From: Thermoplasmata archaeon
GTDB taxonomy: Archaea; Thermoplasmatota; Thermoplasmata; Thermoplasmatales; Thermoplasmataceae
Length of the DNA: 51,008 nt
Direction of reading: 5' to 3'
Assembly (NCBI GenBank): GCA_021817455.1
Contig: JAKAUW010000077.1
Location: 1-51,008 of the forward strand
Position numbers and translations under genes: made by a program. Positions 1-51,008 of this stretch are shown piece after piece (the stretch's first letter is position 1; every line of letters begins with the position of its first letter). Below the pieces are notes generated by a model. That model ran no database searches, was not told the DNA's origin, and saw only the letters and a list, made by a program, of their open reading frames with translations.

Positions 1-694
1 CTAATATATCGAATGGGTTAACTTGTTGGACATAGGTTGCGGAGGAACTATTCCCATCTGTATCCATTGCTTCTACGGTGACATTGTAATTTCCGGACTT
101 TTTGAAAATATATGATGAACCGATGATTTGAGAACCATTGACAAAGTAGGATAGACTCCCAGAATAGCCTTCCCAGTTAACAGATGTATCAAAAGAAACA
201 TTTTGACCAACATAAGATGGAATAGCTGAACTATTTACTGATGTAATAATAGGTTCTGGACCTATGACGACATTCTCTGTGAATGACTTATTTGATGATC
301 CGTAGGCATTTGATGCTTCTACAGTTACTAAGAAAGATCCAACTGAAGTGAACGTATGATCAAGTGTTGTTGGAACAGGATTTTTGCCATATGGGCCACT
401 GTTATATGAAGCAATGAGTGTGCCGTTGACATACCATGCAATGCCGTGAATAAGTGTGCCAAAATCAACTGATGCGGAAAGTTGAACAGTCTGAGAATCA
501 ATAGATGGATTGGGATTTCCACCTACTGAGCTGATCACCGGGGAAGGACCAGTAACAACTATGTTACTCTTAGCCTGAACTTGGTTTGATTCTATGTTTC
601 TTACACTAATGTTGAAGACTATACCTAAACCAGCAACAACAATTATTAAAGCAGCAAAACTCGCAATCAATATTGTATACTTATTAGAAGTCAT
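1..694 (-). CDS. Surface/secreted protein with PKD-like repeats, 3' end outside the window
   Basis: Translating the minus strand from the ATG at 694 gives an open frame of 231 codons that runs off the window at position 1, so the protein is partial. Residues about 7-30 are one hydrophobic helix (ILIASFAALIIVVAGLGIVF) behind a lysine, which is a signal peptide or N-terminal anchor. The rest is two or more Ig/PKD-like beta repeats of roughly 85 residues, each with a pattern like S(V/I)GxNVSF...WYVNG...SY.F...GxYxVTVEAxxxxG and many N-x-S/T sequons. I infer a cell-surface protein. No enzyme motif is visible in the part seen. It lies just downstream of the integrase-containing gene chain on the same strand but has its own promoter. 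Confidence 0.75.
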   Translation of the reverse strand, partial: MTSNKYTILIASFAALIIVVAGLGIVFNISVRNIESNQVQAKSNIVVTGPSPVISSVGGNPNPSIDSQTVQLSASVDFGTLIHGIAWYVNGTLIASYNSGPYGKNPVPTTLDHTFTSVGSFLVTVEASNAYGSSNKSFTENVVIGPEPIITSVNSSAIPSYVGQNVSFDTSVNWEGYSGSLSYFVNGSQIIGSSYIFKKSGNYNVTVEAMDTDGNSSSATYVQQVNPFDIL

Positions 695-709
695 AAAAAA
701 ATTAATTTA

Positions 710-724
710 TTATTATATATATAC
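710..724 (-). promoter_or_regulatory. TATA box of the PKD-like protein gene
   Basis: An A/T-only block (gtatatatataata on the minus strand) is centred about 22-24 bases upstream of the ATG at 694. This spacing implies a leaderless or nearly leaderless archaeal transcript. Confidence 0.55.
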
Positions 725-775
725 TTTGTCATGTAGTTCATATCAGCCCTAAAGTTGACCCATCATTGAATGAAT

Positions 776-1024
776 TCACTCATTTATCTTGTAGTAAGAT
801 TTAGTATGTACACCTTTACCTCTGGTAATTCTCTGCAGCAAACCATTTTTGTGCATTTCTAACAGAATTTTCGATAATCTTTGGGGAGATAAACTAACTC
901 CTCTCCTTGATATTTTATCAGACAGAGTAGATGCATGAAAGAAAAAGTTTGGGTACTTGCTAAAGTAGTCGAGTATTATCAACCATTCCTCTGGAAAGAT
1001 CTGTTCTATCTTAATTCTATTCAC
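776..1024 (-). CDS. Small winged-helix DNA-binding protein
   Basis: An 82-residue basic protein. Residues about 10-75 fit a winged helix: helix 1 around EEWLIILDYFSKYP, a helix-turn-helix around LSDKISRRGVSLSPQRLSKILLEMHKNGLL, and a basic wing (ITRGKGVHTKSYYKI). It is probably a transcriptional regulator of the element; the target is unknown. Its GTG start at 1024 overlaps the stop of the preceding 47-residue gene by four bases (GTGA), so it is probably translated by coupling. It is the last gene of the overlapping chain. Confidence 0.65.
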   Translation of the reverse strand: MNRIKIEQIFPEEWLIILDYFSKYPNFFFHASTLSDKISRRGVSLSPQRLSKILLEMHKNGLLQRITRGKGVHTKSYYKINE

Positions 1025-1164
1025 TCTCCAAATTTCCTGAACTTCAGAATATCTAACACCGTTGTCCTGACTTCATAACTGAGGATCTTCAGTTCATCAC
1101 TGGTAAAATCTCCCTTAACTATTATTGAAAGACCTGATTTTTCGTATAATGTTAAGGTAGTCAA
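1021..1164 (-). CDS. Small unknown protein, 47 residues
   Basis: The TTG at 1164 opens a 47-codon frame ending in TGA at 1021-1023. The start overlaps the previous stop (TTGA) and its stop overlaps the next start (GTGA), which is the main evidence that it is a gene. The product is mixed alpha/beta (begins MTTLTLYEKSGLSIIVKG, then a charged helix DELKILSYEVRTTVLDILKF). I do not recognise a family. Confidence 0.5.
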   Translation of the reverse strand: MTTLTLYEKSGLSIIVKGDFTSDELKILSYEVRTTVLDILKFRKFGE

Positions 1165-1346
1165 TTAACCACCCTGTTCCCGATATATTCAGTAAGGTTC
1201 TCCGCACCTTGACGATGAGAAATTTCAAGCATTCCAATTATCATGGCTATTCTTGCCTGTTCCCTGTATGATCGGCCGGTTTCCTTTCCTCTCTTCCTGA
1301 TTGCCATTGATAAAATTCTCGGAATCAGTAAAAATAGCAGCCTCAT
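1161..1346 (-). CDS. Small basic helical protein, 61 residues
   Basis: The ATG at 1346 overlaps the stop of the upstream gene in an ATGA, so I take this start rather than a longer in-frame reading that would run 115 bases into its neighbour. The N-terminus is hydrophobic (MRLLFLLIPRILSMAI), followed by a very basic stretch (RKRGKETGRSYREQARIA) and an amphipathic helix. It could be a peripheral membrane or nucleic-acid-binding protein. No family recognised. Confidence 0.5.
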   Translation of the reverse strand: MRLLFLLIPRILSMAIRKRGKETGRSYREQARIAMIIGMLEISHRQGAENLTEYIGNRVVN

Positions 1347-1624
1347 GGAGAAATCACCTTCTCTTTCAGCCTGCCCGATTCGATGGCTTTCAGAATATTC
1401 GCTATCCTCAATTGCGAATATGGCCTGACAATCCATTCGCCTGGCTGTATGGGACACCGCTTCCCGGAGAATGACTTATCAGCTCTGTTGCCTTCCTTGG
1501 TTATTCTAATGAAGATTTTCCAGTCTCTGTCCAGGTTATACCTGCGTTCTACTTCTTTCACGAATTCATCAGGATATCTCTGTGCCAGATCCATCCAGTT
1601 TTCAGAAAATGAAAATAGAGACAT
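1343..1624 (-). CDS. Unknown protein, 93 residues
   Basis: The ATG at 1624 is preceded by GGAGG about 11 bases upstream; a TTG one codon earlier is also possible. The protein is soluble, rich in charged and aromatic residues (WMDLAQRYPDEFVKEVERRYN near the start, GEWIVRPYSQLRIANILKAIE near the end). No family recognised. It begins five bases after the ribbon-helix-helix gene and overlaps the next gene by ATGA. Confidence 0.55.
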   Translation of the reverse strand: MSLFSFSENWMDLAQRYPDEFVKEVERRYNLDRDWKIFIRITKEGNRADKSFSGKRCPIQPGEWIVRPYSQLRIANILKAIESGRLKEKVISP

Positions 1625-1628
1625 CAAT

Positions 1629-2453
1629 TCAATTTCCTCCCTTGTATGGTTTCTCTATCCTGGTCTTGGCTTCATCCACTGTTATCTCAGGAGGATTCTG
1701 GTAGAATGGCATCATTTTCTGTTTGGTTTCCCTTTTAACGTTGTCTGAAAGGATCCTTGGAGAGAACTGTTTGAAGAAATCTGTTGGTGCTTCAGAGATA
1801 TTCTGATTGTATAGGAATTCCTTTTGAAATTGCTCATAATCGATTCTTAGGAAATATCTCTCAATCAGATCACTTTCAGATGGTACCAGCCATGTTTCAG
1901 GTTCACTTGGAATTAGCATATTGTTCTTCCCAATGTGCTTCCTTAGAATTCTGAAGGTGCTGTTTGTTGCTTTTTCTGTTAACCTGAAGCCTTGAGGTGT
2001 CTCTTCTACCTCATAGGCATGAATTCTCTTCTCAGCCATAAATTGTTTAACAATTGGAATCGGATCGATGGGATCTCTCTTCAGCACTCTAAAAATCCCT
2101 GATTGAACTAAAGACCTGAGATACCAGGCATGGCAGTCTGTTTCCAGGCTGATATCTAACCTTATTCTTGCTTTGTCTTCTACTCTGGCCTTAACGGATT
2201 TCCATTCGCTTTCCAGGATTGACAGTTTTTGCCTTGTTTCGAATATATCATTGTCCAGTTGGTGCAGTCTTGCTTCATCTGATGTTTGACTTTTGAGGGC
2301 CCAGAGAGATCTATTGACATAACCAGAGACATTGAAATGTGGTCCAAGCTCATCTATGAAGTCTTCCACTTCAGAATCTATTGTAATCTGGAGCCTACCT
2401 TTCCTCTTCATTCCTTCAGGTGGTCTCCCTGGTTTTGAATTCTTCTTGCTCAT
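1629..2453 (-). CDS. Ribbon-helix-helix protein with coiled coil, 274 residues
   Basis: The N-terminus is basic (MSKKNSKPGRPPEGMKRKGR), then comes a likely ribbon-helix-helix fold at about 20-55 (a LQITIDSEVEDFIDELG strand-helix, then VSGYVNRSLWAL). Residues about 65-100 form a charged coiled coil (QLDNDIFETRQKLSILESEW). The remaining 170 residues are an unrecognised mixed domain. By analogy with CopG/MetJ-type proteins it should bind DNA as a dimer, as a copy-number, partition or operon regulator. A GGAGGT ribosome-binding site lies about 8 bases before the ATG, and the start also overlaps the stop of the upstream 87-residue frame by ATGA. Confidence 0.6.
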   Translation of the reverse strand: MSKKNSKPGRPPEGMKRKGRLQITIDSEVEDFIDELGPHFNVSGYVNRSLWALKSQTSDEARLHQLDNDIFETRQKLSILESEWKSVKARVEDKARIRLDISLETDCHAWYLRSLVQSGIFRVLKRDPIDPIPIVKQFMAEKRIHAYEVEETPQGFRLTEKATNSTFRILRKHIGKNNMLIPSEPETWLVPSESDLIERYFLRIDYEQFQKEFLYNQNISEAPTDFFKQFSPRILSDNVKRETKQKMMPFYQNPPEITVDEAKTRIEKPYKGGN

Positions 2454-2713
2454 AACCGGGAGACCTCCGTTTCCTTTCTATGATCAGAGAAGAGAGAAGA
2501 AAGAAAAGAAAATGAATAATTAAATAAGTACAATAAGTAGCTATTTAATTGTCTGAAAAGTGCTGTAATACTGAATTTCTGAACGTGCTCCATTTGCAAT
2601 TTAGTGTGTATAGAATTCGGTAGGAGAATCTCTGACTGGTTCTGTGGATATTTCGTGTATGGTGGAATTATGTGTGTATAAAATTCTGGAGATTCGGAAG
2701 CGATAAGGATCAT
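2450..2713 (-). CDS. Doubtful 87-residue protein in the overlap chain
   Basis: The frame starts by ATGA overlap with the gene before it and ends by ATGA overlap with the gene after it, so it fits the chain exactly. The composition is less convincing: the second half contains a low-complexity hydrophobic run (LNSYLLYLFNYSFSFLSSLF) encoded by A/T-rich DNA that could instead be an internal promoter and leader for the ribbon-helix-helix gene. I recognise no family. Confidence 0.35.
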   Translation of the reverse strand: MILIASESPEFYTHIIPPYTKYPQNQSEILLPNSIHTKLQMEHVQKFSITALFRQLNSYLLYLFNYSFSFLSSLFSDHRKETEVSRL

Positions 2714-3039
2714 TGCCTGAACCTCCTGTTTTTATGATTCCCTGAATGGTTGGAATTCTTTATGCGCTGCTTTTGAACGTATTTCTCTCTCTGTATTCTC
2801 TGTTCAGGATCCGGAAAGAATGTAGTTTTGATATCAAGGGTCAAAGGATTCTTGCTTACAATGATGCAATCTTCCTGGTGCCTTGATTGCCAGATGGATA
2901 ATTGCCTCTCAGCTTCTGGGAGATCGTATTCAACTATGCCCATTACTTCAGGACTGTTTGCGGAAAGTGAGTATATCCTTCCAACCAGGATGACCCCGGT
3001 GATCTCCTGTTGAATCCTGTTATCCTGGATGGAGATCAT
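2710..3039 (-). CDS. Unknown protein, 109 residues
   Basis: A soluble protein with a beta-rich N-terminal half (ITGVILVGRIYSL, VMGIVEYDLPEAE, CIIVSKNPLTLDIKTTFF) and a lysine/arginine/asparagine-rich tail (QRIKNSNHSGNHKNRRF) that could bind nucleic acid. It starts by ATGA overlap with the 46-residue gene. No family recognised. Confidence 0.5.
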   Translation of the reverse strand: MISIQDNRIQQEITGVILVGRIYSLSANSPEVMGIVEYDLPEAERQLSIWQSRHQEDCIIVSKNPLTLDIKTTFFPDPEQRIQREKYVQKQRIKNSNHSGNHKNRRFRQ

Positions 3040-3176
3040 TCAATGGCCTCCAGAACTTCTCTATACACAATTGGAAATCTTCCAAATTCTATCTTGAATT
3101 CTTTAGCGAGTTCCTTGGCTGTATCGGTACCAATGCCTTCCTTGACACAGCTATTTAAGAAAGAATCTGGAATCAT
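3036..3176 (-). CDS. Small helical protein, 46 residues
   Basis: The ATG at 3176 shares its A with the TAA stop of the integrase (TAATG) and the TGA at 3036-3038 overlaps the next ATG, so translation of all three is probably coupled. The product is mostly helical and acidic/basic (DTAKELAKEFKIEFGRFPIV). Function unknown. Its place after the integrase is where excision regulators are often found, but no helix-turn-helix is clear. Confidence 0.5.
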   Translation of the reverse strand: MIPDSFLNSCVKEGIGTDTAKELAKEFKIEFGRFPIVYREVLEAIE

Positions 3177-4225
3177 TAAGGATAGCATGGAACTGCTACC
3201 TCCAGGTTCATATTGTTAGGGTAAAAAATCTCTGAAAAACCCCTAATCTCAACGGTCCCATCATATTCATGTTCAGTCCCGAGAATTATTTGAACATTCA
3301 TGTTCGAATCCACACTTTTACCCTCTAGTCGAAAAAAAGTCCCCAGGTGCTCTGACGTGTGCTTCGCCACCTCTCTTTCTCTCAGGTGAGTATAGACCTG
3401 CGTGGAGGAAAGGGACCGATGGCCCAAATGGATTTGAACCTCGCGGATGTCAAGCCTCTGTCCCCTGGAATCCCTTTTTAACAGGGTCGTGGCACACCAG
3501 TGCCTTGCAGCATGTGCATGGAATTTTGGCACTCCCGACTCCCTTGCAATGGATTTGACCATGTTCCTGGCATAGTTGTAATTCAGTCTTCCCACAGTGG
3601 TCGTGAAGAGGGCTTCCCTGTCAGTCTGGGACCGGTATTTGTCGATGTATTCATTCAACCTTTCAGTCACCGACGGCGGAAGACCTATGACTCTGGGAGC
3701 TTCTCCCTTCTCGCTTAAGACAGAGAGGAGATTGCCGTCGAGATCCGAGAGATTGAGCTTGATGAGCTCCCCTATCCTCAACCCACCCGCAAAGAGAACA
3801 TCAATTACGCACCTGTTCCTGGCTGAGATTGCACGATCCCCTGACCGGGTTGCGGTTTCCCTTATCCGGCAAACCTCATCATCCGTGGGTATCCACGGTT
3901 CCGCCCTGGCAGATTGCTTGAACCTCGGAATGGTCATGGGCTGGCCGAGAAACCTTGCCCATGCCTCAATGTCGTAAATGACATGGTTCAGGGTCTGTGG
4001 TTTCACCCCTCTTTCAGATTCGTTGACCAGCTCATCAAGGATGATCTCCATGTTCTCCTTTGGCGAGAGCATGTTGCAGATCTCTCCGAATCTCCTGATT
4101 GTCCTTACCTGCTTGGGGACCGTGGATGTTGAATGGTATCCGCCGTAAGTCCTTGCCCAAAGCCTGAACTCCAGGAGCTTCCTTTCCAGTTCCTGGTTCT
4201 TCCTTTCTCTCAATCTGGGGGACAT
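3176..4225 (-). CDS. Tyrosine recombinase (integrase)
   Basis: A 349-residue XerC/D-like site-specific recombinase. An N-terminal core-binding SAM-like domain spans about 15-105. The catalytic domain holds the full residue set: Arg in GGLRIGELIKL, HxxR in HAHAARHW, the second His in IHLGHRS and the nucleophile Tyr in STQVYTHL. About 75 residues follow the tyrosine, longer than in Xer proteins; the role of this tail is unknown. It presumably integrates and excises the element that fills the first 16 kb. The start at 4225 directly abuts the previous TAA. No attachment site could be identified. Confidence 0.9.
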   Translation of the reverse strand: MSPRLRERKNQELERKLLEFRLWARTYGGYHSTSTVPKQVRTIRRFGEICNMLSPKENMEIILDELVNESERGVKPQTLNHVIYDIEAWARFLGQPMTIPRFKQSARAEPWIPTDDEVCRIRETATRSGDRAISARNRCVIDVLFAGGLRIGELIKLNLSDLDGNLLSVLSEKGEAPRVIGLPPSVTERLNEYIDKYRSQTDREALFTTTVGRLNYNYARNMVKSIARESGVPKFHAHAARHWCATTLLKRDSRGQRLDIREVQIHLGHRSLSSTQVYTHLREREVAKHTSEHLGTFFRLEGKSVDSNMNVQIILGTEHEYDGTVEIRGFSEIFYPNNMNLEVAVPCYP

Positions 4226-4849
4226 TTAGGCCCCCCTTTCCTTATATTTCGCTTCGTACTCCAATTTCTTCACTCCCATACTTGAATTTATGGTACAGGT
4301 TCCAAAGAAGAGGCCGCCTGGAGGGAATCCCTCCAGCCCCATTCCCTGGTTTGCCTGATTTCTGGCTTTCACTCCTCCCGCGTCTATTCTTACGAGTTCC
4401 CCGGCAGGATCGAATGCAAAATCCCGGCACTCCTCCGGAAGACTGCGGAAATATTCTGGTCGGTCAATGAACCCGTTCTCCTGCAATTGAAAACTACAGG
4501 ATACTGCACCTGGCCCAAACGAATGCTCCAGGCGCTTCTTGGAATCTCTTCCCATTAGCGGACCGCCAAAAGTGGTGAGCCCCAGCCGGTCTTTCGCCGG
4601 GAAAATTTTATAAGTTGAATCGTGTAGTAAATGATGGCGAGCTCCTCTGCGTAACAAGAATAAGGTAAAATTGTCCACGTCACAGCTTGGAACAAGACTT
4701 GAAAAAGCTCTTAGGTTATGTTCCAAAATTACTTCGTATTCATTGGCAGCGTTCCTGCTGTACATGGTCATTGGTTCTCCCCTAGATGTTTCCCTCAAGG
4801 TTCCGATAAGCGGACCCTTTATTTGGCCGGCCATAGTTCTCTTTTTCAT
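4226..4849 (-). CDS. Unknown soluble protein, 207 residues
   Basis: I place the start at the ATG at 4849 because it overlaps the upstream stop as ATGA; an upstream in-frame start would run 55 bases into the neighbour. The protein begins MKKRTMAGQIKGPLIG and is soluble, with alternating charged and aromatic stretches (NEYEVILEHNLRAF, DRPEYFRSLPEECRDFAF) and three scattered cysteines. No family recognised. It directly precedes the integrase. Confidence 0.55.
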   Translation of the reverse strand: MKKRTMAGQIKGPLIGTLRETSRGEPMTMYSRNAANEYEVILEHNLRAFSSLVPSCDVDNFTLFLLRRGARHHLLHDSTYKIFPAKDRLGLTTFGGPLMGRDSKKRLEHSFGPGAVSCSFQLQENGFIDRPEYFRSLPEECRDFAFDPAGELVRIDAGGVKARNQANQGMGLEGFPPGGLFFGTCTINSSMGVKKLEYEAKYKERGA

Positions 4850-5796
4850 CTTTGTCGCCACCTTAGTCCCCGGAATCCTGTGGTGGAAACTCGGCTCCAA
4901 ATTCGCAAGATCTGTTCTCGATAAAGAAGTAGAACAATTGTGAGAAGACCAGCCCCCATGGCCAATTCGGCAAGGATGAAATGCCAGATCGGACCTGTGT
5001 ACATCCAGCCGAGCAGAGCATTAACTGCTGAAGCTGGTATCCACAGTATAGCGTTCAGAAACAATACAGATGAACTTTGGAGCGCAAGAAGAAAACCTCC
5101 CGAGGCTTTCCCAAGAAGACCGTTGTTGTGAACCCGCAAAACGTTTTTATCACATTTATCCCTAAACTCATGATATATATGCGAAGGGACAGAAAAGCCA
5201 GGAGAAAGAACGCCGTCAGGGCTGTTGTCAACGGCGCTGAAGCTGTTGGGGACGCCTATTCCGGAAATGACTTTGGTGCCGTTGTTAAGGGCGCTGAGGC
5301 CGGGTACTACGCCTACAAGACTATCAAGGTGAATCCTTCCACGAGAACCGTCAATGGAAAAAGGGTCAAGGTAAAAGGTTACTCCAGGAGACAGCGAGTC
5401 CGCCCCGGGAGAAGATGAGTCGCCTTCAGTCACCTCTGTGACCACTATTTCGTCCACCATCCTGTGGATTTCATCATCGGAAAAGTGGCACTTCATCTGG
5501 AACAGGATTTCGTTGAATATCCTGGAGATTGCGACCTCCCGTTTCTCATCCGTTTCAATCTTAACAGTGAACTGCTTCCCATTCACTTCCGTAGAAAAGG
5601 AAGTTTCCGGAAGTCCTTCTCTGCTCAGAAAAGAGCGTCTGCTGGATTCAAACCGCCTGGCATCCTCATCTGAGAAAAAAGATCCTCTTTCCGTGTATGT
5701 GCAGTTTGCTCTGGACCCATTGTACCTGAACGTGAAACTGAACTCATCGGGAACGATAAATTCATCCAGCTTCACAAAACCAGCTGTGGCTCTCAT
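4846..5796 (-). CDS. Unknown protein with C-terminal membrane helices, 316 residues
   Basis: Three parts are visible. Residues 1-126 form a charged soluble domain (for example EVNGKQFTVKIETDEKREVA). Residues about 127-210 are a Ser/Pro/Gly-rich low-complexity linker. Residues about 225-300 contain two hydrophobic helices (SGGFLLALQSSSVLFLNAIL and ILAELAMGAGLLTIVLLLY) before a basic end. It is therefore probably a membrane-anchored protein with its N-terminal domain on one side. It is coupled by ATGA overlaps to both neighbours. The linker is overprinted antisense by a candidate gene at 5170-5418. Confidence 0.6.
   Translation of the reverse strand: MRATAGFVKLDEFIVPDEFSFTFRYNGSRANCTYTERGSFFSDEDARRFESSRRSFLSREGLPETSFSTEVNGKQFTVKIETDEKREVAISRIFNEILFQMKCHFSDDEIHRMVDEIVVTEVTEGDSSSPGADSLSPGVTFYLDPFSIDGSRGRIHLDSLVGVVPGLSALNNGTKVISGIGVPNSFSAVDNSPDGVLSPGFSVPSHIYHEFRDKCDKNVLRVHNNGLLGKASGGFLLALQSSSVLFLNAILWIPASAVNALLGWMYTGPIWHFILAELAMGAGLLTIVLLLYREQILRIWSRVSTTGFRGLRWRQR
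5143..5150 (+). promoter_or_regulatory. TATA-like box for the antisense basic protein
   Basis: The gtttttat block, preceded by purine-rich gcaaaac as a possible BRE, lies about 24 bases before the ATG at 5170. This spacing matches the leaderless promoters elsewhere in the window. Confidence 0.35.
5170..5418 (+). CDS. Candidate small basic protein encoded antisense to its host gene
   Basis: An 82-residue frame (79 if the second ATG at 5179 is used) on the plus strand within the 316-residue minus-strand gene. The product is very basic: MRRDRKARRKNAVRAVV, then two similar segments (AVVNGAEAVGDAY and AVVKGAEAGYYAY), then a tail TVNGKRVKVKGYSRRQRVR. The internal repeat, the arginine-rich ends, the AGG/AAG/GCC-rich codons and a well-placed TATA box all argue for a real gene. 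The NGK...VKG tail resembles the two small basic proteins at 13.2-13.6 kb. Likely a nucleic-acid-binding or virion-type protein. The competing explanation is chance coding on the complement of a low-complexity linker. Confidence 0.45.
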   Translation: MIYMRRDRKARRKNAVRAVVNGAEAVGDAYSGNDFGAVVKGAEAGYYAYKTIKVNPSTRTVNGKRVKVKGYSRRQRVRPGRR

Positions 5797-5951
5797 TCCG
5801 CAGCCCCCTGTTCCTTAACAGAAATGCATTTCAGGGCAGGTTCCCTGCATTCAGAGATCGAGTGACCACATTTCACGCAGATTGAGCCATTGTCCCCGAA
5901 GTAATGCTCATTGGATTCGTAGAACTTCCTCATTGATTTGCTGTTATTCAT
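5793..5951 (-). CDS. Small zinc-binding protein (CxxC...C...C), 52 residues
   Basis: The start at 5951 is chosen because a strong GGGGGTGA ribosome-binding site lies four bases upstream. The product contains CVKCGHSISEC followed by another Cys about 8 residues later (CREPALKC), a pattern able to bind one zinc. It is probably a small DNA- or protein-binding zinc finger. It is coupled to the next gene by an ATGA overlap and follows a 48-residue membrane protein by four bases. Confidence 0.55.
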   Translation of the reverse strand: MNNSKSMRKFYESNEHYFGDNGSICVKCGHSISECREPALKCISVKEQGAAE

Positions 5952-5955
5952 TGAT

Positions 5956-6102
5956 TCACCCCCGATTCTTTCCTGTAGGATGGGCAGCTGCACTGATAAC
6001 AGAACTGTCCGTTGAACCGGTGTTCTGCCTTAATGTGCCAACAATGCAGTATGCAGAGATCATCGCCCATAGTATCAACAGGGCAAGTTGCACGTAAAAC
6101 AT
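5956..6102 (-). CDS. Single-span membrane protein, 48 residues
   Basis: The ATG at 6102 opens a 48-codon frame ending in TGA at 5956-5958. Residues 2-22 are one hydrophobic helix (MFYVQLALLILWAMISAYCI) followed by a short polar tail with Ser/Thr and a basic end. It is the first gene of the overlap chain and four bases before the zinc-finger start. Function unknown. Confidence 0.5.
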   Translation of the reverse strand: MFYVQLALLILWAMISAYCIVGTLRQNTGSTDSSVISAAAHPTGKNRG

Positions 6103-6286
6103 TCAATCAACGGACTGATTTACATGGGAGCAGATTCAGAATAAGGCCTTCCACCAATTCGTATTTTCATAAAACTTAGTTGAAATGAAGGTAAGAAGGT
6201 GTGTCTAAGAGCTCCAGATAGGGACGATTAACATTCCTTAATTGTAATAATAGGTTCATGATGGAGGAGAGCACTGTCCAATTCCA

Positions 6287-9103
6287 TCAGTGCTCATAGA
6301 GAACGTAATGCAAAGCAACGTAATCCTCCGTGACAGCGATGTCAAAACCGTACATAGTGAATTTCCCGGTTTCAATATCAATTGATTTAACTGCAATGTA
6401 CTTTCCAATCAGGGGATCAAGGATCTTTTCTCCCAAGGACAAGTTCTGGGCAGTTACCCATCCAGTACTGGTCCAGACCTCTTGGCCTCTGGATATATTG
6501 AGTTCCCCGTTTATTAAATAAGCCACTGTTCTATTATCACTCTGCGTGCCAAGAACTTTCTCAACCTGCAGAGACCTGGATGTTGTGCTATAGGTCATAA
6601 TATCCATACCGGCAGAAACCTTGATTGCTAAGGCATAGGTTCCATTTGCAAGGAGGATCTTTGTGTTTCCACTCACGGAATTAAGTGCCTTAAAAGCTAT
6701 GTTGTAATTTGCGTTTCCACCGTTCACGGAAACTGTCCCGCTAGAGGGGGAACCGTAATAAGCCTGCCCATTTTGTCCCGTGGGAGGAATGGAAAACGAG
6801 AAATAGCCATTAGGTTCGCTGAAGGATATTGAACTTGGTGCATTTGTAGATTTTAGCACTCCCGCAAGTTTAGCAGACCAAGTTGTGCCACTGGAAAGGC
6901 CGCTTTCAGAGAAAGTCACCGTATAATACGCAGTTGGCGTAAACGTTATGACGACACTCACGCTTGAACTTCCAACGCTTACCGTACCACCGGAAGGACT
7001 CGCTGAATATCCCGATGGAACTCCCACGCTGTATGAGTAAGTCCCGGGAAACTCATGGAATGAGATCGAGGATGAAGTGGTAGATTCTGTGGCACCATTC
7101 AAGTTTACCGACCAGGACAGTCCATTCGCACCATTGGACGTGAAATTCACATAATATGTAGGGAAATTGAGATCAGAGGCTTGATAACTGCCCGATAAGC
7201 CAGTTTCGGTCCCTATGGAATAGGAGGGTGGAACCCCATTAGGGAAACCTGGCGATGCAGATATCCAGCCTATGTTATCATACGCCTGTCCTGCCCCGCC
7301 TGTCTGTATCCACGAAGCAATACTGAATGGCACTGGTGAAATAGTGGTGTCCGTCGAATTCCCGGTTTGTGCGCCGTTGTACAGGGTTGCCAAGGTTTCT
7401 CCGCCTACGTTGGCGAACGGCTGCCACTGCAATCCGTAATATCCAGGGTATGTCCATGTGTTCGTTATCACCGCACCATTATATGTGCCCGGGCTCCCAA
7501 CAAAAGAACTGACTGAGCCTGTGTCGCCAATCACATATGAACTTTCCAGCCCCCCGTCGCTGCCGACCTGAGTGCCTCCTACCCAAACCGTGGTCGTGCT
7601 GGCGGCAAGAGGATAGATCCCGGGCGCCCCGCTCTGCACTGTAACTCCCTGCAAGTAACCCTGTACATAGGTATTGGAAGGGAACCATTGCTTCGACTCA
7701 ACGTACGCATGATTGTAGTTTATCTCGCCAAAAAGCTTCAATCCATTGTTCACTGTCACGGAGGAAGAACCCGTAACTCCTGAAATCCATTTCGAGCTGA
7801 GAGAGCTTCCGGCAAAATTGTCGTAGAAATGGAAAATATTGGCGCCATTATCGTATTGTCCATAGGCGGCGGAGAGCTGCGGGGCTTCTCCCTCGTTGCC
7901 GTTGCTGCTAAGTAAGTTGATCGATGGGCTGGTGATTCCCATATAGATTGTGGCAGACCCGCCCTCCACCAGTCCAAACGGCATCTTCAGCCAGTATACT
8001 GTATTAGTGGCAGTGTTGCTGTTTCCGGATTCAATCCAGCTTGGTATTACTGTCCCCCCAACTGTGAACCATTCCACGTTTTGCAAATTAGGCGCCAGGT
8101 AACTGGAGTAACTATTACTGTCTACTGTAACAGGCTGGTCATAGGTATTGTTTGTGGCATAGTACTGCTGCGTATTCTCGATCGTAACAGGTACGTAGTA
8201 CAGCACATCCGACGGTGCGACTATTTCTCCCGTATTCAGGCTGGACACATCAACCGTGGTGCTCTGCGTTAAGCCTTCATAGGATGTGGATATTGTATAT
8301 GTTCCTGTCTTGACTATGTCGTTAAACTGGTAATAACCGCTGGCATCTGTGACTGCAGTACTCTCATATTTGCCCAAACTGGCAGTCACCGTTGCCCCGG
8401 CAATTGGACTCCCATTTGATAGTATCACCTTCCCACCGAGAGAAGTTGCATTCACGCAGATATTGGCATTCTGCCATTGAGGTATGTTATAACCGCCAGG
8501 AGGCCCTGTTGTCAGTGACGTATCCGTTGAGTTAACGTATCCGTACGGAGTTACATAAGTTCCCCATACACTATAAACAGTATTAGGCGCGGCGAAAAAC
8601 CTGTAGCTGCCATCCCTTTGCGGCGCGACCTGATAAATAGTGTTGTATATGGTGGAACCTTGGACCACGCTTTGTTCTATATTGATATAGGTATTTGTAG
8701 GATCGGCCGTTTTATAGCTTCCAAAGTTAAGGGATATTTTACCGGCAATCTCTGCTGCCGGCATTGCTGAGAAATTATAGTTGCTTATTGCCCCCTGATA
8801 AAGATCGCCAGCTGCCGATCCAACCAAATTATCAGCATAAAGTCTGAAGTTTATGAGATTATTGAAGTCGGTATAAGGAATGGTAACTTCGATCCTTGCA
8901 CCTGCGGAATAGACGTCTTGATTAATCCCCGGATTGTTGGAATTGTGGATTGACCCATTGACTATGGCGTAATTATCGTACAATGTGGAATTCCCGCTTA
9001 GCTGGGTCGCCGGAGCAGAAAATGCACCAGTGTACCCACCCCACAAATCGTAAGCTGTTACAGCTGGGATAAGAACTATCTCCGTACCAGTGATGAAGCC
9101 CAA
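6287..9103 (-). CDS. Giant surface protein, C-terminal part, ending in a Hint-like domain
   Basis: 938 codons from a TTG at 9103, but this is the in-frame continuation of the 9113-9694 gene across a TGA. Recognisable parts, in order: a carboxypeptidase-regulatory-like beta domain at about 222-290 (GGKVILSNGSPIAGATVTA); a DUF2341-like domain at about 302-430 (WIESGNSNTATNTVYWLKM ... YDNGANIFHFYDNF); a likely LamG/jelly-roll domain to about 640; two or more Thermoplasmata surface repeats (YYTVTFSESGLSSGTTWS ... SPSSGTVSVNGG) at about 650-808; and a Hint domain at 809-938. Many N-x-S/T sequons and aromatic residues fit an exposed glycoprotein. No signal peptide exists in this part; it lies in the upstream frame. 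Confidence 0.7.
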   Translation of the reverse strand: MGFITGTEIVLIPAVTAYDLWGGYTGAFSAPATQLSGNSTLYDNYAIVNGSIHNSNNPGINQDVYSAGARIEVTIPYTDFNNLINFRLYADNLVGSAAGDLYQGAISNYNFSAMPAAEIAGKISLNFGSYKTADPTNTYINIEQSVVQGSTIYNTIYQVAPQRDGSYRFFAAPNTVYSVWGTYVTPYGYVNSTDTSLTTGPPGGYNIPQWQNANICVNATSLGGKVILSNGSPIAGATVTASLGKYESTAVTDASGYYQFNDIVKTGTYTISTSYEGLTQSTTVDVSSLNTGEIVAPSDVLYYVPVTIENTQQYYATNNTYDQPVTVDSNSYSSYLAPNLQNVEWFTVGGTVIPSWIESGNSNTATNTVYWLKMPFGLVEGGSATIYMGITSPSINLLSSNGNEGEAPQLSAAYGQYDNGANIFHFYDNFAGSSLSSKWISGVTGSSSVTVNNGLKLFGEINYNHAYVESKQWFPSNTYVQGYLQGVTVQSGAPGIYPLAASTTTVWVGGTQVGSDGGLESSYVIGDTGSVSSFVGSPGTYNGAVITNTWTYPGYYGLQWQPFANVGGETLATLYNGAQTGNSTDTTISPVPFSIASWIQTGGAGQAYDNIGWISASPGFPNGVPPSYSIGTETGLSGSYQASDLNFPTYYVNFTSNGANGLSWSVNLNGATESTTSSSISFHEFPGTYSYSVGVPSGYSASPSGGTVSVGSSSVSVVITFTPTAYYTVTFSESGLSSGTTWSAKLAGVLKSTNAPSSISFSEPNGYFSFSIPPTGQNGQAYYGSPSSGTVSVNGGNANYNIAFKALNSVSGNTKILLANGTYALAIKVSAGMDIMTYSTTSRSLQVEKVLGTQSDNRTVAYLINGELNISRGQEVWTSTGWVTAQNLSLGEKILDPLIGKYIAVKSIDIETGKFTMYGFDIAVTEDYVALHYVLYEH
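6290..6679 (-). other. Degenerate Hint (intein-like) domain within the surface protein
   Basis: The last 130 residues match the intein/hedgehog fold layout. Block A reads SGNTKILLANGTY, block B reads GQEVWTSTGWVTAQNLSLG, and the final blocks read MYGFDIAVTEDYVALHYVLY then Glu-His and stop. Three catalytic positions differ from the usual ones: Ser instead of Cys near the start, Gln instead of the block B His, and no Asn after the terminal His. Splicing is therefore unlikely. Domain assignment is from pattern recognition only. Confidence 0.65.
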
Positions 9104-9112
9104 AGTATCTAT

Positions 9113-9694
9113 TCAACCTAGAGCCAGGGACCTAATCACTGCACTGTTAGTTGAGCCTGAATCGAGTGATCCAGTTGTATTTATTCCCCAGTTATATTTA
9201 TTTTGATATGTCTCAAACACATTTGAGGGCGCGTTACTTGTAATGAGGCCGAGTTGAATCACCCCTTGACCGCCACCTACATAGCCCTTCTCCGCACCTG
9301 AACCGGCAATTGGGATTTCGACATTCAGTTGATTATAGTTGCTATCATAGTACTCATGAAGGCCGCCCTGGCCCGTAGCTGCGATAACTGCGTTGTATAT
9401 ATCAAGTGCATTTCCACTACTTTGTTGCACAGTACCTTCATACCCACTCGGCAAAGAGTAAGGGCTTTCCGTGTAGTTGGGATTACCAGAAGTTATAGCG
9501 TACGACATATACACAGTTTGATTTCCATTATAGCCTGCCCAATCCTTGTGGATTGTATTTACAAATGTGTAACCTGAGGTTTGTCCTCTCGCTACTGAAG
9601 GCAACACAATCGTTAGTATTAGGATGAGAGAAATCAGAATGACCACTTTGGAAATGCTTTTTTGGCTTGCTACACTGTTATCATTTTGCATCAT
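9113..9694 (-). CDS. Giant surface protein, N-terminal part, ended by an in-frame TGA
   Basis: 193 codons with a clear N-terminal signal/anchor (KVVILISLILILTIVLPSVA) followed by a beta-rich exported region (IHKDWAGYNGNQTVYMSYAI, then a glycine-rich KGYVGGGQGVIQLGL). The stop TGA at 9113-9115 is in the same frame as the following 938-codon reading and only three sense codons precede the TTG used there, so the two are almost surely one gene of about 1,136 codons. The TGA may be a real nonsense mutation, a read-through site or a sequencing error (TGG would give Trp). It starts 17 bases after the 247-residue gene, probably in one operon. Confidence 0.65.
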   Translation of the reverse strand: MMQNDNSVASQKSISKVVILISLILILTIVLPSVARGQTSGYTFVNTIHKDWAGYNGNQTVYMSYAITSGNPNYTESPYSLPSGYEGTVQQSSGNALDIYNAVIAATGQGGLHEYYDSNYNQLNVEIPIAGSGAEKGYVGGGQGVIQLGLITSNAPSNVFETYQNKYNWGINTTGSLDSGSTNSAVIRSLALG

Positions 9695-9711
9695 AATAGT
9701 TGCTCCACTGA

Positions 9712-10455
9712 TTAAGTATCTTGAATCAATAGATTGATTGTTGAATGAACCGGCTCGCTCAATCCGTTCAAGGAAGCCACAAATTCAAGCTGGTCTGTGC
9801 CGCTAGTTCCCCCTACTAAGGGCATGTCAACCTCAAATTCTATTGTAAACAGGAAATGATACATATCATGGGAAGAAGAAACGAGAAAATTCTCCAAACC
9901 TATGTTCAAAGTGGTATTTTCTACTCCAACAAACGAATATCCCTTATAGAAGTTGAAGGAAATATTGCTTTCCATGGGGCCAGACACATTGGGCCAATAT
10001 GATGGTTGTCCTAGGGTATTTAGTGAAAGCATTGTATATGCATCTGGAGTACCATTTCCATTGTAGACTTTGGAAGCTCCGAGGTAAAGCGAAATTCCTG
10101 AAGGGTGTAGGTTCGGAGACAATGTTCCTCTTATCTGAATGCCAAGGGATGCAACAATCTGCCCATAATTTGCGTCATAAAAAACACCCCCATACAAAGA
10201 ATTCATAAAAGTAGATTTTGAACCATTTTTCTCTTGCATGGCTGACAAAGAGGAAAAGTTGTAAGAATGCACATTGGTCCCCGTACTTTCATAATTTACA
10301 AAATTTCCGGAAATCGTTGCATTTGTGGTTGTGTCCCTAACGGTTAAGGGAACTTTGACACAAATCAACTGGTAAGAAACTACAGACGATATAATCAGGG
10401 CAATGACTAAGCCAATTGCAAGGTATTTTATAAGTCTGCGTTTGTTCCCTTCCAT
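9712..10455 (-). CDS. Membrane-anchored exported protein, 247 residues
   Basis: Residues about 9-32 form an N-terminal anchor after a basic start (MEGNKRRLIKYLAIGLVIAL), and the rest is a beta-rich exported domain with many N-x-S/T sequons. No family recognised. A TATA box 26-33 bases upstream of the ATG indicates that this is the first gene of a transcript that also carries the giant surface protein 17 bases downstream. Confidence 0.65.
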   Translation of the reverse strand: MEGNKRRLIKYLAIGLVIALIISSVVSYQLICVKVPLTVRDTTTNATISGNFVNYESTGTNVHSYNFSSLSAMQEKNGSKSTFMNSLYGGVFYDANYGQIVASLGIQIRGTLSPNLHPSGISLYLGASKVYNGNGTPDAYTMLSLNTLGQPSYWPNVSGPMESNISFNFYKGYSFVGVENTTLNIGLENFLVSSSHDMYHFLFTIEFEVDMPLVGGTSGTDQLEFVASLNGLSEPVHSTINLLIQDT

Positions 10456-10480
10456 CTACATTGAATATACTGTGTCATCA

Positions 10481-10488
10481 TTTATAAA
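10481..10488 (-). promoter_or_regulatory. TATA box of the 247-residue gene
   Basis: tttataaa lies about 29 bases upstream of the ATG at 10455, the spacing expected for a leaderless archaeal transcript. The insertion sequence starts about 37 bases further upstream. Confidence 0.6.
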
Positions 10489-10569
10489 TTTATTGTGATT
10501 AAATTTTAAACGGCTATTTTCTGGAACTGTGTTGCATAACTAATGCAATAATTCTTCTTGAAAATAGGA

Positions 10570-10599
10570 TGGGTGTTGTTTGTGCAAGACAACAACCCA
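10570..10599 (+). promoter_or_regulatory. Stem-loop around the transposase start codon
   Basis: The arms tgggtgttgtt (10570-10580) and acaacaaccca (10589-10599) pair with one bulged base, and the GTG codon at 10582 lies in the 8-base loop. It could limit translation of the transposase. Confidence 0.4.
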
Positions 10600-11487
10600 A
10601 TAGTTCAGGGAAAGAGGGATAATAAAAGGATATGGTCCCTCTACAACGAATCGCTTGTCAGACGCATGAAAGATATCCTTGACCTCAAGGATATTGGGGA
10701 TTACAGGCATGATCTGAAGTATCAGAGCCGGGGGAAGAAGGGAAGACCCTTTATTCTTCCGGATAAGATCATTGAGATCCTGGCAAGGATCAGGGCGGTC
10801 TTCAATGCATCATTCAGATCCCTGGTATCCTATCTGAGAATATTCCAAGAGATTCTTGGAGTGCCAAGAATCTCCTACACATCAATATTCAGAAGAATAA
10901 GGGGGATCAAAGTGCCTGAGATCATGAATCCATCCTCTTCTGTTGCAATAGATTCTACAGGTTTCAAGACCACCATCAGAGGTGACTGGATGTCCAACAA
11001 ATGGGCAAAGAAGAGGAAGGGATGGATCAAGCTTCATGTCTCGGCAGACACAGAGAGGATCATGGCATCCCGGATATCGCTGACAGCAGAGCACAGCCAT
11101 GATGCCACTCAGTTCGGTAAACTTATCACTGGATCGGAACAAAGGGTATTCGCAGACAAGGCATATGATTCCAGGAGCATCTTCAATTTATTGAGGAATA
11201 ATGACAGCGAGGCCATTATTCCCCTGAGGAAGAACTTCAGCACCTTATCAAGAGCATCTCCTCTCAGGGGTAAAACAGCAAGGGAGATCAGGAAGCTTGG
11301 GGAAGAGGAATGGAAGCGTGTCCATGAATATGGAAAGAGATGGACGGTGGAGATATATTTCTCAGGCCTTAAGCGGGTAATGGGCGAGATCATCAGGGCG
11401 AAAAGAACGGATTACATGATCCAGGAAGTCGGACTGAAGGTGCTCTATTACAACATCATGAGAGAAAATACAAGAGCATATGGGTAG
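10582..11487 (+). CDS. DDE transposase of insertion sequence 1
   Basis: About 301 residues from the GTG at 10582; a TTG at 10558 is in frame, but alignment with the transposase at 38.8 kb begins near the GTG. The catalytic acidic residues are visible: Asp in AIDSTGFKTTIRGDW, Asp in VFADKAYDSRSIF and Glu in RWTVEIYFSGLKR. This is an IS4/IS5-superfamily DDE layout with a short N-terminal helical domain (TSIFRRIRGI). It appears intact. A stem-loop (10570-10580 with 10589-10599) has the GTG in its loop. Confidence 0.85.
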   Translation: MQDNNPIVQGKRDNKRIWSLYNESLVRRMKDILDLKDIGDYRHDLKYQSRGKKGRPFILPDKIIEILARIRAVFNASFRSLVSYLRIFQEILGVPRISYTSIFRRIRGIKVPEIMNPSSSVAIDSTGFKTTIRGDWMSNKWAKKRKGWIKLHVSADTERIMASRISLTAEHSHDATQFGKLITGSEQRVFADKAYDSRSIFNLLRNNDSEAIIPLRKNFSTLSRASPLRGKTAREIRKLGEEEWKRVHEYGKRWTVEIYFSGLKRVMGEIIRAKRTDYMIQEVGLKVLYYNIMRENTRAYG

Positions 11488-11655
11488 TTGCGCAACACAG
11501 TTATTTTCTGGGACAAATTTAAATAACCCAACATTTAGGAGAGGAGTTAGCTTATTGGAAAATCGGAAGTCCTGTTCCTATGGTTAACTTGGAGTCTACG
11601 CCTTTCCTAATATATCGAGAAATTTTATAATAAAGTCCGCCCGATAGAATTTGGG

Positions 11656-12006
11656 TTAAGGGATGAATTTGATGATTACTTTTACAGCGGTGATGATGCC
11701 AAGGAACAGCCCAATCAGGACGAGGATCCCAAGAACTGCACCGAACAGGCCAAGGGAGCTTACCGCGATAACTCCGGTTTGGATAATTGAATTATATGCA
11801 ACAGCTATGGCATTGAATACAGTGCCCAAAACCGTCAGGAACGCTGCGACAGCATCCTTGACGAAGCCTTCAACAGTGGAAAGTGCTGCGTTCCCAAGCC
11901 ACCTTGCTATGTTCCCGACTGTGTCATTGTAAATTGTGCTTGGGCCCACCCAGAAGGTTGCTACGATTGAGGACCAGAATGCAGAAACAATTGACCAGCC
12001 TGACAA
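11656..12006 (-). CDS. Membrane protein of the seven-gene module, 116 residues
   Basis: Starts at a TTG at 12006 with GGAGTGA six bases upstream. Residues about 1-80 are amphipathic helices (VEGFVKDAVAAFLTVLGTVF), and 80-113 contain one long hydrophobic segment (LGLFGAVLGILVLIGLFLGI) that could be one or two spans. No family recognised. It is the last gene of the module, six bases after its neighbour. Confidence 0.6.
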   Translation of the reverse strand: MSGWSIVSAFWSSIVATFWVGPSTIYNDTVGNIARWLGNAALSTVEGFVKDAVAAFLTVLGTVFNAIAVAYNSIIQTGVIAVSSLGLFGAVLGILVLIGLFLGIITAVKVIIKFIP

Positions 12007-12012
12007 CAGGCA

Positions 12013-12270
12013 TCACTCCAGGAAGCTGTTGATCGTCGTGGTGATCAATAGCATCACGTATACAGCCATCACCAGTATCCCAATGGTGAGGATCAGGAAA
12101 ATAGGCATCAGCATCCCAAAAGAAAGCAGTCCGTGCGCATATGAAATCAGGACCTGCTGTATTGCATTTCCTGTATCGGAGAATATGGTGTCGGCGAATG
12201 AACCGTAAATTGCTAAAACTGAACCAAAAAAATAAAGAAAAATTTGGGAAATGAAGGTTAAGGTATCCAA
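12013..12270 (-). CDS. Two-span membrane protein, 85 residues
   Basis: A TTG start at 12270 immediately follows the TAA of the previous gene. Two hydrophobic helices are visible, around 6-25 (ISQIFLYFFGSVLAIYGSF) and 50-80 (LLSFGMLMPIFLILTIGILV). No family recognised. Confidence 0.55.
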   Translation of the reverse strand: MDTLTFISQIFLYFFGSVLAIYGSFADTIFSDTGNAIQQVLISYAHGLLSFGMLMPIFLILTIGILVMAVYVMLLITTTINSFLE

Positions 12271-12729
12271 TTAGACATCCTCTACTTCTTCCGCTACGTC
12301 CTTTTCACCTGCATAGAGAGCCATGAACATCTGAAGCACGAAGAAAGTCATTGCCAGGATCGCAACCATGACCAGAGGGGCAAAAATGCCCGTCTGGGAA
12401 ACTACAGCGAATCCCCAGCCCTGAAATACTTCAGTGAATGATGTTCCGATCCCGCCCAGGATATCTGAAATCAGGCCTTCGATGCCTTTCAGGATCGAGT
12501 TGCCGAACCCGATGGCCATCTGGTAAAGGCTCTGCCAGATATTGGAACCGTTAATTCCTGTGCTATTGGAAGAGGTAGACGATGCCTGCACTATCACTGA
12601 AAGGTGGACCTCCACCAGCTGTGGTGTGGCTCCCTGTGTTTGCATTCCTGCAGTGCCCATTCCCGCAACCCCGAAGGTTACAAGGAGGAGCAGTGCAATT
12701 GGGATCAGGGCCATCGTCAACCTTTTCAA
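12271..12729 (-). CDS. Exported membrane protein with signal peptide, 152 residues
   Basis: The start is taken at the TTG at 12729, five bases after the previous stop, because it supplies the basic MKRLT that precedes a hydrophobic signal (LIPIALLLLVTFGVAG). An ATG five codons later is the alternative. A polar Ser/Thr/Asn stretch follows, then an amphipathic region (FGNSILKGIEGLISDILGGI), then a transmembrane helix near the end (FAPLVMVAILAMTFFVLQMF) and an acidic tail. No family recognised. Confidence 0.6.
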   Translation of the reverse strand: MKRLTMALIPIALLLLVTFGVAGMGTAGMQTQGATPQLVEVHLSVIVQASSTSSNSTGINGSNIWQSLYQMAIGFGNSILKGIEGLISDILGGIGTSFTEVFQGWGFAVVSQTGIFAPLVMVAILAMTFFVLQMFMALYAGEKDVAEEVEDV

Positions 12730-12734
12730 GACCT

Positions 12735-13202
12735 TCAGCTCCCTGCTGCCTTTTTAGAAGAGACAATGTACGTCGAGTTGTGATTCCACACTGCCGAAAT
12801 CAACAGGACAAAGAACAGCACCAGTACCGTCACCAGGAAGAACATGGCAAGGTAATTGCCGTGCGCAACCGGAACCAGTACATACTGTCCAAAGTAGAAC
12901 TCCTGACCAAGAAATCCTCCAAGGAAGCCTCCTATGATCAGGGCTGCAAAGAACCTTATCACCAGTGACAAGAATCCTGCTCCAGGAGGGGTGTACATCT
13001 CAATGACTGCCCAGAAAAAGGCAAACACGAGAAGCCCGAACCCCATGGAGCCCTGTGAGACAACGTAAGCGTGGTTCAGGAACTCGACTTGAGGCGGAAG
13101 CAGGATTATGCCTATCATTCCCAGGGCGATGATGCCTCCGAAAAGAAGGGCAAATGCGTCCAGTCTTCCGTTCCTCAACTTATATTTCTGAACCTTTGAC
13201 AT
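12735..13202 (-). CDS. Four-span membrane protein, 155 residues
   Basis: A basic N-terminus (MSKVQKYKLRNGRLD) precedes four hydrophobic helices: about 17-35, 52-70, 78-100 and 115-140 (LAMFFLVTVLVLFFVLLISA). The third is glycine-rich (ALIIGGFLGGFLG). A GAGG ribosome-binding site lies upstream. Function unknown; it is the most hydrophobic protein of the module. Confidence 0.65.
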   Translation of the reverse strand: MSKVQKYKLRNGRLDAFALLFGGIIALGMIGIILLPPQVEFLNHAYVVSQGSMGFGLLVFAFFWAVIEMYTPPGAGFLSLVIRFFAALIIGGFLGGFLGQEFYFGQYVLVPVAHGNYLAMFFLVTVLVLFFVLLISAVWNHNSTYIVSSKKAAGS

Positions 13203-13213
13203 TGCCTCGACCT

Positions 13214-13420
13214 CTATCTCTTTCTCTTCTTTGCTGACCAGGTGAAGCCTTTCACGCCCTTCGCCTTTTTGCCGTTGGCACTGTCTACCTGCCTGTCGTG
13301 GGTCGTGATGTCGTACTTGTCGGGTCTCTCTTTCTTTCCGTCGTTGACCTCGATCCAGTACTCATCCATCCCCTTGGACATGTTTTTCCTGCCAGCGGCT
13401 CCTACTGAAAATCTCTTCAT
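13214..13420 (-). CDS. Small basic protein, 68 residues, shared tail motif
   Basis: Highly basic (MKRFSVGAAGRKN start, FTWSAKKRKR end). The C-terminal third, VDSANGKKAKGVKGFTW, matches IDSQNGKLAKGSTW in the next protein upstream, so the two are probably paralogues. Likely a nucleic-acid-binding or packaging protein, by composition only. An AGGTGA ribosome-binding site precedes the ATG. Confidence 0.6.
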   Translation of the reverse strand: MKRFSVGAAGRKNMSKGMDEYWIEVNDGKKERPDKYDITTHDRQVDSANGKKAKGVKGFTWSAKKRKR

Positions 13421-13429
13421 TCAGATCAC

Positions 13430-13642
13430 CTACTTCTTGTGCAGGACGATTCTTGTGCCGTCCGCAGCAATTACTTCCCTGGACTCGCCTTTCTTCATTT
13501 TTGTCCAGGTACTCCCCTTAGCCAGCTTTCCATTCTGTGAGTCGATTTCCCTCAGCTTTGATCCTTCCCGGCCTTTGTAGTCGGCCTGAAGTGCCTGGGA
13601 AATTGCCTCGTCAGTCGCTTTTGAGAATTTGTGATATCCCAT
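13430..13642 (-). CDS. Small basic protein, 70 residues, shared tail motif
   Basis: A helical N-terminal half (FSKATDEAISQALQADYKG) is followed by the motif IDSQNGKLAKGSTWTKMKKG and a short beta-like end (VIAADGTRIVLHKK). It is a paralogue of the 68-residue protein over the motif. A GGAGTGA ribosome-binding site lies 8 bases before the ATG. Function unknown. Confidence 0.6.
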   Translation of the reverse strand: MGYHKFSKATDEAISQALQADYKGREGSKLREIDSQNGKLAKGSTWTKMKKGESREVIAADGTRIVLHKK

Positions 13643-13670
13643 ACTTATTTCACTCCTAACTTTCTATTCC

Positions 13671-14474
13671 TTACTTGCTCGATCTCTTCTTCCGGCTCTC
13701 CGGAAATGCTTCCTGCTTCACCTTTGAGACGGTGAGCCTGAAGAAAGGCAGAATTATGATTGTCAGAGCTAACAGTCCAATTCCGCCTCCAACGTATCCT
13801 ATGTCCTCACCAATCTGGTAGAGATCAGAGGACGAGGATGCTCCATACACATAATTGTGCACTGTGAATGCAGTATCAGGTGCCTGGCTGAATTTCAGGA
13901 CAACAAAGATGTTGCTGCTCTGATTTCCCGTCAGCATCATGGCCTGTACATCCATAGTGGCAGTGAACCCTGCTGTGCTGTTCCCGGTAATGTTCCCCTG
14001 CACCATTGCGGTGAGGTTTACATTGTCGCCTGAAGCGGAACCGTACTCAAGCGTTGCCGATGAGAGGTTTGCAGCTCCCGTAATGTTCTCAACGAACTGA
14101 GAAACACTGTAGGAGTTGAGGTTTCCGACTGTCAGGTTGGTTTCCAGAACCATTGTGGCTGGGTACACTGTCTTGGAAGTCGTGGTGTTGTTCACGCCTG
14201 CAACTGTCACAGTATACGACGGGGTCACAGTTGTCGTCCCATTCACCGATGCAAGCACCAGTGGGTGGTACGAACTGTTGCCCTGGCCATATGCATAGTC
14301 AACTGCAGACTGGTTGGTCAACACCAGGTGGCTGGCATTTCCGGAGAGAAAAGTCATTCCAGAGACTGACGCAGGTACTACGCCAACCGCTACAATGACC
14401 GCGAGAAGAGCAACGTAAGCAATCCGTTTTGCTCTCGGATCTATCTTCGTCTTAGGTCCTTTCGCTTTTGCCAT
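13671..14474 (-). CDS. Type-I membrane protein with a large exported domain, 267 residues
   Basis: The start at 14474 (MAKAKGPKTKID) is fixed by GGAGG eight bases upstream; an earlier in-frame start would remove that spacing. A signal or anchor lies at about 18-40 (IAYVALLAVIVAVGVVPASV), followed by a 170-residue Ser/Thr/Asn-rich beta domain with many sequons, a transmembrane helix at about 225-250 (GGIGLLALTIIILPFFRLTV) and a basic cytoplasmic tail. I infer a surface glycoprotein. It is the first gene of the module. Confidence 0.65.
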   Translation of the reverse strand: MAKAKGPKTKIDPRAKRIAYVALLAVIVAVGVVPASVSGMTFLSGNASHLVLTNQSAVDYAYGQGNSSYHPLVLASVNGTTTVTPSYTVTVAGVNNTTTSKTVYPATMVLETNLTVGNLNSYSVSQFVENITGAANLSSATLEYGSASGDNVNLTAMVQGNITGNSTAGFTATMDVQAMMLTGNQSSNIFVVLKFSQAPDTAFTVHNYVYGASSSSDLYQIGEDIGYVGGGIGLLALTIIILPFFRLTVSKVKQEAFPESRKKRSSK

Positions 14475-14495
14475 TAAGGCTTTCCTCCAGTACAA

Positions 14496-14796
14496 AGAAT
14501 GAAGTCATTTGCTGATATAGTTGCTTATAGAATTTTAAGCGTAAAAATCAACTGGAGATGTCGGAATCTCCTTTGTCACGAGAAAAAATTGATTAGTATC
14601 TTGTGAGTTATTCTCCAAAGCGTGGGCATCTGATAATAGAGGAATATAGGGCCCAATAGAACGGATAGTAACCCAGATTTCAAATTCAAAAGACTAGGAA
14701 CTTCTCAATTAAGCAAGAATACGTTTAAAGACTCAGAGAGAAATAATGAAAGTAGCATGCCTCACGTATGACTATTGTAAAAATCACCAGTTGCCA
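14496..14796 (-). other. Gene-free stretch with a stem-loop
   Basis: No convincing gene on either strand. On the minus strand a perfect 6-bp stem (14554-14559 with 14566-14571, loop of 6) is followed by a T-rich run (gattttta), which could end transcription from the 119-residue gene. A TATA-like cttataaa/taaaatt block near 14525-14540 may serve the 267-residue gene, whose leader would then be about 25-40 bases. Confidence 0.35.
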
Positions 14797-15156
14797 TTAT
14801 GCTTCATGTTCAATACTCCTAAAGACTCCAAAAACAAATATCATAACAATATCTGCTAAATAGATATACTGAAAATATGCAAATATTCCAAAAACCAAAG
14901 CCCAAGAAATAAAAAAGCTTGCCATCAAGAACGACAACGGGGGCACAAATGCTGGTCTAGCCACAATAGAATAGAAAAATAGAGGTACTACGGATAACGC
15001 ATAGACAAAATAAAATAGAAACCATCCGAATTCTGTAGGGCTGTTCCCTGCAACAGAGCTATAGCTCAAGTTCAAAAGATAAAAACTAAAAAAAAGTAAG
15101 ACGATAGATAATATGGCCTGAACTTTATAAGCATGGTACATACGGACTTCACTCAT
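14797..15156 (-). CDS. Multi-span membrane protein, 119 residues
   Basis: Three to four hydrophobic helices are visible (AILSIVLLFFSFYLLNLSY, FGWFLFYFVYALSVVPLFFY, FLMASFFISWALVFGIFAYF and IYLADIVMIFVFGVF). The ATG overlaps the stop of the preceding gene by 8 bases, so the two are co-translated and probably act together. No family recognised. Confidence 0.6.
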   Translation of the reverse strand: MSEVRMYHAYKVQAILSIVLLFFSFYLLNLSYSSVAGNSPTEFGWFLFYFVYALSVVPLFFYSIVARPAFVPPLSFLMASFFISWALVFGIFAYFQYIYLADIVMIFVFGVFRSIEHEA

Positions 15157-16003
15157 ATTGAGTTATATATTCTGTTAGGCTTATAGCAGTTCCGCTCCCG
15201 ACCGAGTGATCGTACAGAGTAACGTCTGCCCAAAGCGAATAGGGACATCCCATTATGTCCAAGCATGTGGCTTGGTTAGATGCGTATATTGTGTCGTGAA
15301 CATATACTGTCGCAACGCCAGAATTATACACAGTTATCTGAATTTCAGGAAATACATCCCAAGTGTCGTATCCATCCCAAGGAAAAACACCTTCGAAATG
15401 TGCACTTTCTGTGAAAGTGTAAGAAGTAGAGGTGCTTGAACTACTTTGACTTTGGGAAATCAGTCCCCAGTCGTAAATTGTCGCATCAGCCACTGCATTG
15501 TAACTGTCTGTGTGGCTTACCACTGTTCCGCCAGGTCCAGTGAAAGTGACAAACAGTTGAGCTGCGATATAATACAGATTAAAATTAACTGAAGGTAGGT
15601 CCTTTTCTTGCAAATTAGCTGATGCAGAGTAAGTCACCACGGTACTACCGCCGCCACCACAGGGACAAGCAGTGCACCCGGGTCCTGCAACACAAAGTGG
15701 TGATAGAATGGCAAAGTCAGTACTAGATGGCTGAGAGGCAATAGGTGTTACAGTCGGGTCAATGGAATAAGTTGAATTCGGTTCAAGGCTGAAAGAATCA
15801 AAGGAGAGGGACAGAATGTTGATGGAAGGGGTGGCTATGAGAGTTCCTGGACTGGAAAGCAGATGAATTTCATCAATCCAGGAAACACCAAGTTCAGTGG
15901 CAATTTCACCTAAATTAGTATAACCATTTTTCATTGTATATTCAAGAATCCTCTTATCAGTCACGTCTAAGTGTTCTTCAGTGTTCATAACTTTCACTCT
16001 CAT
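15149..16003 (-). CDS. Protein with HTH-like N-terminus joined to an exported-type beta domain
   Basis: 284 residues. Residues about 10-43 read like the start of a winged helix-turn-helix (LDVTDKRILEYTMKNGYTNL then EIATELGVS). The rest resembles secreted beta-sandwich proteins: Thr/Ser/Tyr/Gly-rich strands, a cysteine cluster CVAGPGCTACPCGGGG and a second pair (CLDIMGC) that could form disulphides. No convincing signal peptide or anchor lies between the two parts. Either a regulator domain was fused to an exoprotein, or the N-terminal likeness is fortuitous. It is coupled to the 119-residue membrane protein. Confidence 0.55.
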   Translation of the reverse strand: MRVKVMNTEEHLDVTDKRILEYTMKNGYTNLGEIATELGVSWIDEIHLLSSPGTLIATPSINILSLSFDSFSLEPNSTYSIDPTVTPIASQPSSTDFAILSPLCVAGPGCTACPCGGGGSTVVTYSASANLQEKDLPSVNFNLYYIAAQLFVTFTGPGGTVVSHTDSYNAVADATIYDWGLISQSQSSSSTSTSYTFTESAHFEGVFPWDGYDTWDVFPEIQITVYNSGVATVYVHDTIYASNQATCLDIMGCPYSLWADVTLYDHSVGSGTAISLTEYITQYE

Positions 16004-16196
16004 TCTAATTTGGTTGAATTATTTCCAATTCCCATATGAATTTCCAAAACTAATTTCAAGTTATGCTTTTCAAACGACTTGGAAAATGAGTCTAACGCGT
16101 TATAAAACAGCTCCAGCGAATAAATAATTTATTCAGGCAATCATTTTTACATTAAGAGACCCTAAGACTTGTAGAGAAAAACCATTAGAATTTGGT

Positions 16197-17456
16197 TTAA
16201 TATGCAAGATAAATAATTATACTGGAAATTATTAGAAAAAATACGGTCCAATAGAGAATCTGTTGCTTTGTGTTGCTAACAAACCACCCCATTATGGATC
16301 TATTCTGACCTATAAATCCCAGAATCAACATGGGTCCGATCAGCACTGCAACGAATGAAACAAGAAGATACAAGGCAGCATTGACAAGAATGTCGGAAGG
16401 GATTAACAATGCAACAATGACTGCTGGAAAACTTTCAATTACATAGATTAACCAGACAGATTCCTTCCTTATTCTCATAGACTCGGCGAGTCCCCAGGCA
16501 CTTGCAAGTGATATTACCACCAGGGCAACGAAACTGGCAGAGATAAGGCCAATCCCAAATAGCATCAATGAGAATTTCCCGGCAATCGGTGTGAGTACTG
16601 CCCCGAGGTTTTCTGCCGTGGCAAATGCGCCTGAATTGCCTGCATTCTTTACTCCGCTGAATGTCATCTCGATAATTATCATGAGGACCTCTGTAACAAC
16701 AGCCCCAACAAGTGTTTCCTTTCTCATGATGCTAAGAGATTTTCTTTTTTCATGTAAGGACTCCCCTAAGTTTAGCTCCCTGGCTTTGATGCCTGTAGCT
16801 GAAGCCTGGAAAAATAACATGAAAGGCATAACTACGGCCCCGACGTTAGCTGCCAGGAGAAAGAAAAACACCCGATTGTTCAGGAACATAAATGGATCTG
16901 AAAGTGGTGAGTTGATAGGCTGGAATCCGCGCAAAATCAGGGTCATTGCAAAGCTGACAAGCAAAATAAGACTTACCACTATGAGGGGCCTCTCCGCTTT
17001 GACATATTTTCTCTTGGTGACAATTAGTATATGAATGACATAAATCACAGGTATTGTCATGAAAAGGGATAAGCCGATAATTTCAAGTCCAACCGCAATA
17101 CCAATATATTCAATCACATAAGTTACTACGTCTGTAATTGCCATTGGCAGGGTCATCAAGATGGAAATCTTTCCGCCATAATTGTCCCTGATAACACTTC
17201 CAAGGCCCTTTCTCGTGGCAATGCTGATTCTGCCTGCTAGTTCCTGCACTATATATAGTGGAACGGTTAACACGATGAAAAGCCATATTAGCCCGTAACC
17301 GTATAGCGCCCCGGTTTGGGCTCCACTTATGATGCATGCTGCATCAACATCAGCCATCATGACAAGCCAGGCGGGCCCGAATTGCCTGAAGAATCCATTG
17401 CCTTTGTATATACTTCTATGAGAATTTTTCAGGTTAACAGAACCAGGCAAAATCAT
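16197..17456 (-). CDS. Nramp-type divalent metal transporter, divergent clade
   Basis: About 419 residues with 11 hydrophobic helices, opening with GPAWLVMMADVDAACIISGA, which aligns with the Nramp first helix. There the canonical DPGN reads DVDA, so the metal-binding Asp remains and the Asn is lost. In helix 6 the canonical MPH reads MPF. The substrate may therefore not be Mn or Fe; the fold is secure, the ion is not. The ATG at 17456 is preferred to a TTG at 17462 because AGGT lies seven bases upstream. It is divergent from the Dph6-like gene and is the first clearly chromosomal gene after the element. Confidence 0.85.
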   Translation of the reverse strand: MILPGSVNLKNSHRSIYKGNGFFRQFGPAWLVMMADVDAACIISGAQTGALYGYGLIWLFIVLTVPLYIVQELAGRISIATRKGLGSVIRDNYGGKISILMTLPMAITDVVTYVIEYIGIAVGLEIIGLSLFMTIPVIYVIHILIVTKRKYVKAERPLIVVSLILLVSFAMTLILRGFQPINSPLSDPFMFLNNRVFFFLLAANVGAVVMPFMLFFQASATGIKARELNLGESLHEKRKSLSIMRKETLVGAVVTEVLMIIIEMTFSGVKNAGNSGAFATAENLGAVLTPIAGKFSLMLFGIGLISASFVALVVISLASAWGLAESMRIRKESVWLIYVIESFPAVIVALLIPSDILVNAALYLLVSFVAVLIGPMLILGFIGQNRSIMGWFVSNTKQQILYWTVFFLIISSIIIYLAY

Positions 17457-17642
17457 AAGCAAACCTCATGGCCAATATCCATGAATTAGGTTTACCTAAA
17501 AAGTTTTTCTACAGAGTGTTTATTTTCTAATCTACAGTGTTAATAAAATAATAATTGTGATGCAATATGGTTAGTTTATCATGCGTTTTTAAAACTAATT
17601 TCAACTGAAAATAAATAAGGTTCAGTAAGCATTTCCATTAAC

Positions 17643-18320
17643 ATGGCAGACATTAGTCTTCCAAAAGCAGCTATTTCCTGGAGTTCTGGGAAAGACTCCT
17701 CGATGGCACTTTACAAAATACTGAAGAGAGGGGAAGTCCAGCCAGTTACTCTATTGACTACCGTTAACGTGGATTATGACAGGGTCTCAATGCACGGGGT
17801 GAGAGAAGAACTTCTTCTAAAGCAGGCAGAAAACTGCGGACTGCCATTATTGAAAGTGGAGATTCCCAGAGACAGCAGTAATCAGATTTACCAAACCGCA
17901 ATGAAGGAGGCCATTAGAAAACTCAAGGAAATGGGTGTGAGATATATGATTTTTGGAGACATATTCCTTGAAGATGTGAGAGACTACAGAATTTCCATGA
18001 TGAAGGGAACTGGAATTGAACCAATTTTCCCCTTATGGGGGGAAAACCCAGCTAAACTGGCTCATGACATCATTGAGGCAGGAATTAGGGCGAAGATCGT
18101 ATGTCTTGATCCGAGAAAACTCAATGAGTCTTTTGGGGGGAGAGATTTTGATAGGGAACTTCTGAAAGATTTGCCCGAATTAGTAGATCCATGTGGCGAA
18201 AATGGTGAATTCCACACATTTGTCTACAACGCACCTTTCTTTAAAGAACCCGTAAAGGTCAGAAACGGACAATCTGTCTTCAGGGACGGCTTCTATTTTA
18301 CAGATTTAGTTCCAGGATAG
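17643..18320 (+). CDS. Dph6-family ATP pyrophosphatase (diphthine-ammonia ligase-like)
   Basis: 225 residues of the adenine nucleotide alpha-hydrolase superfamily. The PP-loop SWSSGKDSSMALYKI lies at about 11-25, and the family signature DPCGENGEFHTFVYNAPFF lies near the C-terminus. Characterised members amidate diphthine on translation elongation factor 2 with ATP and ammonium. The MJ0570-type branch has not been characterised as far as I know, so amidation of aEF2 is an inference. Single gene, divergent from the transporter. Confidence 0.8.
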   Translation: MADISLPKAAISWSSGKDSSMALYKILKRGEVQPVTLLTTVNVDYDRVSMHGVREELLLKQAENCGLPLLKVEIPRDSSNQIYQTAMKEAIRKLKEMGVRYMIFGDIFLEDVRDYRISMMKGTGIEPIFPLWGENPAKLAHDIIEAGIRAKIVCLDPRKLNESFGGRDFDRELLKDLPELVDPCGENGEFHTFVYNAPFFKEPVKVRNGQSVFRDGFYFTDLVPG

Positions 18321-18390
18321 AAAATTTGAACCAATTATGGTCCAAGCACAACCTTAAGAATGGTTAAATGGGAAAATTGCATAATTATGG

Positions 18391-19569
18391 GTGATACCTG
18401 CAGAGGATTTTTTGCACGTGAACCAGTGGGATGTTGCTTTAAAGATACATGAGTTGAATGAAACCGGGAGTCAGGAATTCAAGTCCGCCAAATACTTAAC
18501 GGGTATCCTGAAATCCAGGGGGTTCAAAATTATTGAAAAGTATGCGGGCATTCCAACAGCTTTCCGTGCAGAAAAGGTCATGGGAAAGGGTGGCCCTACA
18601 ATTGCATTTCTAGCTGAATACGATGCCCTGCCTGGAATAGGCCATGCTTGCGGCCACAATCTTATAGCAGCTTCGGCCCTTTTCTCTGCCATAAGATCGA
18701 CTGAGAAGGTCCAGAACGCCAAGATTGTTGTCATAGGTACCCCAGATGAGGAAGGTAGCGGTGAATTTTCAGGATCAAAAATACTGATGGCAAACAAGGG
18801 AATCTTTGATGATGTCGACATAGTCCTTGGTTCCCACCCAGGAGATAGCTGGGATGTTGGAAGGCAATCCCTGGCAGTACAGGATTTCGAAGTCACTTTC
18901 TTGGGAATTGCTTCTCATGAGGCTGCAGACCCTGACAAAGGCAGGAGTGCCCTTGATGCTGCCATTCTGACGTATACGGGCGTAAACATGATGAGACAGC
19001 ACGTCAGAAGGGATTATAATGTGGTCATACACGGCATTATCAAGGAGGGAGGGACGGCTTCTAATGTTACACCTGAAAAGGCGGTGCTTGTTTACGGGAT
19101 CAGGTCATCAAACATCCAGTACCATGGGGAGCTTGTAGAAAGATTCAGAAAGATTGCAGAAGGCTGTGCCAGTGCTACAGATACCGTATGCACCATCAGG
19201 GAAATAGGGCCATTGTTCACCACAACCAAGATCGTTCCAACGCTTTCCAATTTCATCAGGGACAGGTTAGTTGAGAGAGGTGCAAGATGCCCTCCTCTGG
19301 AGGAGACATTTTCCAAACAGCCTGGGGGCTCCACCGATTTTGCAAATGTTTCACAGATAAGGCCAGCGCTTGAGCTTGATTTCCAGATTGCTGATGAAGG
19401 TACCCCTTGGCACTCCCATGTGTCGCTTGAGGCGGCGATATCACCAAGGGCCAAAAAAACACTGGATTTAGTAATAGAAGTACTGAGTGATACTGCCAAG
19501 GAGTTCGCCGTGGATAAGGATTTCAGGGAAAAAATAAGGCATGATTTCATAGGAAATGCTTTGTCATAA
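18391..19569 (+). CDS. M20-family metal-dependent amidohydrolase
   Basis: 392 residues from a GTG at 18391. Metal-binding and catalytic motifs are visible: GHACGHN at about residue 88, GTPDEEGSG with the catalytic Glu pair at about 116, and a dimerisation-type domain from about 165 to 290 (VTFLGIASHEAADPDKGRSA). The GHACGHN and ASHEAADP motifs place it with the M20D group (aminoacylase, AbgB-like, hippurate or IAA-amino acid hydrolases). The substrate cannot be told; a cytoplasmic amide hydrolase of N-acyl amino acids or peptides is likely. Confidence 0.85.
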   Translation: MIPAEDFLHVNQWDVALKIHELNETGSQEFKSAKYLTGILKSRGFKIIEKYAGIPTAFRAEKVMGKGGPTIAFLAEYDALPGIGHACGHNLIAASALFSAIRSTEKVQNAKIVVIGTPDEEGSGEFSGSKILMANKGIFDDVDIVLGSHPGDSWDVGRQSLAVQDFEVTFLGIASHEAADPDKGRSALDAAILTYTGVNMMRQHVRRDYNVVIHGIIKEGGTASNVTPEKAVLVYGIRSSNIQYHGELVERFRKIAEGCASATDTVCTIREIGPLFTTTKIVPTLSNFIRDRLVERGARCPPLEETFSKQPGGSTDFANVSQIRPALELDFQIADEGTPWHSHVSLEAAISPRAKKTLDLVIEVLSDTAKEFAVDKDFREKIRHDFIGNALS

Positions 19570-19688
19570 CGGAGTAAGATGAGCAAATGCTGTCCCCAAA
19601 ATTTCAAGTAATTTATAACCTCTAAGGTACGAATAGGCCAGCCTCCCGAGGCAATGGTGGCTTATGTTAATCAGGAGAAAGATCAAAA

Positions 19689-20258
19689 ATGGCTGATAGA
19701 GGCTCCGCACCGACCAGGAAACAGATGGATTTCATTGAAAAGCTCAGAAACGCATCCACAGAAAGGGAGGAAACTGTCCTTAAATTTCTTAAATCCAAGG
19801 AAAAAGGAAACATTGGCGAACTCACTGTTCCAGAAACTTCTGAGCTCATAGACAAACTTAAGGCTATCAAGGTTGAGGGAGAGAACATATCTGCAGGATT
19901 TGCGACTGGGAAGCAGATAAGTTTCCTCACAAATCTTCAGGATACGGAGGAGAGGAGGGCAAAGGCCAGAGAATTTCTTCAGGAACTTGGCAAGAATTCA
20001 ATTAACGAACTTTCAATAAACGAGGCATCTGAACTAATAGATAATCTTATGAAAATGCCAAAGGGCGAGAGGTTGGGCGCTTCAGAACTCGCCCCAACGA
20101 CGAAGCAGCTTAAGTTCATACAGACCCTCCAGAAAACTCCCACTGGGTCTGGAATTGCCAGTTCTTACCTCAAGAAATTGAGGAAAGCCCAGATTGATGA
20201 ACTCACCAGAAAGGAAGCCAGCGAATTGATCGAATTGCTCAAAAATTCCTCTCAATAA
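19689..20258 (+). CDS. Protein of three tandem ~58-residue repeats
   Basis: 189 residues composed almost entirely of three copies of one helical unit. Copy starts are APTRKQMDFIEKLRN (residue 7), FATGKQISFLTNLQD (about 69) and APTTKQLKFIQTLQK (about 130). Each unit ends with a second conserved stretch: PETSELIDKLKAIK, NEASELIDNLMKMP and KEASELIELLKNS. Single units of this kind (xTxKQxxFI...EAxxLIxxL) occur at the ends of phage and plasmid DNA-metabolism proteins. Three in a row with nothing else is unusual, and function is unknown. A start upstream in another frame was rejected because its product is not protein-like. Confidence 0.7.
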   Translation: MADRGSAPTRKQMDFIEKLRNASTEREETVLKFLKSKEKGNIGELTVPETSELIDKLKAIKVEGENISAGFATGKQISFLTNLQDTEERRAKAREFLQELGKNSINELSINEASELIDNLMKMPKGERLGASELAPTTKQLKFIQTLQKTPTGSGIASSYLKKLRKAQIDELTRKEASELIELLKNSSQ

Positions 20259-20356
20259 ACACCTTTCCATCATAATATATTTTAAAATGTTCCCAGGCTG
20301 AATTTTGTGTTTTTTTGTACCAATACAATTACTATATATCTAATGTATAACCGAAC

Positions 20357-20788
20357 ATGGGTTCGGTAATAGACCTTATGTCATCATCGGGAAAAATGAA
20401 AATCCTTACTGATGCAATAAAGTATGCCCAGATGGTTGACTTACTGGAAAGTGATGGCCCCTTTACCGTTTTTGCCCCAATTGACCTTGCAGTAGCACAG
20501 GGACCAGTAGCGAAGTTCAGGGAGGTGCGCAGGGACAGCGAACAGTTCCAGATACTGGTCAAGTACCATATTGTCAAGGGTAGTTATTCAACTAGTTCCA
20601 TTCAAGAATCCCTCAAGAAACGGAATCATCTTGAACTTGAGACCATGTGCGGAAAGAAGCTCTTCTTAAAGTCCTCAGGTTTTTTCAGGAGCCACATAAA
20701 AGTGAATGACGCTTCAATTGTGTCATCCGACTTAGTTGCAGACAATGGCATAGTCCACACCATTGACACAGTGCTTTTCCCTCCTTAG
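20357..20788 (+). CDS. Fasciclin (FAS1) domain protein
   Basis: 143 residues forming one FAS1 domain: DLLESDGPFTVFAPIDLAVA at about 32-50, then LVKYHIVKGSY, and the closing segment DNGIVHTIDTVLFPP. FAS1 domains mediate adhesion in surface proteins, but this one shows no signal peptide or anchor, as is common in archaeal and bacterial single-domain members. A TATA-like tatatatc about 20-25 bases before the ATG suggests a leaderless transcript. The stop codon lies in the loop of a hairpin shared with the convergent SDR gene. Confidence 0.85.
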   Translation: MGSVIDLMSSSGKMKILTDAIKYAQMVDLLESDGPFTVFAPIDLAVAQGPVAKFREVRRDSEQFQILVKYHIVKGSYSTSSIQESLKKRNHLELETMCGKKLFLKSSGFFRSHIKVNDASIVSSDLVADNGIVHTIDTVLFPP

Positions 20789-20800
20789 AGGAAGGAAAAG
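20774..20800 (+). terminator. Hairpin at the convergent FAS1/SDR ends
   Basis: Twelve-base arms (20774-20785 and 20789-20800) pair with one mismatch, and the loop is the TAG stop of the FAS1 gene. A T-rich stretch follows on the plus strand. It probably limits read-through between convergent genes. Confidence 0.5.
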
Positions 20801-20807
20801 TTTCATT

Positions 20808-21554
20808 CTAAATCCCAATTCCACCATCCACCACAAGAGTATGGCCAGTGATGAAGGTGTTTTCCGGATTGATAAGAAATGCAACCGCCCTTCCAATATC
20901 CTCAGGCTCGCCCCATCTTCCCATTGGTGTAGCTTTCTTTATCCTTGAGTTGAAGGATTCACTCTCCCATCCTCCCCGGTTCATATCTGTTCTCACATAG
21001 CCAGGAGCTACTGCATTCACCCTAATATTGGGAGCTAGCTCTTTTGCCAGTCCTTTAGTTAGATGGATCAGTGCAGCTTTGGATGCCTGGTACCCATGTG
21101 CCCAGGGATCTGCCCTGAATCCATAAACGGAAGATATGTTTACGATAGAACCGCCTTCCATTATGATCCTATGTAGGTTTCTCGCCAGATAGAATGGTGC
21201 CGAAAGGTTTAGCCCAATTACTTTCTCCCAATCTTCATCCTTGATTTCGTTAAGCGTATTTCCCTGGTAAATTCCAGCATTGTTGATCAGTGCAAAGAGC
21301 CTAACATCCCGCTCCAGCATTTTCTTCGTGAATACTTCAATCTGAGATCGTGAAGAAAGATCAACCTGGAAAGATTCTGCTTTTACATTTAAAGCGGAAA
21401 GGTCCCTTAAAGTTTTTTCAGCTTCTTTTCCTCCGGAATTGAATGTAAAGATGATATCATAGCCCTTGCTGGCTAGCTCCAAGGATATGGCCCTGCCAAT
21501 TCCTCTGCTGCCGCCAGTCACAAGTATTGCACCGGAATTAGAAATGCCTGACAT
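20808..21554 (-). CDS. Short-chain dehydrogenase/reductase, FabG-like
   Basis: 248 residues of classical SDR layout: the nucleotide-binding GGSRGIGRAI at 14-23, NNAG at about 90, catalytic Ser in NISSVYG and Tyr/Lys in YQASKAALIHL, then the PGYVRT motif and the C-terminal TGHTLVVDGG. Such proteins reduce or oxidise carbonyl or hydroxyl groups with NAD(P). Archaea lack the standard bacterial fatty acid synthase, so a FabG role should not be assumed; sugar or polyol dehydrogenase is as likely. Confidence 0.85.
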   Translation of the reverse strand: MSGISNSGAILVTGGSRGIGRAISLELASKGYDIIFTFNSGGKEAEKTLRDLSALNVKAESFQVDLSSRSQIEVFTKKMLERDVRLFALINNAGIYQGNTLNEIKDEDWEKVIGLNLSAPFYLARNLHRIIMEGGSIVNISSVYGFRADPWAHGYQASKAALIHLTKGLAKELAPNIRVNAVAPGYVRTDMNRGGWESESFNSRIKKATPMGRWGEPEDIGRAVAFLINPENTFITGHTLVVDGGIGI

Positions 21555-21604
21555 ATTCAGTTAAGATGCTAAGCATCAATTTTATTGTTTTGCTGCCTGC
21601 ATCC

Positions 21605-22057
21605 TCATGGTCTGAGTTTCTTCAGTGCATTTATGGCTTCTTCAACATGATGCTTTGCATTCATCTGCGAATTGTAAACATGGGCAATCGTCCCATCCCT
21701 GGAAATGACAAAAGTAGTCCTGGGGGGCAGGATTGAGCCTTTTACATCATATTTGCGCCTTATTTCCTTGTCAACATCGCTGACTAGTGTGAATTGTAAT
21801 TGGTGATGTTCCTTGAACCTCCTGTGTGATTCTGAAGAGTCGGAACTAATTCCGATCACCTCTGCCCCCAGTTCGCCGATATCTTCCCAGTGGTCCCTGA
21901 AGGAACACGCTTCAGCTGTGCATCCTGGTGTCTCATCTTTGGGGTAGAAATAAAGGACTACTTCCTTTTCCTTGAGGATGTCACTTAATCTTAGTTTTGT
22001 ACCAGAATCAGTTTGTGCCACAAAATCAGGAGCTGTATCTCCTGCCTTCAATGCCAT
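21605..22057 (-). CDS. bcp: Peroxiredoxin, Bcp/PrxQ type
   Basis: 150 residues from the ATG at 22057 (MALKAGDTAPDF). The peroxidatic site TPGCTAEACSFRD has the peroxidatic Cys and a second Cys five residues later, the atypical two-cysteine Bcp/PrxQ arrangement. It reduces hydrogen peroxide and alkyl hydroperoxides in the cytoplasm. Monocistronic, as far as can be seen. Confidence 0.9.
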   Translation of the reverse strand: MALKAGDTAPDFVAQTDSGTKLRLSDILKEKEVVLYFYPKDETPGCTAEACSFRDHWEDIGELGAEVIGISSDSSESHRRFKEHHQLQFTLVSDVDKEIRRKYDVKGSILPPRTTFVISRDGTIAHVYNSQMNAKHHVEEAINALKKLRP

Positions 22058-22124
22058 AGGAAATACCAGTAACAACTACTATTTAAGAATTCATGAAATG
22101 AAATTGCAGTCATTTGCTTAAAGG

Positions 22125-22556
22125 CTAGTCGCTGTTCTTGGCATTTTCAAGTTCAGCCCATTTCTTTTCCAGTGAAGCTTTGAGATTGGTTGTTTTCGCG
22201 CTTTTGTCTTCCTTCCTGCGCAGTTCCTCAGGAGACCTCAGGCCATTGCCCACATCATACCTGAAATTGATAATGGAAGATTTTGTTGTCTTGTATCTGT
22301 TGGACAATTCAGCGATTCTTGAATCCACTGAACTCAGAACATGCTTCATGACTCCATATTCAAGAGAATCCTGCAAAGCCCTCCTAATTACATCCAAAGC
22401 AGATTCCTGTTCCTGCCTAAGAAGGTTGATGGCGGAAAGCTCCTCTAGACCTAGGGTTATGGTGACCTCTTCTAAATCCTCAAAATTCTCGAGGTCTTCC
22501 GGTTCTTCCGGCCCTGATTCAGTTTTTTTCCCTTTATCTGCAACCATGACATTCAT
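22125..22556 (-). CDS. Coiled-coil protein next to the actin-like gene
   Basis: 143 residues: an acidic, disordered N-terminus (EEPEDLENFEDLEEV), then an RHH-like or helical segment (VTITLGLEELSAINLLRQEQ), then long charged helices to the end. An ATG at 22547 with GGATGA just upstream is an alternative start. It lies 80 bases downstream of the actin-like gene on the same strand but also has a TATA-like ctatttatattc at about 22592-22603. No characterised family recognised; the position suggests a filament partner or regulator. Confidence 0.65.
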   Translation of the reverse strand: MNVMVADKGKKTESGPEEPEDLENFEDLEEVTITLGLEELSAINLLRQEQESALDVIRRALQDSLEYGVMKHVLSSVDSRIAELSNRYKTTKSSIINFRYDVGNGLRSPEELRRKEDKSAKTTNLKASLEKKWAELENAKNSD

Positions 22557-22635
22557 CCTTAAATTGTTAAAGGATGATTTCCATCAATATAGAATATAAA
22601 TAGTTTCAGGCTAAATAAAAGTGACAAGTAGACCA

Positions 22636-23616
22636 TTACTTCGATCTGCTTGCTGCATCCCTATAGCCCAGAGCATTGGCAAACTGTACATCTTCAGACG
22701 GGATTTTAATCATTGCGCCCGGGGCCAGAGCTTCGAGTTTGTGCCCTATCAGGCTTGATCCGCCACCAACTGGTATGAGTGCAGTTATCCTGTCAAGCTC
22801 TTCTCTGAGGTTTTCCCTGAGTTTATCAAGGATTCTTGAAGCAAGATTGTTAAGGATGGGCTCTGACACCTTCGGTCCGCCTACCTCTCTCTGCTTGAAA
22901 ACAACAGTCTGAGAGATTGCCTCCCTTGCAATATCGGTAGGAACTATGAAACCAGTTTCTTTTGCAATTGCCTTTCCAATACCGGATACGACATCTCCAA
23001 CGCCAGCCTGTATACTGAATGACATCCCAACCACAGGCTCCATATTCTTGAGATTTACAGTGAGAACATCAGTTGTTCTTGAACCAATATCAATCACCAC
23101 TCCATATCCATACTGTGTCTTTATGAGTCCCTGATCAAGGAGGAATAAAGCTGCTCCGACGCCCTGCGGCCTCATGACTAGCTTAGATATCTTGAATTTT
23201 CTTACTTCCCCGGAAGCAAGAGACTTTAGGTTAAGTTGCTTTCCTTCAAGGAATTCCTTAGCAGCTGCAAGTTCGTGCTCGAATGTACCTAGAGGCGTTC
23301 CACTGCCGATGGTCAGTTCAGCTAGGTTTCCGTCCGTGCCAGCGCCGCTCATCCAGAGTGCGCCAGCAAGCAATGGAAGTGAGTCAGGATCAGAAAGCCT
23401 GCCATCTCCCTGCGGTTCCCTTACACTTGTTCCAGCAGCATCTTCCCCAAAGAAGAAGGGTTCGCCATCATCTATGGTAAGTACTGTTGTAGTTCCGCCA
23501 AATCCCCAGGCTTTGGCCTCCGTAGGAGCCCACCTGGAGGGAAATTTCTCTCTCTTCCCGTCAGCCCCGACGACTTTTGTGTCTCCATATCCCAAGTCAA
23601 TTCCAATTGTTATCAA
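22636..23616 (-). CDS. Actin-like ATPase, Ta0583 orthologue
   Basis: 326 residues, the same length I recall for Thermoplasma acidophilum Ta0583, with matching blocks such as GYGDTKV at 9-15, IGSGTPLGTFEHE, VMRPQGVGAALFLL, YGVVIDIGSRTTDVLT (phosphate 2 loop), IPVGGGSSLIG (adenosine loop) and QFANALGYRDAA at the end. Ta0583 is a ParM/MreB-related ATPase that forms filaments. The role in cells is unresolved (segregation or cell shape have been proposed). The start is a TTG at 23616, supported by GGTGAG upstream. Confidence 0.93.
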   Translation of the reverse strand: MITIGIDLGYGDTKVVGADGKREKFPSRWAPTEAKAWGFGGTTTVLTIDDGEPFFFGEDAAGTSVREPQGDGRLSDPDSLPLLAGALWMSGAGTDGNLAELTIGSGTPLGTFEHELAAAKEFLEGKQLNLKSLASGEVRKFKISKLVMRPQGVGAALFLLDQGLIKTQYGYGVVIDIGSRTTDVLTVNLKNMEPVVGMSFSIQAGVGDVVSGIGKAIAKETGFIVPTDIAREAISQTVVFKQREVGGPKVSEPILNNLASRILDKLRENLREELDRITALIPVGGGSSLIGHKLEALAPGAMIKIPSEDVQFANALGYRDAASRSK

Positions 23617-23941
23617 ATATCCTCACCTTTTCCTTAATACCGGAACCATAGCATGGCACGTCGCAAATAATGACGAGTCTTGACCCTTTTTCAAGGAAGC
23701 CATACCGTCGAATTTAGTTAATAGTGGTTCCATGCTACTCTGTTCCAAGCTTACTTCAATTGTCAAATACGCATTTAAATTTTTCTATCGTCATCATGAT
23801 AGTTCGTTTTTATGCATTCCGTGTTTTCTAAGTCCCATATAAAATATATACCTTAGATACACATTTGACTATTTTTTCTGTTTTTACTTCATAACAGGTA
23901 CTTTTAGGAATTTAATATATATTTTTCTGTCATTACAAGGC
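23617..23941 (+). promoter_or_regulatory. Divergent intergenic region with promoters in both directions
   Basis: No gene seen in this 325-base stretch. For prpD, tttaatatatattttt at 23911-23926 lies about 25 bases before the ATG at 23942, giving a leaderless transcript. For the actin-like gene, an A/T block near 23770-23790 on the minus strand is the best TATA candidate and would give a leader of about 130-140 bases, long for this genome. Confidence 0.5.
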
Positions 23942-25276
23942 ATGGACAAAATTGTTGGCCAGATCTTCGATCACGCTGCAGAAGTTGGTTCCAAGAGATT
24001 AGAGCCCAAGGTTCTCGACGAAATAAAAAAGAGAATTGCTGATTCCCTCATTACATCTTATGGTGCAATGGGCGCACCGCCAGTCTCTATTGAGAAAAGA
24101 GCCCTCCTTCCATCAAGTGGAAAACTTGACTCCCCCATATATTTCACTGGCACTAAAGCTTCAGTTGACATTTCAACCTTCATCAACGGCTCCATGACAA
24201 GGTACCTGGATTATAATGATACGTATCTTTCAAAAGAGGCTCTCCACCCTTCAGATAATGTCCCACCACTCCTTTCAATGGCTTATGCTGAGGGCCTTAG
24301 TGGTGTGGACGCGGCGAAAGCTGTCTCAGTTGCTTATGATGTGGTGGGTGCTTTGTCTGATGCCGTTTCCATAAGAGACAGGGGGTGGGACCATGTAACA
24401 TATATTTCTATTTCATCCGCAGCCGGGTTAGGCCTTCTTCTTGGATTTGGGAAGGAAAAATACGAAAACCTGTTGAATTTGGCAATCAATAATAATATCA
24501 GCCTGAGGCAGACAAGGGCTGGTGAACTGAGCATGTGGAAAGGGTGCACGGCTTCTGATGCCAGCAGGAATTCTGTCTTCGCCGCGCTCCTTGCACTTGA
24601 AGGCTTCACCGGGCCCTCCCCTATATTCACCGGTGAAATGGGCTTCTTTAAACAGGTATCTGGAGAATTTGAACTGAACCTCAAACCTGGAAAGGTACTA
24701 AGGACAATGATCAAGAATTATCCGGTTGAATACCATGCCATGAGCGCTGCGGAAGTTGCTCTGAACCTCAGGGAAGAAATTTCAGGCAGGATTGAGAAAG
24801 TAGAGGTAGAGACCTTTGAGGTTGCTCACAAAATTATAATCAAGGACCCTGAAAAATTACGGCCAAAAACCCGTGAAACTGCAGACCACAGCATGCCGTA
24901 CATAGTTGCCTATACCCTGAAAAATGGCGCGCCAACTCCCACCTCTTATGATGACATTCATCTTAGAGATAGGGAAATACTAAGAATCATCGATGTTTCG
25001 AGCTACAAGGTTACAGAAAGGTTCAATGATATGTATCCTGAGAACCTTCCCGTGAAAATCAGGGTCACCACTGACAAGGGTGTTCATGAGCAGGAAATGG
25101 ACGTGCCTAAGGGGCACTACAAGAAACCATATACTTGGGAAGACCTGGAAAACAAGGGGAAGTCCGTCATGGGAGAGACCAATGCAAAAATCCTGGTTGA
25201 TTTCATGAAAAACTTTGAGAAGAAGAGCGTCAGGGAACTGTATGAGGTGATTTCAGATGTCAATTTTAAAGGATAA
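23942..25276 (+). CDS. prpD: 2-methylcitrate dehydratase (MmgE/PrpD family)
   Basis: 444 residues of the MmgE/PrpD fold: an N-terminal helical domain with the conserved NGSMTRYLDYNDTY at about 82-95 and HPSDNVPPLLSMA, and a C-terminal domain with VETFEVAHKII. In the methylcitrate cycle PrpD dehydrates 2-methylcitrate to 2-methylaconitate. The next two genes encode the lyase and the synthase of the same pathway, which supports this over other PrpD activities. It overlaps prpB by 20 bases. Confidence 0.9.
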   Translation: MDKIVGQIFDHAAEVGSKRLEPKVLDEIKKRIADSLITSYGAMGAPPVSIEKRALLPSSGKLDSPIYFTGTKASVDISTFINGSMTRYLDYNDTYLSKEALHPSDNVPPLLSMAYAEGLSGVDAAKAVSVAYDVVGALSDAVSIRDRGWDHVTYISISSAAGLGLLLGFGKEKYENLLNLAINNNISLRQTRAGELSMWKGCTASDASRNSVFAALLALEGFTGPSPIFTGEMGFFKQVSGEFELNLKPGKVLRTMIKNYPVEYHAMSAAEVALNLREEISGRIEKVEVETFEVAHKIIIKDPEKLRPKTRETADHSMPYIVAYTLKNGAPTPTSYDDIHLRDREILRIIDVSSYKVTERFNDMYPENLPVKIRVTTDKGVHEQEMDVPKGHYKKPYTWEDLENKGKSVMGETNAKILVDFMKNFEKKSVRELYEVISDVNFKG

Positions 25277-26141
25277 TGTGAATCAGGGACCCGGGAAACT
25301 AAGAGAATTGCTGAAAAGAGAATTTGTAGTTGCACCAGGAGTCTTCAATGGAATAACTGCCCTTCTCGCTGAGAACGCAGGGTTCAAGGCAACCTATCTC
25401 TCTGGATCGGGGGTAGCGGGTGCAATGGGTCTACCTGATTTGGCTGTTACGACTTCTACTGAAGTCGCTGAAGAGATCAGGAGGATAACCTCAGTTAGCA
25501 AGGTACCGCTTATTGCTGATGCGGATACCGGTTTCGGGGAACCAGTAAATGTTTCAAGAACTGTCCGCCTCTTTGAAGGCGCCGGGGCTTCAGCCATGCA
25601 TCTTGAGGACCAGGTTCTCCCAAAGAGATGCGGGCACCTGAATGGCAAGAAGATCGTCGACAGAAAGGAAATGGCAAGAAAGATCAGAATCGCATCCGAC
25701 ACTAGGAAAGACCCGGACTTCATGATTATTGCCAGGACAGATGCTAGGGCAGTAAACGGCATAGAAGATGCCATTGAACGCGCAAACCTTTACATGGAAA
25801 GCGGCGCAGACATGATTTTTACAGAAGCCCCGGAAACCGAAGAAGAATTCAGGCAGTTCCGCAAAGGGGTAAAAGGGCCGCTCCTTGCCAACATGACTGA
25901 ATTTGGCAAGAGCCCCCTGCTTTCGGTTGAGGAACTCATGGAGATAGGATATAATGCAGTAATTTTTCCATTAACCGCGTTCAGGGTGTCACTTAGGGCC
26001 ATGGAGGAAACCTACAGCCATCTGAAGGCCAAGGGCACACAGAGGGATTATATCAGCAACCTCATGACCAGGGCTGACTTTTATGAAGTTATAGGTTATA
26101 ACCAGTATGAAAGAGAAGACGCGGATCTTTCTAGGATTTAA
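25257..26141 (+). CDS. prpB: 2-methylisocitrate lyase
   Basis: 294 residues of the isocitrate lyase/PEP mutase superfamily: SGSGVAGAMGLPDLAV at about 49, metal-binding PLIADADTGFGEP at about 83, and the active-site KRCGHLNGK (KKCGH equivalent) at about 123. The last fits methylisocitrate lyase, which splits 2-methylisocitrate into pyruvate and succinate. The ATG at 25257 lies inside the end of prpD, indicating translational coupling; a GTG seven codons later is the alternative start. Confidence 0.93.
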   Translation: MSILKDNVNQGPGKLRELLKREFVVAPGVFNGITALLAENAGFKATYLSGSGVAGAMGLPDLAVTTSTEVAEEIRRITSVSKVPLIADADTGFGEPVNVSRTVRLFEGAGASAMHLEDQVLPKRCGHLNGKKIVDRKEMARKIRIASDTRKDPDFMIIARTDARAVNGIEDAIERANLYMESGADMIFTEAPETEEEFRQFRKGVKGPLLANMTEFGKSPLLSVEELMEIGYNAVIFPLTAFRVSLRAMEETYSHLKAKGTQRDYISNLMTRADFYEVIGYNQYEREDADLSRI

Positions 26142-26152
26142 GGTGAATCATC

Positions 26153-27220
26153 ATGGCAGAGGAGATAATAGTACCAAAAGGGCTTGTAAATGTAATTGTG
26201 GACAAGACAGCCATAGCCACCACTGACGGCAATGGGAACCTCCTTTACAGAGGATATAAAGTGGTCGAATTAGTTGAAAAAAAGAGCTTTGAGGATGCAG
26301 CTTACCTCATAGTAAATGGCAGGTTGCCAGACCAGAAGGAAAAAGATGAATTCTCATATAAGATCAGAAGCAATTTCGGTGTTGACGCAGAAGCGAGGAA
26401 AGTCATAGAAATTCTGAAAGAAAAGGACCTCATGAGGGCACTTAGGAACATTGTTTCTTTCTACCATTATAAACATACTCAGGTAGATGATCTGATGCTT
26501 GAGATGGCCGCAAAATTTCCCGAATTCATCTCACTTTCGTACAGGCTTTCCCACGGCCTTGAACCATTGGAACCAATTGAAGGCACTTATTCAGAAAGGT
26601 TCTACCACCTCATCACCGGCAAGAAGGACCCCCTCAAGGCAAAATATCTGGGGATGCTTATGACATTGTACATGGAGCATGAATTCAATGCATCCACATT
26701 TGCCCTGAGAGTTACTGCTTCTACCCTCGCCGATCCCATATCTTCTTTTACGACTGCCTTGGCTACACTCAAGGGCCCTCTGCATGGTGGTGCAAATTCA
26801 GAAATACTTGATTTCTTCAAGAACTTCAATAACACAGAAGAAGCAGTGAGATATGTTGACCAGCAGATAGCAAAGGGCGAAAAGGTCATGGGATTCGGAC
26901 ACAGGATATATAAGAGGCTCGACCCAAGAGCACAATTCGTGAAGGCCAAGCTCAAGGAAATTGCCCCTGACTCGAAGATTCTACAAATCGCTGAAGTAGT
27001 GGAAAACAGGATGTGGGAGAAGAAGAGCGTCCCTGCCAACCTGGACTTCTACGCTGCCATTTACATGGATATCCTTGGCATCTCCCAGGACTTTTACACG
27101 CCACTTTTCGCAGCTTCCAGAGTGTTCGGGTGGATTGCCCATTACAAGGAGCAGCTGGCGGATAACAGGCTCATAAGGCCATCATCATCCTATTCCGGGC
27201 CGCTCGGCCTGAAACTCTAA
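26153..27220 (+). CDS. prpC: 2-methylcitrate/citrate synthase
   Basis: 355 residues, archaeal-size citrate synthase. Catalytic motifs: His in SYRLSHGLEP, the GPLHGGANSEILDFF block with active-site His, MGFGHRIYKRLDPRA with the third His and Arg, and Asp in NLDFYAA. It condenses propionyl-CoA (or acetyl-CoA) with oxaloacetate. The operon with prpD and prpB argues for methylcitrate synthase, although archaeal enzymes are often bifunctional. It starts 11 bases after prpB. Confidence 0.92.
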   Translation: MAEEIIVPKGLVNVIVDKTAIATTDGNGNLLYRGYKVVELVEKKSFEDAAYLIVNGRLPDQKEKDEFSYKIRSNFGVDAEARKVIEILKEKDLMRALRNIVSFYHYKHTQVDDLMLEMAAKFPEFISLSYRLSHGLEPLEPIEGTYSERFYHLITGKKDPLKAKYLGMLMTLYMEHEFNASTFALRVTASTLADPISSFTTALATLKGPLHGGANSEILDFFKNFNNTEEAVRYVDQQIAKGEKVMGFGHRIYKRLDPRAQFVKAKLKEIAPDSKILQIAEVVENRMWEKKSVPANLDFYAAIYMDILGISQDFYTPLFAASRVFGWIAHYKEQLADNRLIRPSSSYSGPLGLKL

Positions 27221-27231
27221 AATTATGTCGA

Positions 27232-27248
27232 ACTGCCCGCAAGGCAGT
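27232..27248 (+). terminator. Hairpin between convergent prpC and JAMM gene
   Basis: A perfect 6-bp stem, actgcc/ggcagt, with loop cgcaa, sits in the 33-base space between two convergent stops. No long T-run follows, so the terminator role is inferred from position. Confidence 0.4.
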
Positions 27249-27253
27249 CCGGC

Positions 27254-27616
27254 TCAAATTACTCTTATTTCTACCTGGTTTCCGTTCCTGTCGTATGCTA
27301 TGAAATTGTTAAGTCCATAGGGATACCCCACAATGATGTGTATTGGCCCCGTGTTCTGGAACATTTTCAGGTCGGCATCAGAAGGAATCGGCACACCGGA
27401 TGGATGTGAATGCACCGAGCCCACTATGCTGAAATCAATGGGTTTATTGTAAAGATAAAACAGGGTATGATGGTCTCCCTGAACTGTTCCAGGGAGTATT
27501 GCAATCTCGTAGATCACATTCTTCTCCGCTTTCATGAATGCCCCGAATTCTTTTGGGTAGGAATCTAGGGAGGCCTCCATGATCATCCTGAGAGTCCGCT
27601 GCCTAATTGACCACAT
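27254..27616 (-). CDS. JAMM/MPN+ metalloprotease
   Basis: 120 residues with the full JAMM zinc motif: a Glu near the start (YPKEFGAF) and VHSHPSGVPIPSDAD, the H-x-H-P...S..D pattern. Archaeal JAMM enzymes cleave isopeptide-linked ubiquitin-like SAMP proteins; short versions like this are usual. The target here is unknown. It overlaps the NAD kinase gene by 14 bases, the end of a long operon beginning with rps13. Confidence 0.85.
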   Translation of the reverse strand: MWSIRQRTLRMIMEASLDSYPKEFGAFMKAEKNVIYEIAILPGTVQGDHHTLFYLYNKPIDFSIVGSVHSHPSGVPIPSDADLKMFQNTGPIHIIVGYPYGLNNFIAYDRNGNQVEIRVI

Positions 27617-28421
27617 GCTTGATGAGTTTCTCCCGGATTTTGTCGTAGAATGAATCCCTGAAAGTTATGAACTCTGCCTTGTTTTCAGACGCAGTGATTT
27701 CAATCTCATCATTTTCATTCACGGGGTATTCAGCCTGGCCATCCAGTATAACAATGGATTCCTGACCTGATCCTGCCAGCCTGATCCTGATAGTCTGCTC
27801 TGCAGGTATAACCATTGGCCTCACCCTGGACCTGAATGGGGCAAGGTATGTCAGGACCATTACATTAAGTGATGGGTGAATTATTGGCCCACCCGCACTG
27901 TAGTTGTAAGAAGTTGAGCCGATAGGTGTTGAAACAATTATCCCATCCGCGCTTCCGCTGTCAAGGAAATTCTCGCCAGCATAAATATTGAATTTCCTGA
28001 TCTTAGCAATCTTGCTTGTGTGGATGACCGCCTCATTGGTGCAGTCTAGGACTTCGAGACCATTGATCTTGACCTTGAGTTTCATGTTTTTCTCTATTTT
28101 GTATTCACCCTTGATGAGCTTGTAAATTGACTTTTCAACATCGCCTATTTCCACTTCTGTAAGGAATCCCAGGCCGCCCATGTTTATACCGAGTACAGGC
28201 CCCTTTGCCATCTGGGTAGCCCTCAAGGCCGTCCCGTCTCCGCCCACTGCAATGATTATGTCTGCAACTATTGCTTCAAGGTCAGTGCCCCTGACTTCGA
28301 GGAACTTTGCACACTCCTTGTCATATAATTTCTGCCAGTCTTCGGGGATAAGTTCAACTATTCTACTTACCACTCTGGCACACCTTTCACAGTTCCTGCG
28401 TATTGTAAAAGCGATCCTCAT
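27603..28421 (-). CDS. nadK: NAD kinase
   Basis: 272 residues. The diagnostic IIAVGGDGTALRATQ lies at about 55-70, followed by GINMGGLGFLTEVE, the NE in LDCTNEAVIH and GSTSYNYSAGGPI. It phosphorylates NAD to NADP with ATP or polyphosphate. It begins by ATGA overlap with the phosphatase gene upstream. Confidence 0.95.
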   Translation of the reverse strand: MRIAFTIRRNCERCARVVSRIVELIPEDWQKLYDKECAKFLEVRGTDLEAIVADIIIAVGGDGTALRATQMAKGPVLGINMGGLGFLTEVEIGDVEKSIYKLIKGEYKIEKNMKLKVKINGLEVLDCTNEAVIHTSKIAKIRKFNIYAGENFLDSGSADGIIVSTPIGSTSYNYSAGGPIIHPSLNVMVLTYLAPFRSRVRPMVIPAEQTIRIRLAGSGQESIVILDGQAEYPVNENDEIEITASENKAEFITFRDSFYDKIREKLIKHVVN

Positions 28422-29188
28422 ATGAGATCACCAAGCACTTCTCTGCTTCTTGCTGCCATAATATTTGTCCTTACTGTTACGTCCAGCCCCATGTTGAATT
28501 CAGAGCCGCTCTGGTCCACAACGACACCACCAGCTTCACGCACTAAGATCACGCCTGCTCCAACATCAATATTTCTGATATAGGATCCTCTGCCAACATA
28601 AGCCATCATATCCACAGATCCCCTTGCCACCAGGGCCATTTCAAGCGACGCACATCCGAGGGACCTATGCCTTCCGGGGAGTTCGATCAGCCTTCTCCTC
28701 ATATCGTCGCTGCACCTCCCCACACTAATGGTATATCCATGTATGGGAACTGGCGAGACCCTGATTGGATCCCCGTTGTGCCTGCTTCCTTTACCCTTCT
28801 CTGCATAAAAAACGTCACCTCTTGCCAGGTCCTTTATGTAACCCCTGGTAAGGCTGTTGAAATCGTCCGTGAGGGTAGCGAGGGATACAGAATAAAATGG
28901 AATTTTGTTTTCAGCGTTGAAAGTGCCATCCAGAGGATCAGTAAGAATAGTTTCTTTATAACCCCTGTCAAGGAAACCCAGTTCTTCGCTCATTATATTG
29001 AATGGAAGATCTTTGTCTTCCACGTACCTGACGATTATGTCTTCGCAGGCCTTGTCCATTGCATGGGTGGCTGTGCCATCTGCACCAATCCCTACCACAT
29101 TCTTGTTCCTGTATTCGCCGCCTGAGGAGTGCAATGACTCGAAGATCTGGTCCCCAATGTCTGAAAAATCCCTATAGAAATCTTCCAT
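28418..29188 (-). CDS. Inositol monophosphatase/fructose-1,6-bisphosphatase family
   Basis: 256 residues from the ATG at 29188; an upstream in-frame start would overlap rpoD and add an unlikely N-terminus. Metal-binding motifs are SEELG, TDPLDGTFN and, near the end, RNIDVGAGVILVREAGGVV. Archaeal members hydrolyse both inositol-1-phosphate and fructose-1,6-bisphosphate, giving either gluconeogenesis or inositol-lipid synthesis as its role. It lies 43 bases after rpoD and overlaps nadK. Confidence 0.88.
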   Translation of the reverse strand: MEDFYRDFSDIGDQIFESLHSSGGEYRNKNVVGIGADGTATHAMDKACEDIIVRYVEDKDLPFNIMSEELGFLDRGYKETILTDPLDGTFNAENKIPFYSVSLATLTDDFNSLTRGYIKDLARGDVFYAEKGKGSRHNGDPIRVSPVPIHGYTISVGRCSDDMRRRLIELPGRHRSLGCASLEMALVARGSVDMMAYVGRGSYIRNIDVGAGVILVREAGGVVVDQSGSEFNMGLDVTVRTNIMAARSREVLGDLI

Positions 29189-29231
29189 GCTCTTACGAAT
29201 TATGTCTTGGAATAAAAAATAATGTTTGGGT

Positions 29232-30053
29232 TTAGTCCGGTGCCGTAAGGCTTTCAAGAAGTGTATTTAGCCTCTGCGGAAGCCTCTTCAGTGCATATTC
29301 CAGGACTTCAATGGCCTTGTATGACCCATCTGTTTCAAACTGGAACACAAACTGTGTGTCGTCTTCCACCATCTTCACTGATGGATAATCAAGCAACTGC
29401 CTTACAGCCTTGCACGAATTATCGTCGGTGAATCTGATTGTCCTTGAATCCTCCGATAGGACACTCTGTGGACACTTCTCCTTTATTGAAGCCCATTTCT
29501 CAAATTCTGCTTTTGTTACGACGAATTCCCGGTGGTACTTGTAGAAAACTCCGGAAGTTACCTGCCACTTTGTGTGTGTCTTGCCTCTTCCCATTACAGC
29601 CTCGCCTGTTACCAGGATAGCCTGCTTCGGGCCAAGTTTAACTATTGGAATGTCAGGATCGCTGGGGACAAGTTCTGGATTTCCCATTGGCTGGAGGTCT
29701 GCTGATGTTACCACGGACGGGCCTATCTTGTTAATTGAGTATGACATTGTGCATAATGGGCATCCCTTTCCTTCACAAACACACTCCTCCCTGAAATTCA
29801 TCTTCGGGTCAGTGACCAGCGGAACCAGTGAAAGCCTGTGTGCTACTATTTCATCGAACAACGGTAATGATGAGTCATAAACGTTTCCTTCCCTGTCCCT
29901 GATCTGTCCATGGTGGAATATTACCCTGTCTATTGCAAGTTTAGGTATGTCGTCCAGCAGTGTTCTTCTCAGGGCATTGGCTACCGGGGTCGTTATGCCG
30001 TCTATTGTAAACCTTATGAACCTGTCTTCTGCCTTAAGAATCTTCAGGGACAT
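29232..30053 (-). CDS. rpoD: RNA polymerase subunit D
   Basis: 273 residues from the ATG at 30053 ([12 protein letters not shown]), supported by GGAGAG upstream. It is the archaeal homologue of bacterial alpha/Rpb3. The dimerisation helix [17 protein letters not shown] is near the start, and the insertion domain carries [11 protein letters not shown], the four-cysteine cluster that in other archaea binds an iron-sulphur centre. It assembles with subunit L as the platform of the polymerase. Confidence 0.95.
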
Positions 30054-30057
30054 GTAA

Positions 30058-30441
30058 TTAAACTCTCCTTCCCCTCTTTCCACCTTTCTTCTTTGTGCCA
30101 TCATGCGGGATTGGGGTAACTTCTTCTATCCTTAGAATCTTGAAGCCTGCCCTTGAGAGTGCCCTGATTGCAGACTGGGCACCGGGTCCCGGAATTTTGG
30201 ACTTGCTACCGCCAGGTGCCCTTACCTTTATGATAAGATCTGAAATTTCTTTCTCCCTGAGTTTTTCAGCGATAAGATCTGCTGCTTTCATTGCAGCGTA
30301 TGGGCTCGATTCTTCCCTGTCATTCCTTACAACCATTCCGCCGGTTGCCTTCGCAATGGTTTCGGCGCCTGTAGTATCAGTAACAAGTATAATGGTGTTA
30401 TTCTGCGAGGCATAAATATGTGCTATACCAGTCTTGTTCAT
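30058..30441 (-). CDS. rps11: 30S ribosomal protein uS11
   Basis: 127 residues with the family blocks [54 protein letters not shown] and the basic C-terminus [11 protein letters not shown]. It binds 16S rRNA at the platform. The start overlaps rps4 by ATGA and its stop is four bases before rpoD. Confidence 0.95.
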
Positions 30442-31163
30442 TGTTTTCCATCTCCTCTTCTTGGAGCACTCCGTGGTCTCCGGTCATCCCTTGGTTTCCC
30501 CATGGGCCTTGTCCTTCTTTGACCACCATATTGTGCTGGCTTCTTCGGCCCTTCAGTTTTAACTTCTGCACCTTCAGTTCCAGGGGTTTCCCCATCTGCT
30601 GTTTGCTCTCCTTCCCCAGCATGTTCAATAGGTCCACTAGTAATGACCTGCCTCATTGGGTGAAGGTCGTCGGTGAATGGCGATCTTTCGTGGTAAATAA
30701 TTGAATCTTCTAATGTGCCTTCAACAAGCATCCCCGGCACTGTTACTCTTCTTCCATTTAATATGACATGCCCGTGGGTTATCATCTGCCTGGCCTGTTT
30801 GGGTGTCCTTGCAAGATTCTTCTTGAATACAATAGTCTGGAGCCTTCTTGAAAGGATATCATCAATAGAAAGGGAAAGCACATCGTCGAGTGTCGCAGTA
30901 TGACTCAGTATGTTGTATCTCACCAACCTGTGTATAAGGGCCTGGAATTGCTTTTCTGCACTTGTATCGCTCACTCTCATTCTTGCCTGGAGGTCTCTTG
31001 CCTGGCTTCTGAAAGATTTCAGCAATTCCATGCCTTTCCACAGCTCTCTTTTGTTCTTAAGGCCGTATTTGCTGAGAATTTCCTTTTCTGCATCTATTCT
31101 GTCCTTCTGCCAGGGATGTCTAGGGGTGGAATATGTCTTTTTCGGAAATTTAGGATCTCCCAT
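30438..31163 (-). CDS. rps4: 30S ribosomal protein uS4 with a long low-complexity tail
   Basis: 241 residues. Residues 1-180 are standard archaeal uS4 ([19 protein letters not shown] start, an S4 domain with [20 protein letters not shown]). The last 60 residues are an acidic then basic, Pro/Gly/Arg-rich tail ([18 protein letters not shown] ... [14 protein letters not shown]) without fold. It binds 16S rRNA early in small-subunit assembly. Confidence 0.95.
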
Positions 31164-31171
31164 TGGTCATC

Positions 31172-31642
31172 TCACTCCTTCTTCCTCTGGACACCCATGG
31201 TGAGACCGTGCCTTCCATTGGATCTGGTTCTCTGGCCCCTTACCTTCTTGCCCTTTTCGTGCCTTACGCCTCTGTAAGACTTGATCTTCTTCATTGCGTT
31301 TATATCATCATTGATTTGTATATCGAGATCATTGGAAACGAGGCTCAGGTCATCTCCTGTTACCATTTCGCCTCTGTGGTTGTAAGCCCAGCTCGGTATT
31401 CCTTCGTACTGCTTTGTGTCGATATATTCTCTTAGCAGATCCAGTTCCTTCTCACTCAGCTCCCCGATCTTCTTGTTGGCGGGGAGGTCAAGCTCCTTTA
31501 TGATCATTTGAGACAGCCTGATACCAATGCCTTTCAAATCGGCAAGCGCGAGCTGAACGGTGCGCTCTCCATCTAGGTCTCTGCTTGAGATCCTTACGAT
31601 GTATTGGAAATCATCTCTCTTCTCTTTTTTTGTTTCAGCCAT
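31172..31642 (-). CDS. rps13: 30S ribosomal protein uS13
   Basis: 156 residues, archaeal length, with YIVRISSRDLDGERTVQLAL at the start and SYRGVRHEKGKKVRGQRTRS near the end. It contacts both subunits and tRNA in the ribosome head. It is the first gene of the rps13-rps4-rps11-rpoD operon. Confidence 0.95.
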   Translation of the reverse strand: MAETKKEKRDDFQYIVRISSRDLDGERTVQLALADLKGIGIRLSQMIIKELDLPANKKIGELSEKELDLLREYIDTKQYEGIPSWAYNHRGEMVTGDDLSLVSNDLDIQINDDINAMKKIKSYRGVRHEKGKKVRGQRTRSNGRHGLTMGVQRKKE

Positions 31643-31765
31643 TGAACCATCCTTCGTTTTTGTTTAGCTTACCCTTATTGTATCATGTATTAAGATACTT
31701 TCCCGGGTTCCACATTATTTCTGAGTGAGATTTAAACTTGATTGGCGATTTTGATTCACATGCCT

Positions 31766-32050
31766 TTATTTATAATGGGTAAAGAGCCTGTGATCCTCAC
31801 CACCATCCAGGACTCCAAGCCGAACCAGGCAGTCAATCCAACCGTAAGAATAGTTCAGGGCAGCAAAGGCGTTGATCAAATCCCCGTTCTCCTGGAAATG
31901 CTTCGCATCACTGTAATAACTCTGTATCATCTCCATGGCATTCCGGGTGAAATCACCTAGAAAGGAGTTTTCAGGAACTGATATCTTCAGCTTCGCCAAT
32001 GCCTCTTTTTCGATGCTGACGTATCTTTCCACTTTTTCCTTAAGTTCCAC
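31766..32050 (-). CDS. DUF357 protein
   Basis: 94 residues, all-helical, GTG start at 32050. The pattern ending in FAALNYSYGWIDCLVRLGVL is typical of the archaeal DUF357 family, for which no biochemical function is established. A taataagtattc element about 25 bases upstream fits a leaderless transcript. Confidence 0.8.
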   Translation of the reverse strand: MELKEKVERYVSIEKEALAKLKISVPENSFLGDFTRNAMEMIQSYYSDAKHFQENGDLINAFAALNYSYGWIDCLVRLGVLDGGEDHRLFTHYK

Positions 32051-32166
32051 ATTACAATAAGGTGAGAATACTTATTAGGAGTTGCCTCTGTTGATGAAAA
32101 TGAGTTAACGAAAACAAATATCTCCTCTATTCTTAAGTATCTCCAGCATATCTACAAACCCGTAAA

Positions 32167-33006
32167 ATGATTGATGTTGAGAATCTTGTAAAAAAATATT
32201 CTGATGGTGTTCTCGCCCTTAAGGGCATCTCTTTTAATGCCAGTGAGAGAGTTACATCCATTATAGGGCGTAACGGTGCAGGAAAAACCACCTTGCTCAG
32301 AATACTTTCCACCCAGTTGATGCCCACTTCTGGTTCTGTAACAATCAAAGGTATTGACATAATCCGCAATCCTGATGATATAAGGAACAAGATTGTCAGT
32401 ATCCCTCAGGAAGCATCGCCCATAGGAGTCCTCACGGCCTTTGAACAGGTGAAATTATACTTAGTAGGGAGACGCTTTTCATATTCGGAGGCTACCAGGG
32501 AAGCAAACAGGTCACTCAATGAGATTGGCCTTGGTGAATTCAAGAATACTCCAACGGACACGCTTTCAGGAGGCATGAAGAGGAAAGTGTTTGTTGCCAT
32601 GGCCCTTGCGTCAAATGCTGAAATTGTGTTTCTTGATGAGCCTACCACAGGGCTAGATCCACTTTCGCGTATGGAAGTTTGGTCTGCAATAAGGCAGATA
32701 GATTCACACATCATACTTACGACCCATTACATGGAAGAAGCACAGGAGCTCTCTGATGAAGTTTTTCTAATGGATTCTGGCAGTATTATGGACAAGGGAA
32801 CAGTAGGAAGCCTCCTCAAAAAATTCGATGGGATGGCTAGGGCCGAAACAACAGCACCTTGCAGTGACTGTATAAGGGTATCCAACACGTACATCCGGTA
32901 CATCCAGAAAAACAAAGTACAGGAGTACGTGGAAAAGGGATTCACTGTGAAGAACGTGACCCTTGACGACCTTTTCATAAGCAGGGGTGTCAGCCTTGAA
33001 TCCTAA
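32167..33006 (+). CDS. ABC transporter ATP-binding protein
   Basis: 279 residues. Walker A is GRNGAGKTTLLRIL at about 36-49, the signature is LSGGMKRK, Walker B is IVFLDEPTTGLD, and the switch His is in ILTTHYMEEA. It resembles the drug/antibiotic export (CcmA/NatA-like) type. It overlaps its permease gene by 20 bases. Substrate unknown. Confidence 0.92.
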   Translation: MIDVENLVKKYSDGVLALKGISFNASERVTSIIGRNGAGKTTLLRILSTQLMPTSGSVTIKGIDIIRNPDDIRNKIVSIPQEASPIGVLTAFEQVKLYLVGRRFSYSEATREANRSLNEIGLGEFKNTPTDTLSGGMKRKVFVAMALASNAEIVFLDEPTTGLDPLSRMEVWSAIRQIDSHIILTTHYMEEAQELSDEVFLMDSGSIMDKGTVGSLLKKFDGMARAETTAPCSDCIRVSNTYIRYIQKNKVQEYVEKGFTVKNVTLDDLFISRGVSLES

Positions 33007-33718
33007 ATTCACCTTGTTGCTTGCCTGGTATTATGGTATACGCACTATTTCCAGGGGGCCGTCTTACATAATCGCTGCATTGAGCACCCCTCTTGCACTC
33101 CTTTTCCTGGTATACGTGCTTTCTAACGGGGCTCTAGTAAGATATGCCCTTGTTGGAGGCTTCATTGCCATTGTCGCATCTGTAGCACTTCAGAGTTCAG
33201 GTGATGCTGCTTTCTTCAGGTTACAGCTCAGAATCCAGGATCTTTATGTGGCAAGCTCAGTTTCACCATCGGATTATATGATTGGCCTTACACTGAGTTA
33301 TCTGATGTTTTCATTGCCAGGAATAATTCTGTATGGGATTCTAGGGGCTATTTACCACCTGTTTTCACTTTTCGCAGTCCTCATGCTAATACTGGTTCTG
33401 GCGCTGCTTGTGCTCTCTACTTCCTCCATTTCATTCATCATTTCAAGCAGTATCAAGCACATCAGGAACATCTGGGGGATTGCAGGAATACTGTCTGTCC
33501 TCATGACCATCCTGCCCCCAACTTACTATCCATATGAATCTATTAAGAGGATATTCCTGTACCTGCTTTCCATAACACCAGTTACACCTGCGGCAGTGGT
33601 GGCGCAATATTCATTCGGGCTTTCTCCAGCAATGCCAGCAGAACTGTACGTCCTTATGGGAGAAACGGCCCTCTTCTTTACCATGGCGAGGTACCTGACT
33701 AGATGGCGGGAAAAATAA
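32987..33718 (+). CDS. ABC-2 type transporter permease
   Basis: 243 residues with six hydrophobic helices, an ABC-2 layout (SYIIAALSTPLALLFLVYVL first, LFSLFAVLMLILVLALLVLS fourth). It partners the ATPase just upstream to form an exporter, presumably as a 2+2 complex. Confidence 0.85.
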   Translation: MSALNPKFTLLLAWYYGIRTISRGPSYIIAALSTPLALLFLVYVLSNGALVRYALVGGFIAIVASVALQSSGDAAFFRLQLRIQDLYVASSVSPSDYMIGLTLSYLMFSLPGIILYGILGAIYHLFSLFAVLMLILVLALLVLSTSSISFIISSSIKHIRNIWGIAGILSVLMTILPPTYYPYESIKRIFLYLLSITPVTPAAVVAQYSFGLSPAMPAELYVLMGETALFFTMARYLTRWREK

Positions 33719-33761
33719 TGCTCACCAGTTCTACTATTACAAAATGTGAGGCGTATCTTGC

Positions 33762-34076
33762 TTACCTTACTTTGCTGTAATCAGCAATAAGATTGTATAA
33801 TTTCTTCTGGGTAGAATCGTCAATAACCCCATCTTCAAATATCTTAGATATATATTCCCTGGCCTCTTTTGTCCCCTGCTTTGAAGCAATAGAGTAAAGC
33901 CCGCCTTTTACGGCCCCCCGAACACTATCTGGCAGTTCTTCAACTATCTTGTTTAGCATGAAGTTGAATTCTTCTGTCTTTCTCATATCCAGCCTTCTGG
34001 ATCTCTTGGTTTCAGTATTATTTTTCTGGGTGTTTACCTTGTTGTAATTACGAGGTTTCCTGTTGAATCTTCTCAT
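33762..34076 (-). CDS. Unknown small basic/helical protein, 104 residues
   Basis: The N-terminal 35 residues are extremely basic and Asn-rich (MRRFNRKPRNYNKVNTQKNN), probably disordered and RNA- or DNA-binding. Residues 36-104 form a helical domain (FMLNKIVEELPDSVRGAVKG, IADYSKVR end). No family recognised. Single gene, convergent with the ABC operon. Confidence 0.65.
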   Translation of the reverse strand: MRRFNRKPRNYNKVNTQKNNTETKRSRRLDMRKTEEFNFMLNKIVEELPDSVRGAVKGGLYSIASKQGTKEAREYISKIFEDGVIDDSTQKKLYNLIADYSKVR

Positions 34077-34185
34077 TGTTATTTATTGAAGTCAGCGAAG
34101 TTATAAAAAGGTTAGTAGCCTAATTGTCTCACCACTCAGATTTGTGAGCTCCATCTTCCTATGGTATCTGGCTGATTCAGGAATA

Positions 34186-35202
34186 TCACAGTGTTCTTAC
34201 TACGATCATCTTGGTTGAGACATGCCATAGATGTGGCCCATAGGACTTTACCAATTTTTGGCCCACATAATCGACGAGATAGCCCAAGTGGCCAGCTTTT
34301 TCCTGTATCTTTTGCCAGTGTGTATCTAATGATGCTGTATCACACAGAATATGCATGTTTATCACCGTGCCATTATGGCTCATCCTTAGTGCCGCAGAAA
34401 GGAAATTTAGGGAGTCGAAGTGACCCATCAGGATGTAGTCAGCAGAAATGCCGACCGTGGATGACCTGCAGTCACCTGGTAATGGCGTAATTGACATTTC
34501 CAACCTGTTTTTTTCAATATTTTGGACCAAATATCTGTAAGAATTTGGGTTAAGTTCACAAGCATACACCCTTGCCCCGCGTGATCCAATTGCTATTTGC
34601 AGTGAAAAATAACCGATTCCTGCGAACATATCCACCACTGTCTTGGGACCTAGATCCCCTCGTGATTCCCCGATTCTTGAATTCACGTTCCCCGGAGAGA
34701 ACATTACCTTTGTCGGGTCGAAAGAATAAAAAATCCCATTTTCTTCATGTGTCGTTATGCCACCTTTTCCCCAAAGCAAAACCACATCTGGTTCTCTGAT
34801 GGGAGATTCCCCAATGCCTCTGTCAAGATAAATGCTGCTTGCATGAAATTCTTCTGCTATTATCCTGTATGCATCACCTGGAAAGGTCGGCATCCTGTTT
34901 TCCTTGATAAAAAGCGAATGCCCGAGCTTAATAAATTTCCCTGGAAATTTACCCTTGATTCCAATTTTCTTCAGTTTAAGGTTGACCCTCTCTGATGGCG
35001 AAACCGGCAGATCCCGCTCAAAGAAGTCAAGTTTGCATTTAGAAGTGCCTGCAATGGAAACAGCCCGTTTCACAGGTATGTGCACATTTTCCAGATCACT
35101 ACTTATTTTCAGGTCCTTCCTTACCATATCGCCTTTGAGGAGATATGATAGGATTCTGTTTGCACTCTCCTTTGGGACAGTCAGGCATTCGCAGATGACC
35201 AT
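34186..35202 (-). CDS. Trm5/Taw2-family tRNA-modifying enzyme
   Basis: 338 residues. The C-terminal half is a SAM-binding Rossmann domain: DMFAGIGYFSLQIAIG is motif I and YACELNPNSYRYLVQNI follows. Where Trm5 has its NPP/NLP motif, this protein has ADYILMGHFDSLNFL, as in Taw2 (TYW2), which transfers the aminocarboxypropyl group of SAM onto the 7-position side chain of tRNA-Phe wyosine precursors. I favour Taw2 over Trm5 on that basis. Divergent from hemC, with about 56 bases between the starts. Confidence 0.75.
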   Translation of the reverse strand: MVICECLTVPKESANRILSYLLKGDMVRKDLKISSDLENVHIPVKRAVSIAGTSKCKLDFFERDLPVSPSERVNLKLKKIGIKGKFPGKFIKLGHSLFIKENRMPTFPGDAYRIIAEEFHASSIYLDRGIGESPIREPDVVLLWGKGGITTHEENGIFYSFDPTKVMFSPGNVNSRIGESRGDLGPKTVVDMFAGIGYFSLQIAIGSRGARVYACELNPNSYRYLVQNIEKNRLEMSITPLPGDCRSSTVGISADYILMGHFDSLNFLSAALRMSHNGTVINMHILCDTASLDTHWQKIQEKAGHLGYLVDYVGQKLVKSYGPHLWHVSTKMIVVRTL

Positions 35203-35227
35203 GCTATTGAAGAACCCCCATAAGCTA

Positions 35228-35240
35228 TCCTTTTTATCAA
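35228..35240. promoter_or_regulatory. Shared A/T-rich core between divergent Taw2-like gene and hemC
   Basis: The tttttatc block at 35231-35238 is about 24 bases before the hemC ATG, and its complement gataaaaagg is about 29 bases before the ATG of the minus-strand gene. The two promoters therefore overlap. Confidence 0.4.
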
Positions 35241-35258
35241 TATAGCAATAGTGTATTT

Positions 35259-36158
35259 ATGCCAGCAATCCGCATTGGAACTCGCCCAAGCAGGTTAGCT
35301 ATGAGACAGGCTCAAATGGTTTCATCTCTGCTGAACATCAGTGGTTACGAAACGGAAATAGTTGCCATTAGATCAGCGGGTGATGTGGATAGCAATACAC
35401 CTCTTTATGAATCAAAAGGAACTGGAGTTTTCGTAGAAGAAATTAACCGGGCCGTCTTGGAGAACCTAGTTGATCTGGCTGTGCACAGCGCAAAAGATTT
35501 GCCGTCTCACCTCCCAGAAGGGATAAGTGTAATGGCCGTTTTACCCAGGGAAGACCCATCAGACGTGCTTGTTTCCAGTGTACCCTTAATGAAACTCCCT
35601 CCGGGTTCTGTCATTGGCACTTCGAGCTTGAGAAGAATCAGGGAACTAAACATGGTCAGGGGAGATCTCAAGACGGCCAATATCAGGGGCAATCTCGATA
35701 CAAGACTGAATAGGCAATCTTTAGGTGAGTATGATGGAATAATAGTTGCCAAGGCGGGCTTAAAGAGACTTGAGGCAAAAGTGGAAGTGCACGATCTCAA
35801 TACTGACGACTTCCTCCCTGCACCAAACCAAGGAATTATTGCAGTAGTCGGACTGTCAGATACATGGCTTTCTGATGCCACTTCGAAAATTAACCATTCG
35901 GAAACCATGGAGATTTACGAAGTCGAGAGGCACATCGTCAGATCCTTGAATTTGGGATGTTCTATGCCTGTGGGAATTCTCTGCACTAAAACAGCAATTG
36001 GATACAATGTCAAGTGCAGGTTCTATTCAAATTTCATAAGGGAATTCAAGGAATTCACGATTAGTTTCTCCAACAAGGAAGCGCTGGATGATCTAGTAGA
36101 CAACATTATGAAAAAGGTCCCTGCATCTTATGGATATAACTTCAGGAAAGATCCATGA
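35259..36158 (+). CDS. hemC: Porphobilinogen deaminase (hydroxymethylbilane synthase)
   Basis: 299 residues. Family motifs: RIGTRPSRLAMRQAQMV at the start, HSAKDLPSHLPEG, GTSSLRRIRELNM, IRGNLDTRLNR and LPAPNQGIIAV. The cofactor-binding cysteine is in LNLGCSMPVGI. It links four porphobilinogen molecules into hydroxymethylbilane for haem/sirohaem synthesis. It is coupled to hemD by an ATGA overlap. Confidence 0.95.
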   Translation: MPAIRIGTRPSRLAMRQAQMVSSLLNISGYETEIVAIRSAGDVDSNTPLYESKGTGVFVEEINRAVLENLVDLAVHSAKDLPSHLPEGISVMAVLPREDPSDVLVSSVPLMKLPPGSVIGTSSLRRIRELNMVRGDLKTANIRGNLDTRLNRQSLGEYDGIIVAKAGLKRLEAKVEVHDLNTDDFLPAPNQGIIAVVGLSDTWLSDATSKINHSETMEIYEVERHIVRSLNLGCSMPVGILCTKTAIGYNVKCRFYSNFIREFKEFTISFSNKEALDDLVDNIMKKVPASYGYNFRKDP

Positions 36159-36880
36159 AAAGGAAGATAATAGTTACCAGGCCTGCAGAGAAATCACCGG
36201 TGGATCATTCCGGCAAATGCTTTGAAATCTTGAATATCCCTGTAACAAGGCTGGTGATAAACCGGGAGATAGATGCGGCGAGAATTGTGGCTTTCCAGCC
36301 AACCATCTGCATATTCACAAGTTCAAAGGGAGCAGAAATTTTCATTGAACTTTTCTCTCCCGGTACAATATCGGAAAACAAAGCTGTTGCTATAGGAGAA
36401 CAGACTTCCAGGGCACTCTCCACATTATACAAGGAGGTATTGGTGCCCTTAGAGAAGACCTCACATGGAGTAAATGACCTCTTGGATGGCATTGTCACGG
36501 AAAAGGACAGGATCTTGTTGTTTTCAAGCTCAAAGACAAATAGAGTTATCCTGAGGCATCTGGAGGAAAGGAAGTGGAGCCATATGGCGGTGGAACTTTA
36601 CGATGCTGAAATACTGGAGGTTGAGCCTGTTTTCCAGGAACTTTCAAAAAGCGAGTGTTTCGGCATAATGGTGACCTCTTCCATGGAAGCAAATGCCATA
36701 TTCAGCAAGCGGAACTCCAAATATCTAACACAATATCATATTTCTGGAAAGCATGTTTTCGCAATAGGGCAACCCACTGCCAAAACCCTTGGCGAACTCG
36801 GGATCGAAATATCCAAACCTGTTGGAAAGTCTGACATCAAGGGGCTCATGGAAGAAATAGAGTCGCTTTACTGCATTTAA
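36155..36880 (+). CDS. hemD: Uroporphyrinogen-III synthase
   Basis: 241 residues, two-domain fold of low sequence conservation. CIFTSSKGAEIFIELF near 50-65, then KAVAIGEQTSRAL, and the second domain GIMVTSSMEANAIFS and KHVFAIGQPTAKTLGELGIE are characteristic. It closes hydroxymethylbilane with inversion of ring D. Its position after hemC supports the call strongly. Confidence 0.9.
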   Translation: MKRKIIVTRPAEKSPVDHSGKCFEILNIPVTRLVINREIDAARIVAFQPTICIFTSSKGAEIFIELFSPGTISENKAVAIGEQTSRALSTLYKEVLVPLEKTSHGVNDLLDGIVTEKDRILLFSSSKTNRVILRHLEERKWSHMAVELYDAEILEVEPVFQELSKSECFGIMVTSSMEANAIFSKRNSKYLTQYHISGKHVFAIGQPTAKTLGELGIEISKPVGKSDIKGLMEEIESLYCI

Positions 36881-36882
36881 AA

Positions 36883-36957
36883 TAGCGGGGAATGGATTTG
36901 AACCATTGATCTACGGGTTATGAGCCCGTCGGGATCTCCTAACTACCCCACCCCGCT
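36883..36957 (-). tRNA. Initiator tRNA-Met (CAT)
   Basis: The minus strand folds to a full cloverleaf: acceptor AGCGGGG/CCCCGCT, anticodon loop CTCATAA with anticodon CAT, T-arm AATGGTTCAAATCCATT, and discriminator A (36883). The A1-U72 pair and the GGG/CCC run in the anticodon stem are the marks of the archaeal initiator rather than the elongator. CCA is not encoded and no intron is present. Confidence 0.95.
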
Positions 36958-37004
36958 TCGGTCCAATATTGTAGCAGCCAATATAATACTTCGCGAGCGG
37001 GAGT

Positions 37005-37571
37005 TTATCCAAATGATTCCTCTATGCGCTTTAGCCTGAGTTCTCTAGCACTCTTTTCCAGAAAAGTGTAGACTGTTCTCTGTTTGCTTCCGTTTATGAG
37101 CATATTCATTGCTTCCTTTGCATACTCAACGGCCACATAGTCTCCGATTATTGAGACTGTGTCCCCATAAATGGAAATATGAGTTGAAGTTAACTCCTCA
37201 ACTACTCTCCTTGTTTTTCCTCCAGTGCCAATCAATCTTGCTCTTATCTGATCCATCCGACGTGATCCTGGTTTGGCAAAATCTCTGAGTGATATGACAA
37301 TAAGCTGGTGGTTTTCCTCATAAAGCAGTGTTGCCTTCTGTGGACTGAATCCGCGGCCAATAGCCTGGATAACACTTGACGTGATGTTTGCCTTCAACGG
37401 GTCGCCCCTCTGGATAATGTAAACGTCACCGGTATCTGATTGAATGAAAAGCTTAACCTCGCCCACTGACTCTATCTGTTTCTTCGATTCGCCTTCCTTC
37501 CCAATGATCACTGCTACGCGTTCCATTGGTATCCTCACCTGGAAAGAATATTCCTCCGATGCTTCTCCCAT
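37005..37571 (-). CDS. KH-domain rRNA-processing protein (Pno1/Dim2-like)
   Basis: 188 residues from the ATG at 37571, chosen because AGGTGA lies seven bases upstream; in-frame starts at 37589 and 37595 are possible. Two KH-type units are seen: VRIPMERVAVIIGKEGESKK near the start and RARLIGTGGKTRRVVEELT with HISIYGDTVSIIGD. Archaeal homologues of Pno1/Dim2 act in small-subunit rRNA maturation, and the pairing with Rio1 and aIF1A fits that. The stop is next to the tRNA-Met gene. Confidence 0.88.
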   Translation of the reverse strand: MGEASEEYSFQVRIPMERVAVIIGKEGESKKQIESVGEVKLFIQSDTGDVYIIQRGDPLKANITSSVIQAIGRGFSPQKATLLYEENHQLIVISLRDFAKPGSRRMDQIRARLIGTGGKTRRVVEELTSTHISIYGDTVSIIGDYVAVEYAKEAMNMLINGSKQRTVYTFLEKSARELRLKRIEESFG

Positions 37572-37610
37572 TAATCTTTCACCTTCCATTAGCAACCATA
37601 TTTAATATAT

Positions 37611-38381
37611 TTATTCTGAAACCGGTTCCCCTTTCACCTTCTTTAAGAGATTTTCAAAGTTGCAATTTATCCCCTTGGATGAAAAGAACCTCACCACATT
37701 CCTGAGATCCCTCTCAAGGAAGTAATCTGCAGCAGGATGGTCTCTGTCCACAGCCTGTCCAAGGTCTACAAAATAAGCCTTCCTTCTGTGGTAGAGAAGG
37801 TTGTACTCACTCATGTCTGCATGGACTAACTTGGCTTTCCTGTACATTATTCCCAGATCTTCCACAACCTGATTATAAATCTCACTGAAATCTATGCTCA
37901 CTTCCTTTATCATCGGTGCAGGAGCAACTTTCGTCCCCACATATGACATGAGTAGGAGGTTCTTGTGGAATGCAATGGGCCTCGGACAGGGAATTCCGTA
38001 CTTCCTGAGTTGTTTCAGGTTGGTGAACTCTTTCTTTGCCCAGATATTCACTATATTGGAGCGATGGATTCTTTCTTTGGAAAATCGATAATCCCCCTCA
38101 ATGTATTTCCAGATGTTTGCAAACCTCAGTGTAGAAAGTTTGTAAACCTTTATGACAACAGGTTTTCCTTTGCTGTATGCCTTGAATACGACCGATTCTT
38201 TTCCTGAAGATATTGGAAAATCTATATAATCTATTGAATTTCTGCCCATGAACTCGTACAGAGCTTTGAGAGTCCTGCCATCGAAAACAAGATCGGCAGT
38301 CTTCCTGTCGAGATTGACATGATAAAGAAATTCATGTGATTTTAAAAGTGATTCTAGTGCAGATAAATCATTTTCCGGCAT
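37611..38381 (-). CDS. rio1: Rio1-type serine kinase/ATPase
   Basis: 256 residues from the ATG at 38381; a GTG at 38387 overlapping the aIF1A stop as GTGA is equally possible. Kinase motifs: SSGKESVVFKAYSKGKPVVI (ATP-binding loop), VIKVYKLSTLRF (catalytic Lys), VHADMSEYNLL (catalytic loop) and FVDLGQAVDRDHP (metal-binding). The STLRFANIWKYIEGDYRF segment is typical of Rio1. It acts in late 30S maturation. Confidence 0.93.
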   Translation of the reverse strand: MPENDLSALESLLKSHEFLYHVNLDRKTADLVFDGRTLKALYEFMGRNSIDYIDFPISSGKESVVFKAYSKGKPVVIKVYKLSTLRFANIWKYIEGDYRFSKERIHRSNIVNIWAKKEFTNLKQLRKYGIPCPRPIAFHKNLLLMSYVGTKVAPAPMIKEVSIDFSEIYNQVVEDLGIMYRKAKLVHADMSEYNLLYHRRKAYFVDLGQAVDRDHPAADYFLERDLRNVVRFFSSKGINCNFENLLKKVKGEPVSE

Positions 38382-38383
38382 AT

Positions 38384-38719
38384 TCACTTGAAGATGTTGA
38401 TTACGTCCGGCAGGAGATTGCTTCTGCTCAGATAGTTAGCCTGGGTCTGTGTATACCTGTACACAACATCCGCCTTCTCGTGCTGGAATGGCCAGGGTTT
38501 AACAATGACAAGATCGTTTTCCCTGATCCACATTCTCTTCTTCATTTTGCCAGGTATTCTGCAGCTCCTGGTAAAGCCATCCTCACACATAACATTGAGT
38601 CTGGAAGCCCCTGCAAGTTTTTCAACTATACCGAACATTTCTCCTTTTCTCTTGTTTGGAAGAATAACCCTGATGGTTTCCACCTGATCAGGGGCCTGAG
38701 CACTATTTTCTGGTTCCAT
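38384..38719 (-). CDS. eif1a: Translation initiation factor aIF1A
   Basis: 111 residues from the ATG at 38719 (MEPENSAQ). An OB fold with VMCEDGFTRSCRIPGKMKKR, then WIRENDLVIVKPWPFQ and ADVVYRYTQTQANYL is diagnostic. It binds the A site of the small subunit during initiation. A longer reading through the insertion sequence boundary was rejected because the TATA box lies 33 bases upstream of this ATG. First gene of the aIF1A-Rio1-KH operon. Confidence 0.95.
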   Translation of the reverse strand: MEPENSAQAPDQVETIRVILPNKRKGEMFGIVEKLAGASRLNVMCEDGFTRSCRIPGKMKKRMWIRENDLVIVKPWPFQHEKADVVYRYTQTQANYLSRSNLLPDVINIFK

Positions 38720-38746
38720 TTTGGAATTGCAGTATCTGAACCACCA

Positions 38747-38757
38747 ATATAAATATA
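38747..38757 (-). promoter_or_regulatory. TATA box of the aIF1A operon
   Basis: atataaatata is centred about 33 bases upstream of the ATG at 38719. The left edge of the second insertion sequence begins 12 bases beyond it, so the core promoter is kept but everything upstream of the BRE region has been replaced. Confidence 0.6.
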
Positions 38758-38784
38758 GCCTAAAATAGTAGTGTGTTGCACAAT

Positions 38785-38810
38785 TCCCCTGTATTGTGAA
38801 ATACAGGGGA
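38785..38810 (+). promoter_or_regulatory. Perfect 11-bp hairpin ahead of the transposase
   Basis: The arms tcccctgtatt (38785-38795) and aatacagggga (38800-38810) enclose loop gtga. It lies just inside the inverted repeat and 14 bases before the ATG at 38824, where it could stop incoming transcription or block translation. Confidence 0.5.
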
Positions 38811-38823
38811 GTGATTGGTTTGT

Positions 38824-39753
38824 ATGTCACCAAAGCCAATCATGGCCATAGGAAACAGAAGCACAAGAAGATATTGGGTCGGTTCAAACAGGCGGTATGA
38901 CAGGTACAACAGGTCACTTGTGAACAGGATCGAGGATCTTCTCGATCCATCATTCCTCATGAACTGGAAGACACTTCTCGAGGAAAACAACAGGGGGAAG
39001 CGTGGACACCCTTTCAGGACTCCAAATGCATTCATAACATTCCTTGCGAAACTTAGAGCAATGTACAGTGTTCCCTTCAGATCCCTGGAGGGAATTGCCA
39101 GGATATTCTCCAGAATCACCGGCATCAGGTCGGTGTGCTACACCAGCATATTCAGGAGGATCAGGAAGATCGTGCCAAAGCTTCCTGACAACAGAGGAAA
39201 ACCTGTGGACTGTGCCATAGATTCCACAGGCTTCAAGATCACCATACGCGGTGACTATCTCGGAAACAAATGGCACAGGAAGAGGAAGGGATGGTCCAAG
39301 TTGCATGCAGTGATATCCATCCATGATGTTTCCGTGATGTCCTTCAGCATCACGGATGAGCATGTGCATGACGCGAAGGCAGGCAGGAAGATACTGGAAT
39401 CTGTCAGAGATCGTATAGCGAAGATATTCGGGGACAAGGGTTATGACTCAAAGGCAATATTCAACGACTTTGGTCCCGCCACCATAATACCTCCAAGGAA
39501 GAATGCCTCCTCTCAGAGCAGGGGTTCGCCGGCAAGGGCTAAGATCGTCAGACAGATCAGAAGGACATCTGAGAAGGAGTGGAAGGAGTCGGTGAATTAC
39601 GGGAAAAGGTGGAATGTCGAGATATATTTCTCCGGTCTCAAGAGAACAATGGGAGAGGTAATCAAGGCCGTAAGACCGGAATACATTGTTCAGGAGATTG
39701 CCCTGAAGGTGCAGTATTACAACCTCATGAGGGGGATGACCCATGCATATTGA
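38824..39753 (+). CDS. DDE transposase of insertion sequence 2
   Basis: 309 residues from the ATG at 38824; an in-frame TTG at 38815 also exists. Acidic residues: Asp in AIDSTGFKITIRGDYLGN, Asp in IFGDKGYDSKAIF and Glu in RWNVEIYFSGLKR. It aligns end to end with the transposase at 10.6 kb (shared TSIFRRIR, KRKGW, VEIYFSGLKR). It seems functional. It is transcribed away from the aIF1A operon. Confidence 0.87.
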   Translation: MSPKPIMAIGNRSTRRYWVGSNRRYDRYNRSLVNRIEDLLDPSFLMNWKTLLEENNRGKRGHPFRTPNAFITFLAKLRAMYSVPFRSLEGIARIFSRITGIRSVCYTSIFRRIRKIVPKLPDNRGKPVDCAIDSTGFKITIRGDYLGNKWHRKRKGWSKLHAVISIHDVSVMSFSITDEHVHDAKAGRKILESVRDRIAKIFGDKGYDSKAIFNDFGPATIIPPRKNASSQSRGSPARAKIVRQIRRTSEKEWKESVNYGKRWNVEIYFSGLKRTMGEVIKAVRPEYIVQEIALKVQYYNLMRGMTHAY

Positions 39754-39821
39754 ATTGTGCAACACACTTCTAAAATAGGAAAAATCTGATATTTAAAAAA
39801 ATTAAAAAAATGGTAGATTTT

Positions 39822-40007
39822 TCAGGCTTCACGCTTAAGCTGGTAGGTTGTAATAAGCGACATTACGCCAACCGCCAGTATCAGCGCATAAAGCACACCA
39901 ATTTTATGAAAGGTTCCACTGCCAGTAAGGGTATCATAGGCTAGGAGTACCAATCCAATTAATGCTACAATTCCTGAAATTATTATCCCAACATCTATAC
40001 TTTTCAT
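39822..40007 (-). CDS. Two-span membrane protein, 61 residues
   Basis: Two helices (VGIIISGIVALIGLVLLAY and IGVLYALILAVGVMSLITTY) joined by a short polar loop. A GAGGTGA ribosome-binding site lies four bases before the ATG. It follows the amino acid permease by 38 bases and may be an accessory subunit, a guess from position only. Confidence 0.65.
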   Translation of the reverse strand: MKSIDVGIIISGIVALIGLVLLAYDTLTGSGTFHKIGVLYALILAVGVMSLITTYQLKREA

Positions 40008-40045
40008 AGTTCACCTCAAACAGGTTGAAGCAAGGAAGCATTACC

Positions 40046-41791
40046 TTACGGTGCCTCCTGCACTCCCTCCTTGCCGAACTCCTCAGGAATGACGTACTGG
40101 GAATCCGTATCAATCATTGTCTTGATCTCCTCAGTCTTTATTCCACTGAATACAGACCAGAAGTAGAACACGATTGCAACCACGATGACCATTATCAGGT
40201 CATATGGGTAAGGCACGTAGTTTGCTCCTCCAAGCGTGGTTTCTCCAATGTATGATTCCAGTGACAGCACTGCAACATATACTGGTACCCACATTCCGGA
40301 CTTCAAATGCTCCCTGCTGAACAGAGACACCATGCCATTGGCTTTGCCGCCTCCAAGGTAGAACACTGCATACACAATGATACCCAGGGCGATGGCTATT
40401 GCTAAATACCCAACAGTGGGCCACTCCGACCAGTAAACCACCAGGGAAGCCCCTATAAAAGCCAGTGGGGACAGTATAGATGAACCAGGAAGCTTGAAAG
40501 GCCTCTTGAGTTCTGGTGCGTGGGTCCTGAGTACCCTGAGGGCTGGCCCTCCAACAATATATGTGAACACTGTGGCGCTAGTGATGAATCCTACCAGCTT
40601 ATACCAGCTTGGAAATGGCGCGAAGAACACAAATCCAAGTATAAGGCTCACTACTAGTGGAAGCACTGGAATTCTGAACCTTTCGTTGACCTTTGTGAGG
40701 GATTTCGGGAGGAACTTCAGCATCCCTATTCCAAAGAGTGTCCTCATTGATGTTCCCAGATAGACGCTTAGAGTTCCGCTGGGAGATATGTATGCATCGG
40801 CGAACAATATATAAGACAGTCCTACTAGGCCCACCGATGAAGCCAATGTCGCGAATGGGGCGCTGTAAAGTGTATAGATTGCTGCAGTGGCAAATCCCCC
40901 GTTCGATGAAATGCTTGAACTGGAGATGAAGGCGGACCATGATCCGATGGGCACACCCAGGGAATTCCAATTAACTGCACCAATGAAGGCAACCTGCAGA
41001 AGAACATAGATGGCTATGCCGATAAGAACTGAAAAGACTGTCGCAATTGGCACAGACCTCTGTGGAGTCTTGGCTTCCCCTGAATAGTCTAGACCCTGCC
41101 TGAAACCAAGGAAAGAGAACACTATTCCAGAAGTAGCAACCGCGGCGAGCACGGGTGCAAAGCCATATGGCATGAAACCTGTTCCTGTGGTAGCTGTGGC
41201 CAGAAGTGTAGTGAAGTTTGCAACGCTGAAATGTACTGCTACCAGTATTAGGATAGTTGCTATTGGAAGAACCAGTTTCCACCATGTCATTCCAGTATTT
41301 GTCTTTCCCATTACCCTAATTCCGAAGTAATTCAGGAAGAAGAACAGTACCATCAGCAAGCCGGCAAATACAATGCCAGTTAGGGAAAGTACAGGCCCGT
41401 TATACAGTGTTGGATAGTATGCGGCAGCATACCCAACAACAGCCTCGGCCTCAATAGCAGGCACAGATACGGCCGAAAGAAAATATGCCCAGGCAAGAAA
41501 ATACCCGGCAAAATTTCCATGTGAGAACTGACCGTACCTCACAATTGAACCAGACCTTGGGATCATAGCTCCCAGCTCGGCGTAATTCAGGGATATTATG
41601 AGGACAATGACTCCTCCAATTATCCAAGAAAGTATGGACGCAGGCCCGGCTAAACCAGACGCGGCAAAGGCGGCAAAAAGCCACCCAGATCCTATAATTC
41701 CGCCCAAGCTGAGAAATAGGAGATCCCAGGTGTTCAGACTTTTTCGTAATTTCCTGTCGGAAATTCCAACTTTAGTCGAACTTGTCTCCAT
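40046..41791 (-). CDS. APC-superfamily amino acid permease
   Basis: 581 residues, about 12-14 hydrophobic helices. The first helix carries LSLGGIIGSGWLFAAFAASGL, the GxIIGSGxxF substrate-binding signature of amino acid/polyamine/organocation permeases, and the helix 6 region has GIVFSFLGFRQGLDYSGEAK. Substrate unknown; proton-coupled uptake of amino acids is likely in an acidic habitat. The TATA-like aaatttaagta about 30 bases upstream suggests a leaderless mRNA. Confidence 0.88.
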   Translation of the reverse strand: METSSTKVGISDRKLRKSLNTWDLLFLSLGGIIGSGWLFAAFAASGLAGPASILSWIIGGVIVLIISLNYAELGAMIPRSGSIVRYGQFSHGNFAGYFLAWAYFLSAVSVPAIEAEAVVGYAAAYYPTLYNGPVLSLTGIVFAGLLMVLFFFLNYFGIRVMGKTNTGMTWWKLVLPIATILILVAVHFSVANFTTLLATATTGTGFMPYGFAPVLAAVATSGIVFSFLGFRQGLDYSGEAKTPQRSVPIATVFSVLIGIAIYVLLQVAFIGAVNWNSLGVPIGSWSAFISSSSISSNGGFATAAIYTLYSAPFATLASSVGLVGLSYILFADAYISPSGTLSVYLGTSMRTLFGIGMLKFLPKSLTKVNERFRIPVLPLVVSLILGFVFFAPFPSWYKLVGFITSATVFTYIVGGPALRVLRTHAPELKRPFKLPGSSILSPLAFIGASLVVYWSEWPTVGYLAIAIALGIIVYAVFYLGGGKANGMVSLFSREHLKSGMWVPVYVAVLSLESYIGETTLGGANYVPYPYDLIMVIVVAIVFYFWSVFSGIKTEEIKTMIDTDSQYVIPEEFGKEGVQEAP

Positions 41792-41867
41792 GAGAAACTT
41801 CTACTAACACACCATACTTAAATTTTTCCCGATCGATTATTGGCATTAAGCTGGATCACTCGCTTTT

Positions 41868-42296
41868 CTATTGCTTGATGTTAAGGCTCTTGATGTTGAA
41901 GCTTCTTGAAATGGCTTCCCTGAAGAGTTTTATGTTTCTTCCTTCCTTGCCGATGGCCTTTCCAATCTCTCCTTGCTCAACAGAAACAAGAATGTCAGTC
42001 TGGCCTTCTTTCCAGTTGATGTAGATTTCCTTGACCTTGAACCTGAAGAACACGTTACGCACATAAGTAAGAAGATCCCTGGAAAACTCAGCCACGAGGA
42101 TGTGTTTGTTGACTTTCTCCTTCAGGCTTGTGATGATGTTTGGGTTTCTCTTGAATAATTCTGCCAGTCTTCTCTCCCCGACGATAAACAGTATCATATC
42201 ATCGTTTTCAAGACATTCCTTGAGCTCCACGCGTCCAATCTTTTCAAAAAGGGCTATATAACCCATAATTTTGTTATCTATCGTTACTTCTTTCAT
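41868..42296 (-). CDS. nusA: NusA-like KH transcription factor
   Basis: 142 residues from the ATG at 42296; a GTG at 42302 is possible. The archaeal NusA form has only the two KH units, here with DDMILFIVGERRLAELF in the first and EQGEIGKAIGKEGRNIKLF in the second. It binds RNA and acts in transcription elongation or termination. It follows rpoA2 by 75 bases, which contain TATA-like blocks (cttataaag, tttttatat), so it may have its own promoter. Confidence 0.9.
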   Translation of the reverse strand: MKEVTIDNKIMGYIALFEKIGRVELKECLENDDMILFIVGERRLAELFKRNPNIITSLKEKVNKHILVAEFSRDLLTYVRNVFFRFKVKEIYINWKEGQTDILVSVEQGEIGKAIGKEGRNIKLFREAISRSFNIKSLNIKQ

Positions 42297-42376
42297 TGAC
42301 ACACTGATCCAAGTTTTGAGAAATTGCCTATTTTAGACTTTATAAGCTTGCATATAAAAAATACTTTCGTAGCAGC

Positions 42377-43906
<1,530 letters not shown>

Positions 43907-46570
43907 TTACCGCACCTCTTCGTTCTCAAGGTCAAAGGCAAGATAGTCCACATCCACCGTTTCACCTTTGTCGCTCCTGGTGGGGTCAACTCCATCCTCT
44001 CCGTATTTGAACTGTATCACTGCCCCAACAGTGTCCTGGACTCTCAGGGATTCGTCGACCTTGAGGTCCTCGAAAGCGTTGATCAGCCTTCTCTGCATGT
44101 AACCGCTCCTTGAAGTCCTGACGGCAATATCCACTAAACCTTCCCTTCCTCCAATACTGTGCATGAAGTATTCCAGCGGATTCAACCCTTCCTTGTATGA
44201 TGACTTGACAAAACCTCTGGCCATTGCACCAATATCTTCTGTTTTGAAATGTGGAAGTGTCCTGCCATAGTATCCCCTGTTAAGCCTGCCTCCTCTCACG
44301 GACTGCTGCCCAACCATTCCAGCCACTTCGGAGATATTAAGCATTTTTGCCCTTGCTCCGGACCTGGCCATAATAACTGATGGGTTGCTCAGACCAAGGA
44401 AAGCACTTGCTATCTTACCTGATTCATCTCTTACTGAACCTGTGGTGGAAAGAATTTCAATTTCAAGAGTGTCTTCAACGGATCGCCCAGGGGCCGGCTG
44501 CAACTGGCCTGCCCTGTAGGTTTCAACAAGCTTGTCTGTCCTCTCAATAGCCTGCTGTGATATTTCATCGATTCTTGCAATTGCGCTCTCTGGGATATCA
44601 TAGTCGTTAATTCCTGTTGAGAAACCTCTCGCACTAATGAAGGCTACACCAAGCCTGGTCATTCTGTCTATGAACTTTGCAGCTTCCTCAGGCCCATATT
44701 TCCTGAAGATCTTGTCGATAATCTCGCCAGAGAAGGAGCCTACGGCCGCATCGTCTATTGTGCCATGTGTCATTTTTCCGTTGATGATGTAGACATCCTT
44801 GTCGATTGGTTCTACTTCAAAATCACATTTTTCCTTCGCTGAAGAGCAAAGTTTGCTAGGGAACTTTAGATTAAGCCCTTCCGGAAGAATGAGCGAGAAA
44901 ATGTCCCTTCCCCTGTAGAATTTCTTTCCGCCAACAATTTCAACCGGTGGCATCCGGTTGAGCTTTAGGTAGCTTAGCATGTGCACTGTCTGTGCCTCAG
45001 GAAAGAGAGGGTTGCCATGGGTCAGAAGGAACATTGCAGTAATATGGTCGTGGATACCGCCTATAATTGGTCCACCAAATCTTGGAGACATAATCTGTTC
45101 CTGTACTTTCATGATGATTCTTGCTTCGGCCCTTGCTTCTTCCTTCTGGACAATGTGAAGATTCATTTCATCCCCATCAAAGTCAGCATTGTAAGGCGTG
45201 CAGACCGCAAGATTGAACCGGAAAGTCTGGCCGGAAAGTATCCTCACGGTATGGCCCATCATGGACATCCTGTGCAATGAAGGCTGCCTGTTGAATAGTA
45301 CAATATCGCCCTCGGTGAGCTGCCTTTCCACTATCCATCCTGGTTCAACCCTTTTGGCATTCTCCTCTGCATTCTGTGCTGTAAGCTTTATTCTTCTGCC
45401 GTCAGGCCTGATAATGTAATTGACGCCTGCAAGGTATCTGTCGAATTCATCTCTTGGCTCTGGTCCCCTTGCTACTACCTCTCTCACATGGTCAATGTTA
45501 AAGATGTTCACAGTTACCGGAACTGTTAGTTCCCTTGCAGCTTTTTCCGGGACTCCAACCTCGTTAATTGAAAGGAAAGGTTCCGGCGATATGACCGTCC
45601 TTGCTGAGAAATTTACCCTCTTACCAGAAAGGTTGGACCTGAATCTCCCTTCCTTTCCCTTCAGTCTCTGAACAAGAGTTTTCAAGGCTCTTCCGGACCT
45701 GTGCCTTGCAGGGGGTATCCCGGCGGTCTGGTTATCGAAATATGTAGTAACATGGAACTGAAGAAGGTCCCAGAGATCCTCTATTATGAGTTGTGGAGAA
45801 CCATTATCCCTGCTCTCCCTTAACCTCTGGCTTATTCTGATGATGTCCACAAGCTTGTGGGTGAGATCATCTTCGCTTCTCTCCCCAGTTTCCAGTGTAA
45901 TTGAAGGCCTGACATTGATTGGCGGTACAGGAAGTACAGTGAGAACCATCCACTCTGGCCTTGCAACTTCATGGTTAAGGCCAAAGAACTGAAGATCCTC
46001 GTCAGGGATTCTCTCGAGCCTCTCCCTGATTTCCTTTGGAGTGACCTTTATCCCTTCTTCCCTGAAAGTTGTGGGCTTGTCGAGGATTATTTTGATCTGC
46101 TGTGCTCCACAGTGTGGGCAGACCATCCTTGTTGAAGCCTCATCGGTGACCTTCTTGCTCATCAGCCCTATTATTTCCGGATCGGATGAAGAGAAAGAGT
46201 ATTGGCTGAATTTCTCGGAATATGACTTTACCTCATCTTCTGTAAGCTTGATCCTTCCGCAAGACTTGCAAGTTGAATCAAGTAGAGTCTTGATTTCCTT
46301 TATGAAACCCACATGAACTACAGGCATGGCGAGTTCAATGTGCCCGAAATGTCCGGGGCATTCATCGACCTTCCCGCCACACGTAGCGCACTTGAGCCCT
46401 GGCTCTATAACGCCCAAATGGAGATCCATAAGACCTCTTTCGATTGGATATCCGTCATCATCATAGGTGTCTGCAGTTATGACTTTCACCTGTGACATCT
46501 TTCTAATCTCCTCAGGGGAGAGGAGGGCAAATTGTATCCTGTAAATTCTCTTAGATATTCCGCCGGTCAT
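43907..46570 (-). CDS. rpoA1: RNA polymerase subunit A'
   Basis: 887 residues. N-terminal zinc ligands [17 protein letters not shown] at about 59-75, second set CKSCGR and CPHCGAQ, the catalytic Mg-binding [12 protein letters not shown], and the C-terminal bridge-helix block [17 protein letters not shown]. With A'' it makes the equivalent of bacterial beta'. It begins by ATGA overlap with rpoB and its stop is adjacent to the rpoA2 start. Confidence 0.97.
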
Positions 46571-49500
46571 TTTAGATCACCCAAAATAAGTCTCATCATT
46601 ACACCCATTGAACTCAGCTCGTCCCTCATGAGCTTGAAGGCATAGCTTGTCTCAACTGGATGGATATTTCCTGTGTTTCCACAGACAGGACACCTTGGCG
46701 TCCCTTTCTTTCTGTCAAGTATTGCAATATGGCCACACTTTGGATTGCCGCACACATATAGGATTGTACCATCGCTCTGGTCAAGCAGCCTGTCCTTAAT
46801 TACCATTGCAGCGCCGTGGGCAATCAGGGTATCTCTTTCCATTTCTCCGAATCTGAGACCACCCTGCCTTGACCTTCCTTCTGTTGGCTGCCTTGTGAGT
46901 ATCTGGACCGGACCTCTGGATCTTGCATGGAATTTCCCTGCAACCATGTGATGTAGCTTCTGGTAATAAATAACTCCAGTGAATATATCAGCGTCGAATT
47001 TCCTTCCTGTGATTCCGTCATACATGACTTCGGTGGATGATTGCCTGAACCCGAGCTTCACAAGGTCCTCCCTAAGACTTTTTTCCGGCTCTCCGCTGAA
47101 GATTGTGCCATCTACGACCTCTCCCTTCTGGGCTGCAATTTTACCACCGATCATCTCAAGGATATGCCCGACTGTCATTCTTGACGGAATTGCGTGAGGA
47201 TTGATGATGATATCAGGAATTATCCCTTCTTCAGTGAACGGCATGTCCTCCTGAGGGACCACTGCACCAATGACACCTTTCTGCCCATGCCTTGAAGCAA
47301 ACTTATCTCCGAGTTCAGGAATCCTCTCGCTCCTCACCCTTATCTTTACTACTCTGCTGTTGCTCTCAGACACTGTAAGAATAACATTATCAACGAAACC
47401 TTTCTCATTTGGCCTCATTGTAATTGAGGATTCTCTCCTCCTTTGCGGACCCAGCTTGTCTCCGCCTTCCTCTAGGAATCTAGGCGGTGATGTCTTTCCC
47501 ACTAGAACTTCTGATCCTTCCACATAAGACTCAGGATAAATGATACCGTTCTCATCGAGGTTTCTGTAGAACTCCTCAGCTCTCGCGCCGAGAACATCGT
47601 GGGTAGGGATTTCGAATCGGTCTTCCTGGCCTCCGGGATACCTTCTTTCCTCAGCACTGTATGTCCTGAAGAATGTACTTCTGCCCAAACCTCTTTCCAC
47701 TGCAGACTTGTTGAACACAATTGCATCCTGTATGTTGTAACCCTGGTATGACATGATTGCAACCACGAAGTTCTGCCCGGCCGGTTTCTTCTCGTACTTG
47801 ATGAAGTCCATGACTCTCGTTGTGACAAGAGGCACTTGTGGGTAGTGGAGCACATGTCCTCTCGTATCCGTCCTTATCCTGAAATTGCTAGAAGAAAGGC
47901 CGATTGACTGCTTTGTCATGGCTGCTGCCATTGTGATCCTCGGTGATGAGTTGTGTTCCGGGTATGGTGTTACCGAAGCTGTAACCCCAAGAATCAGTGC
48001 CGGGTCAACCTCAAGATGTGTGTGCTCTGCTGTTAGAAGAGACTGTGCCTCAAACTTGTTGCCACAGTGCTCACACTGCAAAAGTGCTGGTGAATCTGAA
48101 ATCTCCTTCTCTCCTGGGTTGAGCCATTTTATCTTGCTCCTGTACAGAAACTGGTTACACTTGGGGCATCTTTCGGGGAAGTCGAATCCATACACCGCTA
48201 TGTACAGGTTTTCTTCTTCCTCAGCGTCCACAAGTTCGAGGGCCCCTCTCTTTATGAGATCTTCAATGCCATATTCCCCTGTCTGAAGTTTCTTCAGCAT
48301 GTCACTGTTAATCACAGTGGTGGCATTTTTGACCACGAGCAGAGGCCTTCTGATCCTTCCTCTGTCACAGTTAATTATTACTTCCCTGGTCGAGTCATCA
48401 TACCTTACATTAACCTCTGGTGAGATCTTGCCTCTCCTTCTCTCTTCTCTTACTCTGATTGTAAGCTCAGTGGGATCATCATGGTATCCAACAAAGTCTC
48501 CGTTCAGGTATACTCGGCCTGCATCTGGATTTTCCCCTTCAACTTCCTGTAGGTCCATTCCCTTCAGGGTTTCAAGGACTATGGTCGGGTTATACCCTTC
48601 TGTAACATTGATTATAAGGGCAGCATTCTTTACAAGGCCACAATTCTGACCTTCCGGTGTCTCGTTGGGGCATATTCTCCCCCATTGTGTTGGGTGAAGG
48701 TCTCTTGCTTCAAAGTGCGGCTGGGAACGTGTAAGGGGGGAAATAATCCTCCTCAGATGGCTCAGGGTGCTTACGTTCGACACCCTGTCTAAAAGCTGGG
48801 AAACACCTGTCCTACCTCCAATCCAATTCCCTGTTGCCATTGCGTGGAGAATTTTTTGCGAAAGGAGATCCTGCCTTACTGCAGGTTTCAGCCTGATGCC
48901 TTTCTTCCTGTTGTATGTCCTTTCAAGCTGGTACTTAAGATCTTTCATTACAGCCTGGAATGCATTCCTGAAAAGTTCATCCAGAAGGTCTCCGGCGAGC
49001 TTTACTCTCTTGTTTGCGAGATGGTCCTTGTCGTCTTCTTTCCTGATTCCAAGATGAAGTTCAAGGAGTGATCTTGCCATTCTTCCAAGATAAATAGCCT
49101 TCTTCATCCTGTCCTCAGGCCTGTCGCCCAGGTGAGGCAGAAGTGACCTATCAAGCATCTGTGAAACTTTCTTTTCCCTGAATTCCTTCGCCTGGCCAGC
49201 TGCGAATCTTTTCTCGAGGTATGCTATTGCATCCTCATTGTTGCTTACCCCGTTTGGGGGAAAGATCTTGGGGCTCTTTGACTCCTCAATGTTGGCATAA
49301 ATAATTGGCTCCATTCTTTCCGTTGATGCAATGGAGTTGTGGACGTCCACGTCTCTGTCCATTCCAAGAGCTTTTAAAAGAATTGCGAGTGGGATTGAGC
49401 CTGCTACACTTGGAATTGAAACCGATATTATTCCGTCGTTTCCCCTTTCCATGGAGGTTAGTGCCCTAAATCCTGCTTTCTGGGAGAAAACCTTTGCAAC

Positions 49501-50169
49501 CTCAACCTTGCTGTCATATTTTTCCTCGAATTCAACAAGAATCTTGTTTGGAGCGAGGTCCTCGAGTGAAGTAATGACCCTCTCAGAGCCGCCAATGATG
49601 AAGTAACCTCCTGAATCATCAGGATCTTCGCCCACATACTGCAGTTTCTCCCTTCTGCTCGCGTCTATTGGGCCATTATTCTTTTCAACATAAACATCCA
49701 GGTTATTTCCTGTAAGCGAACATACCTTTGACCTTACCATTACAGGCAGGTCTCCTATCTTGATGTTCTCTGGCTCTTTTTCCATTCCGTCCTCGACGAC
49801 CCTGACCCTGAGGGTTATGGGTGCCATGTAGTTTAGGTCCCTGAGCCTTGCCTCGTTTGGTGTGATCTGGTTGGAAGCGCCGGATGCCTCCTTGATTTCC
49901 GGTGAACCCACCCAAATTGTTGGTTCCCCGACAAACCGGCCTTTTTCTCTGACTCTACCGTAATAGACCCTGATTTCCCTGCCGCCCGTTTTTGTTTGGT
50001 CAAGAACCATCAATCCAGGCTCTTCCTCGTCCGAGACTTTGGTTTCGTCGACGACCTGCTGCATTACGCTTTCAGGGTTTCCAAGCGTTGCAACAAAATT
50101 ATTGTATGAATCGATTTGATGACTTACTACACTCTCATTTCTGAAGAAAAAGTCTATGAGCTCCTTCAT
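46567..50169 (-). CDS. rpoB: RNA polymerase subunit B, unsplit
   Basis: 1,200 residues, a single chain rather than the B'/B'' pair found in methanogens and haloarchaea. Key motifs: [12 protein letters not shown] near 190, [19 protein letters not shown], zinc site CPKCNQ...[33 protein letters not shown] and the C-terminal zinc site CGNPKCGHI...RCPVCG. It forms half of the catalytic cleft. It is joined to rpoH and rpoA1 by ATGA overlaps. Confidence 0.97.
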
Positions 50170-50438
50170 TTAAAAACCTCGCTAGATATTGCCCTGTAAT
50201 ATACGGAGTATCCCATGGTCGGACTCTTGCGTATGATTTTAATTATGGTGCCACTTTCCAGTGGACCGTGAATTTCCTCAAGAGCCTTGATCGCTGGATC
50301 AGTCCTACTTATTTTAGGCAAAAGGTCTCTAGCTATCCCAATCTCACTTAAAACCTTATCCTCATCCTTCTTTGGAACAACATGATGTTCCGGTACCAAC
50401 TCGTGCTGCAGCACATTGAATTTCCCCACTTTTTTCAC
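50166..50438 (-). CDS. rpoH: RNA polymerase subunit H
   Basis: 90 residues from a GTG at 50438 or 81-87 from nearby codons. The Rpb5-like signature is clear: [17 protein letters not shown] and [16 protein letters not shown], ending with [25 protein letters not shown] run lies right before the first GTG, so the second GTG at 50429 is better spaced. The tRNA-Lys gene ends only nine bases upstream. Confidence 0.95.
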
Positions 50439-50447
50439 TCCCCGTAA

Positions 50448-50521
50448 CGGGCCCAGAGGGATTCGAACCCTCGACCACCTGGTTAAAAGCCAGATGCTCT
50501 ACCTAGCTGAGCTATGGGCCC
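50448..50521 (-). tRNA. tRNA-Lys (TTT)
   Basis: The minus strand gives a full cloverleaf: acceptor GGGCCCA/TGGGCCC, D-arm GCTCAGCTAGGTAGAGC, anticodon loop CTTTTAA with TTT, T-arm GAGGGTTCGAATCCCTC and discriminator G. CCA is not encoded and no intron is seen. It has the same direction as rpoH and lies directly upstream of it, so both are probably on one primary transcript. Confidence 0.95.
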
Positions 50522-50525
50522 AGAG

Positions 50526-50537
50526 CGCAACGTTGCG
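50526..50537. repeat. Perfect 12-bp palindrome ahead of tRNA-Lys
   Basis: cgcaacgttgcg reads the same on both strands. It lies 5-16 bases upstream of the mature tRNA, between it and a TATA-like atatttataatc at about 50555-50566 on the minus strand. It may be an operator or fold in the pre-tRNA leader. Confidence 0.45.
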
Positions 50538-50862
50538 TCCACAGATATCACCACAGATTATAAATATTCTTGGAAATCACAAGAACTCTTTCTTGATAGA
50601 AATTTTCTGTAGTTTTCTCTTTCAGCTTCAACCAGAGGAGTAAGTAAATATAATTTAAAGGATCAACTTTAGATCATTGTGAGTTGATTGGGACCCTTCC
50701 AGAGCGATCTGGGCGTTTTCAGATCCATTGTTCAGGAGAAGCGTTCATAAGAGGAACAGACTTAATTTAAGCGACAGCAAAAGGACAAAATTGAGTTTGA
50801 AGCAGAACAAATGCATAAGAGCTCTACTTTAATGGTAGCCTATGATGAATTGAGTGAAAAGC
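50538..50862. other. Mostly gene-free stretch at the window end
   Basis: Apart from the tRNA promoter, I see no gene, RNA fold or repeat that I can defend in these 325 bases. Confidence 0.4.
50555..50566 (-). promoter_or_regulatory. Probable promoter of tRNA-Lys and the RNA polymerase operon
   Basis: The atatttataatc block lies about 35-45 bases upstream of mature tRNA-Lys, giving a pre-tRNA leader of roughly 10-15 bases. No other good TATA box lies between the tRNA and rpoH, whose gap is only nine bases. Confidence 0.5.
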
Positions 50863-50988
50863 ATGCAAATACCAGTAATATCTCACTTTCACAAAGATGT
50901 TTCGCGGAAAGGAAGCATCCAAAGCATATCAGAGTCACTGTGGAGTGAATTGAAGAGGAAGAATAACGATCGATGCCACACACACTGA
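50863..50988 (+). CDS. Doubtful 41-residue frame, possible gene fragment
   Basis: The ATG at 50863 opens a frame of 41 codons (MQIPVISHFHKDVSRKGSIQ then a charged helix) that ends in TGA at 50986-50988. It has no ribosome-binding site and no recognised family. It may be a remnant of a longer gene or chance. Confidence 0.2.
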   Translation: MQIPVISHFHKDVSRKGSIQSISESLWSELKRKNNDRCHTH

Positions 50989-51008
50989 TTTGCAGATAAC
51001 CAATGTAA

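Follow-up and report, generated by a model that had tools for sequence, protein, structure and literature searches.

In regard to the stretch of DNA analysed here (the window), which is the entire contig C93 (51,008 bp) of the draft genome G000 of an uncultured Thermoplasmata archaeon, the question is what kind of system is encoded by a row of seven closely packed genes, all on the minus strand between positions 14474 and 11656. An earlier note had described them as a module of five membrane proteins and two small basic proteins and had compared it to the structural part of an enveloped virus or of a vesicle-borne plasmid. In their order on the strand, the genes are:

14474-13671, minus strand: G, exported protein of 267 aa, fused to D in most relatives
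13642-13430, minus strand: F, basic protein of 70 aa, accessory, otherwise found in genome G079 only
13420-13214, minus strand: E, basic protein of 68 aa, accessory, otherwise found in genome G079 only
13202-12735, minus strand: D, four-span membrane protein of 155 aa, the most conserved member
12729-12271, minus strand: C, protein of 152 aa with a TTG start, paralogue of B and A
12270-12013, minus strand: B, two-helix membrane protein of 85 aa with a TTG start, paralogue of C
12006-11656, minus strand: A, protein of 116 aa with a TTG start, paralogue of C and B

The gaps from G to A measure 28, 9, 11, 5, 0 and 6 bases, and the TTG codons start C, B and A, so the tight spacing and the several TTG starts described before are confirmed. 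The same holds for the composition of the set, according to coordinates, hydropathy and charge. G is hydrophobic near its N-terminus, has a membrane helix near its C-terminus and contains 12 N-x-S/T sequons for N-glycosylation, while F and E carry net charges of +6 and +10, respectively. D keeps invariant W, E, T, R, G and A residues among its relatives. C has a hydrophobic, amphipathic helix at the N-terminus, a C-terminal membrane helix and a conserved acidic tail (E-x-D), B has two hydrophobic helices, and A has one amphipathic-hydrophobic stretch followed by a hydrophobic C-terminus. The mutual paralogy of C, B and A is evident from hhalign comparisons (96-99%).

All seven genes (7/7) were recovered by a coding-potential gene caller. 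Compared to the copy in G079, which is 92% identical, changes at third codon positions predominate in every gene, with dN of 0.005-0.054, dS of 0.20-0.66 and dN/dS well below 1 in each. Such third-position bias together with the low dN/dS means that all seven are real proteins, and they are under purifying selection. At the same time, no family passed in the Pfam scan of the module or in the NCBIfam scan of the five membrane proteins, and the PHROGs search yielded one weak match only, between C and phrog_37257 (3.8e-4), a family of unknown function. In this respect, the statement that the proteins belong to no recognised family stands. No defence genes were reported by PADLOC among the proteins tested, D and G being those from the module, and Rfam revealed no structured RNA in the first 20 kb of the window.

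The gene neighbourhoods of relatives elsewhere in Thermoplasmata, about 20 loci in genomes that include the metagenome-assembled TL2-2.bin24 (G105), FK3.bin88 (G092) and LSA5.bin55, were compared by protein clustering. The seven-gene set is not the natural unit, and the natural unit is larger. A recurrent order starts with an integrase, followed by the small proteins f12, f6, f13 and f15 of a replication block, then G and D, C, B and A. After A come the giant exported protein f2 (the spike), f8/f24/f16, f3, f5, f17, f10, the ATPase f7 and f9, the whole element being about 20-30 kb in size. Only part of the module as originally delimited is therefore retained: G, D, C, B and A are conserved in relatives, together with downstream genes that are missing from the window copy, while E and F, being confined to G000 and G079, are accessory. 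An apparent merger of two of the protein families, f1 and f5, was caused by one chimeric ORF in G079 (contig C32). As to cargo, the element in genome G069 carries a restriction-modification methylase.

Evidence that these units are mobile starts from two features of the window:

4225-3176, minus strand: tyrosine recombinase (PF00589, Phage_integrase, 1.1e-26)
11653-14607, unstranded: block containing the module, 92% identical in DNA to G079:C41:284332-287286, with sharp ends

The integrase family of the window matches the integrases of the viruses LSV-48N (8.5e-11) and SSV1 (3e-5). In four elements a tRNA gene lies directly beside the integrase; no tRNA abuts the integrase within the window, and matching of tRNA 14-mers in the fetched stretches revealed no exact attL/attR repeats. 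In G069, assembled as a single contig, a stretch of 18,976 bp recurs at 99.9% identity every 29,432 bp until the contig ends, the pattern expected of a tandem or circular form. Furthermore, the elements are targeted by CRISPR systems of related archaea. With matches required to cover at least 80% of a spacer at 80% identity or more, 9 of 107 spacers, from three arrays of the relatives G104, G097 and G060, match the elements, and since the arrays were located through one matching spacer, these nine matches are not all independent of selection. The same 107 spacers gave no match to 186 kb of chromosome or to shuffled elements. Among the targeted genes are the spike, f7 and the integrase, as well as gene C of the G105 element.

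These data also bear on the proposal that the module is a host membrane complex that occupies a fixed place in the chromosome and serves secretion or S-layer assembly. Conserved housekeeping genes do lie nearby, namely a transporter and, further along the window, ribosomal protein and RNA polymerase genes. Against this, the D profile finds only 15 of 400 genomes of the class, other families and orders included, and C is present in 10 of 117 genomes of the order, with at most five copies per genome. The 92% identical block sits beside a chromosomal flank that is only 70-80% identical to G079, and the site by the NRAMP-type transporter gene is occupied by other mobile DNA in each of the three congeners G000, G079 and G080, the last of which has no module there and carries it elsewhere. 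A stable chromosomal locus without an integrase, named in the earlier note as the finding that would speak against its proposal, was thus not seen. Together with the CRISPR targeting, this patchy, multicopy and integrase-linked distribution already contradicts a host complex, which we consider scarcely credible. The module is part of an integrated mobile element, as an integrase, a tRNA-linked site in relatives, a patchy multicopy distribution and targeting by host CRISPR were all observed.

The gene that decides what kind of mobile element this is, is the ATPase. Judged by sequence comparison, most elements encode a B251-type ATPase, f7, including one in the same genome as the window (contig C17, outside the window). 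It matches PHROG 5484, annotated as 'DnaA-like' (6e-12), the Haloferax virus LSV-48N (tblastn 4e-19; HMM 2.6e-34) and, in profile searches, the other spindle-shaped viruses SMF1 (1.8e-12), SSV1 through its B251 protein (1.2e-8) and His1 (4.5e-4), while profile-profile comparison with the spindle-type ATPase gives 99.2%. Its only relatives among the viral contigs, phages and plasmids searched are those of LSV-48N and fuselloviruses. Three elements (G069 C1a at 0.52 Mb, G079 C48 and G039 C69) have another protein, f38, in the ATPase position, and f7 was not seen in them. These three relatives alone have a pleolipovirus ORF8-type ATPase, according to profile-profile comparison of f38 (98.2%, 5.9e-14, 229 columns); the one f38 protein scanned also has a helix-turn-helix, as does His2 gp33. 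Short f38 matches in G167 and others were rejected as ATPases, as they represent a small f17-like domain, and the ATPase of G167 is an f10-f7 fusion.

Integrative conjugative elements likewise combine a membrane complex, a P-loop ATPase and an integrase. The layout would therefore also fit a conjugative or otherwise contact-dependent DNA-transfer element, in which the membrane module would form the transfer pore. However, Pfam scans of element proteins from several elements found no VirB4, TraG/TraD, HerA/FtsK or relaxase, and the ATPase is nearest to those of viruses, making such an element quite improbable.

The protein following the module is equally informative. Nearly every stretch of sufficient length shows a large anchored surface protein after the module, and most of these stretches also have, further on, an ATPase related to those of spindle-shaped viruses or pleolipoviruses. 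This spike, f2, is membrane-anchored and ranges from about 820 to 2842 aa; complete copies usually start with a signal-like helix and are anchored by a membrane helix at the C-terminus, and PKD/Ig arrays were present in both examples scanned (n=2). Two further membrane proteins, f3 and f5, lie downstream of it. The former has a signal and a C-terminal anchor like His2 gp30 and occupies the position equivalent to the pleolipovirus ORF6, with a sequence match of only 1.4%. The latter weakly matches the pleolipovirus ORF7 in profile-profile comparison (52.6%, E 1.4e-4, over 45 columns), where the next best profile reached 5.0% and 22 other families compared with ORF7 did not exceed 2.6%.

Comparable searches with the remaining proteins were negative. 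The N- and C-terminal parts of the spike and G gave less than 2% against six pleolipovirus spikes (hhalign, sequence profiles only), the four-span protein D, which lies upstream of the spike, gave just 0.1% against five VP3 proteins, and C, B and A did not exceed 0.6% against fusellovirus VP1/VP3 and His1 VP21. In these profile-profile comparisons, none of the five (D, G, C, B and A) had a detectable homologue among the pleolipoviruses and spindle-shaped viruses compared, and direct descent from their structural proteins was not adopted as an explanation. PDB profile searches with C and f7 returned nothing meaningful, leaving C with no meaningful match to a solved structure. AlphaFold models of the fused G-D protein (mean pLDDT 45, from 4 admissible sequences) and of f5 (mean pLDDT 42, from 2 admissible sequences) were too poor for a fold search.

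The copy in the window differs from the recurrent arrangement, and its surroundings are the following:

10525-11502, plus strand: insertion sequence with a transposase (10558-11487) and 18-nt terminal inverted repeats
10455-9712, 9694-9113 and 9103-6287, minus strand: set of exported proteins g13, g12 and g11, the last of 938 aa
4846-5796, minus strand: g08, 316 aa, hydrophobic in two stretches towards the C-terminus, with a relative in the G079 C48 element
3039-776, minus strand: replication/regulation block with f6 (3039-2710), f13 (2453-1629), f15 (1627-1343) and an HTH-like gene (1024-776)
2-694, minus strand: start of an exported spike-family protein, running off the contig end

The insertion sequence has its own 9-bp target duplication (ATTTTCTGG), meaning that it was inserted when the junction between A and g13 already existed, and it was rejected as the creator of that junction. 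In G079, too, relatives of g13, g12 and g11 adjoin the module (C41 and C48), and this set may stand in for the spike. A second element starts with the integrase at 4225; positions 34-3060 match the beginning of the G080 element at 87.5% DNA identity, and this stretch runs off the contig. G000 has a single copy of D, and f8-f3-f5-f48-f10-f7 are found on another of its contigs (C17:414-9699), 84-86% identical to a G079-type element, with f7 at C17:7226-8278. A spike of the G079 type was seen neither in the window nor in the C17 stretch. Since C17 carries f3, f5 and the ATPase and both stretches are devoid of that spike, the module in the window probably represents a remnant or a structural part that became detached or rearranged, lying beside the start of a second element; a working virus is not implied here.

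Public collections were also searched for the family. No relatives were found among IMG/VR viral contigs, and phage and plasmid records contained no relatives of D or of the G-D fusion; with the viral-contig scans empty, independent virome evidence is absent. No Thermoplasmatales virus with such a module has been described in the papers or in the phage, plasmid and viral-contig collections searched.

It is also conceivable that the element is a plasmid spreading in membrane vesicles, in which the module would shape the host membrane into DNA-filled vesicles and no virus-like entry by receptor binding would take place. In line with this are a shell made of membrane proteins only, with no recognisable capsid or fusogen, the absence of the family from viral contig collections, and a replication block and cargo like the G069 methylase, both of which suit plasmids; ATPases of the type described could also serve a plasmid. 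On the other hand, the presence of a giant PKD spike with a membrane anchor in nearly all sufficiently long stretches and the specific relationship of the ATPases to virus ATPases speak against it, and the functional distance between such a plasmid and a pleolipovirus would be small. We consider the vesicle plasmid unlikely.

The reading we favour, and hold to be reasonably probable, is that the module represents the envelope and morphogenesis part of a family of integrating Thermoplasmata DNA viruses, known from genes alone and probably enveloped and non-lytic. It is based on the combination of a tyrosine integrase, a replication block, the PKD spike, two further membrane proteins, an ATPase of viral type and CRISPR targeting. 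The alternatives offered in the earlier note, an enveloped virus or a vesicle-borne plasmid, gain support from the integrase-bearing elements, the spike, the virus-related ATPases and the CRISPR spacers. In the proposed mechanism, D would enter the host membrane together with the paralogues C, B and A, and these proteins would build a curved protein-lipid shell, with C as the candidate main shell protein. G and the spike would face outwards and bind the next host, while the ATPase, together with the membrane protein f5, could load the genome during budding without lysis. Assembly, budding, receptor binding and packaging are all inferred steps, and what the sequences show directly is the gene content with its order and conservation, the ATPase of viral type, the integrase and the CRISPR targeting. 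A more specific version is proposed only tentatively, and we would sooner doubt than assert it: a new family of Thermoplasmata viruses whose shell, built of C/B/A and the G-D fusion, is kin to no known capsid or fusogen, and which uses two non-orthologous packaging ATPases, one of the spindle-shaped virus lineage and one of the pleolipovirus lineage. Suitable host genomes for testing particle production would be G069 (single contig), G105 (TL2-2.bin24) and G092 (FK3.bin88).

Compared to known systems, archaeal vesicle-borne plasmids also encode membrane proteins and have no classical capsid. The elements resemble them in this description and differ in having a virus-type ATPase and a giant spike. 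With spindle-shaped viruses (Fuselloviridae, Halspiviridae and Haloferax LSV-48N), the elements share a homologous ATPase, a related integrase, tandem small hydrophobic proteins and a large surface protein; they differ in gene order and in the surface protein, which is unrelated by profile to the end-filament protein. LSV-48N makes lemon-shaped particles, yet none of its ORFs resembles known capsid proteins (PMC12714723), so a missing known capsid is not unusual here.

The closest parallel in organization is found in Pleolipoviridae (HRPV-1, HRPV-3 and His2) and Thalassapleoviridae (AvPV1). The core common to pleolipoviruses consists of VP3, spike VP4, ORF6, ORF7 and an ATPase, and it is paralleled in topology and order by D, f2, f3, f5 and the ATPase: a small four-span membrane protein precedes the anchored spike, and a signal-and-anchor protein, a two-span protein and the ATPase follow as in spike-ORF6-ORF7-ORF8 (PMC10599561). 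Further likenesses are the homologous ATPase in three elements, the weak match of f5 to ORF7 and, with AvPV1, an integrase adjoining a tRNA (PMC10919331). Unlike these viruses, the elements have additional paralogues (C, B and A), a spike that is a giant PKD-repeat protein, no detected VP4-type fusogen or VP3 homologue, and a size of about 20-30 kb, mostly with the spindle-type ATPase. If the tentatively proposed family with two packaging ATPases is real, it would link two archaeal virus lineages that are usually kept separate. The exchange of spindle-type and pleolipovirus-type ATPases behind one and the same module would make the relation between both groups directly testable, and likewise that between enveloped viruses and vesicle-borne plasmids.

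In the related Thermoplasmata genome G079, a 3′ fragment of gene A (G079:C41:296825-297068) is positioned after the exported-protein genes g13-g11, whereas in the window gene A is intact and positioned before them, which suggests that surface-protein genes are exchanged when the 3′ end of A recombines. On another contig of the same genome (G079:C32), a single ORF (L153 1781-3055) starts as the G-D protein, a fusion of G and D in most relatives, and after its N-terminal half continues in frame as the C-terminal half of the two-span membrane protein f5, with C, B, A, the giant spike and more deleted between the joined halves. Such a chimera could mark a defective element, or it could be an error of the assembly.

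Repeats of about 60 bp, in which a TTTATAA box occurs together with a GGAG site, lie immediately 5′ of several operons in one element, and are candidates for a common promoter or recombination site:

G079:C41 273194, 284255, 295031, 300253 (L020/L037), about 60-bp repeats
L125 429-483, about 60-bp repeat

The single-contig genome G069 stops within a second copy of its 29.4-kb element (L024/L023, G069:C1:1810703-1859109); either the element is repeated in tandem, or a circular form of it was co-assembled.

Two related insertion sequences, with DNA identity of 72-78% in parts, are present in the window:

10525-11502, insertion sequence with terminal inverted repeats and 9-bp target duplication, indicating a recent, clean insertion
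38815-39769, second insertion sequence

Just beyond the module, 15149-16003 encodes a protein that begins with an AsnC-type helix-turn-helix and then has a domain of exported appearance. By eye, the C-terminal about 130 aa of g11 (6287-9103, minus strand) resemble a Hint domain (intein/hedgehog-type) in degenerate form, although no Pfam model detects one there.

CRISPR arrays of three Thermoplasmatales genomes hold many spacers without known origin, and would be useful for finding more viruses of these hosts:

L222 9848-13429, CRISPR array
L223 9067-12033, CRISPR array
L224 4587-5056, CRISPR array
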